Assembly: GCF_016595495.1 (NCBI RefSeq)
Contig: NZ_JAENIM010000037.1
Location: 1 to 64,000 of the forward strand
Length of the DNA: 64,000 bases
Direction: 5' to 3'
Origin: Persicirhabdus sediminis
Lineage (GTDB): Bacteria > Verrucomicrobiota > Verrucomicrobiia > Verrucomicrobiales > Akkermansiaceae
Positions 1-64,000 of this stretch are shown one piece after another (the first letter of the stretch is position 1; each line of letters starts with the position of its first letter). The notes beneath the pieces were generated by a model, which searched no databases, was not told where the DNA came from, and worked only from the letters and a program-made list of their open reading frames with translations. Made by a program: the position numbers and the translations under genes.

Positions 1-361
1 ATAAAACTACACCGAAAGTGACAAAAAATTCACCCACCACCCGCAAAGCCCACAAAATCAACCCTTAGCGATTTCCACAAAAATCCACCACCTCACCAAT
101 CCACCCGCATCACAGCTGGCCAAAATACAATTTTGCCAAATCAACATGCACCACATCCCCAGCAAAATCGCCTAACCGCCAGCCAATTCAGCAAAAAATC
201 CAGCCTGAAACCCGCCACACCACAAGCATCCCGCCTCACTCAATGTGAATAAGTGGTGAATAACCCTAGCTGGCTGATCATCAGCTGAAATCAACTGCGC
301 ACAAAATCTCTCCTCCAGCAAATTTCAGCCAGCTGAGGAACTACAGGCAAAAGATCTGTTT

Positions 362-476
362 CGCTCTTTCAGAGCTTATTTCTTTGGGGCACCTTCTCCT
401 TGGGTTGCGTTGCCCCTTCGGGGCTGCCTTACCCAAGGCTAGGCTATTTCACGCCTTCGGCGTAGGCATGCTATAT
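362..476 (+). repeat. Single copy of a structured intergenic element (hairpin family)
   Basis: The order of parts matches the 134-bp repeats at 8591-8992: a small hairpin (GCTCTTTCAGAGC), then an 8-bp outer stem CCTTGGGT (398-405) with ACCCAAGG (431-438), an internal loop TGCGTT/TGCCTT, and an inner stem GCCCC (412-416) with GGGGC (420-424). It continues with the shared GGCTAGGCT and a CGCCTTCGGCG hairpin. Both stems differ in sequence from the 8.6-kb copies, but pairing is kept on both sides. That pattern suggests selection on structure, most simply at the RNA level. Strand is assigned only by analogy with the other copies. The function is unknown. Confidence 0.65.
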
Positions 477-504
477 TTCGCGAGTTAGGTGTAGATCAAA
501 TCTG

Positions 505-760
505 CCAGCCAGCATTGAAACCAGCCAGCATTGAAACCAGCCAGCATTGAAACCAGCCAGCATTGAAACCAGCTAGCAATGAAACCAGCTAGCAATGAAA
601 CCAGCTAGCAATGAAACCAGCTAGCAATGAAACCAGCTAGCAATGAAACCAGCTAGCAATGAAACCAGCTAGCAATGAAACCAGCTAGAATCAAACCCAG
701 CTAGAATCAAACCCAGCTAGAATCAAACCCAGCTAGAATGAAACCCAGCTAGCAATTGAA
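505..760. repeat. 16-bp tandem repeat array, 16 units
   Basis: Sixteen contiguous 16-bp units fill exactly 256 bases. There are four copies of CCAGCCAGCATTGAAA, seven of CCAGCTAGCAATGAAA, then three of CCAGCTAGAATCAAAC, one of CCAGCTAGAATGAAAC and one of CCAGCTAGCAATTGAA. Variants are grouped in blocks, as expected from successive unit duplication. No spacers separate the units, so this is not a CRISPR array. The unit shares the CCAGCTAG core with the arrays at 8992-9335 and 57035-57244. It ends about 70 bases from the stop codon of the AsmA-like gene, whose transcript would run into it in the antisense direction. Confidence 0.95.
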
Positions 761-828
761 CCAGCTAGATGATAATTACGCCAGCTGGCTGAGCCTTCAT
801 GGCTTAGTTCTGATCTATCAATGACCTT

Positions 829-2250
829 CTAGCGCCCGAGTAATCCTTCGAGCAACTTACCGCCTTTTTTCTTCAGCTGATCTTTGACGGCATCTTCCAC
901 GGCGCCTTGAATATCCGGCTTCTTATTCAGCAGATCGACATCTGGCTTGGAGAGGTCACCTTTAGAATGCAGCTGAGCGACCAAGCGCTCACCACGGTAC
1001 CAGTTATCAGTAATCTCCTTGATCACCTTCTCTTTGCCATCATTGGGAACGTATTCAGCTAGCTTAGTTGCTTCTTTGAGCGTTTTCTGGCTGAGCCTTT
1101 CCGCGGCTAAAATTTCCAGCATTGCGTCGTGGTTATAATTTCCCGTTTGCAGCCAAGCATTTCCCAGCAGAGCCACTTCCCAATCACCATACCAGATAGA
1201 GATCGGTTTTTTAATCGTCACCTTGCCTAGATGATAGGCCACGGAGAGTGATTTACTTCTACCAAATGACGCGCGCTCAGGAAGTGAGCCAAATGAAACG
1301 CCCCAGTCCTTGAGGAAATCCAGCTTTGCCCACGCCTGATTAACCACTGGCACATCGGCATTGATGAAGGATTCGTCCGCAATTGCGAAGTCAATATCCA
1401 CCTTGGGTTCCAGCGCGCCGGTTTTTGGGTTAAATAATGCTACCACACCTGGGCCGTCGAGGCCGATGTGGGTATAATGAATGCCTTTGACGGAATACAT
1501 GTCCACCATGCCCGCCATGCTGAGTTTTGCTTCATTAGAGGTGATCAAATCCGCCGGGTCAATTTTCAGGTCATGCAATCGCAGGTTGAGCTCACTGACA
1601 TTCACTTTGAGGTCAGACTTTTCGTAAATGATCTCCAACTGCGCATCCTTGAGGCTCATGGAATTCAGCGCGGCGATAAATCTCTCGTGTTGTTGAGCAT
1701 CAAAAACTTCATCATCAGCCACACTAACTGTGGGCTCAGCTGGTTTTTCAGCCACTTTTTCAGCCGCCGGCGTCTGATCAGCTAACTGGCTGGAATCGTC
1801 AGCGGTGGGAGATTTCAACAATGGCTCGAGCGAATGACCGCCATTTTCATAAATCGTCATCTTCGCTTTCAGGCCAACGATATCAAATTGATGCACCTCC
1901 AGCCGGCGTTGGAAAATTTCAGCCAAACCAAGCGCCACTTTCACCCGCGCCATTTCCAGCTCTGGGTTTGTCACGGGTTCTCTATCATCATGCGCTATCG
2001 CATGCAGTTCCGCTGGACCTCGTTTGGCAATTTTCAAGCCACGCAAATCCATTGACGGTGGGGCGATTGAGAAATCGATGCTAGCGATCTCCACACGAGC
2101 ATTCAGGTTTTTCTCCAGCTGGGCGACAATTTCATTTCTGCTAAATAACGAACTGATAAACCAATTTCCCGCGACCACGATAGCCACTACGGTTATCAGA
2201 AAAATAATGCCAATACGTAAAATCCACTTTGATTTTCCAGACTTCCTCAT
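829..2250 (-). CDS. AsmA-like membrane-anchored protein
   Basis: The product is about 473 residues when started at the methionine of MRKSGKSKW, directly before a single N-terminal membrane helix (about residues 10-32). A start 22 codons upstream is open but would add an unlikely N-terminus. After the helix comes a segment typical of AsmA/DUF748-type proteins (a bilayer anchor followed by 'LNARVEIASIDFSI' and 'MDLRGLKI'), then an acidic, Ala/Pro/Glu-rich linker and long alternating beta-type sequence. AsmA-like proteins are thought to act in the periplasm, in envelope lipid homeostasis or transport. The substrate here is unknown. It is divergent from the small membrane protein gene at 2325. 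Confidence 0.6.
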   Translation of the reverse strand: MRKSGKSKWILRIGIIFLITVVAIVVAGNWFISSLFSRNEIVAQLEKNLNARVEIASIDFSIAPPSMDLRGLKIAKRGPAELHAIAHDDREPVTNPELEMARVKVALGLAEIFQRRLEVHQFDIVGLKAKMTIYENGGHSLEPLLKSPTADDSSQLADQTPAAEKVAEKPAEPTVSVADDEVFDAQQHERFIAALNSMSLKDAQLEIIYEKSDLKVNVSELNLRLHDLKIDPADLITSNEAKLSMAGMVDMYSVKGIHYTHIGLDGPGVVALFNPKTGALEPKVDIDFAIADESFINADVPVVNQAWAKLDFLKDWGVSFGSLPERASFGRSKSLSVAYHLGKVTIKKPISIWYGDWEVALLGNAWLQTGNYNHDAMLEILAAERLSQKTLKEATKLAEYVPNDGKEKVIKEITDNWYRGERLVAQLHSKGDLSKPDVDLLNKKPDIQGAVEDAVKDQLKKKGGKLLEGLLGR

Positions 2251-2324
2251 ACATAGAACTAAGCACGTCGCAGAGCTCAGGACAACTCCATGTTTGCGAT
2301 CTAGCAATTTCGTCACCTCAGCCC

Positions 2325-2678
2325 ATGAAATTAACCGTACTTACCGCCATTTCCCTCATCATCCTCGGCATCGTTAGCACTGCGAGCTGGAAGACTCTCG
2401 GGCTGGAAGAACCCGACCAAACCATGCTGATGTCCATCTTCTTTGGCGGCGCACTCATCATCTCGCTGTTATTCAAGAAGATGTCCGAATCCATCGGCGA
2501 GCTCGGCACCGCCGTCGTCTCAGGCCTCGGCATCGTCTCCATGTTCATGACATTGTGGGACAACCACGACTTCAGCCATCCTACGCCAAAACTCGTCACC
2601 ACCATGGGAGCCATCTGCTGTTTGCACTTCTTTGCGATGGTCAAGCGCATCCGCAGCGCACCGCGTGGTCACGATTGA
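2325..2678 (+). CDS. Small integral membrane protein, function unknown
   Basis: The chosen start (MKLTVLTAIS) gives 117 residues and puts a hydrophobic helix at the N-terminus. The open frame extends 32 codons further upstream into the neighbouring divergent gene, and that extension has no protein-like character. About four hydrophobic stretches can be seen (near residues 5-20, 33-50, 58-73 and 87-103), with a basic C-terminus. I do not recognise a family. A bidirectional hairpin terminator follows directly. Confidence 0.6.
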   Translation: MKLTVLTAISLIILGIVSTASWKTLGLEEPDQTMLMSIFFGGALIISLLFKKMSESIGELGTAVVSGLGIVSMFMTLWDNHDFSHPTPKLVTTMGAICCLHFFAMVKRIRSAPRGHD

Positions 2679-2696
2679 TTTTTCAGTAAAAAAAAT

Positions 2697-2728
2697 AACC
2701 CGCAGCTAGATCTCTCCAGCTGCGGGTT
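2697..2728. terminator. Bidirectional hairpin terminator
   Basis: AACCCGCAGCT pairs with AGCTGCGGGTT around a loop that contains TAGATC. It lies between two convergent genes, with an A-run before it and an A-rich stretch after it, so it can serve both strands. The stem contains the CAGCT word common in this window. Confidence 0.75.
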
Positions 2729-2757
2729 AGATAAAAAATATCTATCTAGTCAGAAGA

Positions 2758-3180
2758 TTAATCTTCTTCATATTTGGTGTGACCATCTTTTTTCAGCGCC
2801 TTGATCTTATCCATGGCAGCTTTGATAGCGGCGTCGTCCGCCTTGATCACAGCAATCTCCAGCTCACAAAGAGCCGCGTAGCTCTCAGCCATCAGCTTGC
2901 GGTAATCCGCCAGCGCTAAGTCGAGCTCTTGGCCAGAGGTGCCAGCACTCTTAAACATCACAGGCACTTCGCTGATACCAGCTAGAATCGCCGCTTGTGC
3001 ATTTCTCACCGCCTGTACTTTTTCCTCTTCAGTCTTCACTGTGCGCAGGCTCTTCAGAGCTCTGCTTGCGTCATCCATTTGTTGACCAAGCTTGGTATCA
3101 TCGGCTTGAGCTACGGAAACAGACGCTCCCACTAGTACCATTGCTAATAGGGCTGAAAATTTTTTTGCTTTAATAATCAT
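2758..3180 (-). CDS. Cytochrome b562-like periplasmic protein
   Basis: The start at MIIKAKKFSALLAM gives 140 residues with a clear signal peptide that cleaves after 'VAQA'. The mature part is a short all-helical protein with the layout of cytochrome b562. A methionine lies near its start (LGQQMDDASRALKSL) and a histidine near its end (KKDGHTKYEE), matching the Met and His haem ligands of Escherichia coli b562, which ends in HQKYR. Family membership is inferred from this pattern and is not certain, since haem-free relatives such as CpxP/Spy-like helical proteins exist. The gene is divergent from mutS. Confidence 0.6.
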   Translation of the reverse strand: MIIKAKKFSALLAMVLVGASVSVAQADDTKLGQQMDDASRALKSLRTVKTEEEKVQAVRNAQAAILAGISEVPVMFKSAGTSGQELDLALADYRKLMAESYAALCELEIAVIKADDAAIKAAMDKIKALKKDGHTKYEED

Positions 3181-3274
3181 AGCGGCTCTACAAATAAAGC
3201 GCTCGCATGGCTTGTCAATCACCGTGAATCAACACTTGAAAGATTCCCAGCTCAATGGCTAAGTTTGCCGCCAC

Positions 3275-5773
3275 ATGGCCGCCAAAAAAGGAGAAAAGAA
3301 ACTCACCCCGATGATGTCGCAATATCTGACGATGCGACGCTCACTGCCCGATGATGTTTTGCTGCTATTTAGCCTCGGTGATTTCTACGAAATGTTTTTC
3401 GAAGACGCCCAGCGCGCTGCTGAAATTCTCAACTGCGCGCTCACCAAACGCCATGAAACGCCCATGTGTGGGTTCCCCCATCACGCGGCTGAAGGATACA
3501 TCGCCAAACTCATCAAAGCGGGCAAACGTGTCGCACTCGGCGAGCAAACATCCATCCCGCAGGCGGGTAAGTTAGTAGAACGTGAAATCACTCAGATCAT
3601 CTCAGCTGGAACCGTGAGCGACCTCAACCTGCTAGATGATAACAAACACAACTACATCGCCTCGTGTTACATCATCAAAGAACAATACGGACTCGCCTGC
3701 GCTGACCATACCACCGGCGAATTCACTCTAGCGGAATTCAACTCGCTAGACGCGCTGAAAGACGAACTCAACCGCCTCTCACCTACCGAGCTCATCATCG
3801 CTGACGATCAGGTCGACGAGCTCAGCTCGCTAGCTCAAGCACTGCCATACGATGCCTTCGCCTACATTCCAGATCAGGCGCGTCACACGCTGCTAGAGCA
3901 TTTCAAAGTTCAATCATTGATCGGCTTTGGCTGTGAGGAAATGACCGCAGCCTGCTCAGCAGCTGGCGCCACCTTGCACTACCTGAGCTATCAGATGCGC
4001 CGGTCCTGTGACCATTTGCGAAAAATCAGCGTGCGCAATACCACCGAGCACGTATTGATAGACACCTCGTCGCAGCGCAACCTCGACTTGGTAGAAAGCC
4101 GCTCTGGCCGCAAACATACATTACTAGGCGCGCTGGATAGAACATCCACACCAATGGGCGCACGCAAACTGCGCGACTGGATTCTCCACCCACTGTGTGA
4201 TCTTGAGCCTCTAACTCAGCGGCAAGATCTCATTGCCTGTTTCCTCGATCAGCCATTCTTGTTAGCCAAATGCCGCGACGCCCTCAAAGGCATCCGCGAC
4301 ATCGAGCGCACCAGCTCACGCTTATCACAAAACCACGGCAACGCGCGCGACCTGCAAGCGCTGACATGCTCGTTAGAAAAAATCCCCGAGCTGAAAGAAG
4401 ACCTTAAAGCCGTCATCCACGCCGCACCTAACCAGCTGGCCGACCAGCTAGCGGAAAAAATCCACACCTTCCCCGAGCTCACCGAGCTGATGAACCGCGC
4501 GCTGGCTGACGAACCACCATCGACACTCAAAGACGGCGGCATGATTCGCGACGGCTACCTCGCCGAGCTCGACGAACTGCGCAATGCCTCGCGCGATGGC
4601 AAAAAATGGATCGCCAGCCTACAAGAAAGCGAGCGCAAGCGCACAGGAATCGATTCTCTAAAAATCAAATATAACAACGTGTTTGGTTACTTCCTCGAGG
4701 TCACCAAAGCCAATGCCGGCAAAGTGCCCGATGACTATCAGCGCAAGCAAACAATGGCTAACGCTGAACGCTTCATCACTCCAGAGCTGAAGGAAATGGA
4801 AGGCAAAATCCTCGGCGCCGACGAGAGATCGCGCCAGCTGGAATTTGATGCCTTTGTCGACCTGCGCCTGCAAGTTTGCGAGCACATCGACGAGCTGCAA
4901 GAAACCGCTAACGGGCTAGCTACACTCGACGTCTTACTTGGCCTCAGCGAAACCGCCCAGCTCTATCAGCACACTCGCCCAGTGCTCGACGAATCCTTCC
5001 AGCTGAAAATCACCGAAGGGCGCCATCCAGTGCTAGAGCAGACACTGGTGGAAGAAAAGTTTGTACCTAACTGCACCAACATCGATCCAAAATCCAGCCA
5101 GCTAATTTTACTCACCGGCCCTAACATGGCAGGTAAATCTACCTACATTCGTCAGGTCGCGCTGATCACACTGATGGCGCAGATTGGTGCTTACGTTCCA
5201 GCTGAAAGCGCCCACATCGGCCTCGTTGATAGAATTTTCTGCCGAGTTGGCGCCTCAGACGATCTCGCTCTCGGCCAGTCCACCTTCATGGTAGAGATGA
5301 ACGAAACCTCGCTCATCATCAACAATGCCACCGAGAAAAGTTTGGTCATTCTCGATGAAATTGGTCGCGGCACCGCAACCTTCGATGGTCTATCTATCGC
5401 TTGGTCAGTCGCCGAACACCTGCACGACGACATTAAAGCGCGCACACTTTTTGCCACCCACTACCACGAGCTCACCGATCTAGCGAGAACGCGACCAGCT
5501 GTAGCTAACTACAACGTGGCCGTTAGGGAGTGGAATGACGACATCATCTTCCTGCGCAAAATCGTCGAAGGCACAGCTGATAAGTCGTACGGTATTCAGG
5601 TCGCCCGCCTAGCAGGACTACCTAGCAGCATTATTGATCGAGCCAAAGACATCCTCAGTCACCTCGAAGGCAATGCGGTAAAACCTGAGACAAATAACAA
5701 AACAAAGGCAAAGAGCAGCCCTAAGCGGACAATGCCTAAGGCCAACCCAGCCCAGCTGGACATGTTTGACTAA
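3275..5773 (+). CDS. mutS: DNA mismatch repair protein MutS
   Basis: This 832-residue protein recognises mismatches and small loops and recruits the MutL repair machinery. The mismatch-wedge motif GDFYEMF is at residues 35-41. The core/clamp region lies in the middle, and the ATPase domain has Walker A GPNMAGKST from residue 615 and a Walker B/D-loop segment (VILDEIGRGTATFDG). The C-terminal tail ends in QLDMFD, which resembles a beta-clamp-binding peptide. Length and motif order are normal for bacterial MutS1. It is transcribed away from the b562-like gene, and a hairpin follows the stop. I counted nine CAGCTG words within the gene by eye. Confidence 0.97.
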   Translation: MAAKKGEKKLTPMMSQYLTMRRSLPDDVLLLFSLGDFYEMFFEDAQRAAEILNCALTKRHETPMCGFPHHAAEGYIAKLIKAGKRVALGEQTSIPQAGKLVEREITQIISAGTVSDLNLLDDNKHNYIASCYIIKEQYGLACADHTTGEFTLAEFNSLDALKDELNRLSPTELIIADDQVDELSSLAQALPYDAFAYIPDQARHTLLEHFKVQSLIGFGCEEMTAACSAAGATLHYLSYQMRRSCDHLRKISVRNTTEHVLIDTSSQRNLDLVESRSGRKHTLLGALDRTSTPMGARKLRDWILHPLCDLEPLTQRQDLIACFLDQPFLLAKCRDALKGIRDIERTSSRLSQNHGNARDLQALTCSLEKIPELKEDLKAVIHAAPNQLADQLAEKIHTFPELTELMNRALADEPPSTLKDGGMIRDGYLAELDELRNASRDGKKWIASLQESERKRTGIDSLKIKYNNVFGYFLEVTKANAGKVPDDYQRKQTMANAERFITPELKEMEGKILGADERSRQLEFDAFVDLRLQVCEHIDELQETANGLATLDVLLGLSETAQLYQHTRPVLDESFQLKITEGRHPVLEQTLVEEKFVPNCTNIDPKSSQLILLTGPNMAGKSTYIRQVALITLMAQIGAYVPAESAHIGLVDRIFCRVGASDDLALGQSTFMVEMNETSLIINNATEKSLVILDEIGRGTATFDGLSIAWSVAEHLHDDIKARTLFATHYHELTDLARTRPAVANYNVAVREWNDDIIFLRKIVEGTADKSYGIQVARLAGLPSSIIDRAKDILSHLEGNAVKPETNNKTKAKSSPKRTMPKANPAQLDMFD

Positions 5774-5836
5774 GCGGCCACATTTGAGATTCCCCATAGC
5801 TGGCTAGATACCAGCATTCATAGAATAATTAGAATC

Positions 5837-5866
5837 AAAGCTAGCTGGATCACTCCAGCTAGCTTT
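5837..5866 (+). terminator. Hairpin after mutS
   Basis: AAAGCTAGCTGGA and TCCAGCTAGCTTT form a perfect 13-bp inverted repeat with a short loop, about 65 bases past the mutS stop. Only a weak pyrimidine tract follows (TTTCTCG), so its efficiency as a terminator is uncertain. The stem is built from the CTAGCTGG core that also forms the tandem arrays. Confidence 0.55.
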
Positions 5867-5951
5867 CTCGTACTTACAAGCTAACGAAGAACTTTAAGCC
5901 CGATACTTTCGAGCCTGCTCGCAGGGCGCTAAAAAACAATTTGCCAAAGCG

Positions 5952-5969
5952 AACGTTATAGCGCACGTT
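5952..5969. promoter_or_regulatory. Candidate operator of the toxin-antitoxin pair
   Basis: An imperfect dyad (AACGT - 8 bases - ACGTT) lies 6 bases upstream of the antitoxin start. YefM/Phd-type antitoxins repress their own promoters through such dyads. The assignment rests on position and symmetry only. Confidence 0.25.
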
Positions 5970-5975
5970 TCGACT

Positions 5976-6218
5976 ATGAAAACGATCACCGCAACCTCTG
6001 CACGCTCAGATCTATACCGGCTGATTGATGCCGCACAGAGCACGCATGAACCTGTGCAAATTACAGGCAAGCGAAACAATGCGGTCTTAGTCTCTGAAGA
6101 CGACTGGCGGGCAATTCAAGAAACTCTCTATTTGCTCGGCGTTCCAGGCATGAGAGAATCCATAGTCGAAGGCATGGCCGAAAATATTGATGATTGCGCC
6201 GAGGAGATAGACCTGTGA
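5976..6218 (+). CDS. Type II antitoxin, YefM/Phd family
   Basis: The 80-residue product has the conserved start of Phd/YefM proteins (an ITATSARSDLYRLID-like segment, then 'PVQITGKRNNAVLVSEDDWRAIQETLYLL'), which forms the DNA-binding fold. The remaining tail is acidic and would wrap around and neutralise the toxin. The stop codon overlaps the GTG start of the toxin gene in the sequence GTGA, so the two are translationally coupled. YefM-type antitoxins repress their own operon. Confidence 0.93.
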   Translation: MKTITATSARSDLYRLIDAAQSTHEPVQITGKRNNAVLVSEDDWRAIQETLYLLGVPGMRESIVEGMAENIDDCAEEIDL

Positions 6219-6478
6219 ACTATCAACTCATCTATACGCGTCAGGCCCAGAAGGACGCCAAGAAACTCAAAGGCACCAATCTAGCAAAAAAAGCTAAGGA
6301 ACTTCTACAGCTGATTGCAGAGGATCCATTAGCCTCACCGCCTCCCTACGAAGCCTTGGTCGGAGATCTCAGAGGCGCCTATTCTAGACGCATCAACATT
6401 CAACACCGCTTGGTTTATTCCATCGATGAAGAGCACACTGTGATTAAAGTGCTGCGACTCTGGACTCATTACGAATAA
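6215..6478 (+). CDS. Type II toxin, YoeB/Txe family mRNA interferase
   Basis: Starting at the GTG that overlaps the antitoxin stop gives 87 residues, close to the 84 of E. coli YoeB. An ATG 7 codons further upstream inside the antitoxin gene is less likely. The protein has the family pattern: a basic helix (QAQKDAKKLK), then 'PPPYEALVGDLRGAYSRRINIQHRLVYSI' with the Arg and His residues near the active site, ending in the aromatic HYE (HYH in many YoeB proteins). YoeB-type toxins cleave mRNA in the ribosomal A site. Confidence 0.92.
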   Translation: MNYQLIYTRQAQKDAKKLKGTNLAKKAKELLQLIAEDPLASPPPYEALVGDLRGAYSRRINIQHRLVYSIDEEHTVIKVLRLWTHYE

Positions 6479-6581
6479 ACATGAAGTGGCTAGGGCCGGC
6501 TGAAAATAGAGCTTTGATTGGAACTAGCCTGCTAGGGTCCTACTCAAGCTAACTAGCTAGACTTTGGTCTCACTCGGCATT

Positions 6582-7541
6582 TTATTGGTCTGGTTTTTTA
6601 CGGTATTTCACAAAAGCAAATGCGCTGCCGTCGGCTTTCCAACATGGTGAGTTCATGGTGCCATTGCCGCCGAATAATTCTAACTCAACACTTGGCTGCC
6701 CTCCAGCTAATGGCATGCTGTGAATCTGCACAGGCAAGTTAGGCGGGTGACCTTCGGTACCAGCTGGATAGCTCAGGTAGATGAATTTTTCCCCCGCTGG
6801 CTGTGGGTGCGGGAACCAATTGACTCGTGAATCCTGGGTGAGCCGCTCAACTTCGCCGCCAGCTGTGGCGATGCGATAGATCTGCGCGTTGCCCGTCTGG
6901 TCGGAGTTAAAATACACCCATTTACCGTCAGCTGAGAAATTGGGTCCATCTTCGTGACCGTCGCTAGCGTAGAGAAGTTTTTCACTTCCTCCAGCTGAGT
7001 CCATCAGCCAGATATCACCTTTTTTCTTCTCCGGATCAACGCCACAAAAAACCAAAGTTTTACCGTCTGGTGAAATACCATGCAACCAAGCTGAGGACGA
7101 AAGCCCAGTGCGCAGAGAAAGAGTGATTTGCTCGGGCGTACCACCAGCAAATGGCAGTCGATAGATATGGGGAAACTTGCTGTAATAAATCCACTGCCCG
7201 TCTGGTGAGATGAGGTGGTCGTTGCTGATGTTAGTATGTGAACCAGCTGGAATTTCTGCTGGCTCAGCACTGCCGTCCGCTGGGATTTTGTACAGCTTGC
7301 CAGCTGAGTTATAAACCAGCCACTTGCCGTCAGGCGACCAGTTAGGCGCTTGTATCACTTCAGCTGATTGGTACACCACACGGTGGGAAAATTCACCAGC
7401 CAGCTGGCCGATACAGAGTTCGCTAACCATTTCCTGTGGTTCTGAGTTGTTCATTTGCTTATTTTGTTCCGCCGCCACAACGGCTATGGTGGCCACGCTG
7501 AGCACAGCAGCTAGCACAGGTTTCCAAATATTCGCCTTCAT
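6582..7541 (-). CDS. TolB-like beta-propeller (PD40 repeat) exported protein
   Basis: Started at MKANIWKPV, the protein has 319 residues and an N-terminal signal sequence ending near 'VVAAEQ'. A start 12 codons upstream is possible but would bury the signal. Repeats of the WD40-like PD40 type recur about every 45 residues ('PNWSPDGKWLVYNS', 'LISPDGQWIYYS', 'GISPDGKTLVFC', 'NFSADGKWVYFN'), building a propeller like that of TolB. There is no peptidase domain, so it is probably a binding or scaffold protein in the periplasm. It lies 59 bases downstream of the CbiX-like gene on the same strand. Confidence 0.8.
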   Translation of the reverse strand: MKANIWKPVLAAVLSVATIAVVAAEQNKQMNNSEPQEMVSELCIGQLAGEFSHRVVYQSAEVIQAPNWSPDGKWLVYNSAGKLYKIPADGSAEPAEIPAGSHTNISNDHLISPDGQWIYYSKFPHIYRLPFAGGTPEQITLSLRTGLSSSAWLHGISPDGKTLVFCGVDPEKKKGDIWLMDSAGGSEKLLYASDGHEDGPNFSADGKWVYFNSDQTGNAQIYRIATAGGEVERLTQDSRVNWFPHPQPAGEKFIYLSYPAGTEGHPPNLPVQIHSMPLAGGQPSVELELFGGNGTMNSPCWKADGSAFAFVKYRKKPDQ

Positions 7542-7600
7542 GCTAGAAGCTAAACACCTGTTTCCGCGCTGTGGCAAGCATTGCTTTTCCAGCCAGCTGA

Positions 7601-8461
7601 TTACCAGCGGACCAGCTCGGCTAACAAGACATCCAACATTTCTGGCTGAGTACCCACCGCGGAAGCCAGATAGACGGTCTGATCATCCAGCTGGTGTTTT
7701 CTACCAATTACTGGCTGGCTGATATCAATGCCCATGTCTTCGGGGATATCCCAGCCGCCGTGTTGGCCGTTAGCTATGAGAAATGCGACGACAACCAGCT
7801 GGCTGGCGGTGATGCTCTGGCGCCAGTCTTTGACAAATACTGGCTCTTCTAGATAGACGTCTTCTACCTGCTGGAACAAGCCCAGCTGGCGGATTTCATC
7901 GCGGTGCCATTTCAGTGTGGCTGTTGAGGTTTTGCTTTTCGTTGAGCCGTGACCAACTAACAACATCGCAGTTTCAGCCAGCTGGCTATTTCCAGCTAGA
8001 TCGAATTTTTGCAGTAATGCGCTGGCGGTTTGCACAAGCAGTTCCTGCATCCTCGGGTTGACGCCAAGCGGCTGGCAGAGGTGGATGGTTTTGCCCGCTA
8101 GATAGTTGGTGCCTTGTTCGAGTCCGAGCATCTGAGGGATGACACGCTTGGTGAAATAGCCTTCCGCTAGAAAGACCGGCACCACGAAGATTTCATCCGC
8201 TGTGCATCTAGCTAACGCGCCCTCGACGCTGGGTTGTTCTTTGAGAAAACCTAACTCGACTTGAGCAAACAGGCCCAGAGCGCGCAGCCTTACCGCCAGC
8301 TGGCGGCAGCTGAGTGATGAATCTGGGTGTTTGGAGGAACCGTGCCCCAGGATCAATACGCTGGCCTGGGCAAAGCGCTGGCGCTGCTGCAGGCATTGAC
8401 TCCATACGGGATCTGCTGTGGCTAGGGGTGATGTGGGCTGGGCTGATGAGTGAGCGCTCAT
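7601..8461 (-). CDS. CbiX/SirB-like double-domain protein
   Basis: The 286-residue protein has two related CbiX domains, each opening with a metal-site motif (LILGHGSS near residue 37; LLVGHGST near residue 170). CbiX/SirB enzymes insert cobalt or iron into sirohydrochlorin using two histidines. The second histidine region is kept in the C-terminal half (ANGQHGGWDIPEDMG), but the N-terminal half reads 'VPVFLAEGYFTKRVIP', with Tyr where the histidine is usual. One active site per chain is therefore possible. No cobalamin or sirohaem genes are nearby, so the substrate is unproven. Confidence 0.75.
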   Translation of the reverse strand: MSAHSSAQPTSPLATADPVWSQCLQQRQRFAQASVLILGHGSSKHPDSSLSCRQLAVRLRALGLFAQVELGFLKEQPSVEGALARCTADEIFVVPVFLAEGYFTKRVIPQMLGLEQGTNYLAGKTIHLCQPLGVNPRMQELLVQTASALLQKFDLAGNSQLAETAMLLVGHGSTKSKTSTATLKWHRDEIRQLGLFQQVEDVYLEEPVFVKDWRQSITASQLVVVAFLIANGQHGGWDIPEDMGIDISQPVIGRKHQLDDQTVYLASAVGTQPEMLDVLLAELVRW

Positions 8462-8590
8462 TGTCTAGCTGTTTACCATTCCTCTGCGGGAATGCAAATG
8501 TGATGTGGTAAAGATCCGTCTAGCGAGATGATGTGAGCTACATGATAGATGGCTTCATTAGAATTTGGGGAGGCTATGTTTGTTGGGCTG

Positions 8591-8992
8591 TTGCGCTCTT
8601 TCAGAGCTTCCCCTTACATCTACATCAGGTCCTATGGTTGCGTTAGGCCTACGGCCTTGCCTTACCATAGGCTAGGCTGTTTTTCGCCTTCGGCGATTTT
8701 CTTTGGCTCTGCTTGGTGAGATTGTTGCGCTCTTTCAGAGCTTCAGCTTACATCGTCATCAGGTCCTATGGTTGCGTTAGGCCTACGGCCTTGCCTTACC
8801 ATAGGCTAGGCTGTTTTTCGCCTTCGGCGATTTTCTTTGGCTCTGCTTGGTGAGATTGTTGCGCTCTTTCAGAGCTTCACCATACATCGTCATCAGGTCC
8901 TATGGTTGCGTTAGGCCTGCGGCATTGCCTTACCATAGGCTAGGCTGTTGCACGCCTTCGGCGATTTTCTTTGGCTCTGCTCGGTGGGATTC
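8591..8992. repeat. Three 134-bp tandem copies of a structured element
   Basis: Copies begin at 8591, 8725 and 8859 (each at TTGCGCTCTTTCAGAGC) with an exact 134-base period. Copies 1 and 2 are almost identical, and copy 3 has drifted. Each has a small hairpin, then an outer stem CCTATGGT/ACCATAGG, an internal loop TGCGTT/TGCCTT, an inner stem AGGCC-TAC-GGCCT, then GGCTAGGCT and a CGCCTTCGGCG hairpin. In copy 3 the inner stem is broken (GGCAT). The copy at 362-476 keeps the same fold with different stem bases. Confidence 0.9.
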
Positions 8993-9335
8993 CAGCTGGA
9001 TGGTCTACGCCTCCAGCTAGATGGTTCCATTTCCAGCTAGATGATCCTTTTCCAGCTAGATGATTCCTTTTCCAGCTAGATGATTCCTTTTCCAGCTAGA
9101 TGATTCCATTTCCAGCTAGATGATTCCATTTCCAGCTAGATGATTCCATTTCCAGCTAGATGATCCTTTTCCAGCTAGATGATCCTTTTCCAGCTAGATG
9201 ATCCTTTTCCAGCTAGATGATTCCTTTTCCAGCTAGATGATTCCATTTCCAGCTAGATGATTCCATTTCCAGCTAGATGATCCATTTCCAGCTAGATGAT
9301 TCCTTTTCCAGCTGGCTGATTCCATTTCCAGCTAG
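8992..9335. repeat. 19-20-bp tandem array with CCAGCTAGATGAT core, about 18 units
   Basis: Units of the form TTCCAGCTAGATGATTCC(A/T)T repeat at 19- or 20-base spacing. The length switch comes from TGATTCC versus TGATCC. The outermost units are degenerate (CCAGCTGGATGG on the left, CCAGCTGGCTGA and CCAGCTAGTTGC on the right). The array follows the last 134-bp element directly and ends about 55 bases before the rpsA terminator. There are no spacers, so it is not CRISPR. Confidence 0.93.
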
Positions 9336-9391
9336 TTGCTTAGTTCTTGAGCTGAGCTGCTTTTCTGACGAGTTGACGGGTTATTTTTCGA

Positions 9392-9427
9392 TAAAAAAAA
9401 AGGCCGCTGGAATATCCAGCGACCTTT
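9392..9427 (-). terminator. rpsA intrinsic terminator
   Basis: On the minus strand AGGTCGCTGG pairs with CCAGCGGCCT around a short loop and is followed by a run of about nine T residues. It lies about 40 bases past the rpsA stop codon. Confidence 0.88.
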
Positions 9428-9467
9428 GAGAATTTTATTACCTGATGTTGGTCAGGCGGCGAGACGA

Positions 9468-11159
9468 TTAGTCTTCTGATGGGCTCCACTCTTCGGTAGA
9501 ACCAGCAGCCAGGTTGAATGCCTGCTCGAGTCCAACGAGGTCTCCGCTTGGGCGAAGTGTCTCGAAGCTTTGTGACTCTTTCTTGAGTTCGTCTTCTGAG
9601 TAAGCAACTGCCTTGATTGAAAGGCCGATACGACGCTCAACGCGGTCAACTTTGATGACGCGAGCTTCGATTTCATCACCCACTTTGATGACGTCTTTGA
9701 CGCGCTCAACGTGACCTTCACTGAGTTGTGAGATGTGGATGAGACCGTCGATGTCGTCTTCGAGGTTAACGAATGCACCAAAGCTTGCGATCTTAGCAAC
9801 TGATCCCTTAACGAGATCACCAACCTTGAACTTAGCTTCGATTTCGCTCCATGGATCAGACTCAAGCTGCTTGACGCCGAGAGATACACGCTGGTTCTCT
9901 TTGTCGATGCTGAGCACGATAGCTTCCACTTCGTCGCCCTTCTTGATGACTTCACTTGGGTGGTTGATCTTACGTGTCCAAGACAGGTCGGATACGTGGA
10001 TCATGCCGTCGATGCCTTCTTCCATAGCGATGAATGCACCGTATGCAGTGAGGTTACGAACTTCACCCTTAACGACTGTGCCGATTGGGTAACGCTCTTC
10101 GAGAACACTCCATGGGTTCTCCTCAAGCTGACGCACGCCGAGAGAGATCTTCTGCTCTTCGATGCTGATGCCGAGAACAACTGCTTCGATTTCTTGGTCG
10201 AGCTCAAGCACGTCGCTAGGACGAGTGATACGCTTAACCCAAGAGAGTTCAGAAACGTGAACGAGGCCTTCAACGCCTTTTTCGATTTCGATGAATGCAC
10301 CGTAAGGGAGGAGCTTAGTCACGCTACCCTTAACTTGGGTACCGATTGGGAACTTAGCTTCGATGTCTGCCCATGGGTTATCAGTCATCTGCTTGAGACC
10401 GAGTGAAACACGCTCCTTCTCACGATCAACATCAAGGATGAGAACGTCGATTGGCTGGCCAATGTGAAGAAGTGCTGATGGGTGGCTGATGCGACCCCAG
10501 CTCATGTCAGTTACGTGAAGCAGTCCGTCCATGCCCTGAAGATCGATGAATGCACCGAAGTCAGTGATGTTCTTAACGAAGCCTTGAACCTTGTCTCCAA
10601 CCTTAACAGTCTGGAGGAAGTTCTGGCGCTGCTCAGCGCGCTCAGCTTCGATAACTTCACGGCGAGAAAGAACGATGTTCTTGCGCTCGTCGTTAACTTT
10701 AACAATCTTAAATTCAAATACTTTACCGAGATACTCGTTAAGGTCTTTAGGTGGGATGATGTCCACTTGTGAGCCTGGAAGGAATGCTTCCACGCCAACG
10801 TTAACCATGAGGCCGCCTTTAACAACGCTCTTGATCTTACCTTTAACAAGGCCACCATCGTGGTATACACCAACGATTTTTTCCCAGTTCTTGCGATGAG
10901 CTGCCTTCTCTTTAGAGAGAACAACCATGCCTTCATCGTTTTCGAGTTTCATGAGAAGTACTTCTACTTCGTCACCGATCTCGATTTCGTCATCTTCAAA
11001 CTCAGAGAAAGGAATAGCTCCTTCTGATTTGTAGCCAATGTCGACTAATACGACCTGTGGCTTTTTGATGTCAATGATAGTGCCGTTAACTACTGCACCT
11101 TCTTCAAATTCACGGAATTTAGAATCAATTAAATCCGAGAGTTCTGTTGTTGTACTCAT
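9468..11159 (-). CDS. rpsA: 30S ribosomal protein S1
   Basis: The 563-residue protein carries six S1 RNA-binding domains (roughly residues 18-85, 100-165, 186-254, 271-341, 358-428 and 445-513). The last four are of the 'GAF(I/V)...(E/D)GL(I/V)H(V/I)S' type. S1 binds mRNA leaders and helps the 30S subunit unwind and load transcripts. Codon use differs from its neighbours: I see no CAGCTG word in the gene, although it is common in adjacent genes, consistent with strong codon selection. The gene has its own terminator and a structured leader. Confidence 0.97.
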   Translation of the reverse strand: MSTTTELSDLIDSKFREFEEGAVVNGTIIDIKKPQVVLVDIGYKSEGAIPFSEFEDDEIEIGDEVEVLLMKLENDEGMVVLSKEKAAHRKNWEKIVGVYHDGGLVKGKIKSVVKGGLMVNVGVEAFLPGSQVDIIPPKDLNEYLGKVFEFKIVKVNDERKNIVLSRREVIEAERAEQRQNFLQTVKVGDKVQGFVKNITDFGAFIDLQGMDGLLHVTDMSWGRISHPSALLHIGQPIDVLILDVDREKERVSLGLKQMTDNPWADIEAKFPIGTQVKGSVTKLLPYGAFIEIEKGVEGLVHVSELSWVKRITRPSDVLELDQEIEAVVLGISIEEQKISLGVRQLEENPWSVLEERYPIGTVVKGEVRNLTAYGAFIAMEEGIDGMIHVSDLSWTRKINHPSEVIKKGDEVEAIVLSIDKENQRVSLGVKQLESDPWSEIEAKFKVGDLVKGSVAKIASFGAFVNLEDDIDGLIHISQLSEGHVERVKDVIKVGDEIEARVIKVDRVERRIGLSIKAVAYSEDELKKESQSFETLRPSGDLVGLEQAFNLAAGSTEEWSPSED

Positions 11160-11580
11160 TATATTTAGGTTAAGGTTAGGTTCCTTGGTTTACTTTCCTC
11201 CTGCATTTGCCCCAGGATGTCCGACGGGTAACGGGGCGCCTACAACACCCGCCGGGAAGAAAGATTTTGGGACGCGCAAACTAGCTCAATCGCCCTACAT
11301 AGCAAGGAGAATGTGGCCAAATCTGTAGATTTTTTCCAGCTGGCTGAAAAATGCCACGCGCCGCAGCAAAAATGCGCCTCACCCGCTGTTATTCAGCTAG
11401 TTAAACACATCCGCAATACAAACAAGCGATGATATCACCACAATCCGCAGCCAGTAATCTCCAGCTGGGTGATTTCTCATCCTCAGCGTGTCATTTTTCA
11501 ATCATCAGCTAGCTCACTAGTTGAGCGAGTTTGCCTAGCTGGCGCGGTCCGTAGCACCATCACCAGCTAGAAAATTCCAG
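11160..11580 (-). promoter_or_regulatory. rpsA leader region with a strong hairpin
   Basis: This 420-base gap is the upstream region of rpsA and the downstream region of the GH20 gene. A 9-bp stem with one G-U pair (CCGACGGGT at 11221-11229 against ACCCGCCGG at 11247-11255) sits 62-96 bases before the rpsA start. A Shine-Dalgarno-like AGGAGG (complement at about 11197-11202) lies near 40 bases from the ATG, too far to serve it. S1 regulates its own synthesis in E. coli, so a leader structure would fit, but this is inference. The rest, toward 11580, holds scattered CAGCTGG and CTAG words only. Confidence 0.4.
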
Positions 11581-13137
11581 CTAGCGCCAAATTTGCGCTC
11601 TCTGCTGCTTAGTCACTTCCTCAAACTTCTTAAACCCGTCGTGGCTAGGTCCACCCCAAACACGATCAGCCATGACCGCCAACGGCATCTGGTAGAACTT
11701 ATTAAACCAGTCGTCTTCATTTTCCTCAGCACCATCAGCCCACAGGCACATCTTGTAGCCTAAGACCTGCTCGTGTTTCAGCGGCTTCCAGTTATCATAG
11801 AGCCATTCGTAGCGCACGTATCCGTAGTCGCCCGGCTTGCCCTCACCTTTACCAGGGGTCACATAAAGACCTTCTTTTCCTGACTCTGGCGTCAAGATCA
11901 CCTGATAGCCGGCATCTAAAATCGCCTTCTGACGTGGACGATTCCATACATTGATCACAATATCATCAGCTGGATGAATGCTCGTCTCGTTGCGTTTGGT
12001 TTTGTTCGGGCTGAAATTCCACCAGTTCCATATTTGTGTCGTTTTGCCGTGAGACTTAACCAGCTCATTCACCTCATTGATCCAATCCACAAAAATATCT
12101 CCCGGATGGCTAAAGCCCATCTCCATCGCCGCAGCTACCATTTCAGGCGCTGCATTCTTCTGCTCGTCGTACTGCCATTCATCACCACCGATGTGAAAAT
12201 ATTGACTGTCAAATAGCGGAATCCACTCGTTGAGCAGATTATTGATCCACTCACGGTTTTTCCTTTTGGATACGTCAATCACCCAGGCCTGATTCTTTTC
12301 GTTAGCTTCATCGCCCTGCCACTTCGCCTGACGCATACTCGCTGATTTAAAACCTAACTCAGGCGCGTAATTCGTAATCCAAGTAGCGTGCGCTGGCAGA
12401 TCAATCTCTGGCACAATCTCAATGTGATACTTAGCCGCATAGTCCTGCAGGTGGCGGATGTCTTTTTTTGAATAAGCCTGCTCACTTGCCAGCCCTGGGT
12501 AAACCTCACTCTTCAGACGGAATCCATTCCACTCCGTGAAATGCAAGTGCAAGACATTCATCTTCAAGCGCGCCATCTGACGCATCAACTTCTCCAAATA
12601 CTCGATCTCAAAATACCGGCGACCGCAGTCGACCATCATGGCCCGCTGCTTCACCTTTGGCTGGTCTACCACCATGCCTTTAGCCACTGCATCACCAGTG
12701 CCAGCTAGCTGGCTCAATGTCTGCAGTCCATAAAAGATACCTGTGTTTGTTGAAGCCGATAGCTTGATCTGATCACCCACTTCCAGCTGGTAGGCTTGTT
12801 CACCTAGCTTCTTGTTAGCGCCATCCAGCTCTATCACCAAATGCGCCGCCTGCTTATCCGTTAGCTTGATATCAGCCTTACTAATCTCAGCCCACTCAGA
12901 TTTGAACACCGCAAATTCATTAGCCAATAGCTCAAGGTCGCTAGCCTCCACAAAAACACCTAGCTGAGTAGGCCACGCCAACTCACCACCAGTCAGAGAC
13001 CACGGCTGCGTGGCTGGCACCGTCACCGGGCTCTGCTCTGCCCGCATCTCCGCACCTGAGAAACTAACCCAAACACCCACAGCTGCAGCCATTAGGCCAG
13101 AGCTATAACAACGACTCGTCTTCTTCAAATCATTCAT
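11581..13137 (-). CDS. Beta-N-acetylhexosaminidase, GH20 family (copy 1)
   Basis: The 518-residue secreted enzyme removes terminal GlcNAc or GalNAc from glycans. It has an N-terminal signal segment (SSGLMAAAVGVWVSFSGA), the GH20b-type domain ('EGYQLEV..'-like; here GEQAYQLEVGDQIKL with FYGLQTLSQL), then the catalytic barrel with HIGGDEW, in which Asp319-Glu320 form the substrate-assisted catalytic pair. It is a close paralogue of the gene at 19107-20663: same length, same catalytic position and long identical blocks in the barrel. Three sulfatases lie between the copies. Confidence 0.95.
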   Translation of the reverse strand: MNDLKKTSRCYSSGLMAAAVGVWVSFSGAEMRAEQSPVTVPATQPWSLTGGELAWPTQLGVFVEASDLELLANEFAVFKSEWAEISKADIKLTDKQAAHLVIELDGANKKLGEQAYQLEVGDQIKLSASTNTGIFYGLQTLSQLAGTGDAVAKGMVVDQPKVKQRAMMVDCGRRYFEIEYLEKLMRQMARLKMNVLHLHFTEWNGFRLKSEVYPGLASEQAYSKKDIRHLQDYAAKYHIEIVPEIDLPAHATWITNYAPELGFKSASMRQAKWQGDEANEKNQAWVIDVSKRKNREWINNLLNEWIPLFDSQYFHIGGDEWQYDEQKNAAPEMVAAAMEMGFSHPGDIFVDWINEVNELVKSHGKTTQIWNWWNFSPNKTKRNETSIHPADDIVINVWNRPRQKAILDAGYQVILTPESGKEGLYVTPGKGEGKPGDYGYVRYEWLYDNWKPLKHEQVLGYKMCLWADGAEENEDDWFNKFYQMPLAVMADRVWGGPSHDGFKKFEEVTKQQRAQIWR

Positions 13138-13370
13138 TGATGCCTAAACTACGTAATCTCAACTATTTCTCTAGCACAAAGAAATAACAATATCATTACA
13201 CCATTTGAGACTCTATGAAGAAAACCCAGCTTGCGGAGCCAGTCTTTTAGTTAGTTTGAAATCAAAACCACGCCAGTCAGCAGCTGGCTATAAACGGCTG
13301 CCAGCTACTTTATCAGCTACTTTGCTTGGCTAAAAAATGCCCAGCACCTCTGATCTCAAACTTCTATCAA

Positions 13371-15275
13371 CTACTTATATTTATCACGTTCAGCTTCCCA
13401 GTCGTATAGCTTGAAGCCCATTTCATCTAGAGCTGGGTTTAGTGATATCATGTGGCGGAAATGCTTCAGATCTAGATTTTCTAGTCGTTCCTGATAATCC
13501 GCAAAGAGCTTCTTATCCATGGCCTCCACAGCACAGCGAGCGCGGAAAAATATAGATCTATCAACTGTCTCCATGGCATCGATGATATGATTAATGCCAA
13601 GCTCTTTTTCACCTAGGTGAGTTAGAGCCTCCGCAGCCACAATGCCAACATCAAGGCATGGATCATCCAGTGATTTCATCAATGCTCCCTTGGCTGGCTG
13701 AGCATTCGCGCCCAATGCTAGACAGCCATGAGCGGCCCAGAATCTCACAGACTCGTTGTCATCTGAAAGTCTCTTGATCAGCTCAGGTAATTGGCTCGCA
13801 TTCTTAGTGTCTACCATTTCAGCGGTTTCAATGATTCTATCAATGGGGAATCCCTCTTCTCGTACATAATGGAATGGGGTTATCACCTTGCCATAAATAG
13901 ACTCAGGTACAAACGCAGGGTCTTTGACATCACGAACACGCTTGTTATTAACATCGCGCAGCTTGACTAACACATCCTTGTATTTTGCATCATTCGCCAA
14001 ATTATTCACCTCCCAAGGATCATTGACGACATCGTACAACCCCTCACGATCTTTTGCTTCGTAGAGAGCGCGTTGGATCGCATTGCCCTCGCCAGCCTGA
14101 TAGAGCGACTTCGTTTCCATCACACTTGGAAAACACCTCTTCTGATAGTCGCAAAATAGCGACAAAGGACGATGAGGCATATAGTTGCGGATGTAATGGA
14201 AATTCTCCCAGCGCACCGCTCGTGTCGTATCATAAAGCGAATCCATCCTCTCGCGAGCAAAGTACAAATACTCGGACTCCTCAGTATCTTGTTCACCTAA
14301 AAATGGTTTCCCCTCCATGTACTCAGGCACCTGCACACCTGCTAGACTGAGTACCGTTGGCGCAAAATCAGAAAAACCAACTAATCTATCAACGACCTCG
14401 CCCGGCTGAGCTGGCGCTAGATGTTTGAACTTCTCAGGAAAATAAATCAACAGCGGTACACGCGTGCCAGTTTCATATAGATACCTTTTACTGCGTGGCA
14501 AAGTCCCGCCATGATCGCCAAAATAAAAGACGATGGTATCATCAGCTAGACCTTCACGCTCCAGCTGTCTGAGCACGCGCCCCACTTCGGTATCCATCTC
14601 ATTGATAGAAAAATAATACTTCGCCCATTCCTTTCGCACAGAGTCTGTATCCATCTGATAGGGAGGCACCAGCATCCTCGCCTTATCCTCTTCTGATGGC
14701 TCATGATCTTTCAGTCGAAGCTGAGCTGACTCATGGCTCGTTAGGATATTCAGGTGACAGAAAAATGGTTTATCTGCCGGTCGATTTCCAACGATGCTTA
14801 TCTTTGATGGCTTATCATGTTTCCAGAATCTATCATTAATTCTCTCATCAAAAAAAGTATCCAGCATTTCGAACCCTTTGCTGTAGTTATAGTCGTACTT
14901 GTCTCTAAAAACATTGTAATAACCAGCTCTGCGCAGCAGCAGTAAATAGGCTTCGAACTCATCAGGAATAGGGAAATTACTGCGCATATTCAGCGTGCCC
15001 ATGCGCTGAGCTGTATTGCCCATGAGTAGGGTAAATCGTGCCGGAGCACACACAGGAGCATTTGCATATGCCCACTCGTAACGCACACCTTCAGCCGCGA
15101 GTTTATCTAGCTGCGGCGTATCAGCAAGTGTATCGCCATAACAAGCTAATGTTGGGCTATTGTCCTCACTGCTGAGCCATAAAATATTAGGTAAAGGACT
15201 GCTTGCGGCACTTAGCGCCGATGCATGTGCTAGCCCGACTGCGACTAAGCCGAGTATATGTTTTTTTTCCACCAT
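13371..15275 (-). CDS. Cysteine-type sulfatase with C-terminal HEAT-like repeats
   Basis: This is a 634-residue exported S1-type sulfatase. A signal peptide is followed by the metal-binding start 'PNILWLSSEDN' and the formylglycine motif CAPAR (Cys76), which must be oxidised by a maturase not seen in this window. 'VFYFGDHGG' supplies further metal ligands. After about residue 490 come two or three HEAT-like helical repeats ('DDNESVRFWAAHGCLALG', 'DDPCLDVGIVAAEALTHLG'). The front part resembles heparan-N-sulfatase-like enzymes, but the substrate cannot be fixed from sequence alone. The neighbouring GH20 and sulfatases suggest sulfated amino-sugar glycans. Confidence 0.9.
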   Translation of the reverse strand: MVEKKHILGLVAVGLAHASALSAASSPLPNILWLSSEDNSPTLACYGDTLADTPQLDKLAAEGVRYEWAYANAPVCAPARFTLLMGNTAQRMGTLNMRSNFPIPDEFEAYLLLLRRAGYYNVFRDKYDYNYSKGFEMLDTFFDERINDRFWKHDKPSKISIVGNRPADKPFFCHLNILTSHESAQLRLKDHEPSEEDKARMLVPPYQMDTDSVRKEWAKYYFSINEMDTEVGRVLRQLEREGLADDTIVFYFGDHGGTLPRSKRYLYETGTRVPLLIYFPEKFKHLAPAQPGEVVDRLVGFSDFAPTVLSLAGVQVPEYMEGKPFLGEQDTEESEYLYFARERMDSLYDTTRAVRWENFHYIRNYMPHRPLSLFCDYQKRCFPSVMETKSLYQAGEGNAIQRALYEAKDREGLYDVVNDPWEVNNLANDAKYKDVLVKLRDVNNKRVRDVKDPAFVPESIYGKVITPFHYVREEGFPIDRIIETAEMVDTKNASQLPELIKRLSDDNESVRFWAAHGCLALGANAQPAKGALMKSLDDPCLDVGIVAAEALTHLGEKELGINHIIDAMETVDRSIFFRARCAVEAMDKKLFADYQERLENLDLKHFRHMISLNPALDEMGFKLYDWEAERDKYK

Positions 15276-15752
15276 CTGGTTTAATAATCGTATCTGTTTT
15301 TGCTGGTTCTATCAATGATGACCTAACTCATCTCTGAGTGGACAAAAAAACTACCGACCAGCCAAAGTGTATGACCTATCACCATAGAGATCGTACAGAG
15401 CTAAGCGATGAATATTTCAATAATTAGCTAGATTCAGCTAAATACACACAGAGAGAATTGAAACTCACGCCCCGAGAACAACCGCAAGCAACTGACAAAC
15501 AGACAGTTAAATAATAAACCACCAACTAAACACAATACCTCAAACCATCAAACAACTATGACTCAGCTGACTAGGAAAACGATAATCAACCCCTAGACAG
15601 ATCACAAAAAACGACTAACTAACTTCAACACCCAGCCCTAACACTGCGTAGATTGGTGATCGCGTAGCCAGCCAGCTACACGACCACCTCGAGCATTCGA
15701 GCTAGAGAAAACTCCAGCTCGTCATGCCGACGATTTAACTGCTCAAATGGCC
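15276..15752. other. 477-base gap between two sulfatase genes
   Basis: No gene, RNA or convincing terminator is visible. The stretch is A/C-rich on the plus strand with scattered CAGCTG/CTAGCT words. It must hold the promoter of the sulfatase that ends at 13371, but no clear box could be chosen. Confidence 0.5.
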
Positions 15753-17273
15753 TTATTTCACGCCAATATACTCGCCAGTAAGCGGATTGTATCGCCCTCT
15801 AGCAGCATGCAAATCCTCAGGCCAAGGAATGCCATTGGGCAAATGATTTGGCGAACCAAAGAGAGGCGGAATATTATCTTTATTCCATTCTTCCCACTGT
15901 TTGCGCAGCTGCTGCATGCGCTCAGGCTCCTGCTGGCTCAGGTCAGTACTTTCGTACGGGTCATTATTTAAATTGAAGAGTTGTGGTGGATCGTCGCTAA
16001 AGGTGAAGAAATCCCTCGTTGCATGCACTAACTTCCAGCCACCTTTCTGGATCGCCCAGTTATCGCCCACGCGCCAGTAGATTGCATCGTGAGGCGCGCC
16101 TTTTTTCTTACCTTGGAGAAATGGAGTTAGATTAACACCATCGATAGCCTCTGGGATAGGCTGGCCAGCAGCAGCTAGAATAGTTGGCAGTACATCTATC
16201 TGCACCACAGGCTCACTGAAAACTTGCCCAGCTGGAATCTGTTTTGGCCAGCTGACGATGTAGGGCACGCGAATGCCACCTTCATAAATTTGTCCTTTCT
16301 GCCCACCAAATGGCACATTCCACGAACCGTTATCTTCAGGTTTGCCGCCGTTGTCTGAAATCGCAAACACGATCGTATTCTCACGCAAACCTAACTCTTC
16401 TAGCCGATCGAGAAATCGACCAATCTCAGTATCCATCTGCCACAGTTCTGCTAGCCCCTTGATGCGCTTCTCTCTTGGGGTATTAAACTGTCTATGGCCA
16501 TCTGCATTTTTCGGCACCTCATAGCCATTTTTGTCGAAATACTCACGGATGCGTTCTTTGTAGTCACCAGTAGCCTCGTTAGGCCCGTGCATCGCCGTAT
16601 AGGACATGTACATGAAAAATGGCTGTTCAGCCTCGTGCTGACGGTTCACAAAATCAATCGCCTTGTCGGTATAAACCTCACTCAGATACATTGACTTGTC
16701 ATTAACCGTCACCGGTTCATCCCAAAACACAATGCCCTTTTCTACCTGAAATGAACGCAAGAAGTTTTGGTTCCCCGGCTCCACCAACCCCCAGTATTCG
16801 TCAAACCCACGCTTGTGAGGAAGCTGCTCAGCAGAACTGCCAAGGTGCCACTTACCAAAAGCAAAAGTACGATACCCCGCCTCCTTCATGTAGTCAGCCA
16901 TCGTTGATTCGCTCAAGCGCAGCCCATCCAGAGTATTTTCATCTTGGCGGCGCGCGCCTTTGTGTTGCTCGTAGCCAGTACGCGCCTGATATTTACCAGT
17001 CACCAGCGATGCGCGAGATGGCCCACACATCGGCGAGGTCACGTAGCCATTCTCAAATCGTACCCCACTAGCTGCCAAAGCATCCATGCTAGGCGTCTGG
17101 GTATACACGCCTGCCTGATTCGCTCCAAGGTCGGCATACCCCATATCATCGATGTAGATGACAACTATGTTGGGTTTACTAACATCCTCCGCATTCACCG
17201 ACTCAGCTGCAGCTATTGAGCTGGCTGATAGAAGAATACCTAGAGTTTTGATAACTTTCGTTTTGAAATTCAT
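15753..17273 (-). CDS. Cysteine-type arylsulfatase-like sulfatase
   Basis: This 506-residue exported enzyme has the S1 sulfatase layout. After the signal peptide comes 'PNIVVIYIDDMGYADLG' with the two metal-binding aspartates, then the formylglycine motif MCGPSRASL (Cys83) and GKWHLG. The middle has 'FAISDNGGKPEDNG', and the C-terminus is the usual small sulfatase subdomain. It resembles the arylsulfatase A and N-acetylgalactosamine-6-sulfatase group. It faces the third sulfatase across a 286-base divergent promoter region. Confidence 0.93.
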   Translation of the reverse strand: MNFKTKVIKTLGILLSASSIAAAESVNAEDVSKPNIVVIYIDDMGYADLGANQAGVYTQTPSMDALAASGVRFENGYVTSPMCGPSRASLVTGKYQARTGYEQHKGARRQDENTLDGLRLSESTMADYMKEAGYRTFAFGKWHLGSSAEQLPHKRGFDEYWGLVEPGNQNFLRSFQVEKGIVFWDEPVTVNDKSMYLSEVYTDKAIDFVNRQHEAEQPFFMYMSYTAMHGPNEATGDYKERIREYFDKNGYEVPKNADGHRQFNTPREKRIKGLAELWQMDTEIGRFLDRLEELGLRENTIVFAISDNGGKPEDNGSWNVPFGGQKGQIYEGGIRVPYIVSWPKQIPAGQVFSEPVVQIDVLPTILAAAGQPIPEAIDGVNLTPFLQGKKKGAPHDAIYWRVGDNWAIQKGGWKLVHATRDFFTFSDDPPQLFNLNNDPYESTDLSQQEPERMQQLRKQWEEWNKDNIPPLFGSPNHLPNGIPWPEDLHAARGRYNPLTGEYIGVK

Positions 17274-17364
17274 TACTTACAAAATACGTTCTAAAAACCT
17301 AACAATGGACAATTATTTACGTGATAATTTCCATGTAAACATAAATATGATTACGCTAAGAAAA

Positions 17365-17381
17365 TTAGTGTCTTACACTAA
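17365..17381. promoter_or_regulatory. Perfect 7-bp inverted repeat in the divergent sulfatase promoter region
   Basis: TTAGTGT-CTT-ACACTAA lies between the divergent sulfatase starts (17273 and 17560), about 90 bases from the minus-strand start. It could be an operator for a shared regulator. Evidence is limited to symmetry and position. Confidence 0.3.
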
Positions 17382-17559
17382 ATAAGCTCATACTACAGCC
17401 ACCATTGCTCAGCCACCGCTGAGGCCACCCAGCTTTTTGGCAAATGAATGCCTATTCATAGAAAAAGACATCAAGGTTCATCAGTAGACGACGTATCTAT
17501 GGGTAAGGCAATTGCCCCCAGCACCTCACCCTAGCTAGAATATTCTAATCAGAGCACTC

Positions 17560-18984
17560 ATGAAAATGATCAAACACCTAATTTTAGGCGTCAGCCTAAG
17601 CCTAACAAGCCTGCTTTCCGCCGCAGAAAAACCCAACATACTCGTCATCCTGCTAGATGACATGTGCTACAATGCACTTGGCTACACTGGCAGTGAAGTC
17701 ATCAAGACTCCTAACTTGGATAGCATTTGCAAGCAGGGAGTATTTTTCCCACAGGGCTACGTCACTCACGGCGTCTGCGCGCCATCTCGCGCTGGTCTCA
17801 TGACTGGCCGCTACCAAGCTCGCTTTGGTTATGAAACACTCAGCGGCGGCATTGCCCACGCCACAGAGATCGAGCACGGCATGGATACTAACGAAATCAC
17901 CATCGCCCAGTTGCTCAAGCCAGCTGGCTACAAATCAGCCGCCATCGGCAAATGGCACTTAGGTGAAGTGAAAAGATTCCTCCCTCTACAGCGCGGTTTC
18001 GACTATAACATGAAAGCTGTTGGCTACCCTACATTCAAAGACGCCAAAAAGAATTACCTGTTAATTAATGAAGAAAAGCAGCCGTGGCCAGAAGACGCCT
18101 ACCGCACAGACCTTCACACGGATTACGCTATCAAGTGGCTGAAAGAAACCGCGCCCAAGAATCCATTCTTCCTCTACTATTCACTCAATGCCATGCATAC
18201 GCCTATCGTCGCTCCGATAGGCAAGGAAAACTACGGCATCCATCCCTACGTTGGCATGATGGAAAATGTTGACCAAAACGTTGGTCGCCTACTCAGCACG
18301 CTCGACGAGTTAGGTGAAAGAGAAAATACTATCATCTTCTTCCTCAATGATAACGGAGGCATCACGCTACAAAAAGGAATCAAAGCAAAAGACCTGCCAA
18401 AAATTCAAGCCGCTATCAATAACGGTCCATACAAAGCTAACAAAGCAAGCCTCGAAGAAGGTGGCGTGCGCGTGCCATTTGCCATCCACTGGCCAGGAAA
18501 AATCGGCAGCAAAGAAGACTTCGCTGGCCCTATCATCAGCCTAGACATCTTCCCAACTATCGCGGCAGCCGCCGGTGTAGCTCTCCCAGCAGACCGTGAA
18601 ATCGACGGCATCAACCTGCTGCCGTACCTAACTGGCAAAAAAGCACCACTTACCGATCGTCAATTTCTCTGGCGCTGGGGCCGCGGTCATGCCGTTCGCC
18701 AAGGTGACTGGAAACTTGTTTGGCCTGTAGACAAAAGTGTTTATGCAGCAGCGCTCAAACGTGAAGGCATCACACCAATCAAATCCAACAGACCAAACCC
18801 AGACCGCAGGTTTTACGCCGCTCCTCAGCTATACAATCTAGCAGACGACCCATCAGAAACCACTGATCTAGCTGCAAAATTCCCAGAGGTGCTAGAGCGC
18901 ATGAAACAAGAGTCGGTTAAATTCGACGCCATCGCTAAACCATATACTGAGGGCGAAATGAGTACTTGGCCAAAGAAACCGTAA
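17560..18984 (+). CDS. Cysteine-type sulfatase
   Basis: The 474-residue exported S1-type sulfatase has a signal peptide ending near 'LLSAAE'. It is followed by 'KPNILVILLDDMCYNALG', the formylglycine motif VCAPSRAGL (Cys73) and GKWHLGE. 'FFLNDNGG' supplies later metal ligands. It is the only plus-strand gene in the island and has its own strong terminator. Like the other two, it needs a formylglycine-generating enzyme or anSME, which must lie elsewhere in the genome. Confidence 0.93.
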   Translation: MKMIKHLILGVSLSLTSLLSAAEKPNILVILLDDMCYNALGYTGSEVIKTPNLDSICKQGVFFPQGYVTHGVCAPSRAGLMTGRYQARFGYETLSGGIAHATEIEHGMDTNEITIAQLLKPAGYKSAAIGKWHLGEVKRFLPLQRGFDYNMKAVGYPTFKDAKKNYLLINEEKQPWPEDAYRTDLHTDYAIKWLKETAPKNPFFLYYSLNAMHTPIVAPIGKENYGIHPYVGMMENVDQNVGRLLSTLDELGERENTIIFFLNDNGGITLQKGIKAKDLPKIQAAINNGPYKANKASLEEGGVRVPFAIHWPGKIGSKEDFAGPIISLDIFPTIAAAAGVALPADREIDGINLLPYLTGKKAPLTDRQFLWRWGRGHAVRQGDWKLVWPVDKSVYAAALKREGITPIKSNRPNPDRRFYAAPQLYNLADDPSETTDLAAKFPEVLERMKQESVKFDAIAKPYTEGEMSTWPKKP

Positions 18985-19016
18985 GCAAATAACTTTTCCA
19001 TGTTAGTATAAAATTA

Positions 19017-19050
19017 AGGCGATCGCGCAGCTGCGCGATCGCCTTTTTTG
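19017..19050 (+). terminator. Perfect palindromic terminator
   Basis: A fully self-complementary 28-base palindrome, AGGCGATCGCGCAG and its reverse complement, is followed by six T residues, 32 bases after the sulfatase stop. It contains GCGATCGC twice and CAGCTG at its centre. Confidence 0.9.
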
Positions 19051-19106
19051 TATTACTCTGCTCCAGCTAGAAAGTGCATACACTCACTAACCAGCTGGGA
19101 AGAAAC

Positions 19107-20663
19107 TTATCTCCAAAGCTGTGCTCTCACAGCTTCTGTGTTTTTCTCGAAGGACTTGAATGAATCCACCTTAGCGCCGCCCCACATTCTATCAGCCATG
19201 ACAGATAGAGGCAGTTGATAGTATTGCTCAAACCACTCATCAGCTTGATGCTCAGCCTTGTTGCACCACAGGCACACTTTGTAACCAAGCACCTGATCAG
19301 TAAGAATTGGCTTCCAATTTTCATACAAATAATCAGGACGCATGTAGCCATAATCGCCAGGTTTTCCATCGCCCGCCATCGGCGTTACGTAGAGTGAGTC
19401 TTTGCCTTCCTCTGGGGTAAGAATCACAGGATAACCTTCTGCTAGAATTGCATTCTGCCGCGGGCGGTTCCACACATTCACCACAATATCTTTGGCTGGA
19501 TGAATGCTAGTTTCATTGCGTTTCTTTTTGTTCGGGCTGAAGTTCCACCAGTTCCAAATCTGTGTCGTTTTGCCGTGTGACTTTACCAGCTCGTTGACTT
19601 CATTGATCCAGTGAACAAAAATATCCCCCGGCATCTCGTAGCCCATAGCCTTCGCTGCGGCCACCATCTCTGGCGCTTGATTCTTCTCCGCATCATACTG
19701 CCACTCGTCACCACCAATGTGGAAATATTGACTGTCGAATAGCGGAATCCACTCGTTGAGCAGCTTGTTGATCCACTCACGGTTTTCCTCTTTAGAAACA
19801 TCAATCACCCACGCGAGGTCTTTCTTGTTAGCTTCCTCACCCTGCCATTTTGCTTGGCGCATACTTGGGGATTTGAAGCCTAACTCAGGCGCATAATTAG
19901 TGATCCAGGTAGCGTGTGCCGGCAGATCAATTTCAGGTACGATCTCGATGTGATACTTAGCCGCGTAATCTTGCAGGTGGCGGATGTCTTTTTTCGAATA
20001 CGCCTGCTCGCTAGCTAGCCCCGGATAAACATCACTCTCTAAGCGAAATCCATTCCACTCAGTGAAATGCAAATGCAGCACGTTCATCTTCAAACGAGCC
20101 ATCTGACGCATCAGCTTCTCCAAAAACTCCACCTCAAAATAATGACGACCACAGTCTACCATGAAGGCGCGCTGCTTCACCTGAGGTTGATCTATCACTT
20201 TGCCTTTCATCACGCCATCAGCATTTCCAGCCAGCTGGCTCAATGTCTGCAAACCGTAAAAAATACCTGTGTTTGTTGATGCTGTTAGCTTGATCTGATC
20301 AGCCACTTCCAGCTGGTAGCCCTCAGCCCCCAGCTCATTGTTAGCTGCATCTAGCTGGATCAACAAATGTGCTGATTTAGCATCACCCTGCTTCACCGCA
20401 ATCTTACTCACTTCGGACCACTCAGCTTTGAATATCTCCAACTCACCAGCTAGCTCCGCCTGCTGGCCACCTGCTACAAAAATACCTAACTCACTAGGCC
20501 ACGCCAACACACCCTCTGCCTGCTGCCACTCCTGCGTCGCTGGTAAAGTTACTTGCTCATCACCAGCTTGCGCTACAGCCCCAGAAAAACTAACCCATAC
20601 CCCCACAGCTGCTGCCATCAGGCCCGAGCTATAATAACGACTCCTCTGCATAAAACCATTCAT
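19107..20663 (-). CDS. Beta-N-acetylhexosaminidase, GH20 family (copy 2)
   Basis: The ATG at 20661-20663 (MNGFMQRSRYYSSG) is preferred over one 13 codons upstream because it gives 518 residues, the same length as copy 1, and places the catalytic HIGGDEW pair at Asp319-Glu320 exactly as in copy 1. The signal segment is almost identical to copy 1. The barrel region shows long identical blocks, while the linker after the signal and the C-terminal third are more divergent. The role is cleavage of terminal N-acetylhexosamines from glycans, probably after desulfation by the neighbouring enzymes. Confidence 0.95.
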   Translation of the reverse strand: MNGFMQRSRYYSSGLMAAAVGVWVSFSGAVAQAGDEQVTLPATQEWQQAEGVLAWPSELGIFVAGGQQAELAGELEIFKAEWSEVSKIAVKQGDAKSAHLLIQLDAANNELGAEGYQLEVADQIKLTASTNTGIFYGLQTLSQLAGNADGVMKGKVIDQPQVKQRAFMVDCGRHYFEVEFLEKLMRQMARLKMNVLHLHFTEWNGFRLESDVYPGLASEQAYSKKDIRHLQDYAAKYHIEIVPEIDLPAHATWITNYAPELGFKSPSMRQAKWQGEEANKKDLAWVIDVSKEENREWINKLLNEWIPLFDSQYFHIGGDEWQYDAEKNQAPEMVAAAKAMGYEMPGDIFVHWINEVNELVKSHGKTTQIWNWWNFSPNKKKRNETSIHPAKDIVVNVWNRPRQNAILAEGYPVILTPEEGKDSLYVTPMAGDGKPGDYGYMRPDYLYENWKPILTDQVLGYKVCLWCNKAEHQADEWFEQYYQLPLSVMADRMWGGAKVDSFKSFEKNTEAVRAQLWR

Positions 20664-20787
20664 CAACCAGATACTACGCATCCACATGCATTCATCTAGC
20701 ATGAAGAAAGACCCGGTTTTTAACCTAAACGATTAAATCTAAACATTCTCAAACTCCTCTATCAAGGAGCGAAAACACAGCTCTCTA

Positions 20788-23700
20788 TCAATCCACCAGC
20801 TGCTTCGCCTTGCGGATCGCTGCTTTTGCTCGGTCAGTTTGCATCACAATGATGCCATTTTCATCCACGACGAGGTGCGGAAGCCGAGCCGCTTTGAACA
20901 CCGCTTGAATTGGCTGATCTGCTGCCTCTAGAGCAAAGCGAGTTTTGAAATCGGGGAATTGATTCGCTAACACCTCATCCACCTCCCGCTGCGGCCACGT
21001 CGTATGAATGATGAAAATATCCAGTTCCGGATTCTCTTTCACTAACTTCTCATGCAAAGGCAGTGTATTGCTAGACCACATCAGTGACCTGTCCATTGCC
21101 TGAAATAAGAATACCTTCACCTTGCCCTTAGCGTTCACATCCACTGGCTCGGCGTGATACCATTTCTCAATCTTCAGCTCCGGCATCGGCTGGCCAATCA
21201 AATCCACAGTGTTATACCTAGCGTCATGCCACTGGTAACTTGTTGGCTCAATGATTTGAATATTCTGGTCGCCAGTCTTAACCCGAGTTTTAGACCACTT
21301 GGTTCTGTCGGTGGGATCCCATTTCACGGTCAAGTCCAGCCAACCCGAAACCAAACCATCGATTTTGAATGAGCCATCTTTCAGACTAACATCTGTAAGC
21401 GCCGAACCATGTGAGTAAGCTAGCGATACAGGCTGCCTGTATCCATGAGCTTGTACGGTTTCCCCTTTCACGGGTTTACCGTGACGATCCAACAGAACTC
21501 CACTGACATGCTGATCAGCCTTAGGCAAAACAATATTTTCAACCCTTACTGATTCGCCAGCTATCACAACTATAGCATTGCTGTCACTTTCACCATAACC
21601 GCTATGAGCTACGGAGATGTTCAGCTCCACTCCAACTGGTGCCAGATTCTCAAAATGATAATGTCCATTCTTGTCAGTTAGTTGCTCTCGCCGCCACTCT
21701 TGTGGTAAACCTCCCCAGAGCATAACATTAGCGCCCATTATAGGAGCCCCCTCCTCATCTATAACTATCCCTGTAATCGCGGTGGATGGATCATTTTTCA
21801 CCACGATCTTAGCTTCAGTTTCGCCTAACTTCCATTCCTGAAAAGTTGTGGAGTATAGCTCACCTTTTCTCACGAAGATCCTAACTAATTCGGTCTCAAG
21901 ATTAGCCTCCTTACTGAAATCTTCCGAAGTGAATTCAAAAGCAAAACGACCTTCAGCGTCACTTAATTGATCCATTGGACCAAATTGTCTGTGCTGACTT
22001 TGGCTTCTAATAATGACCTCAGCCCCTTCTACAGCTAAGCCATTTACATCGACGACTTGTCCTTTGATCGAAGAAATAACTTCCTGGTTTAGAGCTGAAA
22101 ATTCTATATCAACAGTCTTAGTCTCCCCTGCTCCGATTTCTAAAGAATAATATTCATTATTGTCAGCATAGCCCTCAGGGCGTAGCTGCTGATATTGAAC
22201 TGTGCATTTTCCAGCTGGAACTCGGAGTTCATATCCACCAGCAAGTGATTCCCTTGTCTCACTATCAATCGGGCTCACCTTAACATAAGCCACCTTAGCT
22301 AAAGAAATAGCTGCAGCTTTGTTCTCACCTACACTCACTTTTTCAACGACCTTATCCCGAGGAGCTATAAATTCGTCAACTAAGGCAGGGGGGACATTCA
22401 GCAAAATTTCATAGGTTCCAGCTGGAAGCTGTTTAAAAGAATAGCGGCCCGTTTTATCAGTGAGCACGATGTCTCGATATAATTGGTCCCTGTTAAAAGC
22501 GTAAACCGCAACACCTTCGGCTTCACTGCCGTCGGGAAGAGAAACCTGACCGTCTAGATTACCTGCAGGCTTTAACTTAAAAGTACTAACACCATCAAGA
22601 GGAACGTAAGCCGAGGTAAAGAAAAGCGCTGTCTTGTTTGCAACGTTTGCGTAGGATTCCCAATCGTGGAGCAGATACGCCCTTGTAAACTCAGGAATGT
22701 TAGCAATGGTACAAAAACCTTGCTCATCAGTAACAGCTGAAAAAAGATCCTCTGCTAGCTCTCTTGGGATTCCTACGCCACCATAACCGAACCTACTCAT
22801 TGGATGGTCACTAGGCAGCTGACGTAATAGCCTGCCAACCCTAACGTTCATTCCAGCAGCAGGAGTTCCATCAGCTTGGAAATACTGAGCTCTAGCTGAT
22901 CTCACTTTTTCTAATCTCAAGGTAAACGTCTTCTCACCAGGTACGAGTTTTTTACTGTCATAATCACTAGCGATAAAAATTCCTTTGCCTGCTGCATAAG
23001 CTACAAAATCTACAGCATCACGACCAGACATGATGTCTCTTTCTTCTTTAGGGTAACTCGAGCTCGCATCAAATCGATACTCGCCAGACGCATCCGTCTT
23101 GCCCTTTGACAAGACATCATACGAGTTTGAATAGGCGGTAAACTTCCTCACATACACCGTAGCGTTAGAAGCTGGCTTACCAGCTGGATCGAGCACGGTG
23201 ACGGTGACTATGTTATCTCCAGCTGGATCTAACTTCACGCCAGCTTGTGGTGCGGCAGGAGCCTTTTGCTGAGCCTCTTTTTCAAATTCAACTTCGAGTT
23301 CAATGGTTTCGCCAGGTTGCAACTCAATCTCGAACTCTTCTTTATTTGGCTGATATCCAACAGGTGCAGCACTCCCATTATAAAACTGAACCGTTTGCTT
23401 CCCCGTTCTAACTTTATGCCTAAACATTGCCATCATTCTAGGCTCATCCAATTCAATAGGCTTCTTTGTCAAAGCATCAAGCATCTTCCACTGGATAAAA
23501 GCCGCAGCCTCCATTTTGATAGGTTCCGTAGTGACTACCCCTCCTTCGAGAACAGACACTACTAGTTCCCCCTGCTTAGCAATATTTTGCTCTGACAGAC
23601 TAGAGTAATTAAGTTCATATAAAGGTTTAGGTAAATGCCTAATAACAACACCATACGGTTTATCGGAATGAGGTAGCTGAGTTAGTTCAAACTTGCCCTC

Positions 23701-25701
23701 GTTGTCAGTGAAAGTTTCAGCATAGTAGTAATTATACATGCGACCATAGGCCCCTACTAGTACTCCATGAGCACCATTTCCATTCACGTCTAGCACCTGA
23801 CCACGGATTGAAGACGCCGTCGCGAGGGTAAACACCTTTGATTCTCCGCCTAATAGATGGTTCTCCGTCAAAATTCCACTATTCTTACCGGTGAGGTTAG
23901 CGTATTCTTTGCCGTCATGCATTAAATAGACTCCTCCTGCATCTGGAATATAGGAAACATCGCACCATCCATCCAAATCTGTGACTCCAGTGAAGACCTG
24001 TGCTCCTAGCTCTCGGCCTAGGTCTACTGTACTAAGTGTTGGTCCAGGATCACCTAGTAAAACTGGCTTACTCAGTGCATAACTTTCAAAAAATACCGAC
24101 AGTCCAACAGCTGGACTCTGATCAGGCTTCAAAAACCTTACCTTGGCGGAGGATGTCTTTTCTAACTTTATCTGCGCATTCCTCAATTCGCTGTCAATTT
24201 GAGAGCCAACACGTAACCAGGGATCAAAGTACACCCCTGACTTCTCCCCCTTTGCATGCAGGTGCAAATGGTTCAGCCCCTCATGTTCATGAAACAGCTC
24301 AGTCACATCAAAACGCATTATACCCAGAGCATCCGTCATTCCTGAATCAACGATGACATGTTCACCCCGCTCAGCTGAATACATCTGCACATACACCGTA
24401 GCGTTAGGCGCTGGCTGGCCAGCTGGATCGAGCACCTTGACGGTGACGATGTTCTCACCTATCAACTCTTCATTCTCGCTGGCTACTTCCTCTTGGATGA
24501 CTTCCTCTTGGATGACTTCCTCTTGGATGACTTCCTCTTGGATGACTTCTTGTTGGAGGGTTTCCTCAGGGGCTTTGGTGAAGCCTGTGGAGGTGAAGAT
24601 GCCGATGCAGGTGATGACAAATAGCGCTGAGAATAAACGTAATCCTTTGCGGTAGTTAGCGATGCCTAGCAAGCGATTTTTTAGATCAGCTGAACTTTCC
24701 AATACACTTACAGCGCCAACCATCGTTGGACTTTGGTGCATATTTTCTAGCAAGTTCAATAAGGCGTGACCGTAGCTGTCGCGGTGGTTTTCGCCAATTT
24801 TACTCAGCACCCAGCTATCGCAGGCGGCCTCAGCTTCGATGCGGATGCGCTTGCATGCTAGCCAGACCAGTGGGTTAAACCAATGCAGCACCTGCGCCAC
24901 TAACATCAGCGCATTGAACCATAGGTCGCGGCGTTTCACATGACCTAACTCGTGCAGTAAAATCATTTCTAGATCAGCGCGTTCCAGCTCGCCTAGCAGC
25001 TGGCGAGGAAATAAAATCGTTGGCCGAAATAATCCGGTCACCGCAGGTGAGCCAACTTGATAGCTCAGTACCACTCGTGGCAGACGAGACATAACCGCCA
25101 GCTGGCCAGCCTGATTCAAAGCATCTATCAGCTCATCCGATTCTACTCTACGACCAGACCGGATCACCAACTGAAGATGGGTGATATTTACTAACAACAT
25201 CACCGCAAATATAACGCAACCAGCAAGCCAAGCTCTCATCAGGTAGAGAGACCAGTCAATTTGGCTCACTTGATTTTCACTCAGTACTGGCTGCATTTCT
25301 GGCTGAGCAAACTCCTCCTGAATAGGCAAGACTGCCGACGGCGCCTCGGCTTCGCTGTACGAGAAGGACTCTGCATTTGGCTCAGCGGGTTCGACAAATT
25401 CCTGTGGCATTTCAGCTGGCGGACTCAGCTCAGCTAGCTGGTCCGTCGCAGCTGACTCAACTGACTCAACTGACTCATTTTGCTCAGCTGTCGCCACATC
25501 TCCCCTAGCAAACACAGTTTCCCACGATGTCTCAGCACTTGGCGGAGAAATTAAAAGCAACCTAACCACAACCAGCAAACTGAGCCCGTGGCGCCAGCTG
25601 GGAGCAATGCGTTTTCCTGCGATGAGCAAGAGTAGAAAAATGACCACAGCTAACACACTGGCTATCGCTGAGGCCTCGAGAACTTGTTCAAATAAGCCCA
25701 T
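20788..25701 (-). CDS. Giant M56 (BlaR1/MecR1-like) membrane receptor with carboxypeptidase-regulatory-like domains and redoxin-like tail
   Basis: The 1637-residue protein starts 2 bases after the blaI stop. Membrane helices lie near residues 10-28, 38-52, 158-178 and 356-374. The zinc protease motif HELGH is at about 250-254, followed by the conserved 'EAEAACDSWVLS'. This is the BlaR1-type M56 module that signals by proteolysis toward its partner repressor. The outer part is not a penicillin-binding sensor. After a QEEVI repeat (about 384-405) come many carboxypeptidase-regulatory-like beta-sandwich domains ('GQVLDVNG', 'GVVIDEEG', 'GVLLDRHG') and a C-terminal thioredoxin-like fold with a cis-proline segment (RLPHLVVDENG) but no CxxC. 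The ligand is unknown. Confidence 0.85.
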   Translation of the reverse strand: MGLFEQVLEASAIASVLAVVIFLLLLIAGKRIAPSWRHGLSLLVVVRLLLISPPSAETSWETVFARGDVATAEQNESVESVESAATDQLAELSPPAEMPQEFVEPAEPNAESFSYSEAEAPSAVLPIQEEFAQPEMQPVLSENQVSQIDWSLYLMRAWLAGCVIFAVMLLVNITHLQLVIRSGRRVESDELIDALNQAGQLAVMSRLPRVVLSYQVGSPAVTGLFRPTILFPRQLLGELERADLEMILLHELGHVKRRDLWFNALMLVAQVLHWFNPLVWLACKRIRIEAEAACDSWVLSKIGENHRDSYGHALLNLLENMHQSPTMVGAVSVLESSADLKNRLLGIANYRKGLRLFSALFVITCIGIFTSTGFTKAPEETLQQEVIQEEVIQEEVIQEEVIQEEVASENEELIGENIVTVKVLDPAGQPAPNATVYVQMYSAERGEHVIVDSGMTDALGIMRFDVTELFHEHEGLNHLHLHAKGEKSGVYFDPWLRVGSQIDSELRNAQIKLEKTSSAKVRFLKPDQSPAVGLSVFFESYALSKPVLLGDPGPTLSTVDLGRELGAQVFTGVTDLDGWCDVSYIPDAGGVYLMHDGKEYANLTGKNSGILTENHLLGGESKVFTLATASSIRGQVLDVNGNGAHGVLVGAYGRMYNYYYAETFTDNEGKFELTQLPHSDKPYGVVIRHLPKPLYELNYSSLSEQNIAKQGELVVSVLEGGVVTTEPIKMEAAAFIQWKMLDALTKKPIELDEPRMMAMFRHKVRTGKQTVQFYNGSAAPVGYQPNKEEFEIELQPGETIELEVEFEKEAQQKAPAAPQAGVKLDPAGDNIVTVTVLDPAGKPASNATVYVRKFTAYSNSYDVLSKGKTDASGEYRFDASSSYPKEERDIMSGRDAVDFVAYAAGKGIFIASDYDSKKLVPGEKTFTLRLEKVRSARAQYFQADGTPAAGMNVRVGRLLRQLPSDHPMSRFGYGGVGIPRELAEDLFSAVTDEQGFCTIANIPEFTRAYLLHDWESYANVANKTALFFTSAYVPLDGVSTFKLKPAGNLDGQVSLPDGSEAEGVAVYAFNRDQLYRDIVLTDKTGRYSFKQLPAGTYEILLNVPPALVDEFIAPRDKVVEKVSVGENKAAAISLAKVAYVKVSPIDSETRESLAGGYELRVPAGKCTVQYQQLRPEGYADNNEYYSLEIGAGETKTVDIEFSALNQEVISSIKGQVVDVNGLAVEGAEVIIRSQSQHRQFGPMDQLSDAEGRFAFEFTSEDFSKEANLETELVRIFVRKGELYSTTFQEWKLGETEAKIVVKNDPSTAITGIVIDEEGAPIMGANVMLWGGLPQEWRREQLTDKNGHYHFENLAPVGVELNISVAHSGYGESDSNAIVVIAGESVRVENIVLPKADQHVSGVLLDRHGKPVKGETVQAHGYRQPVSLAYSHGSALTDVSLKDGSFKIDGLVSGWLDLTVKWDPTDRTKWSKTRVKTGDQNIQIIEPTSYQWHDARYNTVDLIGQPMPELKIEKWYHAEPVDVNAKGKVKVFLFQAMDRSLMWSSNTLPLHEKLVKENPELDIFIIHTTWPQREVDEVLANQFPDFKTRFALEAADQPIQAVFKAARLPHLVVDENGIIVMQTDRAKAAIRKAKQLVD
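24475..24552. repeat. In-frame 15-bp coding repeat in the M56 receptor
   Basis: About four to five copies of GGATGACTTCCTCTT (plus-strand reading) encode the peptide repeat QEEVI just outside the last membrane helix of the receptor. The period is a multiple of three, so copy-number changes would lengthen the acidic stalk without frameshift. Confidence 0.85.
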
Positions 25702-25703
25702 GA

Positions 25704-26081
25704 TTACTTCTCCTCTTGTTTGGCTAGAAGTTCACGCAGCGCTTTAATTTCATCCTCATCCAGCTTGCGATTCGTCTGCAGGCTGTGAGCTAACAATGGC
25801 ATCAACGAGTTTCTGCAGATGCGCCCGAGAAACGAACTCGTTTCCTGTTGGGTCGCCTGCTCTTTCTCTATCAGCGGGGAGTAAAAATAACGATTGCCTT
25901 CCGTTTTGTAGCTCAGCACCCCTTTTTTCACCAGGCGACCTAGCATGGTTTTCACCGTTTGTGGTTTCCACGCCTCTTCTTTACTCACCGCGCTAACAAT
26001 CTGTTGCGCGCTCAGCGGGCTACTCGCCCACAGTACCTCCATCACCTTCCACTCGGATTCAGAAATCTTGCCATCACTCAT
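25704..26081 (-). CDS. blaI: BlaI/MecI-family repressor
   Basis: The start at MSDGKISESEWKVMEVLW gives 125 residues, normal for the family. An extension of 14 codons upstream would run through the operator. The winged-helix domain ('LSAQQIVSAVSKEEAWKPQTVKTMLGRLVKKGVLSY') binds DNA, and the C-terminal helices dimerise. In BlaI/MecI systems the partner M56 protein triggers repressor cleavage and derepression. Here the partner follows 2 bases downstream. A perfect palindrome lies just upstream of the start. The regulated targets beyond the pair itself are unknown, and no beta-lactamase is present. Confidence 0.93.
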   Translation of the reverse strand: MSDGKISESEWKVMEVLWASSPLSAQQIVSAVSKEEAWKPQTVKTMLGRLVKKGVLSYKTEGNRYFYSPLIEKEQATQQETSSFLGRICRNSLMPLLAHSLQTNRKLDEDEIKALRELLAKQEEK

Positions 26082-26087
26082 AATGAC

Positions 26088-26118
26088 TACATGTGTAATC
26101 AGATCGATTACACATGTA
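26088..26118. promoter_or_regulatory. BlaI operator palindrome
   Basis: TACATGTGTAATC (26088-26100) and GATTACACATGTA (26106-26118) form a perfect 13-bp inverted repeat with a 5-base spacer. The nearer edge is 6 bases upstream of the blaI start. Each arm carries TACA and TGTA elements, the core of BlaI/MecI operators. Its position between the upstream gene and blaI supports autoregulation of the blaI-receptor operon. Confidence 0.85.
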
Positions 26119-26150
26119 AACAACTTTCCCCAACAATCGTATTTTCACCT

Positions 26151-28502
26151 CTACTCAGCAGTGCTGAACAGGCGGTTTTTGACGTCTGGGAAGAGCTCGA
26201 ATAGAGCTGACTGATAGTCTTCTGGTTTGGCGAGTTTGATAGGTTCGCCTTGGTCGCTGAGCGATTTTAATACCATCTGCTGAGGGACTTCAGCTTCCCA
26301 CGGGCGAGCCCAAGTGAAGGTGGCTAACAAGTCACCGCGGCGCAATGCCATGCTCTCACCGCTACGGCCAGCGTAGGCGGTAGTCATGACTGCTGACACT
26401 TCACCATTTTCTTCTAGCAGCGACCTGCCCGCCATCAGCTGGCGCCACTCAGATGGATAACCTAACGCGTCTGCTAGTGACGGCATGACGTCGAGATGGC
26501 TGGCGGTGAGCTGGCTAGGTCCACGGCCCATAGAGGCGGGCCACTTGATGAGAATAGGTACGGCGGTTTGCTCTGGCTGGAGCGACGAGCAATGGAACCA
26601 GCTACCGTGTTCTTGAAATTCTTCGCCGTGGTCGCCGGTGATGATGATGATGCTGTCGTCGTAGCGACCTTCTTGCTTGAGAAAGTTAGTGAATTCCTCA
26701 ATCTGGTGGTCGACCCACGCGGCGGCATTGAGGTAGCGGTTACGCACCCGCTGGACAGCTTGTTCATTTGGCCTCACTGGGAACCTAACGGTGGTGTCGT
26801 ATTCTTTGTATGGTGGATCAAAATCGCGATGCCAGTAGTAATTGTAATGCGGCGAATCTAACCCGAGGAAATAAAACCCACCGCCAGCTGGACGCTCAGC
26901 GATGGATGATTGCATTTCTTCAAAGCACCACTGCTCGCGAGCTGGAATACCAATGCTAGAAAATTCATCAGCGCCGTCGACGTGGCGAAGGAAATCTACC
27001 AGCTGAGTGCCAGTGCCAAAGTTGAGCATGCCAAAATCTTTATAAGAGAGGTCACAAACGGCGCGCACTTCCATGTGGTAGCCAGAGTTTTTCAGCGCCT
27101 GCAACATGGGTGCGCCAAGGAATGTCTCACGGTCTTCGATAGATTCTAAAGTGGAGCGCCAGAAAACAGGCACTTGGCTGTGGAAAAAGCTGAACCAAGA
27201 TAGATGCGTGGCGTTAGATGCGGCCCACGTGCGCTCTAGCTGTTGGGCTTCATTTTGTTTGAACTGGCTAAGGAATGGTGTGGTTTTCTCATCAATGGCA
27301 TCAGCGCGCAAACTCTCCACCATGAGAATGATGATGTCTGGTTTCTTTTCTAGCTGGTGAGAAATGGCCTGTGGCTGCGGGGCGATAAACACAGGTGTCA
27401 GCTCGGTGAGTCCGTCGCGCGGGTTGACCAAGCTGAGGCCGAGGCCAAAAACTTCGCGCTCGGACTGCCAAGCCACCACATCTTTCCATAGCGCGCCTAC
27501 TCCCTGCTCGACGATGACAAATAACCAGCAAGTAAAGCCGATGACAAAGGCGCGGCCGAGTGACATTTTCATGCTGAACTTTTTCGAGATCAGCCATGCT
27601 GCTAGAACGAGCAGACCGGCACCACCAACGACAGCTAACATGGACAGATAGACCGTCAGGTTGCTCACTTCAATGCCTCCAGCTGCGAGCTCAACGGCGA
27701 GGTCAAAATTCCCTGAAGCGGTGAGTCCGTTAAGCAGCTCGATGAGCGAGCGCCCCCACATCATGCCTAGCAGCTGGTCGGCAATGACGAGAAATGGCAC
27801 CAGCCCAACAAATGCCCAAACGATCCAGCGCAGGTGGATGGGTGATGCGCGCAGCACCAGCTCCATGAGCACGTAGAAAAAACAAACGAATACTGCCTGG
27901 GTAAAACAACGCCCTAGCATGGCGCTAGCCACTTCGGTAGCGGTGCCCTGCAGCAGCCAGATAGAGAAAAAGTTATTGGTCAGCAAAGCTAACAAAAGGA
28001 GGGCAAAAAACATGCCATTCCAAGCGCGGCATTCGCGCAGCCAATCTTTGAAGTTAGTCCAGCTAGGCCAGCTGAGGTTTTGGCTACCTCGAGATTTTTT
28101 TCCCATCAATGCAGCAAGCACGGAGACGGCGACGAGACCAAACATGCTGAGCCAGAGAATCCCGCTAGAGGGGATTTTTTCTGCGTAACATAGCCAGATA
28201 TATGGTGCCCAGACGGCCATGAATCCGGCGATGATTTTCCAGCCAGCTGAGCTCGCGCCAGCTAGCCAGCTTGTAAAACGCATCCAGTAGCCACCGATGA
28301 TCATGCCGAGCACACAGAAGAGCGTGAGCGAAATCAGATTGTAGGCAAAATTCCCTGGCCCAAAGCGCAGCGGGATTTGATTAACGGTCCAGGCTTGGTG
28401 GTACGGCAGCGACATCGCGGCGGCGCCAAGCAGCCATGCCAGCGTGTGCAGTAGGTGGAATTGCCAGCTGCGATTCGTGCGGTTGTCTGCTTCAGTTTGC
28501 AT
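26151..28502 (-). CDS. YejM/PbgA-like membrane protein with sulfatase-fold domain
   Basis: The 783-residue protein has about six to eight membrane helices in the first 330 residues, then a periplasmic alkaline-phosphatase/sulfatase-fold domain. That domain begins 'KPDIIILMVESLRADA' and continues with 'AASNATHLSWFSFFHSQ', where a threonine sits at the usual nucleophile position, and 'IIIITGDHGEEFQEHG'. The layout matches YejM/PbgA and LTA-synthase-type proteins, not secreted sulfatases. YejM controls LPS synthesis in E. coli. Whether this one is catalytic, transferring a head group, or regulatory is open. Its ATG follows the T-run of the def terminator directly. Confidence 0.8.
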   Translation of the reverse strand: MQTEADNRTNRSWQFHLLHTLAWLLGAAAMSLPYHQAWTVNQIPLRFGPGNFAYNLISLTLFCVLGMIIGGYWMRFTSWLAGASSAGWKIIAGFMAVWAPYIWLCYAEKIPSSGILWLSMFGLVAVSVLAALMGKKSRGSQNLSWPSWTNFKDWLRECRAWNGMFFALLLLALLTNNFFSIWLLQGTATEVASAMLGRCFTQAVFVCFFYVLMELVLRASPIHLRWIVWAFVGLVPFLVIADQLLGMMWGRSLIELLNGLTASGNFDLAVELAAGGIEVSNLTVYLSMLAVVGGAGLLVLAAWLISKKFSMKMSLGRAFVIGFTCWLFVIVEQGVGALWKDVVAWQSEREVFGLGLSLVNPRDGLTELTPVFIAPQPQAISHQLEKKPDIIILMVESLRADAIDEKTTPFLSQFKQNEAQQLERTWAASNATHLSWFSFFHSQVPVFWRSTLESIEDRETFLGAPMLQALKNSGYHMEVRAVCDLSYKDFGMLNFGTGTQLVDFLRHVDGADEFSSIGIPAREQWCFEEMQSSIAERPAGGGFYFLGLDSPHYNYYWHRDFDPPYKEYDTTVRFPVRPNEQAVQRVRNRYLNAAAWVDHQIEEFTNFLKQEGRYDDSIIIITGDHGEEFQEHGSWFHCSSLQPEQTAVPILIKWPASMGRGPSQLTASHLDVMPSLADALGYPSEWRQLMAGRSLLEENGEVSAVMTTAYAGRSGESMALRRGDLLATFTWARPWEAEVPQQMVLKSLSDQGEPIKLAKPEDYQSALFELFPDVKNRLFSTAE

Positions 28503-28537
28503 AAAAAAAATCTCGCTCCCAAATAGATGAGAGCGAG
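28503..28537 (-). terminator. Terminator of the tonB-exbB-exbD-def operon
   Basis: On the minus strand CTCGCTC pairs with GAGCGAG, followed by a run of eight T residues. The T-run abuts the ATG of the next gene (28500-28502), leaving no room for a separate leader. Confidence 0.8.
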
Positions 28538-28589
28538 TTCAGATATACTTAAAACCCAGCGGTTTCAAGTTTTTCAAAAAATTAGATTC

Positions 28590-29153
28590 TTAGCGACGGC
28601 GGCGTCCTTGGTTCGCCATGATGCGCTTGAGCTTGCGGCGCACGGACACTTTGGCCGCTGAGCTGAGGCGATCGATGAAGAGGATGCCGTCGAGGTGATC
28701 GGTCTCGTGCTGGAGCGCGCGAGCGAGCAGCCCGTCGGTTTCTAGCTCGATGACGGAGCCATCTAGCTGCGGCAGCTTGGCTTTCACCACGCTTGGGCGG
28801 TTGACATCAGCATTGATGTCTTGGATGCTCAGGCAGCCTTCGGTGGAGCGCTCTTTAGGGTCGAGCAATTCCAGCTCTGGGTTGATGAATACCAATGGCA
28901 TGATGTCAGCCATTTTGGCATCTTCGCCATTCACTTTGAGAAAACTAACACATTCTGGATCATGTGATGTATCAATGACAGCCATGCGGATATCGCGGCC
29001 AATCTGCGGCGCAGCTAGACCAACACCCTCAGCATCATTCATGGTCTCAATCATATCTTGAGCCAATTTCTGAATTTCCTCATTCACCTGAGTGACAGGC
29101 GTGCACTTTTTGCGCAGCACTGGGTCGCCGTATTGTACAATATCCAAAACCAT
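28590..29153 (-). CDS. def: Peptide deformylase
   Basis: The 187-residue enzyme removes the formyl group from new N-termini. All three family motifs are present: GVGLAAPQIG (from residue 43), EGCLS with metal ligand Cys107, and HETDH with His149, Glu150 and His153. The length is normal. It starts 25 bases after exbD on the same strand and is probably co-transcribed with the Ton genes. Confidence 0.97.
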   Translation of the reverse strand: MVLDIVQYGDPVLRKKCTPVTQVNEEIQKLAQDMIETMNDAEGVGLAAPQIGRDIRMAVIDTSHDPECVSFLKVNGEDAKMADIMPLVFINPELELLDPKERSTEGCLSIQDINADVNRPSVVKAKLPQLDGSVIELETDGLLARALQHETDHLDGILFIDRLSSAAKVSVRRKLKRIMANQGRRRR

Positions 29154-29178
29154 AATCTGTATTTTCTATGCAATAAAT

Positions 29179-29604
29179 TTACCCCTTAGAACCAGGGACT
29201 TTCGCGTGATGATGAACGTCCTTAACTTGAAACCCAGCTTTGGTCAATGCATCCCATACGGTAACCATGCTCTGCCACGAGGCATTTTTGTCTGGTTTCA
29301 CCTCGAGCTTGCGATCTGGGTTTTGTTTGCGGAATGTTTTCAGGAAGTCCAATAAAAACCCTTCAGGAATGCGCGTCGCCTCCAGCGACATCTCGCCGGT
29401 GGCTGAAATTGACAGCACGGCAGCTGGCTGGACGAGCTTTTGCGTCTGCATCTCCTGAGTCAGCGCGAGGTTCACGTCGAGCACATCGCGCTTCTTTTTA
29501 AACTGCGTGGAGACCACAAAATAGACCAGCAGGATCACCAAAATATCGATCAACGATACAATGGGAATGGCGGTCTGTTTGCGTTGTGGGCGGTAGAATT
29601 CCAT
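29179..29604 (-). CDS. exbD: ExbD/TolR-family biopolymer transport protein
   Basis: The 141-residue protein has a short cytoplasmic tail, one membrane helix ('PIVSLIDILVILLVYFVVSTQF') with the conserved aspartate needed for proton use, and a periplasmic domain. It forms the Ton motor with ExbB. It lies between exbB (14-base gap) and def. Confidence 0.92.
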   Translation of the reverse strand: MEFYRPQRKQTAIPIVSLIDILVILLVYFVVSTQFKKKRDVLDVNLALTQEMQTQKLVQPAAVLSISATGEMSLEATRIPEGFLLDFLKTFRKQNPDRKLEVKPDKNASWQSMVTVWDALTKAGFQVKDVHHHAKVPGSKG

Positions 29605-29618
29605 CGTTCCAGCTGGGT

Positions 29619-30338
29619 TTATTTTCTAGCCTTTTTAGCTGGCTTGCTAGCTTTGCTCGGCTGAGCTGGCTGGCTTTCGCGAGCTGAGGAAATGGACAAG
29701 ACCACCTTGCTCATGAGCACTTCCATGCGCGCGGTCATGGTCTCGATTTTGCGCGAAAAATGGCTCTGCGCAATGACGGTAGGCACGGCAACCACCAATC
29801 CAGCTACGGTGGTATTGAGCGCCATGGAAATCCCGTGAGCAATCTCAGCGTGATCTGCATCTGGGCCGATGCGGGCAAATACAAAAATCAATCCGCTCAC
29901 TGTGCCCAGCAGGCCGAGCAGTGGCGCGATAGTGATGATGACATCAAAGATAGGCATGCCAGCATTCATCTTCACCACCTCTTCGCGGGCGGCTGACTGG
30001 ATGGCTGTCTTCGCTTCATCTTGGCCACGCTTGGCATTGTGTGAGGCTACAAAACATAGTCTCGCCAGCGCCGTATCACCTTGCTGGAACTCTGCCATCA
30101 GCTGGGCTTCGTTCTCCATCTTGTCACCAGCGTGAACGCGGTCGATCTGATGCGCCAAATGCTTCGGCATGATCAACGAATGCCCTAGAGTGACAAATTT
30201 GAAAACTGTCGCCGCAATGGTGACCAACAGGCAGCAGATAATCGCCACCATAAACCAACCACCTTGGTCGATAAATTGTTCCACTTTGGCAAAAGCCGAT
30301 AGCTCTGCTTCAGCTAGGATGAATGAATTTAGCATCAT
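29619..30338 (-). CDS. exbB: ExbB/TolQ/MotA-family proton channel protein
   Basis: The 239-residue protein has three membrane helices: near residues 30-50, then 'VIITIAPLLGLLGTVSGLIFVF' and 'MALNTTVAGLVVAVPTVIAQ'. The last two carry the conserved ExbB/TolQ pattern. It drives TonB with the proton gradient. The basic Lys/Ala-rich C-terminus is cytoplasmic. It is 12 bases downstream of the tonB-like gene. Confidence 0.94.
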   Translation of the reverse strand: MMLNSFILAEAELSAFAKVEQFIDQGGWFMVAIICCLLVTIAATVFKFVTLGHSLIMPKHLAHQIDRVHAGDKMENEAQLMAEFQQGDTALARLCFVASHNAKRGQDEAKTAIQSAAREEVVKMNAGMPIFDVIITIAPLLGLLGTVSGLIFVFARIGPDADHAEIAHGISMALNTTVAGLVVAVPTVIAQSHFSRKIETMTARMEVLMSKVVLSISSARESQPAQPSKASKPAKKARK

Positions 30339-30350
30339 GTTTTTTCTGGG

Positions 30351-31538
30351 TTAAAAATAGAAATTGTAAATCAGTTCGAGTGGTTCGCCATTGAGTTCTT
30401 TGGCGACTTCTCCCGTCATTTTGGGTAACTTTGCTTTTTTGATCGCTGAGTAGGTAAAAGCCTGCTGGATAGCACTTGCCCCAACGAGCTCAACTTCTTT
30501 AATGCCAGAGACCTTGCCGCGAGTATCAACGAGAAACCGCACCGATACTACTCCTGGGGCGATGAGGTCACGGTATTTCAGAGCATTCACTCTCCATGCC
30601 TTTTCAACTTCCCGGCTGATGGCAGCTTGGTATTTACCCAGCGCGGTACTATCCACATTTTGTGCTGCCACTCCTTGATTAGAAATATTGCCAATGATAC
30701 GGCTCTTCGTCTGCAACTCGCTAAACCCGTCACTTCCCGGTCTAGCTGGAACATTTGCGAAATTAGATTTAGCGATTGTTGGATCACCTTCCTTAACATT
30801 ATTGTCATCGTCAGGCACCTCTTTGCGGCGATCTTGCTCATCCTCGGGCGCATTGATTTTATCTGGCACCTGCACCAGTGAGTCGGCCCGATTGAATTCT
30901 TCCCGTTCGCTTGGCTTCACCCTATCCACAGCTTCATTGCCTTCTTGTGGTTTCGGCTGCATCGTCTCGTCCGCTAATACGGCGTGATCAAAAAAGTGAG
31001 GTTTATCTTTTGGAGGTTCTGGTGAATCAAGCTCAGTATTCAGTGGGCGCGGTGGTAAAGGTGGCCCCTTTTCATTAGACGGTTCTTTGCTAGTCGAGCC
31101 TAGCTTGACGTCACTATCGTAGAATTGGTCAAATTTTGTATCTTCCGAACCATCCACGCTAGGAACTGCAGGTTTGTCCTCTTCGCTTGGAGCCTCGCTA
31201 GCGGCCACGGTTTCCAGTTCACCTATTAAATCAGCAGGCTCCTCAAGCTCACCAACCTGCGATTCATCAGTTCTGACATGCTGTTTTTCAACTTTTTCCG
31301 GCTCTATGACCTCATCCAATTCGATAGGTGCGGGGACAAACTCTTGCCATGAAATAACCACTTCCGATGCCTTATTGAGCTCATCAGAATCATCAGCCGG
31401 CAGTTCCTTTGTATGTTTATCGTAGAAATACTCCAATACATTCAGCTTAATGCACAATAAGACAGCACAAGCCAGCAGCACATACACCGCGGCGGTGATG
31501 AGGAATGCTTGTTGTACTTTTCTTTGGTATAGAGTCAT
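30351..31538 (-). CDS. TonB-like energy transducer
   Basis: The 395-residue protein has one N-terminal membrane helix (about residues 12-32), a long Pro/Glu/Asp-rich span of about 230 residues and a C-terminal TonB-type domain ('GKYQAAISREVEKAWR', 'GVVSVRFLVDTRGKVSGIKEVE'). TonB links the ExbB-ExbD motor to outer-membrane receptors. The linker is unusually acidic, without the common Lys-Pro repeats. It is the first gene of the operon tonB-exbB-exbD-def. No TonB-dependent receptor lies in the window. Confidence 0.88.
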   Translation of the reverse strand: MTLYQRKVQQAFLITAAVYVLLACAVLLCIKLNVLEYFYDKHTKELPADDSDELNKASEVVISWQEFVPAPIELDEVIEPEKVEKQHVRTDESQVGELEEPADLIGELETVAASEAPSEEDKPAVPSVDGSEDTKFDQFYDSDVKLGSTSKEPSNEKGPPLPPRPLNTELDSPEPPKDKPHFFDHAVLADETMQPKPQEGNEAVDRVKPSEREEFNRADSLVQVPDKINAPEDEQDRRKEVPDDDNNVKEGDPTIAKSNFANVPARPGSDGFSELQTKSRIIGNISNQGVAAQNVDSTALGKYQAAISREVEKAWRVNALKYRDLIAPGVVSVRFLVDTRGKVSGIKEVELVGASAIQQAFTYSAIKKAKLPKMTGEVAKELNGEPLELIYNFYF

Positions 31539-31751
31539 ATGCCAGCTGGCGGGTCTATTGACTGCAGCAATCTGAACAGGGTCAGACAGCTTGGCAACCG
31601 TGAATCAGGTAATCTTGCAAAATTTGCGATGCTAGGGATTTCCTTGAAATATTAGCGATGCTACACTGGTACTTTACCGATAAATCTGTATAGCCAATTT
31701 CACCCCGCCAGATATATCTCTGGCTATCTTGTCCAATTTTTATACAAACCT

Positions 31752-33752
31752 ATGATGAAAACATCCCTTTGCGCCATCTACTCAGCGATCGCAGTGGTCC
31801 TCGCCGCCCCTACACTGTGCGCAGAAACACCCGCCATTTTTGTCGATAAATCGTCAGCTGGCTGGCACTACCTCCATATCACGGACGGTGGACCACCAGC
31901 TGGCAAAGATAACCGTAGATTCAACAATAATTGGTACGGGCAAACGGTGGCGAACTACCGCGGCAATAGCAATTACCCAGGGCCAAAATTCCAGCCAGAT
32001 GGCAAAGCACCATTTCACTACGGCGGCGTGGATGGGCTAAAAGGCGGAACCAAGCTGGAAGTGCCACCATCAGGCAAGCGCTTCACCTCGTATTTTCTCA
32101 AACCATTCGACGGCGGCAAAGAAGGGTCCGAGCACATTGCCATCGACATGCTGTGTGACGACGGGGCATTTATTTACCTCAATGGCGAACTCATCGCCCG
32201 CCACAATGTGACCGGGCAAGATAACTACAAAACTCTCGCTACTAGGTTTGGCGACGAAAAAAACTTCGTGCCCATCGAGCTGATTGGTGAGCCAAAAGTG
32301 CAGCCAGGAAAAAACCTGCTCGCCATTTCCCTACACAATAACAAAGCCACCAGCTCAGACCTCGGGTTTGACATCGTGCTCAGCAACCGCGAGGGCGACC
32401 AAGTCATCACCCCAACCATCAACCGTGGCCCGTACCTGCAAGCTGGCTCGCCCACCAGCGCCACCGTGCGCTGGCGCACTAACTTTGCTGGCTCCAGCGT
32501 AGTGAAATATGGCACCGCACCAGACCAACTCGACCAGCTAGCTGAGATCAAAGAACCCACTCGCGAGCACATTGTCACCATCAATGGCCTGCAGCCAGCA
32601 GTGCGCTATTTTTACACCGTCGAGAGCCGAGGTGGAGAAAATTTCATCAGCTCAGAAGCAAGCGTAAATGCCTATTTCCAAACTCACCCGCAAGCAGGCA
32701 GCAAAGTGGATACCCGCATCTGGGTGATTGGCGACAGCGGCACCACCTCCAAGCAGAAGATGGATGTATACAAATCCTACCTTCAACGCAGCGCTGGCCA
32801 GCATACTGATGCCTGGCTGATGCTCGGTGACAATGCCTACAACAAAGGCACCGATCAGGAATTCCAGCGCGCGGTATTTAATGCCTACCCAGAACTTCTG
32901 CAAAATACCTTCCTGTGGTCGTGCATTGGCAACCACGAAACCTACTCAGACGGTGGTAAAACCTACCTCAACGTACACACATTCCCCACTAAAGGAGAAA
33001 GTGGCGGCGTCGCTTCTGGGTCCGAGCTGTATTTTTCATTCGACCACGGCAACATCCACTTCATCAGCATCGACTCGCAAAGCAAAGAAAACTGGCAAGA
33101 CAAACCCGGCACCGGCGGCATGATCGACTGGCTAGAACAAGACCTGCAAGCTACCGATAAAGATTGGATCGTCGCCTTTTTCCACCACGGGCCGTATACC
33201 AAAGGATCACACGACTCAGACCGCGAGCCGCAGCACATTGCCATGCGCAACTACGTCACTCCGCTGCTAGAAAAATATGGCACCGACCTCGTGCTCTCAG
33301 GCCACAGCCATTGTTACGAGCGCTCCATGTTAGTCAATGGCCACCACAGCAAGATGGACCCGAGCATTGACTCCAAAAGCGCCACCTTCACCAAAGACAT
33401 GCTCGTAGATGCTGGCAACGGCAGCACGCTGGGCGGAGTCGACGCCGAGGGGAATTTCCTCAACGATGCCAGCAAGGGCAATGGTGCCTACCAAAAAGAA
33501 AACAATGGCGGCGACAAGGAAGTCAAAGGAACCGTCTACAGCATCGTTGGCGCCTCGGGCAAACTCTCCCGCTGGACTGACCGCAGTGATGACATCGTCA
33601 ACCCTAACCCGCACCCAGTGTTCATTGTAAACTTGCGTGTCATGGGCTCTATGATTATCGATGTCAAAAATAACCAACTGCATGCCCAATACATCGACGA
33701 GAAAAACCAAGTGCGAGATGATTTCACCATCGTCAAAAAAGGCCTCAAATAA
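31752..33752 (+). CDS. Secreted purple-acid-phosphatase-like metallophosphoesterase
   Basis: The 666-residue protein has a signal peptide, an N-terminal beta-sandwich of about 190 residues ('SGKRFTSYFLKPFDG', 'LCDDGAFIYLNGELIARHN'), and a fibronectin-III-like domain ('INRGPYLQAGSPTSATVRWRT') typical of purple acid phosphatases. A calcineurin-like phosphoesterase domain follows, with its metal motifs in order: GDSG, MLGDNAY, IGNHE, FFHHGPY and LSGHSHCYER. It probably releases phosphate from organic esters outside the cytoplasm. It is divergent from the tonB operon. Confidence 0.9.
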   Translation: MMKTSLCAIYSAIAVVLAAPTLCAETPAIFVDKSSAGWHYLHITDGGPPAGKDNRRFNNNWYGQTVANYRGNSNYPGPKFQPDGKAPFHYGGVDGLKGGTKLEVPPSGKRFTSYFLKPFDGGKEGSEHIAIDMLCDDGAFIYLNGELIARHNVTGQDNYKTLATRFGDEKNFVPIELIGEPKVQPGKNLLAISLHNNKATSSDLGFDIVLSNREGDQVITPTINRGPYLQAGSPTSATVRWRTNFAGSSVVKYGTAPDQLDQLAEIKEPTREHIVTINGLQPAVRYFYTVESRGGENFISSEASVNAYFQTHPQAGSKVDTRIWVIGDSGTTSKQKMDVYKSYLQRSAGQHTDAWLMLGDNAYNKGTDQEFQRAVFNAYPELLQNTFLWSCIGNHETYSDGGKTYLNVHTFPTKGESGGVASGSELYFSFDHGNIHFISIDSQSKENWQDKPGTGGMIDWLEQDLQATDKDWIVAFFHHGPYTKGSHDSDREPQHIAMRNYVTPLLEKYGTDLVLSGHSHCYERSMLVNGHHSKMDPSIDSKSATFTKDMLVDAGNGSTLGGVDAEGNFLNDASKGNGAYQKENNGGDKEVKGTVYSIVGASGKLSRWTDRSDDIVNPNPHPVFIVNLRVMGSMIIDVKNNQLHAQYIDEKNQVRDDFTIVKKGLK

Positions 33753-33776
33753 GTTCACCTCCAGCCAGCCCAGCGC

Positions 33777-34694
33777 ATGAAATCACTACTCGTTGAACAT
33801 AGCGCAGGGCAACGGCTCGACGCCTACCTAGTTGGATTCCTCACCGAACTGTCGCGGGCAAAAATTCAGTCATTGATCAAATCTGGAGACATCCAGCTCA
33901 ATGACGCCAAAACCAAACCCAAACAACTCATCACCCTCGGTGATCGCATTTCTATCAACATCCCCGAGGACAAACCGCGCCAGCTCGTCGCTCAAGACAT
34001 CCCGCTAGACGTCCTCTACGAAGACGAACACATCATCGTCATCAACAAAGCCGCTGGCATGGTGGTGCATCCAGCTGCCGGCAACGACGACGGCACGCTA
34101 GTCAACGCGCTACTATTTCACTGCGGCAGCCAGCTAGCTGAAGGCCAAGAAGAAGGTCGTCCCGGCATCGTCCACCGGCTAGACAAAGATACCTCGGGCG
34201 TGATGGTTTGCGCCAAATCCCAGCTGGCGCTTACCTCGCTGCTCGCCCAGTTTGCCGATCGCACCACCGCCAAGCGCTACCTAACCGTCGTGCAAGGCCA
34301 GCCCAACAAACCTGAAGACACGGTATTCACAAATATCGGCCGCCACCCAGTCAATCGACAAAAAATGGCAGTGGTCGACCCCGGCAGCGGCAAATCAGCC
34401 ATCACTGATTACCGCGTTCTCTACCACCACCCCAGCAATACCAGCTTGATCAAATGCGACCTGCATACCGGTCGCACCCACCAGATCCGCGTTCACATGT
34501 GCCACATCGGCACACCCATTCTCGGCGACCCCATCTACGCAAACATCAAACGCCAAGCAGTGAAAACCGGACGTCTCATGCTGCACGCATGGCAGCTGGA
34601 AATTGATCACCCAGAAACTAACATGCGCCTGCACTTTGAAGCCCCCGTGCCCGCCGAATACGATCGGTGGATCAAAGAAATCCAGCTGGACTAA
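33777..34694 (+). CDS. rluD: RluD-family rRNA pseudouridine synthase
   Basis: The 305-residue protein has an N-terminal S4 RNA-binding domain (about residues 1-75), then the catalytic domain with HRLDKDTSG containing catalytic Asp136. 'HTGRTHQIRVHM' is the later conserved segment. RluD modifies helix 69 of 23S rRNA. RluA/RluC relatives cannot be fully excluded, but the S4 domain and length favour RluD. The gene ends 26 bases before an intrinsic terminator. Confidence 0.9.
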   Translation: MKSLLVEHSAGQRLDAYLVGFLTELSRAKIQSLIKSGDIQLNDAKTKPKQLITLGDRISINIPEDKPRQLVAQDIPLDVLYEDEHIIVINKAAGMVVHPAAGNDDGTLVNALLFHCGSQLAEGQEEGRPGIVHRLDKDTSGVMVCAKSQLALTSLLAQFADRTTAKRYLTVVQGQPNKPEDTVFTNIGRHPVNRQKMAVVDPGSGKSAITDYRVLYHHPSNTSLIKCDLHTGRTHQIRVHMCHIGTPILGDPIYANIKRQAVKTGRLMLHAWQLEIDHPETNMRLHFEAPVPAEYDRWIKEIQLD

Positions 34695-34719
34695 CAAATA
34701 ATTTCAACCGAAAAAATAC

Positions 34720-34752
34720 AATCCACTTCCATCTGGGAGTGGATTTTTTTTG
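34720..34752 (+). terminator. rluD terminator (first copy of a duplicated sequence)
   Basis: ATCCACTTCC pairs with GGGAGTGGAT (10 bp with one G-U) around the loop ATCT, followed by eight T residues. The same hairpin, loop and T-run recur at 35743-35774, and similarity extends into GCTCAAG beyond both. Confidence 0.92.
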
Positions 34753-35085
34753 GCTCAAGAGCCAGCGCTGACTAGCTGATAGGCTCAGTGAAATGGGGCA
34801 ATATCAAACTTCATCTCTATATAAAATCACACTCATCCCCCCAAAAAACATGAGGCTAAGTACTTGATCACTAGACCAATCAAAAAGGTTAACTCTTAGT
34901 CGAAAGCTACTCTTTAGAATCATAGACAGACCAAGGTTAAACTGGTTCACTACTTCCACTTCTTAATATTTAAAGTTAAATTTCGCTCACAAAAACTCAC
35001 CCAAATCCTTCAATCCATAAAGAACTAGAAGACTGTCCTTTTAAAAATTGAAGATCCAATAACACCCACTAAAAAATACAATATT
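34753..35085. other. A/T-rich gap before a PEP-CTERM gene
   Basis: No gene or RNA is recognised. The sequence is richer in A/T and poorer in CAGCTG words than most gaps here. It presumably holds the promoter of the PEP-CTERM gene, but no convincing pair of boxes was found. Confidence 0.5.
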
Positions 35086-35718
35086 ATGAAAACAAAACTG
35101 CTAACATCCTTATTGTCACTAAGCTTTGCGATTTCAGCTAGCGCTGCGTGGACAACGATCGACAACTTACCTGGCGCCAGCGTTGATGGCACAAATGCCC
35201 AAACTAGTAGTTCTACAGACGTCGATACCAGCAACTTAATTGATGGTGGCACGGGCACCGGCGCTTCTGATAAATGGTACACCACAGCATTCGACTCAGC
35301 GGCACCTCCAGTGATCATCTTTGACCTCGGCGCAGATATCACCATGGATGCCTTTGCTGTATACGGCTACCACGGTAACCTAAATAATGGGGCGTCCAAT
35401 AACACAATCAGCTCATTCACGCTCGAATTTGCTACCGCTGCTGAAGGCTCGACTACATTTGGCCAAAGCTACAGCAAGATTGACGAAACCATTGACGCGA
35501 AATTTAAAAATAGTGAGTTTTACACCTCCGACTACGGTCAGGATATCACAGCTCGCTACATCAAAGTCACCATTACCGGCAACTTCGGAGGCGATATCGT
35601 TGGCTCTACTGAAATGAACATTAATGTCGTGGATACCGATGTCGTCCCTGAGCCAAGTGCTCTGACACTACTTGGACTTGGTGGCCTCGGCCTCGTTCTG
35701 CGCCGCCGCCGCGCATAA
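35086..35718 (+). CDS. PEP-CTERM surface protein with discoidin-like domain
   Basis: The 210-residue protein has an N-terminal signal peptide ('LLTSLLSLSFAISASAA') and ends in VPEP, a hydrophobic helix and RRRR, the PEP-CTERM sorting signal recognised by exosortase. The central region (DLGADITMDAFAVYGYHGN, then ITARYIKVTITGNFGG) has the look of an F5/8 type C (discoidin) carbohydrate-binding fold. It is expected to be exported and processed at the envelope. No exosortase is in this window. Near-identical terminators flank the gene. Confidence 0.85.
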   Translation: MKTKLLTSLLSLSFAISASAAWTTIDNLPGASVDGTNAQTSSSTDVDTSNLIDGGTGTGASDKWYTTAFDSAAPPVIIFDLGADITMDAFAVYGYHGNLNNGASNNTISSFTLEFATAAEGSTTFGQSYSKIDETIDAKFKNSEFYTSDYGQDITARYIKVTITGNFGGDIVGSTEMNINVVDTDVVPEPSALTLLGLGGLGLVLRRRRA

Positions 35719-35742
35719 TCTGCTTTCTGAGTAAAAACATAA

Positions 35743-35774
35743 ATCCACTTCCATCTGGGAGTGGATTTTTTTTG
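35743..35774 (+). terminator. Terminator after the PEP-CTERM gene (second copy)
   Basis: Same hairpin, loop and T-run as at 34720-34752. It lies 25 bases past the PEP-CTERM stop. Confidence 0.92.
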
Positions 35775-35823
35775 CTCAAGTTGCGGTTTCTTGCTACTGC
35801 TTCTGGGCATAGCCGCTACTACC

Positions 35824-36081
35824 ATGTCAGAAGATCTCGTTAACTCACTTATTCCCGCCGTCGATCAGCAAATTGAATCAGCCGCCACGCCACACGTGGC
35901 CGCGACATTCAAGCGGCTCACGGGCGAAAACCAGCTAGCTGAGGACGATGCCAAGTTTCTCATCGCCGAATGTCTAGCAGACGAGAGCAACCGCATGTTT
36001 ATCGAGAAGCGCGAGTTCAACATCGATCGCTACTACGAGCTGTTGGATGAATTACCACACAGTGACAGCCAGGCCCATTAG
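35824..36081 (+). CDS. Small acidic protein, function unknown
   Basis: The 85-residue product starts at MSEDLVNSL. The frame is open upstream, but the extra residues come from the terminator region. It is acidic and predicted mostly helical, with no signal or membrane segment. I do not recognise a family. It lies 41 bases before the glycosyltransferase gene on the same strand and may share its transcript. Confidence 0.6.
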   Translation: MSEDLVNSLIPAVDQQIESAATPHVAATFKRLTGENQLAEDDAKFLIAECLADESNRMFIEKREFNIDRYYELLDELPHSDSQAH

Positions 36082-36122
36082 AGGCTGGCGCATCATTCCC
36101 GTGATTCTCCAATCCATTCCCC

Positions 36123-37235
36123 GTGGCTAATCAATCAGACATTCTCATACTAACGGCTGGCTTTGGCGAGGGGCATAACAGCGCCGCGCGCAATCTTGAA
36201 TCCGCCTTTGAGGGGAAAAATAACCCACTTTACCTAGACCCGTGCGCAGCTGGCTCGCCGCGGCTCAACGACTTTTTACGCAAGTTCTACCGCTACATCA
36301 CCACCCATCACCCGCGGCTGTGGTATAGCATTTACCAGTCTACAGAAAACCACGACTTCTCCAAAGAGCGCCTGCCCTTCATGCGCCCACCGGAACGCCG
36401 GCTCGATCTAGCCATTCGCCACTACCAGCCACGGGCAATCATCAGCACCTACCCGCTGTACCCGTACTTTGTTGATAGAAGTTTTCAAAAAGGTGCGCCG
36501 CGCTGCCCTGTTTTCACCGTCGTTACAGATTCTATCAATATCAATGCAGCGTGGAGAAACGCCCCAACAGATTATTTCCTTGTTACTGATGAGACCACCA
36601 AGGAATCGCTGATAGACCAAAAAATCCCAGCTGAGAAAATCATCATCACTGGGTTTCCGGTGAACCCAAAGTTTGCTCAACTTCCAGTTCTCCAGCCAGA
36701 TTGCTCGACTGAGAAATTCAAAATTCTCTATTTTACTACTGCAAAAAAACCACAAGTTAGGCGCATTCTCAAGGCACTGCTAGAGAGGCACCCACATACT
36801 CAGGTCACCGTGGTTCTTGGCAAAAACGTACGCAAACTCTACTCGCGCGCACGCGAAGCCAAAGAGCAATTTCCTGGCCGCGTGAAAATCATCGGCTGGA
36901 CCAAACGGGTCCCAGAGTTGATGAGTGAGCACCACCTTGTCGTCGGCAAAGCTGGTGGCGCCACCGTACACGAAGCGCTGGCGGCTGCCTGCCCGATGCT
37001 CATTCACCACCTCGTGCCCGGCCAAGAAGAAGGCAACCTCGAGCTGCTCAAGCTTCTCGGCGGCGGCGATCTAGCTGACACATCAGACAAACTCAGAGAG
37101 CTCATCCACCAGCTGCTAGAGAATGATGCCGCACTGTGGCGGAAGATGAAAAGCGAACTTTACGCGCGCCGCCACCCGCAAGCCGCTACCGACATCGTCG
37201 AGCTCGTCAACCAGTCCGTAGTAGCTGAGCAGTAG
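36123..37235 (+). CDS. MurG/MGDG-synthase-like glycosyltransferase
   Basis: The 370-residue protein (GTG start) has the GT28 two-domain layout. The N-terminal half opens with 'LILTAGFGEGHNSAARNL', the glycine loop typical of monogalactosyldiacylglycerol synthase and processive diacylglycerol glycosyltransferases. The C-terminal half has 'GWTKRVPELMSEHHLVVGKAGGATVHEALAAACPMLI', the nucleotide-sugar-binding segment. It probably adds a sugar to a membrane lipid. Acceptor and donor cannot be set from sequence alone. Confidence 0.85.
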   Translation: MANQSDILILTAGFGEGHNSAARNLESAFEGKNNPLYLDPCAAGSPRLNDFLRKFYRYITTHHPRLWYSIYQSTENHDFSKERLPFMRPPERRLDLAIRHYQPRAIISTYPLYPYFVDRSFQKGAPRCPVFTVVTDSININAAWRNAPTDYFLVTDETTKESLIDQKIPAEKIIITGFPVNPKFAQLPVLQPDCSTEKFKILYFTTAKKPQVRRILKALLERHPHTQVTVVLGKNVRKLYSRAREAKEQFPGRVKIIGWTKRVPELMSEHHLVVGKAGGATVHEALAAACPMLIHHLVPGQEEGNLELLKLLGGGDLADTSDKLRELIHQLLENDAALWRKMKSELYARRHPQAATDIVELVNQSVVAEQ

Positions 37236-37237
37236 AC

Positions 37238-38050
37238 TTACTCGTCTTCACCTGTTGGAGTGTTAGCCACAGGTTTCACCCCAGCCGCATCGGTAAGATG
37301 GCGATATTTCTCAGGGATAGCGTCAGCTAGATAGACTCGCTGATTCTCGCCATTATGCTCTTCGATTCGATAGCGATATGCGCCGTTGCCCTGGTCTTCG
37401 AAGCTGATGCGAATCGATCTATCAACCCCTTCGGCTCCGCGATCAAATAATTGCTCACCACCTTTCAGCGCAAATAACGCACGACCACGTGCTTCACCTA
37501 ACGAAGCTTCTAGCTGGCTCAGAAATTTCTGCTGTGCCTTTTTCTCTAACTCAGGGCTGTCAGCCAGCTGGATGGTGAATGACCCATCAGCCTCGTCGCG
37601 AAACTCAGCCAGCTGGATGTCATCCGCTTCCATTGTCGTCTGCACTTGGCTCCAATGGGTTTCAATTGCCTGCTGCTGGTCAGCCTCCACCTCTAGCAAA
37701 CTCACTACCGCGTCGTCGTGGCTGAAAAAATTCTTCCCTTTGGGCGGCTCCACCTTGACCTGAGCCATCGTCACCAAACGATCTAGCGAGATCGCAATGT
37801 GGTCATCACCACGCAGCTCCAGCTCATCTACCGACCTCTGTGCTAGCCCAGACCGCTTGCTAACACGGCTAGCATCAGCTGACGACGAAGATAAACTCGC
37901 AGCCCTATCAGCGCCCCTAGCAGAGCTAGCTGCCGAATTTCCCTCTACCGAAGTAGCTGGCTCTGGCCCAGAGAAGATCACCGCCGTGAGCAATGCTCCA
38001 GCCACCGCTCCGCCAGCTACCAAGATCACTTTTTCAAAATTCACCATCAC
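37238..38050 (-). CDS. Membrane-anchored protein of unknown function
   Basis: The 270-residue protein has a single N-terminal helix (about residues 6-27), a Ser/Ala-rich linker to about residue 75, then a soluble domain with alternating charged helices and strands ('HIAISLDRLVTMAQVKVEPPKG', 'SIRISFEDQGNGAYRYRIEEH'). I do not recognise a family. It converges on the glycosyltransferase gene with only two bases between the stops and no visible terminator. Confidence 0.6.
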   Translation of the reverse strand: MMVNFEKVILVAGGAVAGALLTAVIFSGPEPATSVEGNSAASSARGADRAASLSSSSADASRVSKRSGLAQRSVDELELRGDDHIAISLDRLVTMAQVKVEPPKGKNFFSHDDAVVSLLEVEADQQQAIETHWSQVQTTMEADDIQLAEFRDEADGSFTIQLADSPELEKKAQQKFLSQLEASLGEARGRALFALKGGEQLFDRGAEGVDRSIRISFEDQGNGAYRYRIEEHNGENQRVYLADAIPEKYRHLTDAAGVKPVANTPTGEDE

Positions 38051-38306
38051 TCACAGCAAAGCGCAATTTCCCCAGCGAGGCAATGGGCAAATCGCGCTGG
38101 CCAAGGAAGTAGAAACCTCTCCTTCTTTACCAGAAAATCGAAACGCTTGTACGACAACGGGAAACAAAAAGCGAAACAGTCACCCATATTACACACTCGT
38201 CTACGTGTCCTCTTTTGAGACTACTTTCTGAGTTCCCATGACTTAGGCCAAGTCAAGTTAGCAAGACACTACTCATAAAGCAGATATTTCACCCCAAACT
38301 AAAACA

Positions 38307-39089
38307 ATGAATACGTATAAAAAAGAACTACTAATATTGTGCACAACAATGCTAGCTGCAGCCCAACTGAATGCAGCTTCGGTAATCACTAACCAACCTC
38401 TATCAGATCAGCCCGATTACCGAAATAATAGCCCTGACGCCTCACTGCCTACGACAAGCAGCCCTCAAGATATCTGGCGTTTCAATAACCGAGTTCAAAT
38501 CATGACTGATCCTGATAATGCTAACATTATCGGCACTAAGTCTAGTTTCACCGATGTGGTCAACCTAACCTCACACACTGCCGTAACAAGCGACCCAGAT
38601 TACAATATCACAACCACAACCCTGAATAGCATCACTCCAAATTTCGAAGTATCTGACTTCGCAACGGTTGCTATCGATGATGATAGGCTCGGGGCCAGTA
38701 CCCGCATAGACGGCTACTACACGATCAACCTGACAACTACCTCAGGAACTTTCGTTGCCACAAGTGATATTGCCACATTACTCGACGGCAGCTTAGCTGG
38801 AAATAGCACAGCGATGCGTAACAACGTCGTAACAGCGTGGAATACCATCACTTGGGATGTAGATCCATTTGCCAGCGGAGGTATTATCTACAACGACATC
38901 AGCTCACTGGACATCACGTTTCATAGTGAGCTGCTCGGAGCTAATGATGGCACTGAAGGTAGATCTAGCTGGTTCAATTTCGATACCAATGGAATTGAAT
39001 ACACAGCTCAGACAATTCCTGAGCCAGCTAGCCTAGCTCTGCTTGGTTTAGGTGGCTTTGCGCTCGTTGCACGTAAACGTCGTTCATAA
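38307..39089 (+). CDS. PEP-CTERM exported protein
   Basis: The 260-residue protein has an N-terminal signal peptide and the terminal signal IPEP, a hydrophobic helix and RKRR, as in exosortase substrates. The body is rich in Thr, Asp, Asn and Ser with repetitive beta-type character and no recognised catalytic motif. It is probably a surface or extracellular-matrix protein. It has no sequence relationship to the other PEP-CTERM protein outside the sorting tail, as far as I can see. Confidence 0.8.
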   Translation: MNTYKKELLILCTTMLAAAQLNAASVITNQPLSDQPDYRNNSPDASLPTTSSPQDIWRFNNRVQIMTDPDNANIIGTKSSFTDVVNLTSHTAVTSDPDYNITTTTLNSITPNFEVSDFATVAIDDDRLGASTRIDGYYTINLTTTSGTFVATSDIATLLDGSLAGNSTAMRNNVVTAWNTITWDVDPFASGGIIYNDISSLDITFHSELLGANDGTEGRSSWFNFDTNGIEYTAQTIPEPASLALLGLGGFALVARKRRS

Positions 39090-39249
39090 AATCATCTGCC
39101 CATATGGTTCAAATCGGCTGGCTCCATCGTGGAGCTGGCCGTTTCAGTTTACAACTAAGGCATAATTTGCGCATTTCAGTTGCACAACGACCGCCATCAG
39201 CTATTTTCGCGCGCATTCCCCTTTTACTTCATTTTTAGAGAATACAACC

Positions 39250-40179
39250 ATGGAAAACGTCATCATCATAGGTACTGGCCCTGCTGGCTACACAGCGGCG
39301 ATTTACACAGCGCGTGCGGACCTCGCACCACTCATCATTACTGGCACCCAGCCAGGTGGCCAACTTACCACCACAACAGATGTGGAGAACTTTCCGGGAT
39401 TTCCCGACGGCATCATGGGCCCAGAGCTGATGGTCAAGATGCAGCAGCAAGCTGAGAAATTTGGCACTCGCGTGGAGTACGCCACTGTGGAAACCGTAGA
39501 AAAACAAGCGGACGGCACATTTTTGGTATCAGCTGGCTCCAAGAGCTGGCAGACCAAAGCGGTCATCATCAGCTCAGGCGCCTCTGCTCGCTACCTCGGT
39601 CTCGACGGCGAAGAAGAACTCGTTAAGGGCGGCCACGGGCTGACTGCTTGTGCCACCTGTGACGGCGCATTCTACCGCAACGTGCCAGTTTGTGTCATCG
39701 GCGGCGGCGACTCAGCATGTGAAGAAGCCACATTCCTGACCAAATTTGCGAGCAAAGTTTACCTCATCCACCGTCGCGACGAACTGCGCGCGTCTAAGAT
39801 CATGGCACAGCGTGCGCTGGAGCATGAGAAAGTGGAGATGGTGTGGAATTCTACCATCAAAGAATACCTCACTGACGACAAAGGTAACATCCGCGCAGTA
39901 TTGCTAGAAGACACCACTAACGGTGAAACTTCTGAGCTCGTGGTTGAAGGTGTATTCATGGCCATCGGCCACACACCAAACACAGCTTTCCTTAAGGACT
40001 TTGTCCAGCTGGACGAAGAAGGCTACGTCATCCAGACTGAAGGCACACGTACTTCTGTGGAAGGTGTATTTGCCGCTGGTGATGTTACTGACAAAATCTA
40101 CCGTCAGGGAATCACCGCTGCTGGCCAAGGCTGCGCTGCTGCTATCGAGTGTGAGCGCTGGCTCGCCGAACAAGAGTAA
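39250..40179 (+). CDS. trxB: Thioredoxin-disulfide reductase
   Basis: The 309-residue flavoenzyme reduces thioredoxin with NADPH. The FAD-binding GTGPAGYTAAIYTARA segment is at the N-terminus, the redox pair CATC at Cys134 and Cys137, the NADPH site GGGDSACEEA follows, and the C-terminal FAD motif is 'GVFAAGDVTD'. The length is normal. Its partner thioredoxin gene is at 44302-44622. Confidence 0.97.
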   Translation: MENVIIIGTGPAGYTAAIYTARADLAPLIITGTQPGGQLTTTTDVENFPGFPDGIMGPELMVKMQQQAEKFGTRVEYATVETVEKQADGTFLVSAGSKSWQTKAVIISSGASARYLGLDGEEELVKGGHGLTACATCDGAFYRNVPVCVIGGGDSACEEATFLTKFASKVYLIHRRDELRASKIMAQRALEHEKVEMVWNSTIKEYLTDDKGNIRAVLLEDTTNGETSELVVEGVFMAIGHTPNTAFLKDFVQLDEEGYVIQTEGTRTSVEGVFAAGDVTDKIYRQGITAAGQGCAAAIECERWLAEQE

Positions 40180-40207
40180 GCTGCCCAAGCATCATTGCAT
40201 AAAAATC

Positions 40208-40241
40208 AAAAAGCCAGTGGTCTCCACCACTGGCTTTTTTT
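40208..40241 (+). terminator. trxB terminator
   Basis: AAGCCAGTGG pairs with CCACTGGCTT around a short loop, followed by seven T residues, about 30 bases past the stop. Confidence 0.92.
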
Positions 40242-40460
40242 ATCACACACTACTTATCTATCAGCAAAAAATTTAGCCGTTCACGGCGCTACAAATACAT
40301 GATCAGAACAATGATTACGGGCTAGATTGCGAGATGACAAGAAGAATAAACAGTCGATTGAAAAAACACTAACAGCACGAGCTCTATCCCTTGCAGGAAA
40401 ACCTCCTGTCGACTATAGCTTGTAGTAAGAAAATACTGCATACCCCTCCAGCCAAGCATT

Positions 40461-41216
40461 ATGATACGCCTCAACGCCACAACCTTTTTGCTCATCGCAG
40501 CCAGCCTAACTAGTCAACTATTTGCGCAGACGCCAGCTGACGCAAATCCTTCGCCAGCCGAGCCGGCGACCGCAGCCGCTGACGCCAAACCGGAGATCGA
40601 GCAGATTTCGGAAAACGAATATCGCATTGGCAAAGTGGTGATTAACAAAAAAACTCGCCAGCTGAAACTTCCAGCTGCCGTGCACATGGACAAGGACATC
40701 ATCGAATACGTTCTCATCACCAATCTCGGTAAAGCCCACGAAGCGCTGCTCATCACCGACATCAAGCCGTCAAACCTCAACATCGGCTTCAAGCTGCTTA
40801 GCTACCCAGAGTCTAACGACCTATTCCGCCAGCCGAATCCCGATGGTTCACTGGGAACGGAATACTATCAGGTCGACGAGAAGATCAAACAACAAGCCCG
40901 CATTCAGCTAGCTATCGAGTGGGCAGATGCTGAAGGAAAAACTCAGTCAGCGCCACTATCCAGCTGGATAGCCAATACCGCGACCAAACAACGCATGCCA
41001 GAAACCCCGTGGGTCTACAATGGATCTGAGGTATTCCAAGGCAACTTCAGCGCTGACATCTACGGCGACATCCTATCTATCCAGCCAGACGTCAATTGCA
41101 TCGCCAACTACACCGGCGACGACCGCGAAACCGCTGAATGGGAACCGCACAGCAAGGTGCCCAAACCCGGCACCGAAGTCACCGTGATCATTTCTCCTCT
41201 CAAGCTAACCAAATAA
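40461..41216 (+). CDS. Secreted YdjY-domain protein
   Basis: The 251-residue protein has a signal peptide that cleaves near 'LFAQ'. After an Ala/Pro/Glu linker comes the YdjY-type domain ('EIEYVLITNLGKAHEALLITDIKPSNLNIGF'-like pattern). The function of this family is unknown. YdjY domains occur in exported proteins and ferredoxin-associated proteins. It is 12 bases upstream of the prenyltransferase-repeat gene, so the two are probably co-expressed. Confidence 0.75.
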   Translation: MIRLNATTFLLIAASLTSQLFAQTPADANPSPAEPATAAADAKPEIEQISENEYRIGKVVINKKTRQLKLPAAVHMDKDIIEYVLITNLGKAHEALLITDIKPSNLNIGFKLLSYPESNDLFRQPNPDGSLGTEYYQVDEKIKQQARIQLAIEWADAEGKTQSAPLSSWIANTATKQRMPETPWVYNGSEVFQGNFSADIYGDILSIQPDVNCIANYTGDDRETAEWEPHSKVPKPGTEVTVIISPLKLTK

Positions 41217-41228
41217 ACTTTTACCAAT

Positions 41229-42389
41229 ATGAAAACGTTCCTCACCGCAAGCATCGCCGCAGCTATATGCACACTAGCTGTGGCCCCGAGCAGCCAAGCT
41301 CAGGGCAATATCAAACCGGCCAAACCTCTACGCAACGACTACATCTCCCTCAAGCTGGAAATGGAGCGCGCCATCACGCGTGGCAACCAGTTCCTCAAAA
41401 GCCAGCGCAATGCTGATGGCTACTGGAGCGATGGTGACATGCCCGCGATGACAGCCCTCGCTATGACATCAATTTTGCGCGACCCAGCACTGGACGGCAA
41501 ATCAGAGATCAACGAGCTCGACCGCAAGAGCCTGGACTGGATCGTCGCTCAGCAAAAAGAAGACGGCGGCATCTACAACAAAGGACTCGGCAACTACAAT
41601 ACCGCCACCTCCATCGTTGCCCTCGTAGCGGCGCAAGATAAAGCCTACCACCCAGCTATTCTAAAAGCGCGTGCGTACGTGATTGGCGCGCAAGACGAAA
41701 CTGACGACGAATACAATGGTGGTGTTGGTTACGGCGGCACATACAACCACAGCGACCTGTCCAATACCTACCTCGCTATCGAGGCGCTGAAAGTTTCCGA
41801 GCAAATCGCCAAAGACTCAGAGGCAGCTGGCAACGACCAGCCAGATCTCAACTGGGACGCCGCAATTCAGTTCATCTCACGCTGCCAGAATAACAAAGAA
41901 ACCAACGACATGCCAAATGCTGGCAATGACGGCGGCATGATTTATTTCCCAGGAAATACCAAATCTGACGAAGAGAAAAATGCCGATGGCACCGTGTCAC
42001 TGCGCTCGTATGGATCAATCTCTTACGCGGGTCTTCTTTCCCTGCTCTATGCCGATCTCGACAAGAGTGACGTGAGAGTAAAAGCCGTGCTCAACTGGGC
42101 TGGCAACAACTTCACCGTGGAAGAAAACCCAGGCCTCGGACCTCAAGGGCTGTATTATTATTACCACGCCATGTCCAAGGCGCTGTCCGCAGCTGGCATT
42201 GAAAACCTGCCGCTCAAAGGTGGCAAAGAAGCCGATTGGCGACGCGACCTCGCCATCAAAATCCTCACCACCCAACGCGAAGACGGTTCGTGGGTGAATA
42301 CCAACTCACGCTGGTGGGAGTCAGACCCACAGCTAGTTACCAGCTACGCTACCATGACCTTGCAGCAGATTTACTACGCCATGCCATAA
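41229..42389 (+). CDS. Secreted prenyltransferase/squalene-cyclase repeat protein
   Basis: The 386-residue protein has a signal peptide, then an alpha-alpha toroid with repeats such as 'QKEDGGIYNKGLGNYNTATSIVALVA' and 'REDGSWVNTNSRWW'. The repeat family includes squalene cyclases, but a signal peptide and the lack of the DXDD acid motif make a cyclase role unlikely. It is better described as a secreted toroid protein of unknown ligand. It is followed by its own terminator. Confidence 0.8.
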   Translation: MKTFLTASIAAAICTLAVAPSSQAQGNIKPAKPLRNDYISLKLEMERAITRGNQFLKSQRNADGYWSDGDMPAMTALAMTSILRDPALDGKSEINELDRKSLDWIVAQQKEDGGIYNKGLGNYNTATSIVALVAAQDKAYHPAILKARAYVIGAQDETDDEYNGGVGYGGTYNHSDLSNTYLAIEALKVSEQIAKDSEAAGNDQPDLNWDAAIQFISRCQNNKETNDMPNAGNDGGMIYFPGNTKSDEEKNADGTVSLRSYGSISYAGLLSLLYADLDKSDVRVKAVLNWAGNNFTVEENPGLGPQGLYYYYHAMSKALSAAGIENLPLKGGKEADWRRDLAIKILTTQREDGSWVNTNSRWWESDPQLVTSYATMTLQQIYYAMP

Positions 42390-42407
42390 CCCCCTTTGCA
42401 AAAATCT

Positions 42408-42442
42408 AAAACTTCCTCATTCCCCATGAGGAAGTTTTCTTT
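42408..42442 (+). terminator. Terminator directly before a GTG start
   Basis: AAAACTTCCTCAT pairs with ATGAGGAAGTTTT around a 4-base loop, with a T-rich tail to about 42445. The next gene starts at 42455, so little leader remains. Confidence 0.9.
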
Positions 42443-42454
42443 TTCAATCTCACT

Positions 42455-43252
42455 GTGCCAGCTGATTACCACACCCACACACCGCTCTGCATGCACGCAG
42501 AGGGCGAACCTGAGGAATTTGTAGCCGCCGCTATTGCCGCCGGTTTAGACGAGTACGGCATCGCCTGCCACGCTCCTGTAAAACCTGAACCATTTGACGA
42601 CTGGCGCATGCTGGTGAGCCAGCTGCCTGATTATTTCAGCTGGATTGAGCGTGCACGCGCAGCCGCTGGCGATAAGCTAGCAATCCGCTGTGGGCTGGAA
42701 TGCGACTGGCTAGCTGGCTGCGAAGACTGGATCAGCGAGCTACGCGCCAGCCACCCGTGGGATTATCTCATCGGCTCCGTGCACTACATCGGCGACCAGT
42801 GGGATTTTGATAATCCAAAATGGCTAGGACGCTGGGAGAAAACCGACGTCGACCAAGTGTGGCAACAATACTGGGCGACCTACATCCAAATGGTCGATAG
42901 TGGATTATTTGACATCCTCGGTCACGCCGACCTGATCAAAAAATTTGCCTACCAACCAGCTGGCGACCTCGACCATTATTACGAACCTGTGATCGACGCG
43001 ATCGCCGCCAGTGGGTCGATATTAGAAATCAATACCGCTGGCTGGCACAAACCATGTGCCGAAGCCTATCCAAGCGCCGATTTCCTCACGCTAGCTGCAG
43101 ATGCCGGTATTGATATCGTCATTTCATCAGACGCTCACGCTCCGGCTGAAATTGCTCGCGATTTTGCCAAAGCCCGCCAGCTAGCCAAATCCGCTGGTTT
43201 CAGCCAGACGGTGAAAATCAATCGCGGCCAGCGCAGCTACGAAGCTCTGTAA
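42455..43252 (+). CDS. PHP-domain histidinol-phosphatase-like protein
   Basis: The 265-residue protein (GTG start, reading MPADYHTHTPLC) has the PHP metal-binding motifs: HTH at the start, 'GIACHAPVK', 'GLECDWLAG', 'IGSVHYIG', 'DILGHADLIK' and 'DAHAPAEIARDF'. This is the pattern of the monofunctional HisK/HisJ-type histidinol-phosphatases. No other histidine biosynthesis gene is nearby, so a different phosphoester substrate is possible. Confidence 0.85.
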   Translation: MPADYHTHTPLCMHAEGEPEEFVAAAIAAGLDEYGIACHAPVKPEPFDDWRMLVSQLPDYFSWIERARAAAGDKLAIRCGLECDWLAGCEDWISELRASHPWDYLIGSVHYIGDQWDFDNPKWLGRWEKTDVDQVWQQYWATYIQMVDSGLFDILGHADLIKKFAYQPAGDLDHYYEPVIDAIAASGSILEINTAGWHKPCAEAYPSADFLTLAADAGIDIVISSDAHAPAEIARDFAKARQLAKSAGFSQTVKINRGQRSYEAL

Positions 43253-43433
43253 GCTCGCCAAATTTCCCCTGCTGGAATCCAGCTGAGTAAGCAAGCCACT
43301 AGCGCATAGGCCGCTAGCTAGCGATTCCAGCTGGCTCCACAGTGTATTCACCTCACTCACTAGCGAGCGACAGGTCAGGGCTGTCTGAAATCTACTGCCC
43401 CCACCAGATCAGCTGGCAATTTCAAAACAAAAA

Positions 43434-43466
43434 AAGAGCGGCCACCACAATGTGATGGTCCGCTCT
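43434..43466 (-). terminator. rpmB terminator
   Basis: On the minus strand AGAGCGGACCATCAC pairs with GTGGTGGCCGCTCT (one bulge) and is followed by seven T residues, about 30 bases past the rpmB stop. Confidence 0.85.
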
Positions 43467-43496
43467 ATGATAAATCTATTGTTGCCCGAAGTTGAC

Positions 43497-43760
43497 TTAG
43501 ATTAAGCCAGCTTTCTTCAATACTGAGAAAGCACCATTCTTATTGATGGTCTTGATTGCTTTCGCAGAGAGCTTCAATTTAACGTAACGACCAAGCTCAG
43601 GAACGTAGATACGCTTAACGTGCAGGTTCGGAGAAACCGTACGCTTATTTACTTTGGTCACGTGGCGACCGATGCCGCCTTTTTTCTTCGCAAGACCTGA
43701 ACGGTGAATTTTACCACCTACACGGACACGGGAACCTCTAATGCTGCAAACTCTAGACAT
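43497..43760 (-). CDS. rpmB: 50S ribosomal protein L28
   Basis: The basic 87-residue protein has the L28 pattern 'MSRVCSIRGSRVRVGGKIHRSG' at the start and 'KRIYVPELGRYVKLKLSAKAIKTI' later. The length is normal. The zinc cysteines present in some L28 proteins are absent apart from Cys5. It is a single gene with its own terminator. rpmG, a common partner, is not adjacent. Confidence 0.96.
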   Translation of the reverse strand: MSRVCSIRGSRVRVGGKIHRSGLAKKKGGIGRHVTKVNKRTVSPNLHVKRIYVPELGRYVKLKLSAKAIKTINKNGAFSVLKKAGLI

Positions 43761-43813
43761 AACTTTTGAAAATTTTTATATTCGGGGGCGGGAGAAATAC
43801 ACTCGCTGAGCTT

Positions 43814-44239
43814 TCAGTCAAGCGGATTCCTTAGAAAAGTTGCACGCATTTTTAGAATTTGTCCAGCTACCCATGCTCCGAACATGCCGCCGAGTGTGTC
43901 GGCAAGCCAATCCCACGGGCAGTTGCCAGTGCGCTCAGGCGTGAAACTCTGGTGATATTCGTCCAATGCCCCCAAGAGAGAAATCGTTAAGGCTGTGAGC
44001 ACAAATACACGTATCATTGGCCAGCTGGGATTTGCCAGCCGCAACCACATGGCACAGCAGACGCCGCCAGCTGAGAAATAGGTAAAGTGCACCAGCTTGT
44101 CGAGATGGGGAATTTCAGGCGCATCCTTGGGCATGGGATTGCCCGACGACAAGATCCACAAAACGCCGTACCAAACCAACAAACCAAGCAAATACAGCCA
44201 CGGCTGCATGGGCACTTTGAGAAACAAGGATTTCAGCAT
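43814..44239 (-). CDS. VanZ-like membrane protein
   Basis: The 141-residue protein has about four membrane helices and the VanZ-type pattern 'DKLVHFTYFSAGG' and 'GALDEYHQSFTPERTGNCPWDWLADTLGG'. VanZ-family proteins are widespread, and most have no known function; they should not be read as vancomycin resistance. The gene starts immediately after the T-run of the trxA terminator. Confidence 0.85.
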   Translation of the reverse strand: MLKSLFLKVPMQPWLYLLGLLVWYGVLWILSSGNPMPKDAPEIPHLDKLVHFTYFSAGGVCCAMWLRLANPSWPMIRVFVLTALTISLLGALDEYHQSFTPERTGNCPWDWLADTLGGMFGAWVAGQILKMRATFLRNPLD

Positions 44240-44246
44240 GATAAAA

Positions 44247-44275
44247 AAACCTCAAAGCTGAAGCAGCTTTGAGGT
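44247..44275 (-). terminator. trxA terminator abutting the VanZ-like start
   Basis: On the minus strand ACCTCAAAGCTG pairs with CAGCTTTGAGGT and is followed by seven T residues, which end two bases before the next ATG. Confidence 0.9.
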
Positions 44276-44301
44276 TAGCTTTAAATGGGTGAAATAGTCG
44301 A

Positions 44302-44622
44302 CTAAGCAAGCTCCTTGAGCTTAGCAGCCAGCTGATCTTTAGTGATCGCAGCACCAACGATGGTATCTTTTACTTCGCCGTCCTTGAAGAAAAGCAGGCA
44401 CGGGATTGAGCGCACACCAAACTTGCCAGCGAGATCTTGGTTGGAGTCAACGTCCACTTTACCTACTTTGGCTACGCCTTCGAGGTCAGTTGAGAGTTCG
44501 TCGATTACAGGTCCGATCATTTTGCATGGGCCACACCATTCGGCCCAAAAGTCTACGAGTACAGGTTTGTCCGAAGCGATTACTTCGGCATCAAAGTTGG
44601 ATTCATTGAAAGTTAATGCCAT
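44302..44622 (-). CDS. trxA: Thioredoxin
   Basis: The 106-residue protein has 'VLVDFWAEWCGPCKMIGPVI' with the redox pair Cys30-Cys33, and the cis-proline segment 'VRSIPCLLFFKDG' (one extra cysteine next to the proline). It reduces protein disulfides and is itself reduced by TrxB (gene at 39250). It has no signal peptide, so it is cytoplasmic. Confidence 0.97.
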   Translation of the reverse strand: MALTFNESNFDAEVIASDKPVLVDFWAEWCGPCKMIGPVIDELSTDLEGVAKVGKVDVDSNQDLAGKFGVRSIPCLLFFKDGEVKDTIVGAAITKDQLAAKLKELA

Positions 44623-44655
44623 GCCCCGACTATGACGCTTCTAGCTAATACGTCA

Positions 44656-44689
44656 AGAGCCGCTGACAGGATTTCCTGCAAGCGGCTCT
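44656..44689. terminator. Hairpin between trxA and the PLRKET-repeat gene
   Basis: AGAGCCGCT pairs with AGCGGCTCT around a 16-base loop that itself contains CAGGA/TCCTG. It lies downstream of the PLRKET-repeat gene. There is no strong T-run, so it may be a weak terminator or an mRNA end. Confidence 0.5.
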
Positions 44690-44715
44690 CTATAAACTTA
44701 TTAGGCTACGATAGA

Positions 44716-45519
44716 CTATTCAAAGATCCTACTAATGGAGCCGTCAGTCCACAAATTACTGGTAACAACCTGAACACCTACAAAGATGAGGGAGGCAACC
44801 ATAGCAGCAATTGAAAGGCCAATGCTGAGGCCGCTTTCACCTTGCTCAACTTCCTCGTCGGTAGTCAGAATGGTTGGTGACTGAGCTGTAGCTGGTGCAG
44901 TTGCATCCATTGGCTTAGTCGCTGCAAGCTGAACAGTAGCTTGTGGCAATGACTGAGTAGCTGGAGCTGCAGCGGCGGCTGGTGCTGGTGCGCCGCCACC
45001 AAGAGCTGGTGATGGTGCGCCTGGTGTAGCGAGTTTCACTGTACCTGGGCCAGTTGGTGCGCCTGGTGTAGCGAGACGAACTGTTGGAGCTGGTGCTGGT
45101 GCAGCAGCTGGTGCGCCTGGCGCAGTCATTGGTGCTGGTGGCGCAGCTGGTTTTGGCGCGCTAGCAGATTTGAGAGGAATTGTTGGAGCTGGTGCTGGTG
45201 GCGCACTAGGAGCACCTGCAGATGGAGGTGCCATTGGGCCAGTTGGATCAGCCTTGAGTGTAACACGTACGGTTTCTTTACGAAGAGGCACGGTAGATGT
45301 TTTCTCCAGAGGAGCTGTAGACTTAGTCTTCACAGCGTCTGATTTCATCGTCACACGCATGGTCTCTTTGCGAAGAGGAATTGGCGACGTTACCTCCAAA
45401 GCTGGATCAATCTTCTGTACTTTACCTGTTGCTGGATCGGCTTTCAACTTCACTCGCATGGTTTCCTTACGCAGAGGAGTACCAGACTCACTTGAATTGT
45501 TTTTGCTTTCGTCGCTCAT
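44716..45519 (-). CDS. Tail-anchored protein with three PLRKET motifs
   Basis: The 267-residue protein lacks a signal peptide. Its N-terminal third has three copies of the motif PLRKET(M/V)RV(K/T)(L/M)K at about 30-residue spacing. A Pro/Ala-rich low-complexity middle follows with 'TVRLATPGAP' and 'TVKLATPGAP' repeats, then an acidic stretch and one C-terminal membrane helix (about residues 237-256). The likely topology is a cytoplasmic repeat tail anchored in the inner membrane. It is divergent from the pilus-type secretin, which may hint at a shared role. I do not know the family. Confidence 0.7.
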   Translation of the reverse strand: MSDESKNNSSESGTPLRKETMRVKLKADPATGKVQKIDPALEVTSPIPLRKETMRVTMKSDAVKTKSTAPLEKTSTVPLRKETVRVTLKADPTGPMAPPSAGAPSAPPAPAPTIPLKSASAPKPAAPPAPMTAPGAPAAAPAPAPTVRLATPGAPTGPGTVKLATPGAPSPALGGGAPAPAAAAAPATQSLPQATVQLAATKPMDATAPATAQSPTILTTDEEVEQGESGLSIGLSIAAMVASLIFVGVQVVTSNLWTDGSISRIFE

Positions 45520-45897
45520 AATTTTCTATTGAGAAGTGTGTGTATAAATTGAATTCAACGTTATTAAATAAGTTAAATTCTGACATTACTCTAGCCATTA
45601 ATCATAGCCGGGACGGCCATGTCAAACTCTCAGATCTTTTTTTTTTAGAACTCATTGAAGAAGTTAGAACCACCTCTCACACAGCAAGACAACAAAACAA
45701 AGAACTGCATTACCTTATTAGCCAAATGTTGTGCATGTATGTTTAGAGACTAGCTAAGCACGTCATGCACCGAAGATGAACCCATTTCATGACCACCACA
45801 CGGTCAACTAAATCCAACAATTTCAAACTTTTTGTATTTTTTTTAATTTTACGCTTACCAGTGCGATCCCAGCTAGCTATAAGCACTTCACTTATTT
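45520..45897. other. 378-base divergent promoter region before the secretin gene
   Basis: This gap drives the PLRKET-repeat gene to the left and the secretin to the right. It is A/T-rich. A GTG-started frame of 68 codons (45540-45746) lies within it, but nothing supports it. A poly-T stretch near 45835-45850 is visible. No operator or RNA was recognised. Confidence 0.5.
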
Positions 45898-48411
45898 ATG
45901 GAAAAATACGTATCCAGCACACATCGCACTCTCAAAAAAGTTAGCCTACTCTGCCTAACTAGCCTTTGCGTTGGCACGATTTCGCTGCCGAGCCAAGCTG
46001 GAGAATCTACCTCCTCGACTTCTCAATCTGAGCTGCAAAGACGCATTGATAACTACAAACAAGGTTATCAGAAAATTCAGGAGGGTGACCAAGCGTACAA
46101 CGCTGGTGATTACGAATCTGCGGTTGCCGCCTATTCATCAGCCTACAGCCTACTGCCAAATGGCACGAAGTCAGCGCAACTCAAGAGAGACGCAGCTGAC
46201 CGCTACGCCACCGCGGCTACTGAGCTGGCTAGACAAGTTTCCGGCACTGGCGACTACGCCCAAGCCAAACAACTACTAAATGCCGTTCTCGATCCAAGTG
46301 TGGCGCCATCACACATTGGCGCGGCTAAGCTGCTAGCCCAGCTGGACGATCCAATTCGCTACAACCCATCGCTCACCCCTGAGCACAGCCGCAATGTCGA
46401 CAATGTTGGCAAACTGCTGCGTAAAGGTGAGGGATTTTATAACCTCGGCAATTACGACGCCGCCAATAAGACTTTTGAAGAAGTCTTACGCATCGACCCA
46501 TACAACAGCGCATCTAGACGCTGGATGGAGAGAATTGATAATGCCAAAGCTGATTATTATCGCTCAGCCTTCGACCATACACGAGCCAATGCTCTGATGG
46601 AAGTTGACCGAGAATGGGAGACTAAGGTCAACCCAGATAATAGCGTATTCATGTCGACCATGCCATCTGCTGATCTGTTTGGCAACAATGTCGTCGACGT
46701 CCGCCAAAAGCTCAGCCAGATCCATGTCGACATCATTGACCTCGATCAAGCATCACTGACGGAGGCGATTGATTTTGTCCGCATCAAAGCCAACGAGCAC
46801 GGCATCAACGTTGTCATCAATACTGGCGATACGACCACTGATACTTTCCAGAAAATCGACTCTACTAGATTTACCCTGCAACTACGCAATATTCCTCTAG
46901 ATGCTGTTTTAGATTACATCACCCAGAACACCCACACCAAGTGGGTTACCGACGCATTCTCTGTAGAAATCGTCCCATCAGGATCGTCCGATGAGCGCCT
47001 CATCACTCGCTCATTTAATGTGCCGCCAAACTTCCTGAAAACCAATAATGCTCAGCAAGATGTCAATGATGACCCATTTGCCGAAACATCAGGCACCTCA
47101 GGCGGCATCTTACCTCAGCGCATTACCATCGAGGAATACCTCAAACAAAGTGGTGTCGTCCTCGGTGATGGAGCTTTTGCCAATTACCTGCCAGCGAACA
47201 ACACCTTAACCATTCGTAGTAACCGCGCAGACATCGACCTCGTCGCTCAGCTCGTTGAGCTCTCCAGCCGAGAAGAACCTGTAGCTATCAAAATTGAAAC
47301 CACAATCATGCGGGTTTCTCAACACGATGCTGAAGCCCTTGGCTTTGACTGGCTCATTTCACCTGGCTACCTGAAAAATGGCGTCTACTTCGGCGGTGGC
47401 TCAGTTGGCAATCAAGCGCCACTAGACGATATCCCAAACCCTCTCAGCGGTGCAATCGCTGGCACTCTTGGAGCCCTAGCCCCCGTTACAGCAGGCAATC
47501 GCTCGGGTGACGCAGCTCTCCAACGCAGCTCTCTCGACAGCCTACTCGCAGCTGGCTCAACTGGCTACACACCATCTAACGATAGAGCTCCAGGTATCCT
47601 GACTTTAACCGGAACCTTCAATGGCATGCAGGTGCAAATGATGATGCGCGGCCTCGACCAACACAAAGCTGTTGATATCATCACCAAACCATCGGTATTC
47701 TCACGCAGTGGCGAGAAGGCGTCGGTAGAAGTCATTCGTGAGTTCATATACCCAACTGAATACGAACCACCAGAACTGCCGAGCAGCGTAGGCAGCGGCA
47801 CTACTGGTCTTGTTATCGATGGAACGACTGGAGGAGTCATCGAATCAGCTCAGGAGTCATCATTGACTCCAATCACGCCAGCCCACCCGACAGCCTTTGA
47901 AACACGCAATACAGGCGTCACTATGGAGGTTGAGGCCATGGTTGGCCCCAACAAACACTTTATCGACCTGTCGATCAGACCTGAGCTTGTCGAATTCGAA
48001 GGATTTGTAGACTACGGGTCACCAATTACAGGGGCTTACAGTAGCTTTGAGTTCAATTTAACAGGGGAAGGTGGGTCATATTTCAACCGTTCAGGCGCCA
48101 GTGGCGTGCTGACAGAAAACCACATCCTCATGCCCGTTTTCAAGAAAATCGGCATGCCGTCCGCCGCTGTCACAATTGCAGACAATACCACCATCGTACT
48201 CGGTGGCATGATCTCATCAAAGCGCGTCAATGTAGAAGACAAAACACCTATCTTAGGAGACATCCCCTACGTCGGGCGCCTCTTCAGATCTGAGTCATCA
48301 TCAGAGCTGAAAGAACACATCATGATCGCCGTTCACGTAGAACTCATGGATGCCAGTGGCCGTCCGTGGCGTGAAATGCACCAAGAAGAAACAACCGCCA
48401 GCATCAAATAG
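45898..48411 (+). CDS. Type IV pilus-like secretin, Amuc_1098 type
   Basis: The 837-residue outer-membrane protein has a signal peptide, then TPR-type helical repeats ('GDQAYNAGDYESAVAAYSSAY', 'GEGFYNLGNYDAANKTFEEVL'). Secretin N-domains follow ('VDIIDLDQASLTEAIDFVR', 'LTIRSNRADIDLVAQLVEL'), then the C-terminal secretin core ('HKAVDIITKPSVFSRSGEKASVEVIREFIYPTEY', 'ITIADNTTIVLGGMISSKRV', 'TPILGDIPYVGRLFRS'). The TPR-plus-secretin layout matches the Akkermansia Amuc_1098 pilus outer-membrane component. The partner genes (PilM/N/O-like, Amuc_1099-1102) are not next to it here. Confidence 0.9.
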   Translation: MEKYVSSTHRTLKKVSLLCLTSLCVGTISLPSQAGESTSSTSQSELQRRIDNYKQGYQKIQEGDQAYNAGDYESAVAAYSSAYSLLPNGTKSAQLKRDAADRYATAATELARQVSGTGDYAQAKQLLNAVLDPSVAPSHIGAAKLLAQLDDPIRYNPSLTPEHSRNVDNVGKLLRKGEGFYNLGNYDAANKTFEEVLRIDPYNSASRRWMERIDNAKADYYRSAFDHTRANALMEVDREWETKVNPDNSVFMSTMPSADLFGNNVVDVRQKLSQIHVDIIDLDQASLTEAIDFVRIKANEHGINVVINTGDTTTDTFQKIDSTRFTLQLRNIPLDAVLDYITQNTHTKWVTDAFSVEIVPSGSSDERLITRSFNVPPNFLKTNNAQQDVNDDPFAETSGTSGGILPQRITIEEYLKQSGVVLGDGAFANYLPANNTLTIRSNRADIDLVAQLVELSSREEPVAIKIETTIMRVSQHDAEALGFDWLISPGYLKNGVYFGGGSVGNQAPLDDIPNPLSGAIAGTLGALAPVTAGNRSGDAALQRSSLDSLLAAGSTGYTPSNDRAPGILTLTGTFNGMQVQMMMRGLDQHKAVDIITKPSVFSRSGEKASVEVIREFIYPTEYEPPELPSSVGSGTTGLVIDGTTGGVIESAQESSLTPITPAHPTAFETRNTGVTMEVEAMVGPNKHFIDLSIRPELVEFEGFVDYGSPITGAYSSFEFNLTGEGGSYFNRSGASGVLTENHILMPVFKKIGMPSAAVTIADNTTIVLGGMISSKRVNVEDKTPILGDIPYVGRLFRSESSSELKEHIMIAVHVELMDASGRPWREMHQEETTASIK

Positions 48412-48461
48412 CCGCTCAGGCACAGCTGCCTATTATAAACATTTCCCCATCTTCATTCTTA

Positions 48462-49982
48462 ATGTCCTCAGAGAAACCTTTTGAGCCGAAAAATAACACG
48501 GCTGACGACAACATCAGCCAGCTGAAAAAAGAGCTAAATCAAACCCATGGGGTTCCAGATGGCGAGCTTATCACTCGCCCAGATGGCACTCAGGTAATCA
48601 AAGCTCGCAAAAGAAAAAGACGCTCAAAACAACCTCATAAAGAGGAGGCAAAAAAACGCCTTAAAAAAATCATCATTGGCGCCTCGTTTCTTGCGTTGAT
48701 GGGCATAGCTCTGGTTGTTGGCATCTTCATAATCTTAGCCAAATACAATAGCGATAGCTTTAAGAAACAATCTGAGTCTGACATTGCTGCATTTACTGAC
48801 GCAGCTCAGGTCAAAGTCCACCGCATGACGGTGACACCAGCATCAGCTAAAATCTCCGCCATTGAAGCCAGCTGGCCAGCCAACTCCACCATCCAGAAAG
48901 CCGAATTCAAACAAATTGCCACTCGCTTTAAGCTAAGTACATTTTTTGGCAAATACTGGAAAAGTGCTGAGCTCAGCGCCGCCACTGGCTCACTCCACCT
49001 GCAGCTACCAACAGGACCAGCAGCAGCGGAAGAAAGTAAATCTTCACCATTTGCATTTGATTTTTACCGCAGCTTCTCCACCGACATTTTCTTTGGACCA
49101 AGTACCAAGGGGGTAGCCTTACGCAAAGCGCAATGCACCTTCGACGAGCTCTACGGCGTCCCACAGTCAATGATTCAAGACGCCACATTGCAGCATCCAT
49201 TCTGGCCAAATTTACAGGTTAAGAATGTGCTCCTCAAGCACAATACGGCGGATAATACCGAGCTCACAGGCGTCATCATGCCAACGGCCAACAGCGGTAG
49301 CGGGCTAATCAACGTAACTGGCAAAATCAATATCTATGCTGATGAAACCAACGAGCTTGAGCTAAAAATCACAGATTTCCCTATCCAGCAATTGGTCGGT
49401 GACGGCAGAAAGCTGAGGCTAGATCGCTTCCTCGATGGTGCTATTGATGCGCCTTTGGCATCACTAGACATCAACCCACGAAATCCGGACACCCTCAAAA
49501 TCGAAGCTGCCTTTGAATCTCGCCGACTCAACCTACAAGGTCTGACATTCCTACGCACTCTGCGCCGCGAGCTCGGTCAGTCATGGTACGACAAACCTGT
49601 TTTTGACGAAAGCAATGGCACACTGATCATCGAAAACGGTGGCGATGTCACCATCGACAATTTATCATTCACCGCCCGCGATAAACTGCAACTCCGCGGT
49701 AGCATCACTTGCTCAAAAACAAATGAACTCTCAGGCACGCTAGAAGTTGGCCTACCTGCCATTGAGAACTCAAGCAGACCTGATGGATTCTCTGCTTCAT
49801 CGAATGGCTACTACTGGGCTGAAGTCACCTTAAGCGGCACAGTGACCCGCCCTAAAGATGACCTGTTCGACATCATGGGCGCCAAGGAAACACCTAGCGG
49901 CTCGCAAAAGAAAATCCCAACAGAAGAGCAGCTACTCAACCCTGCTAACTCAGGTTTCAGCTTCGACGAGCTAACGGACTAA
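48462..49982 (+). CDS. AsmA-like membrane-anchored protein downstream of the secretin
   Basis: The 506-residue protein has a basic cytoplasmic tail of about 65 residues ('KARKRKRRSKQPHKEEAKKRLKK'-type charge cluster), one membrane helix (about 70-92) and a long beta-rich periplasmic part. The end of that part ('GGDVTIDNLSFTARDKLQLRGSITC', 'LSGTLEVGLPA') resembles the C-terminal region of AsmA-like proteins. It starts 50 bases after the secretin stop, so the two are probably co-transcribed. The function is unknown. A pilus link is only contextual. Confidence 0.6.
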   Translation: MSSEKPFEPKNNTADDNISQLKKELNQTHGVPDGELITRPDGTQVIKARKRKRRSKQPHKEEAKKRLKKIIIGASFLALMGIALVVGIFIILAKYNSDSFKKQSESDIAAFTDAAQVKVHRMTVTPASAKISAIEASWPANSTIQKAEFKQIATRFKLSTFFGKYWKSAELSAATGSLHLQLPTGPAAAEESKSSPFAFDFYRSFSTDIFFGPSTKGVALRKAQCTFDELYGVPQSMIQDATLQHPFWPNLQVKNVLLKHNTADNTELTGVIMPTANSGSGLINVTGKINIYADETNELELKITDFPIQQLVGDGRKLRLDRFLDGAIDAPLASLDINPRNPDTLKIEAAFESRRLNLQGLTFLRTLRRELGQSWYDKPVFDESNGTLIIENGGDVTIDNLSFTARDKLQLRGSITCSKTNELSGTLEVGLPAIENSSRPDGFSASSNGYYWAEVTLSGTVTRPKDDLFDIMGAKETPSGSQKKIPTEEQLLNPANSGFSFDELTD

Positions 49983-50067
49983 CCCCACCTCTCAGCTCAA
50001 AGATTTTTTTGCGTTTCTCGCACATGCGTGATTGCATCTAGCGGAAACGCAAGTCATCATCCTCAAC

Positions 50068-51144
50068 ATGATGCAAAACCGTAAGGATTTCCTTTTTGAG
50101 CTACTCGAAACGCCTAGCCCAACAGGCTTTGAAATGCCTGGCCAGCGCGTGTGGGCCAGCCACCTCAAACCCATCGCCGACGAAGTCGACTGCGATGCCT
50201 ACGGCTCGACATGGGCGCGGCTCAAGGGAGCGGGTTCGGCAACCATCATGCTAGAAGCGCACGCCGATGAGATTGGCTTCATGGTCAAGCACATCACCAA
50301 AGACGGTTTTTTGCGCATCGACCGCATAGGCGGCAGCGACGCAGCCACTGGTCGCGGTAGAAGAATTCAAATCCTTGGCGATAAAGGTGCCGTCACAGGT
50401 ATTATTGGCAACACCGCCATCCACCTCAGACGCGATAGCCTTGGTACAGAAAAAGCACCAAAAGTTCACGAACTCTGGGTTGATCTCGGCGCCACGAGCG
50501 AGAGCGAAGTCGCCGAGCTAGGCATCCGCGTGGGCCACCCAGCTGTCTACACTGATGGGCCGATGGAATTGGCCAACAACCGCATCGTCAGCCGTGCGCT
50601 CGACAACCGTATTGGCAGCTACATCATCGCCGAAGTGATGCAAAAAATTGCCGCAGAGGAGAACAAACCTAACCACAACCTGCTTTGCCTAAATGCAGTA
50701 CAAGAAGAGATTGGCGGCGCTGGTGCTCGCATGGCTAGCTACCGCCACCAGCCAGACTTGTGCATCTGCCTTGATGTCACCCACGCCACAGATACCCCTG
50801 GGCTAGACAGCGCCGAGCACGGAGCCGTCAAACTCGGTGGCGGCCCGACACTCACCCACGGCACCGCCAACCACCCACTCATCACCGAGCGGCTAAAATC
50901 AATCGCGGAAAAATATAACATCCCCATCCAGCATGAAGCGTCTAGCAGGTTCACCGGAACCGATACCGATAAAATTTACGACGTGCGCTCAGGCATCCCA
51001 TCCGCGCTAGTTTCACTGCCGCTGCGCTGCATGCATTCAGTAGTGGAAACTGCTGACTGGTCTGACATTAACCACACGATTGAGCTTCTCAGCCAATTTG
51101 TGCTATCTTTGCAAGATTCAGACACATTTAGCCACAAACTCTAA
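50068..51144 (+). CDS. M42-family metal aminopeptidase
   Basis: Started at MMQNRKDFLFELLETPSPTG, the protein has 358 residues. A TTG 12 codons upstream is less likely. M42 metal-ligand motifs are in order: 'MLEAHADEIGFMV', 'RALDNRIGSYI', 'NAVQEEIGGAGARM' (catalytic Glu), 'CLDVTHATDTPG' and 'RCMHSVVETADWSDI'. M42 enzymes are cytoplasmic, dodecameric aminopeptidases. The exact residue preference is unknown. The stop is followed immediately by the next ATG. Confidence 0.92.
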   Translation: MMQNRKDFLFELLETPSPTGFEMPGQRVWASHLKPIADEVDCDAYGSTWARLKGAGSATIMLEAHADEIGFMVKHITKDGFLRIDRIGGSDAATGRGRRIQILGDKGAVTGIIGNTAIHLRRDSLGTEKAPKVHELWVDLGATSESEVAELGIRVGHPAVYTDGPMELANNRIVSRALDNRIGSYIIAEVMQKIAAEENKPNHNLLCLNAVQEEIGGAGARMASYRHQPDLCICLDVTHATDTPGLDSAEHGAVKLGGGPTLTHGTANHPLITERLKSIAEKYNIPIQHEASSRFTGTDTDKIYDVRSGIPSALVSLPLRCMHSVVETADWSDINHTIELLSQFVLSLQDSDTFSHKL

Positions 51145-53157
51145 ATGAAACATCCAGCGCTCACAATTCTAGCCCTGATCACTTGCCTCTGCCAGCTGAT
51201 CAGCGCCAGTGAGCCTGCGAATATGAACAACTCGCCAGCTAAACTCGCTGCCGACGCCTTCATCACCAAACTCAACCAAACTAAGCCGCTGCAGATAGAT
51301 TTGGCGACAGAAACCGCCATTTCTCCCTACATCCCTGCTTACAAGAAAAAGCGCATCTATGGGCGACTCAAAAGGCAGGTGAACAGCTACTTCATGGATG
51401 GCGACACCATCACCTTTGACTGGCTTGTTGATACCGAGAACTACGCCGCTGTCAGTTACCAAGTAAGGAACCCACTCAACCCACAACACCTGCACATCAT
51501 CACCGTGGCGATGTGCAAAACCACAAAGGGCTGGCTACCAGCCCCGCAGCTTGGGTCATTTCAAAACATCTACAATGGCTACAGCGAGCAGCTCAGTGAT
51601 GAACTCGACCAGCTCAGCAAGTCACTGCAGAAAAACACTAACAAACGTCAGCCCAGCCTGCGTGAAGATGCCAGCAAACAATTCCAAAGATCAGTTGCTG
51701 AATACCGCCAGCAACTCGCTGAAACCCCGCCCAAAGAGCTAGCCAAACAATTTCTCAACTACTGCCGAAATCAGCAGCTAGCTGGAGCTCTCGCCTGCCT
51801 CAACCCGATGGGCACTAGCCGGCTCAATCAAAATGCTTGGCGAGAAATTCACCGCGCCACCGCTTCCGCCATCGCAGGCTCCCACAAGATCAACAAATGG
51901 GAAATCATTACCTCCCCGCCAGCTGGATCCGTCCAGGTCGTCGACTTCTCAGAAACACAGAGCCAAGTCACACTCTATCACTGGAACCCTCTACTCGCAT
52001 CTAGCCCACCGGAGGTTTTGAACTTCTCGGTAGATCAAATGCAGCCACCCTATTTCCTAGAGCTTCCCGTGCCGCTCATGCACGAGGGCTACGAATATGC
52101 TGACGACCACTCGGCTGAAGAACATCAATCGGCTAACTTCTATCAGCTCTTAAATAAACAAAGTCAGTACCAACCATTAGACTCACTGGATGACGCCATC
52201 GACAAACTGCAGAACGCCATCAAAACTAATGACTTTAAAAGCTACCTCCAGCTGGTTGCCCCAGAGCTTCGCCTAGAGCAGAAAAACAAACAAATCCTCA
52301 TCAACACACTTAAAGTTTCGTGGCGCAATGCAATTGGCCAATCAAGCCTTCCCATCGACAGCACCCACTCGCCACTACCAGCAAAGACCTGCCTCACCCG
52401 CAATGCCGCCATTGCATACACAGCCCCTGCTATCATCGATCTGGCTAACAGCAAAAATATTCACACCAGCTATTGGCTACAAATCGACGGTCATTGGTCG
52501 CTCGTTCCATCCAGCCAGCGCTTTACCAGAGAAATCAACAAATCCTTAGATGAAGATGAACTCAGCAAGTTCAATGTGCTAGCCAGTACAAGCAAATCCG
52601 AGTTTAAAAAACAGCTGAACAAATACCAACTGCTCAACATCCAGCAGGTTGACTGGCAGGAAACTGCCACAGCGCCTAGCAATCAAGAGGCCAAAGATCA
52701 CACCAACAAATACCTAAAACTACTTAGTGAAGCCAATACTAACGAAATCTTGCAAAACTCGCTACTCATTTGCCCTGAAGATGACAGCGCACCGCTAACA
52801 CAAATAAAATACGCCATTCAAGGTAGCCAACTCACTAAGAAAATTGGCATTCCAGATGAAATTCTAGCCACTTCTAGCAACGGCCGCTGGCATGCAGTTA
52901 GTCTGAAAACACACACCACAGCTGAGCAAGCTGATTACCCGATGATGCTCATCACTACTCATCATGGGAAAACAAAAACGGTCATCGATTTCAAAGTCAA
53001 ATACATCACCCATCTAGGCATTCAGCTCAGGAACAATTCAAACTGGAAAAAATTAGAAGAAAACATCCCAGCTGAAGAGCTAGAGCGAATTCGTGAACTA
53101 TTTGACAAACATATCAAGCTAGCTGAAAGCGACTACAAAGCAAACCAAGATGACTAA
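51145..53157 (+). CDS. Large secreted protein, function unknown
   Basis: The 670-residue protein has a signal peptide ending near 'QLISAS'. Its ATG directly follows the aminopeptidase stop (TAAATG). The body is rich in Gln, Lys and Ser with mixed helix and strand and contains two or three distantly similar sections ('LAKQFLNYCRNQQLAGALACLNP', 'AIKTNDFKSYLQLVAPELRLE'), a pattern seen in exported accessory proteins. I recognise no catalytic motif or family. It lies upstream of the MoxR-DUF58 pair on the same strand. Confidence 0.65.
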   Translation: MKHPALTILALITCLCQLISASEPANMNNSPAKLAADAFITKLNQTKPLQIDLATETAISPYIPAYKKKRIYGRLKRQVNSYFMDGDTITFDWLVDTENYAAVSYQVRNPLNPQHLHIITVAMCKTTKGWLPAPQLGSFQNIYNGYSEQLSDELDQLSKSLQKNTNKRQPSLREDASKQFQRSVAEYRQQLAETPPKELAKQFLNYCRNQQLAGALACLNPMGTSRLNQNAWREIHRATASAIAGSHKINKWEIITSPPAGSVQVVDFSETQSQVTLYHWNPLLASSPPEVLNFSVDQMQPPYFLELPVPLMHEGYEYADDHSAEEHQSANFYQLLNKQSQYQPLDSLDDAIDKLQNAIKTNDFKSYLQLVAPELRLEQKNKQILINTLKVSWRNAIGQSSLPIDSTHSPLPAKTCLTRNAAIAYTAPAIIDLANSKNIHTSYWLQIDGHWSLVPSSQRFTREINKSLDEDELSKFNVLASTSKSEFKKQLNKYQLLNIQQVDWQETATAPSNQEAKDHTNKYLKLLSEANTNEILQNSLLICPEDDSAPLTQIKYAIQGSQLTKKIGIPDEILATSSNGRWHAVSLKTHTTAEQADYPMMLITTHHGKTKTVIDFKVKYITHLGIQLRNNSNWKKLEENIPAEELERIRELFDKHIKLAESDYKANQDD

Positions 53158-53241
53158 GCGCAAGGGTCACAATCAACTTGCCTCAAACTAACTGCCCAGC
53201 CATCATCATTTTCTATCTACACCCAGCTGCCTCTACCTCAT

Positions 53242-54186
53242 ATGGACTTTTCTAAAGCATGTCACACCGCCGCCGCACTCGAAAAATCAGTGCAAAGCAT
53301 CATCGAAGGCCAAGCAGCTAACATCCGCCAAATACTTGCCTGCATGGCTTGCGGCGGACACGTCTTGCTAGAAGATAATCCAGGAACCGGCAAAACTACT
53401 CTAGCTAAAGCCATCGCAGGCAGCGTTAGAAACGCAGATTTCAAGCGTCTGCAATTCACCCCAGACCTGCTACCGTCCGACATTCTCGGCGTCTCCATTC
53501 TCAACCCAAAATCTGGCAGTTTCAGTTTTCACCCTGGTCCGGTGTTTACCGACATCTTACTAGCAGACGAAATCAACCGCGCCTCACCGCGCACCCAGAG
53601 CGCCCTGCTAGAATCCATGGCTGAGCGCCAAGCGACCATCGAAGGTGTCTGCCACGACCTCAACGGACTCTTCTTTGTCATCGCCACGCAGAACCCAGTA
53701 GAATTTCGCGGTACCTATCCGCTGCCAGAAGCGCAGATGGACCGCTTCACCATCCGCAGCTCGCTCGGCTACGTCGGACCAGCTGAAGAAGCTGCCATCC
53801 TATCAGCTCAACAAACTAGCCACCCGCTAGAATCGCTAGAGGCAACAGTTTCGCTAGACGACTTCCTCCAGCTACAGAACCAAATCAAACAGATCCGCAT
53901 CAGTGAAGAGCTAAACCACTACATCGTGGCGCTGTGCTCAGCTACCCGCCATCACAGCGAGATCCTACTTCCAGCCAGCCCACGCGCCTCACTCGCGCTG
54001 ATGAAAATGGCCAAATCTATGGCGCTGTTTGAAGGCATGGAATTTGTCACCCCACAGCTGATTCAAGATCTAGCGATCTCGGTAATTGCCCACCGACTCG
54101 TGCTAACGGCTGATGCTAAATTCAGCGGCCGCACCGCAGAAAACATCATCACCGAGATCATCGAAAAAACCGCCGTTCCTAGCTAA
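53242..54186 (+). CDS. MoxR-family AAA+ ATPase
   Basis: The 314-residue protein has Walker A DNPGTGKTT (residues 45-53), Walker B ILLADEINRA and the sensor segment 'VIATQNPVEFRGTYPLPEAQMDRF', typical of MoxR. A C-terminal lid domain follows. MoxR proteins act as chaperone-like ATPases, often with DUF58 and von Willebrand-type proteins. The DUF58 gene starts 4 bases downstream. Confidence 0.94.
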   Translation: MDFSKACHTAAALEKSVQSIIEGQAANIRQILACMACGGHVLLEDNPGTGKTTLAKAIAGSVRNADFKRLQFTPDLLPSDILGVSILNPKSGSFSFHPGPVFTDILLADEINRASPRTQSALLESMAERQATIEGVCHDLNGLFFVIATQNPVEFRGTYPLPEAQMDRFTIRSSLGYVGPAEEAAILSAQQTSHPLESLEATVSLDDFLQLQNQIKQIRISEELNHYIVALCSATRHHSEILLPASPRASLALMKMAKSMALFEGMEFVTPQLIQDLAISVIAHRLVLTADAKFSGRTAENIITEIIEKTAVPS

Positions 54187-54190
54187 GGCC

Positions 54191-55576
54191 ATGCGCACAC
54201 CCGCCCAAACCAATAAAGTGCGTCGCTTCATCCACCGAGCCTACTGGCGGTCTGGCTCGCTCAACTTTTACGTTTCCAAACGCGTGCGACCAGCTGGTGT
54301 AGCCGTCATGTCGCTTGCCCCCTTAGCATTTATTCTCATGCCGCGGATCTCGCAGACACCAGTATTCCAGCTGCGTGGCATGATCCTAGGCGCACTCGCA
54401 TGCTCATTCGCTTGGTCTCTAACCAGACGCTGTAAAATCTCAGCCAAACGCATTCTTCCAGCAGCAGCCAGTGCGGGCGAGCCACTTATCTATTATGTGG
54501 AAATCACCAATCTATCGAAACATAAAGTTAGACAGGTTCTAATCAACGAGACTGAACATGACGATAGGCCCACACTCGACCAATTCTCGCTAGGCCGTGA
54601 GCCAGGTGAGGAAAGCCGCAATGCCTTTGATCAATATTTTGCCTATTACCGTTGGCTTTGGCTGCGCAGAAAAAATCAAAAATACACACCAGCCGCCAAC
54701 CACCAAAAAATCCAGCTAGCTGGACATGAAACCAAAAAATTTCCACTCTCTATCACCCCGCTGAAACGCGGTGTCATCCAGCTGGATAAAATCGACCTCT
54801 GCCTACCAGATCCACTTGGCTTGTTTCAAAAATGTCGCCGGATAAAAACGGAACCGCAGAAAGTCATCATCCTACCAAAGCGCTATCGCATTCCCGCGCT
54901 CAAGCTCCCCGGCTCCGCGCGCTACCAACTTGGCGGCGAAAGCGCCTCATTCAACAGTGGTGAGTCGGGAGATTTTACTAGCGTTAGAGACTATCGCCCC
55001 GGTGACCCGCCACGTCATATCCACTGGAAAAGCTGGGCAAAAACTGGAAAAGCGATCGTCAAAGAATACGAAGAAATCTTTTTCCCACACTACGGATTGA
55101 TTCTCGATACCTGTGCGCCGCCAAACTTGCTAGATAGCTTTGAAGAAGCAGTCTCGGTAGCAGCATCCTTTGCCGTTAGCCTAGACAGCAATCAATCGTT
55201 GCTAGATCTGATGTTCATCAAAGATCAGGCACATCGCTTCACCACTGGCCGCAACGAAGCTAAGGTGGACCACATTCTAGAAATCCTAGCAGAAGTAGAA
55301 CCGCAAGCGATCATCGACTACCAAGTGATGGAGAAATTGCTCCACAAACATCTAGCTGACCTGAGCTCGTGCATTGTCGTTTTTGTCGGCTGGGACCAAC
55401 AAAAAGCCGACTTCCTACGCAACCTCCACCAAGCGAATGCTAACCTGCTCGTGATGGCCATTTTTCCCGACCAGCAACAAGCTCAGCAGCAACTCGCCAG
55501 CGTGCCCGCAGCCACCTCTATTCATCCGGTGCTCGCCGATGAGACGGAAAAGTCACTAGCTAACATATTCAGCTAA
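54191..55576 (+). CDS. DUF58-domain membrane protein
   Basis: The start MRTPAQTNKV (ATG at 54191) gives 461 residues. An extended frame overlaps the moxR gene and is rejected. Two membrane helices lie near residues 36-72. The conserved DUF58 segment appears at 'GDFTSVRDYRPGDPPRHIHWKSWAKTGKAIVKEYEE', followed by a von Willebrand A-like half ('YGLILDTCAPP'). DUF58 proteins pair with MoxR ATPases. The client is unknown. Confidence 0.9.
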   Translation: MRTPAQTNKVRRFIHRAYWRSGSLNFYVSKRVRPAGVAVMSLAPLAFILMPRISQTPVFQLRGMILGALACSFAWSLTRRCKISAKRILPAAASAGEPLIYYVEITNLSKHKVRQVLINETEHDDRPTLDQFSLGREPGEESRNAFDQYFAYYRWLWLRRKNQKYTPAANHQKIQLAGHETKKFPLSITPLKRGVIQLDKIDLCLPDPLGLFQKCRRIKTEPQKVIILPKRYRIPALKLPGSARYQLGGESASFNSGESGDFTSVRDYRPGDPPRHIHWKSWAKTGKAIVKEYEEIFFPHYGLILDTCAPPNLLDSFEEAVSVAASFAVSLDSNQSLLDLMFIKDQAHRFTTGRNEAKVDHILEILAEVEPQAIIDYQVMEKLLHKHLADLSSCIVVFVGWDQQKADFLRNLHQANANLLVMAIFPDQQQAQQQLASVPAATSIHPVLADETEKSLANIFS

Positions 55577-55629
55577 TTCACCTTTTTAAATTCCCTCTAG
55601 CGGGCTCTCTGCGGCTCAAACAAAAAAAA

Positions 55630-55657
55630 GAGCCACCCGGAACTAACCGAGTGGCTC
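55630..55657. terminator. Bidirectional terminator between convergent genes
   Basis: GAGCCACCCGG pairs with CCGAGTGGCTC (one C-A mismatch) around a short loop. An A-run on the left serves the minus strand, and an A/T-rich tail lies on the right. Confidence 0.82.
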
Positions 55658-55699
55658 AAAATCTATATTTTCAATTCAGTTCTAATGAACTGACTAGAA

Positions 55700-56422
55700 T
55701 TAGAATGATACAGCGAGAGAAACACCGCCGATGAACTCTTCTTCAGCTGCGTTTTTGATTTCGCTATCAGCATCAACATACTTAACGTAAGGAGTGATAG
55801 TAACTGTCTCACGTACTTCCCAAGGAGCTGAAACGCCAACAAACCAGTGGTTGAAGCCGTCGTACTGAGTATCGTCAATCTGTGCGTTGTAGCCGAAGCT
55901 CCAAGCAGCACCAGCAACAGTGTCGATGCTAACACACTCGTTAACTGCAAATGACTTGCCTACAGTTGCTTCGAGGTAACCACCGCCATCGTTGTCACCT
56001 TCTGAATCGATAACGTATGCGTAAAGAAGTTCCCAATCGAGACCGAGTTGAGTAGTAGCAGCACTTGCGTACAGCTCGTGGTAGTTGTCACCACTTTGAC
56101 CTGGGTAGCTGTACCATACATAACCACCTGCAAGAGTAACTGCACCGAACTCTTTGCTTACTTCAGCAAACAGATCAACTTCTTTAAAGTCAGCTGCGTC
56201 TTGTGTAGTAGCAAACCATGCACCACCGCTAAGTGTTACACCGTTATCGAACTCATTGCTGAGGCCGAGAGTTGCGTCGAAGAGGTCATCACCGAGGTCT
56301 ACACCACGGAATTCGTATTTAGTTGCGTAGTCGAGGGCAACTTCACCTTCAACTTCAGCAAAAGACTGAGAAGCAGCAAAAAGGCTTCCCCCGATAATCA
56401 TAGCGCTTGTCCATTTGTTCAT
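55700..56422 (-). CDS. TorF-like putative porin (Gcw_chp family)
   Basis: The start MNKWTSAMIIGG gives 240 residues with a signal peptide ending near 'SQSFA'. An upstream extension of 26 codons has no support. The mature protein is an aromatic-rich beta-barrel with 'VALDYATKYEFRGVDLGDD', the typical opening of Gcw_chp/TorF-family barrels, and a terminal phenylalanine for outer-membrane assembly. Members are often found near ammonium transporters, as here, where amtB is divergent. The transported molecule is unknown. Confidence 0.8.
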   Translation of the reverse strand: MNKWTSAMIIGGSLFAASQSFAEVEGEVALDYATKYEFRGVDLGDDLFDATLGLSNEFDNGVTLSGGAWFATTQDAADFKEVDLFAEVSKEFGAVTLAGGYVWYSYPGQSGDNYHELYASAATTQLGLDWELLYAYVIDSEGDNDGGGYLEATVGKSFAVNECVSIDTVAGAAWSFGYNAQIDDTQYDGFNHWFVGVSAPWEVRETVTITPYVKYVDADSEIKNAAEEEFIGGVSLAVSF

Positions 56423-57394
56423 AGCGGAAGCAAAAACAGCAGATCTCGTGCCAAAATCAACCCTTAAAATAGATAAATTTAAGAACATTTGAAAAACCAT
56501 TCTTGGTGATCATTTTGTCACACAGCGCAAAAACACCCTTTAACCAACTACAAATAACCAACTTACGAAAACCTCACTAACACAACAAAGGTTCATTTTC
56601 GCAAAAATACAGCATGCTAGACGAGCAGTATAAAGCAATTGATTGAAAACCACCCATAAACATAAATCGCCAAAAAATACCATTTTCTTCCCCTCAACTG
56701 ATTTCCTCCCTCTCCTGTTTTTCAAACCAAACAAGCTGAATGACTCTGACCGAAACGGACTTTCTCAATCTATCATAATTAGAAGAACTCCCAAAAAATG
56801 GTCCATGCTGTCGCGACACCACAGCTCTGAGTCTAGCGGAACTGAAACATTCAATGCTGCCAGCAATGACCAAACAGAGGAAGGATCACTCCAAAGGTGA
56901 CAATTAGCCCTTATGTAAAAAAGCAGCCGGTAATGGATTAATGTTCAGCTGCGATTTGTAATGTTTCTATAAGATAGAAAACAAACTGCTTACTTCCTAG
57001 AAAAGCGCCCCCATCTCCTAACTAACGCCCAACTCACATTCTAGCTGGCACATTCTAGCTGGCACATTCTAGCTGGCACATTCTAGCTGGCACATTCTAG
57101 CTGGCACATTCTAGCTGGCACATTCTAGCTGGCACATTCTAGCTGGCACATTCTAGCTGGCACATTCTAGCTGGCACATTCTAGCTGGCACATTCTAGCT
57201 GGCACATTCTAGCTGGCACATTCTAGCTGGCACATTCTAGCTGGCACTTTCTAGCAACGCACATCTATCACACGTTCTCAGCGAGACCTTCAGGCTGAGT
57301 GACAAAATGACCTCGATGACAAAAATAACCAGCCCTTCAAAAAACTTGGCACGCCATCTGCTAACCCATCGATTGACAACACAACCAACACAAT
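56423..57394. other. Nearly 1-kb gap between the porin and amtB, with a tandem array
   Basis: The gap is A/T-rich from 56423 to about 57000. It holds an unconvincing plus-strand frame (56643-56900). From 57035 to 57244 it carries the 14-bp tandem array. Between the array and the amtB start lie a TTGACA (57373-57378) and, inside the annotated coding start, a TATAAT (57403-57408). Their 24-base spacing is too long for a standard promoter. No RNA gene was recognised. Confidence 0.5.
57035..57244. repeat. 14-bp tandem array, 15 perfect units
   Basis: CACATTCTAGCTGG is repeated 15 times without a single base change over 210 bases, followed by a degenerate unit (CACTTTCTAGCAAC). Perfect identity implies recent expansion or active homogenisation. 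The array lies about 150 bases upstream of amtB. The core CTAGCTGG is the reverse complement of CCAGCTAG, the core of the arrays at 505-760 and 8992-9335. Confidence 0.97.
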
Positions 57395-58909
57395 ATGCGC
57401 TATATAATACCAAATAAAACGCTACTAGGTCTGATACTGACCGCCATGCTCTCGCTCTTTGCGATCGCCACAAGTTCAGCCGAAGGATTCGATCCTAAAG
57501 CTGAGGAATTCCAAGTCACTGTAGAAATGCTAGACACCGAACACGATGACTACAGCGACGGAGACGTCGACATCATCGGTAAGGCAGTCTACAAACACAT
57601 TCAGTTTAACGGTACTGAAGGTCTCACTGAGAACCAACTAGCCGCCGCTGAAAGCTACTATGACAACTACCTAGATCAGCCATTCTTCGAGCTTTCAACC
57701 GTCTGGGTACTTCTTTGCGCCTTCTTGGTATTCATCATGCACCTCGGCTTTGCATCTATCGAGTCAGGTATGTGCCAGCGCAAAAACACTGTAAACATTC
57801 TGTTCAAGAACGTCTTCATTATTTGCTCAGGCCTTCTTCTCTATGGTGTTTACGGATTCAACTCCATGTACCCAACAGAAGCAGGAGCGACAACAATCCT
57901 CGAAGGCATCTTCTCGTTTGGTAAACCAATTTCTGAATCAATCAATGCAGGTAACGACCTCTCATACGGAGGCACAGGCCTCTGCCAAACTGGCTGGGCA
58001 GACTTCATCTTCCAGGCCATGTTTGCTGCCACTGCAGCCACCATCGTATCTGGTGCAGTCGCTGAGCGTGTTAAGCTCTCATCATTCATGATCTTCGCAG
58101 TCCTTCTTGTAGGCTTTGCTTACCCAATCACTGGTGGTTGGAAGTGGGGCGGTGGCGTCCTTGACGGCATGGGCTTCTATGACTTCGCTGGTTCTTCAGT
58201 TGTTCACGCATTCGGTGGCTTTGCAGCTCTTGCATGTGTTCTCATTCTCGGACCTCGCAAAGGCAAGTACACAGCTAATGGCGTAAAGCCAATCCTTCCA
58301 TCAAACCTACCGCTTGCTAACATCGGTGCTCTGCTCCTCTGGTTCGGTTGGTTCGGTTTCAACTGTGGTTCAGTACTATCTGCTGACCCAGAAGGCATCT
58401 CATACGTTGCTATTACTACATCATTCGGTGCTGCATCAGGTGGTCTCGCTGCCATCCTCGTATCATGGATCATCCTCAAGAAGCCTGACCTTTCAATGGC
58501 CCTCAACGGCATCCTCGCTGGCCTCGTAGGCATCACAGCTGGTGCTGACCAACTCTCACTCCTCGGAGCATGTCTCGCAGGTGGTGTAGGTGGCGGCCTG
58601 GTAGTTGTAGCAGTTATGTTCTTCGACAAACTCAAGATCGACGATCCAGTAGGTGCTATCTCAGTACACGGTGTCTGTGGTATCTGGGGAACACTGGCTG
58701 TAGGCCTCCCATTCCTCTGCAAAGAAGGTGCTGGCTCAAGCTTCTTCGTACAGCTTGCTGGTACAGCAGCCATCGGCGCATTCGCATTCGCATTCTCATT
58801 CATCGTCTTCTACATCATCAAGCTCGTCATGGGTGTACGTGTAGATGAATCTGAAGAAGCTGAAGGTCTCGACGTTGCTGAGCACGGTGCTCCAGCATAC
58901 AACGAGTAA
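57395..58909 (+). CDS. amtB: Ammonium transporter with extended N-terminus
   Basis: The 504-residue protein has a signal-peptide-like start (helix 'LLGLILTAMLSLFAIATSSA'), then an acidic segment of about 60 residues before the usual 11 Amt membrane helices. The core shows 'FASIESGMCQRKNTVNILFKN', 'GTGLCQTGWADFIFQAMFAATAATIVSGAVAERVK', 'FAGSSVVHAFGGFAAL' (pore His) and 'GAISVHGVCGIWGTLAVGL' (second pore His). No glnK gene follows, which is unusual for amtB. A strong terminator does. Confidence 0.93.
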   Translation: MRYIIPNKTLLGLILTAMLSLFAIATSSAEGFDPKAEEFQVTVEMLDTEHDDYSDGDVDIIGKAVYKHIQFNGTEGLTENQLAAAESYYDNYLDQPFFELSTVWVLLCAFLVFIMHLGFASIESGMCQRKNTVNILFKNVFIICSGLLLYGVYGFNSMYPTEAGATTILEGIFSFGKPISESINAGNDLSYGGTGLCQTGWADFIFQAMFAATAATIVSGAVAERVKLSSFMIFAVLLVGFAYPITGGWKWGGGVLDGMGFYDFAGSSVVHAFGGFAALACVLILGPRKGKYTANGVKPILPSNLPLANIGALLLWFGWFGFNCGSVLSADPEGISYVAITTSFGAASGGLAAILVSWIILKKPDLSMALNGILAGLVGITAGADQLSLLGACLAGGVGGGLVVVAVMFFDKLKIDDPVGAISVHGVCGIWGTLAVGLPFLCKEGAGSSFFVQLAGTAAIGAFAFAFSFIVFYIIKLVMGVRVDESEEAEGLDVAEHGAPAYNE

Positions 58910-58935
58910 TTATCCACTCAGTTGAATTTCTCAAC

Positions 58936-58970
58936 AACGGCTGTGAACTCAGGTTCACAGCCGTTTTTTT
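58936..58970 (+). terminator. amtB terminator
   Basis: AACGGCTGTGAAC pairs with GTTCACAGCCGTT around a 4-base loop, followed by seven T residues. Confidence 0.95.
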
Positions 58971-59051
58971 GTTTCCTCGCGATCTTGATTCGACAGCAGC
59001 GAAAAATTGCTGTTCATTGCTGCGCAATTAGCAAAGGATACGCACGTAATC

Positions 59052-59795
59052 ATGAGATTTCTACTGGTAGACAATTCCAATACCCGCACCAAGTTTTGCT
59101 TGGCCACCGCTGATGGGCTGGAGTCATGGAACGCATGGTGGCCGTCTCATGACATCACCACCACCACGCTGGATAAAATCCTCCACGGCCAAGAATGGGA
59201 CTGCTGCATGATCTGCTCAGTGGTACCGGAAAAAGCACGCCTGATGGAGGAATATTGCCACAGCTTGCATAAAAACGTTCACCTGATCGACCATCGCAGC
59301 CCGCTAGGTATCAGCATCGACTACCCACATCCGGAGCAAATCGGTGCTGACCGGCTGGCCAATGCCGTCGCCACCCACGCGATGTTTGGCTGCCCCGCCA
59401 TCGCGCTGGACTTCGGCACCGCGCTCACATTTGACGTCATCAGCCCAGCTGGCGGCTACCTTGGCGGCGTGATTACCCCGGGGCTCATCACCATGACAGA
59501 AGGTCTGTCTAAGCGTACCGCCCTGTTGCCAAAAATTTCTCTCGCCGAGCCAGAGCACGCCATCGGCAAATCCACCGAAGAAGCCATGACCATTGGCGCG
59601 GTGACCGGCTACCGTGGACTCGTTAGCGAAATCATTGCCAAAATAGAAGCTGAGATTGGCAGCCAAACCACCGTAGTCGCTACAGGTGGAGACGCCGAAC
59701 TTCTAGCTCGCGGCCTGCCCAAAATCCAACAAGTTATCCCACATCTTACCCTTGAAGGCATTCGCCTAGTCGCCATCAGACATTTTCTTATTTAA
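59052..59795 (+). CDS. coaX: Type III pantothenate kinase
   Basis: The ATG at 59052 (MRFLLVDNSNTRTKF) gives 247 residues, normal for CoaX. A start 15 codons upstream has no homology-like sequence. The motifs are the phosphate-binding DNSNTRTKF, 'GADRLANAVATHAMFG' and 'IALDFGTALTFDVISP'. CoaX carries out the first step of coenzyme A synthesis. It lies 39 bases upstream of the ROK kinase gene. Confidence 0.94.
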   Translation: MRFLLVDNSNTRTKFCLATADGLESWNAWWPSHDITTTTLDKILHGQEWDCCMICSVVPEKARLMEEYCHSLHKNVHLIDHRSPLGISIDYPHPEQIGADRLANAVATHAMFGCPAIALDFGTALTFDVISPAGGYLGGVITPGLITMTEGLSKRTALLPKISLAEPEHAIGKSTEEAMTIGAVTGYRGLVSEIIAKIEAEIGSQTTVVATGGDAELLARGLPKIQQVIPHLTLEGIRLVAIRHFLI

Positions 59796-59834
59796 ACTAG
59801 CGCCTAATTACTCTCTACTCAATTCATTAAAGCC

Positions 59835-60785
59835 ATGCCAGACCAAGGACTCACAATCGGAATCGACTTCGGAGGAACCTCCGTAAAGATCGGCGTTGTC
59901 AACGGCCATGAACTCATCGCCCGCCCGACACCCATCAAAACTAAAGACTATACCAGCCCAGCAAGCTTGATTTTCTCGATTGCTAGCGAGGTAAACAGGC
60001 TCAAAAAAGAGCATCCAAACATCCTCGCCATCGGCGTGGGCGTTCCCGGCTTTGTGCATTTGAAAAAAGGCATGGTCTACGAGCTGCCTAACGTTCCCGG
60101 CTGGAGCAATGTCTACCTGCGCGACCAACTCACCGAGCACACCGGTCTGCCATGTGCGCTAGAAAATGACGCCAACTGCATGGCCTACGCCGAGTGGAAA
60201 CACGGCGCCGGCAAAGGCAAAGAAGACCTCATCTGCCTCACTCTGGGCACCGGTGTAGGCAGCGGCATCATTTCCAATAACCGCATGATTCAGGGCAGCA
60301 CATCCACCGCTGGCGAGCTTGGCCATACCTCCATTCACTATCGTGGCGTGCGCGGCACCTACGGCAACAATGGATCACTCGAAGATTACATCGGCCACAA
60401 CGAAATCACCGCCAATGCCCAGCGCGCCTATGCTGAGCAAGGGTACGCGTACACCATAGAGCAGTGCGAACCAATCCCACTGGAAAAAAATGCCCTCAAC
60501 GGCGACCCAATCGCGCTGGAAATCTGGAACGGCATCGCCGAAAAACTCGCCTGCGCGCTAGCCAATGCCTGCTGGCTGCTCAATCCTGAAGCCATCGTCA
60601 TCGGCGGCGGTGTAGCCAAAGCCGGCGACCTGCTTTTCGATCCATTAAAAACCTATATTTCCAACCAGCTCGCCCATCCATTCTGCGATGAGCTAGAGAT
60701 TCTCCCAGCCCATTTCAGCAACGAAGCCGGCATCATCGGCGCAGCCAGCTTGGCCCGCGACCTCATCGACCAGCCAGCCAGCTAG
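59835..60785 (+). CDS. ROK-family sugar kinase lacking zinc cysteines
   Basis: The 316-residue protein has the ASKHA ATP-binding start GIDFGGTSVKIGVV, 'LENDANCMAYAEW' with the catalytic aspartate, and 'CLTLGTGVGSGII'. Most ROK proteins carry a zinc motif of the form CxCGxxGCxE. Here the aligned segment after GELGH reads GTYGNNGSLE, with all three cysteines replaced. It is probably a glucokinase-type or N-acetylhexosamine kinase, and the hexosaminidase island makes an amino sugar plausible but unproven. Confidence 0.85.
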   Translation: MPDQGLTIGIDFGGTSVKIGVVNGHELIARPTPIKTKDYTSPASLIFSIASEVNRLKKEHPNILAIGVGVPGFVHLKKGMVYELPNVPGWSNVYLRDQLTEHTGLPCALENDANCMAYAEWKHGAGKGKEDLICLTLGTGVGSGIISNNRMIQGSTSTAGELGHTSIHYRGVRGTYGNNGSLEDYIGHNEITANAQRAYAEQGYAYTIEQCEPIPLEKNALNGDPIALEIWNGIAEKLACALANACWLLNPEAIVIGGGVAKAGDLLFDPLKTYISNQLAHPFCDELEILPAHFSNEAGIIGAASLARDLIDQPAS

Positions 60786-60821
60786 GCCAGCTCTCACCAT
60801 CATCACCTGACTCAATTTATC

Positions 60822-61631
60822 ATGACTAAAGGATTTTCCGACCTCAGCAGTAAAAACCCATTTTTCATCCTTGGCCCATGCGGGCTAGAAAGCGAAGAAT
60901 TTGCCTGGGAAATGGCTAGAGCACTGAAAGAAATCGCCATCAAAACTGGCATCGACTTCACATTCAAAGCCTCCTACGACAAAGCTAACCGCACATCAGC
61001 TGGCGCGTTCCGTGGCCCAGGTGTACAAGAAGGCACCCGCATCCTCGGTGAAATTGGCAAAGAACTCGGCCTGCGTGTCACCACTGACATCCACACACCT
61101 GAAGAAGCTGAGATCGCCGCTGAAAATATCGACATTCTGCAAGTCCCTGCATTCCTCTGCAGACAGACAGACCTCATCGAAGCATGCGCCAAAACTGGCC
61201 GCACCGTGAACGTCAAAAAAGGCCAATTCCTCGCGCCTTGGGACTGCGGCAACATCGCCGACAAACTGCGCTCATTCGGCTGTGATGATTTTTACATCAC
61301 CGAGCGTGGCGCCACATTTGGTTACAACAACCTCGTCACCGACATGCGCTCGCTCTACTGGATGCGCCAAGAAGGTATCCCAGTTATCATGGATGCCACC
61401 CACGCCGTTCAGCGCCCTGGTGGTCTTGGTGGTTCTACTGGTGGTGACGGCGAACTCGCCCCTGTACTCGCCGCCGCAGCTGTAGCTACTGGCGTCGACG
61501 GTGTCTTCATGGAAGTGCACAGCAATCCAGCTGAAGCACTGTCTGACGGCCCAAACCAAATCCCACTCGAAAACATTGAAGGCGTTCTCAACCGCCTACT
61601 TGCGATTCACAAAGCCGCACATGGTGCCTAG
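60822..61631 (+). CDS. kdsA: 3-deoxy-8-phosphooctulonate synthase
   Basis: The 269-residue enzyme joins arabinose-5-phosphate and phosphoenolpyruvate to make Kdo-8-phosphate for LPS. Conserved segments include 'FKASYDKANRTS', 'VPAFLCRQTDLIEA' and 'VNVKKGQFLAPWD'. The N-terminal GPCGLES has Cys20 at the position that separates metal-dependent enzymes (Cys, as in Aquifex) from metal-independent ones (Asn, as in E. coli), so this one is probably metal-dependent. The lptC/lptA-like gene overlaps its end by 11 bases. Confidence 0.95.
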   Translation: MTKGFSDLSSKNPFFILGPCGLESEEFAWEMARALKEIAIKTGIDFTFKASYDKANRTSAGAFRGPGVQEGTRILGEIGKELGLRVTTDIHTPEEAEIAAENIDILQVPAFLCRQTDLIEACAKTGRTVNVKKGQFLAPWDCGNIADKLRSFGCDDFYITERGATFGYNNLVTDMRSLYWMRQEGIPVIMDATHAVQRPGGLGGSTGGDGELAPVLAAAAVATGVDGVFMEVHSNPAEALSDGPNQIPLENIEGVLNRLLAIHKAAHGA

Positions 61632-63135
61632 TCCCCAATTCACAAAAAATCATGACTCCAGCCGAACACGCTGGAGTCATCCATGGCGGCTCACCAAGCT
61701 GCCACTCCCAGCTGGCTCACACCGCCCATTTGCAGTGCTCGCTTTGATGCTGAGCCTCACTGCGCCTTCATTCGCGGAGCCTGACAAAGAAGAATCCAAA
61801 GGATTTTTCAAAAAAGACGCCACCTCCGTGTCCGACTTCCAGCTCTTTACTGAAGGCAGCACTCTAAAAGACGTCAGCTTTCCCAGCTACGAGCAAGGCT
61901 TTATCCCCAAAACATTAGTCAAAGCCGCGCATATCAAAGTCGTCAGCGAATATGAAATCGTCGCCCGCGATATCGTGGTTGATATGCTCACACCTAATGC
62001 CGAAGTCGAATTCCGTGCCGAACTCGATAGCGGCACCTACGACGAACGCACTGGCCTCCTGCGCAGCAGTGATCCCACCACACTTACCTCAGCAAATTTA
62101 CAAGCAGTCGGCTCCGGCTTAGTCATCGAGCTCGAGACCGAACGCTGCTTTTTAGTCGGCCCCGCCCACACCACATACACTTCAGAAGAAAAGAAAATCA
62201 TGAACCACAGCTCATTGAAGACACCTGGCCGAGCTCTCGCAGCCAGCTTAGTGGCCAGCTCATCACTGCTCGCTGCGCCACCAAATGCATTGGACCAACA
62301 ACAACTCGCCGAGCTAGACAAACAAACACAAAGCGAGCAAAAGGTCATCAACGCTGCCGATAAAGACGCGCAGAAAAAAATCCAGCAAAACCAAAAACAA
62401 CAGCAGCAGAGCACAGAAAACGTCGATGGATTCCTCGATAAAATCGGCCACGCTGAGGCCAGCCAGCCAGCTGCAGAAAAAACCACCAAACCTGCTGAAA
62501 AAAACGCCGCAGCTGAAGATAGTAAATTTCAAACCACAGGGCTTAAAATCGCCAGCTCCGGCGGCATCTACTTCGACTCCAACGACGGGCTGCTCGTCTA
62601 CCTCAAAGAAGTCGAACTCACCGAAGAACGATTCAGACTCACCTGCACCAAAGAGCTCAAAGCATTCATCGGCCCAAAAGTCGTCGAAGAAGAAAAACCA
62701 AACAAAAAAGCCGCTGGCAAAAAGTCCAACAAGAAAAAGCCAGCTGCAGAAAAACCTGCTGAGCAAAAAACTGGCGAAACTGAGAAAAAACCAGACCAGC
62801 AACTTGGCGACTTAGAAAAAATCATCGCCCTCGGAGATGTCTTTATTGAGGTCTACGATGTCAGCGCATTGGGCCTAGCTAACGACGAACCTCAGGTAAA
62901 AGGCAAAAGATTGGCCGTTTATGCCGAACAAGCAGTCTACGATACCAAAAAAGAAGAAATCATCCTGCGCGGCGGTTACCCAAAAGTTGAATACGGCAAT
63001 AACCACCTCATCGCCAAGGAGCCAAACCTATACGTCACCATCACCATGGACAAAAATGGACAGGCAAAATTTGTCGCAGAACCTGGAAAATGGGAAACAT
63101 TTGTCAAAGATATCCCAAAAAATGACAATCAATAG
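61621..63135 (+). CDS. LptC/LptA-like double protein (in-frame fusion)
   Basis: From the ATG at 61621, overlapping the kdsA stop, the frame encodes about 504 residues. The first part has a membrane or signal helix ('RPFAVLALMLSLTAPSFA') and an LptC-like beta region ending in 'LQAVGSGLVIELETERCFLVGPAHTTY'. Without a stop, the frame continues through MNHSSLKTPGRALAASL (ATG at 62200), a second typical signal peptide. Then comes a Gln/Lys/Glu-rich linker and an OstA/LptA-like end ('AEQAVYDTKKEEIILRGGYPKVE'). The order kdsA-lptC-lptA-lptB supports an LPS transport role. The true start and whether two proteins are made are uncertain. Confidence 0.6.
   Translation: MVPSPQFTKNHDSSRTRWSHPWRLTKLPLPAGSHRPFAVLALMLSLTAPSFAEPDKEESKGFFKKDATSVSDFQLFTEGSTLKDVSFPSYEQGFIPKTLVKAAHIKVVSEYEIVARDIVVDMLTPNAEVEFRAELDSGTYDERTGLLRSSDPTTLTSANLQAVGSGLVIELETERCFLVGPAHTTYTSEEKKIMNHSSLKTPGRALAASLVASSSLLAAPPNALDQQQLAELDKQTQSEQKVINAADKDAQKKIQQNQKQQQQSTENVDGFLDKIGHAEASQPAAEKTTKPAEKNAAAEDSKFQTTGLKIASSGGIYFDSNDGLLVYLKEVELTEERFRLTCTKELKAFIGPKVVEEEKPNKKAAGKKSNKKKPAAEKPAEQKTGETEKKPDQQLGDLEKIIALGDVFIEVYDVSALGLANDEPQVKGKRLAVYAEQAVYDTKKEEIILRGGYPKVEYGNNHLIAKEPNLYVTITMDKNGQAKFVAEPGKWETFVKDIPKNDNQ
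61652..61680. other. Perfect inverted repeat at the kdsA-lptC junction
   Basis: ATGACTCCAGC and GCTGGAGTCAT form an 11-bp stem around a 7-base loop, 20 bases past the kdsA stop. There is no T-run, so it is not a normal terminator. It falls inside the lptC-like reading frame if the 61621 start is used. A role in mRNA processing or as a translational barrier is possible. Confidence 0.6.
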
Positions 63136-63188
63136 CAGATGCCTATTGAATTATCTCAATTCCGACCATAGTATATAAGCCTAATTTT

Positions 63189-63971
63189 ATGCCAGATACC
63201 GCAACGGCCGAAAAACATATCCCAAAAGAGAGAATCAAGACTGATACTCTGTTGGAAGCCCACAACCTTAAAAAAGTTTATGGTGGCCGAACTGTAGTTA
63301 ACGATGTTTGCCTCAGCGTGCGTAAAGGGGAAATTGTTGGATTGCTAGGACCTAACGGTGCCGGCAAAACCACCACCTTCTACATGATCGCTGGGCTCAT
63401 CCCACCGGATATCGGCACCGTCTCGTTCGACGGCCACGACATCTCTCACAAGGCCATGCACATTCGTGCGCGCCTCGGTATGGGATACCTGCCGCAGGAA
63501 GAATCTATCTTCCGCCAACTAACCGTAGAGCAGAATCTCACCGCTGTGTTAGAAACTCAAAAAGGCATAAACCGTAAGCGTAGCAAAGAGCGCGCTGAAG
63601 AGCTGATGGAAAGGTTTGGCATCACCAAACTTCGTAAATCTAATGCTCTAGCTCTATCAGGCGGAGAAAAAAGACGCCTAACTATTGCTCGCTCACTATG
63701 CACAGACCCGAAGATCATCATGCTTGATGAACCCTTCTCAGGCGTTGATCCTATTGCTGTTGGAGATATCCAACAGATCGTTCACGACCTGCGCGAGAAC
63801 GACGGTCTATCAATTTTAATTACCGACCACAATGTTCGTGAGACATTACAGATCGTTGACCACGCTTATTTACTACACGATGGGAAAGTAATACTAGAAG
63901 ATGAAGCTAGTGAACTTGCACACAACCCAATTGCACGTAAATACTACCTAGGTGAAAATTTTCAAATGTAA
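63189..63971 (+). CDS. lptB: LPS export ABC transporter ATPase LptB
   Basis: The 260-residue ATPase has Walker A GPNGAGKT (residues 54-61), the signature 'LSGGEKRRLTIARSL' and Walker B 'IIMLDEPFSGVDPIAV'. The LptB-type details 'YLPQEESIFRQLTVEQNL' and 'SILITDHNVRETL' support the assignment over other ABC ATPases. It energises extraction of LPS from the inner membrane with LptF/G, which are not in the window. An N-terminal extension of about 20 residues precedes the usual start. Confidence 0.95.
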   Translation: MPDTATAEKHIPKERIKTDTLLEAHNLKKVYGGRTVVNDVCLSVRKGEIVGLLGPNGAGKTTTFYMIAGLIPPDIGTVSFDGHDISHKAMHIRARLGMGYLPQEESIFRQLTVEQNLTAVLETQKGINRKRSKERAEELMERFGITKLRKSNALALSGGEKRRLTIARSLCTDPKIIMLDEPFSGVDPIAVGDIQQIVHDLRENDGLSILITDHNVRETLQIVDHAYLLHDGKVILEDEASELAHNPIARKYYLGENFQM

Positions 63972-63988
63972 CGGAATTCGCCGTCTAC

Positions 63989-64000
63989 ATGCGTAAACAA
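63989..64000 (+). CDS. Possible start of a gene cut by the window end
   Basis: An ATG followed by three sense codons lies 17 bases after the lptB stop, the spacing of an operon. Nothing more can be said from four codons. Confidence 0.25.

Follow-up and report, generated by a model that had tools for sequence, protein, structure and literature searches.

A BlaR1-type M56 receptor of Verrucomicrobiales with a carboxypeptidase-regulatory-like tail and a cysteine-less redoxin as its likely binding head

Introduction

What might a BlaR1-type receptor sense when its outer part holds no detectable penicillin-binding domain? To our knowledge, hardly any role beyond beta-lactam sensing is known for BlaR1 and MecR1, and we found no literature pairing M56 with carboxypeptidase-regulatory-like domains and none pairing BlaR1 and BlaI with Verrucomicrobia. 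The question is raised by a receptor gene of Persicirhabdus sediminis, which lies within the 64,000-nucleotide stretch of DNA analysed here (hereafter the window). Its product joins a protease module to an outer part of about 1260 residues, made of at least seven carboxypeptidase-regulatory-like (CpdR) domains followed by a thioredoxin-like fold that lacks the CxxC motif.

Results

The receptor carries an intact M56 protease module

The receptor gene and its membrane-associated parts are as follows.
20788-25701, minus strand: M56 receptor, intact open reading frame of 1637 residues, starting 2 nt past the blaI stop
24667-25683, minus strand: M56 module, residues 7-345 (PF05569, E 1.1e-53; match to 8exs; hydropathy)
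24940-24954, minus strand: HELGH zinc motif, residues 250-254, aligned with HEYAH of BlaR1
24571-24648, minus strand: last transmembrane-like stretch, residues 352-377 (hydropathy)
24460-24570, minus strand: acidic linker of VIQEE repeats, residues 378-414 (sequence)

The first-pass annotation had proposed a BlaR1-type protease module with an intact HELGH, and both the profile match and the motif at residue 250 bear this out. The module also matches the solved Staphylococcus aureus BlaR1 structure 8exs (E 1.1e-07), and hydropathy places transmembrane-like stretches within it at residues 1-37, 38-58, 150-183 and 264-283. An M56 domain, an HExxH motif and membrane helices are thus found together, with a BlaI/MecI-type repressor (Penicillinase_R, E 4e-35) encoded alongside across a 2-nt gap, as in peptidase family M56 of the BlaR1 type. 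The HSFN stretch of S. aureus BlaR1 aligns with VSVL in the window receptor, which scores 157 bits against NCBIfam blaR1_generic, below that model's cut-off of 400.

The tail is a CpdR chain ending in a redoxin without cysteines

Beyond the linker, the tail is divided as follows.
23266-24459, minus strand: tail unit 1, residues 415-812, CpdR-type, containing C580 (Pfam match, internal duplication)
22081-23220, minus strand: tail unit 2, residues 828-1207, tandem duplicate of unit 1, containing C997
21262-22080, minus strand: last three CpdR domains, residues 1208-1480 (PF13620 matches, AlphaFold2 model, carboxypeptidase D match)
20791-21219, minus strand: thioredoxin-like (TlpA/peroxiredoxin-type) domain without cysteines, residues 1495-1637
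21070-21099, minus strand: former CxxC site, residues 1535-1544 (AMDRSLMWSS), with receptor-invariant R1538, L1540 and S1544
23962-23964 and 22711-22713: signature cysteines C580 and C997, respectively

CarboxypepD_reg matches the tail in seven stretches (Pfam, E 1.8e-44), and in the AlphaFold2 model residues 1305-1395 superimpose on the transthyretin-like domain of human carboxypeptidase D (Z 12.3, 24% identity), so that both the sequence profile and the predicted fold agree with PF13620. A tandem duplication of about 390 residues is visible within the tail (415-812 against 828-1207, 29% identity, E 3e-46). For the N-terminal half of the tail, the HMM matches and this duplication carry the CpdR assignment, as the structure model there reaches a pLDDT of 52; Foldseek with that model, which at this pLDDT excludes nothing, returned mainly beta-sandwiches of pilins, macroglobulins and adhesins. 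The expectation of some 1100 residues of beta-sandwich domains describes the CpdR stretch (415-1480) well and falls short for the whole outer part. We also observed a signature, TDxxGxC...HxD..(F/Y)AQ, with one cysteine and one histidine, that is conserved in the first CpdR unit and common to the receptors (window, L029-L032) and several relatives without M56.

Taken alone, the last 158 residues matched no Pfam or NCBIfam model. An AlphaFold2 model of residues 1195-1637, built with four homologues, reached a pLDDT of 79.8, and in it residues 1498-1637 align with AhpE, Bcp, ResA and TlpA-type structures (Z about 12-13, rmsd 2.5-3.0). The sequence profile of the receptor-type domain matches the thioredoxin-like structure 3eyt (E 3.6e-4), and the domain is homologous to that of L034, a protein positive for Redoxin. 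Predicted fold and sequence kinship together place it in the thioredoxin/TlpA/peroxiredoxin superfamily. The domain contains no cysteine at all, and the CxxC that marks active thioredoxin/TlpA oxidoreductases was found in none of the six receptor-type tails; the earlier suggestion of a CxxC-less redoxin fold is thus well supported. The window protein has RLPHLVV, and two alignments place the candidate cis-proline at different positions.

No penicillin-binding sensor is detected

A Transpeptidase profile found no match in the window receptor at E≤1, a scan that includes the N-terminal tail half for which the structure model is not confident (pLDDT 52), and we discarded a transpeptidase in the tail on this ground. 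The same scan does find the domain in other M56 receptors of the order (E 1.3e-46 in L102). Transpeptidase-tailed receptors (for example L099-L102, L104, L106, L107) share the M56 module with the window protein and, unlike it, carry a penicillin-binding transpeptidase domain. BlaR1 and MecR1 (S. aureus BlaR1, PDB 8exp and 8exs) likewise have an M56 module with HExxH, an adjoining blaI-type repressor and an operator of the TACANNTGTA type, whereas the window receptor has no detected penicillin-binding sensor and bears its CpdR-redoxin tail instead. By the sequence features tested, the window protein is not a BlaR1 beta-lactam sensor. Because the transpeptidase goes undetected here while the same scan recovers it in sister receptors, the natural reading is that this receptor senses something other than beta-lactams, as the first-pass annotation had supposed. 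The ligands it had tentatively named, a glycan or envelope damage, stay conjectural; the sole local pointer to a glycan is the GH20 gene described below, which in other genomes does not stand beside the receptor.

A unique double operator precedes the blaI-receptor operon

The genes and sites around the receptor are these.
25704-26081, minus strand: blaI-type repressor (longest open reading frame to 26123; Penicillinase_R, E 4e-35)
26085-26121, no strand assigned: double BlaI/CopY-type operator of two RNYKACANNTGTARNY sites (shuffles, genome-wide scan, published consensus)
19107-20702, minus strand: GH20 beta-N-acetylhexosaminidase (PF00728, 9.4e-51), 85 nt downstream of the receptor
15753-17273 and 17560-18984: sulfatases

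We prefer the blaI ATG at 26081, since relatives start with MS..ISESEWKVMEV and the operator ends before that ATG, 3 nt ahead of it. Two TACANNTGTA sites form a perfect 13-bp inverted repeat, TACATGTGTAATC-N5-GATTACACATGTA, at 26088-26118. Both predicted sites fit RNYKACANNTGTARNY in full, which is the extended consensus proposed for CopR-CopY operators, the older 10-base motif alone not being sufficient for binding (PMC7253601); a KACANNTGTA operator thus stands ahead of the operon, as in the BlaI/MecI/CopY regulon. In 100 shuffles of the window, the observed number of operator matches was never reached. The full-consensus pair occurs once in the 4.17-Mb genome, with no other pair at zero mismatches. 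When two mismatches were allowed one further pair appeared, which is about the level of chance because a reversed control pattern also gave one. The operator pair being unique, the direct regulon visible by sequence is the blaI-receptor operon. Similar pairs lie just ahead of blaI in many relatives; here and in several of them the operators end a few bases before the blaI ATG, which suggests a very short or absent blaI leader.

On the minus strand between the receptor and the GH20 gene no terminator-like site was called, and the GH20 gene is a possible read-through target of the operon. As a conserved partner of the receptor it was discarded, as GH20 does not stand beside the receptor in the other genomes inspected; no other neighbouring gene is conserved there either. 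A search of 96 further family genomes for the window's GH20 gave nothing at E≤1e-60. The window holds two GH20 hexosaminidase genes, 11581-13137 and 19107-20702, both on the minus strand and 75% identical, and immediately upstream of the blaI operon lies the gene for a membrane protein with a sulfatase/LtaS-like domain (26151-28502, minus strand).

M56 receptors of the order carry diverse tails

Of the 142 genomes sampled from the order, 88 encode M56 proteins. Many of these genomes have several, and frames above 1000 residues are frequent. In a comparison set of 74 M56 proteins, chosen partly for length, the tails were CpdR-redoxin (5), CpdR (17), transpeptidase (12), secretin-like (7) or unassigned (33). 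The last four kinds being common in the order, we do not uphold the idea that a long CpdR tail is peculiar to the window protein. The M56-CpdR receptors of the order (for example L044, L045, L093, L094, L103) resemble the window protein in having a CpdR chain behind the M56 module and blaI next to them; unlike it, they show no detected C-terminal redoxin.

The window genome alone has three BlaI-M56 pairs, each differing from the others in its kind of tail. The second pair (contig C8, L004:5322-10199, minus strand) includes a receptor of 1625 residues; its tail gave no convincing Pfam match and by eye resembles repeated modules of the secretin/STN type. The third (contig C41, L003:1309-2292, minus strand) shares M56 and BlaI with the window pair, and its M56 protein of 327 residues has no sensor tail. 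Rv1845c/Rv1846c of Mycobacterium tuberculosis is such a tailless M56-BlaI pair.

On an M56 tree the tail types were clustered, at least 13 changes being needed, and these changes fit domain exchange. A long branch leads to the window M56; joining it in one clade with the remaining redoxin-bearing receptors was not rejected (AU p 0.119), so that this grouping is allowed.

The redoxin is dead in receptors and active-looking in M56-free relatives

Searching 289 genomes of the order, we found the receptor-type tail in the window genome and in G047, G058, G158, G243 and G084. In the first four of these relatives M56 and tail share one frame, and in G084, whose contig ends inside the tail, an M56 module is presumed; four of the relatives with such a tail are Akkermansiaceae or other Verrucomicrobia metagenome-assembled genomes. 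The copy in G058 (L032:5340-11156, plus strand) runs by eye into IS630-type transposase-like sequence where the contig ends, which looks like an insertion that hit the receptor gene. Elsewhere in the phylum, a sparse sample of 387 genomes besides the window genome gave no redoxin-bearing receptor at E 1e-6, and outside the order a longer CpdR-redoxin profile gave only matches to the CpdR region.

Ten relatives of the tail (L034-L042, L046) pair a CpdR chain with a C-terminal redoxin, both homologous to those of the window protein, and where the N-terminus is complete they look secreted by eye. Unlike the window protein they have no M56, and all ten retain CxxC (CxPC or similar, active-looking), including L042 from the window genome. 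Both cysteines are lost in all six receptor-type redoxins, which instead share R1538, L1540, S1544, H1566, W1569, E1592 and Q1621, a set that is not common, as a set, to the M56-free relatives. This contrast, between an active-looking redoxin in M56-free relatives and cysteine loss with an invariant set in receptors, is newly described here from sequence comparison.

We read conservation from amino-acid identity alone because synonymous changes were near saturation. For the M56, CpdR and redoxin parts, respectively, L030 is 69, 51 and 67% identical to L031, 62, 44 and 62% to L029, and 53, 32 and 54% to L032. Among these closer receptors, the redoxin is thus conserved about as well as M56 and better than the CpdR chain. 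The window protein is more distant (40, 34 and 35% to L030), and at this distance the redoxin is no better kept than the CpdR chain. One receptor of the redoxin-bearing M56 clade, L093, stops short of the redoxin, so that this domain can be absent and may be dispensable for signalling.

Discussion

The operator, the repressor gene, the protease module, the anatomy of the tail, the loss of the cysteines and the conservation of the dead domain can all be read from the sequence. Around them we propose, as the probable arrangement, an autoregulated BlaI-M56 signalling unit in which a dead redoxin is the binding head on a CpdR stalk. By analogy, its core would work as that of BlaR1-BlaI does (reviewed in PMC7593790). 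BlaI would bind the two adjacent TACANNTGTA operators before its own start codon and repress the blaI-receptor operon. If the topology follows BlaR1, the receptor would be anchored in the inner membrane, its zinc protease facing the cytoplasm and about 1260 residues lying outside. This outer part would share ancestry with the secreted CpdR-redoxin proteins, and its redoxin, having lost thiol chemistry, would have become a conserved binding head at the tip of the stalk. When a signal molecule or partner protein binds, the last transmembrane helix may pass this on to the protease, which would then cut BlaI, both steps being modelled on BlaR1, and so derepress the operon and possibly, by read-through, the GH20 gene.

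Receptor-specific cysteine loss, the invariant residue set and a redoxin conserved like the protease together make a sensing or partner-binding head the most likely role of the dead domain, and suggest a retired enzyme turned into a sensor. The most economical account of the tail is that a CpdR-redoxin module was joined to the M56 core and its redoxin then re-used for binding; the order, secreted enzyme first and receptor later, is inferred from catalytic state rather than from a rooted tree. The full history we put forward tentatively, at a little under an even chance: a BlaR1-type receptor acquired its redoxin from the secreted CpdR-redoxin family, and this redoxin then gave up its thiol chemistry and was reshaped into a pocket for a ligand or partner, leaving a BlaI-M56 pathway that reports a non-beta-lactam signal in Gram-negative Verrucomicrobiales.

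The CpdR chain could itself be the sensor, binding a polysaccharide or cell-surface structure, with the redoxin as a structural cap; the nearby sulfatases and GH20 enzyme would then mean that a sulfated amino-sugar glycan is sensed. CpdR/transthyretin-like folds are frequent in surface proteins, many M56 receptors of the order have CpdR chains and no redoxin, and L093 lacks it too. We nevertheless judge this unlikely: in the closer receptors conservation is lowest in the CpdR chain and among the highest in the redoxin, and in the genomes inspected neither GH20 nor sulfatase genes go with the receptor, the window's GH20 being found in none of the 96 other family genomes. Distinctly less probable is that the receptor senses the redox or disulfide state of the envelope, through a partner redoxin docked on the dead domain or through C580 and C997. 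Redoxin ancestry, the active-looking L042 in the same genome and the conserved Cys/His signature of the CpdR units all speak for such a role. Against it, every receptor-type redoxin has lost its redox cysteines, the CpdR cysteines would lie at the usual buried-aromatic position of the fold, and among the tail-search matches receptor and M56-free relative occur together only in the window genome.

That the redoxin is a functionless, decaying leftover of a fusion, with only the M56-BlaI part mattering, would account for the lost catalytic residues and for the absence of the whole domain from L093; that its identity matches the protease's in the closer receptors, and that other residues have become invariant in it, makes this very improbable. 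We give practically no credence to an assembly fusion of two genes, a concern raised in the first-pass annotation and ruled out by the same M56-CpdR-thioredoxin design in independent assemblies of four, probably five, other Verrucomicrobiales genomes.

The protease-repressor core in this order carries at least four kinds of outer part. The enzyme-to-receptor contrast with active-looking relatives names residues to test, and the short, unique operator offers a readout, so that what non-beta-lactam M56 receptors sense becomes directly testable.
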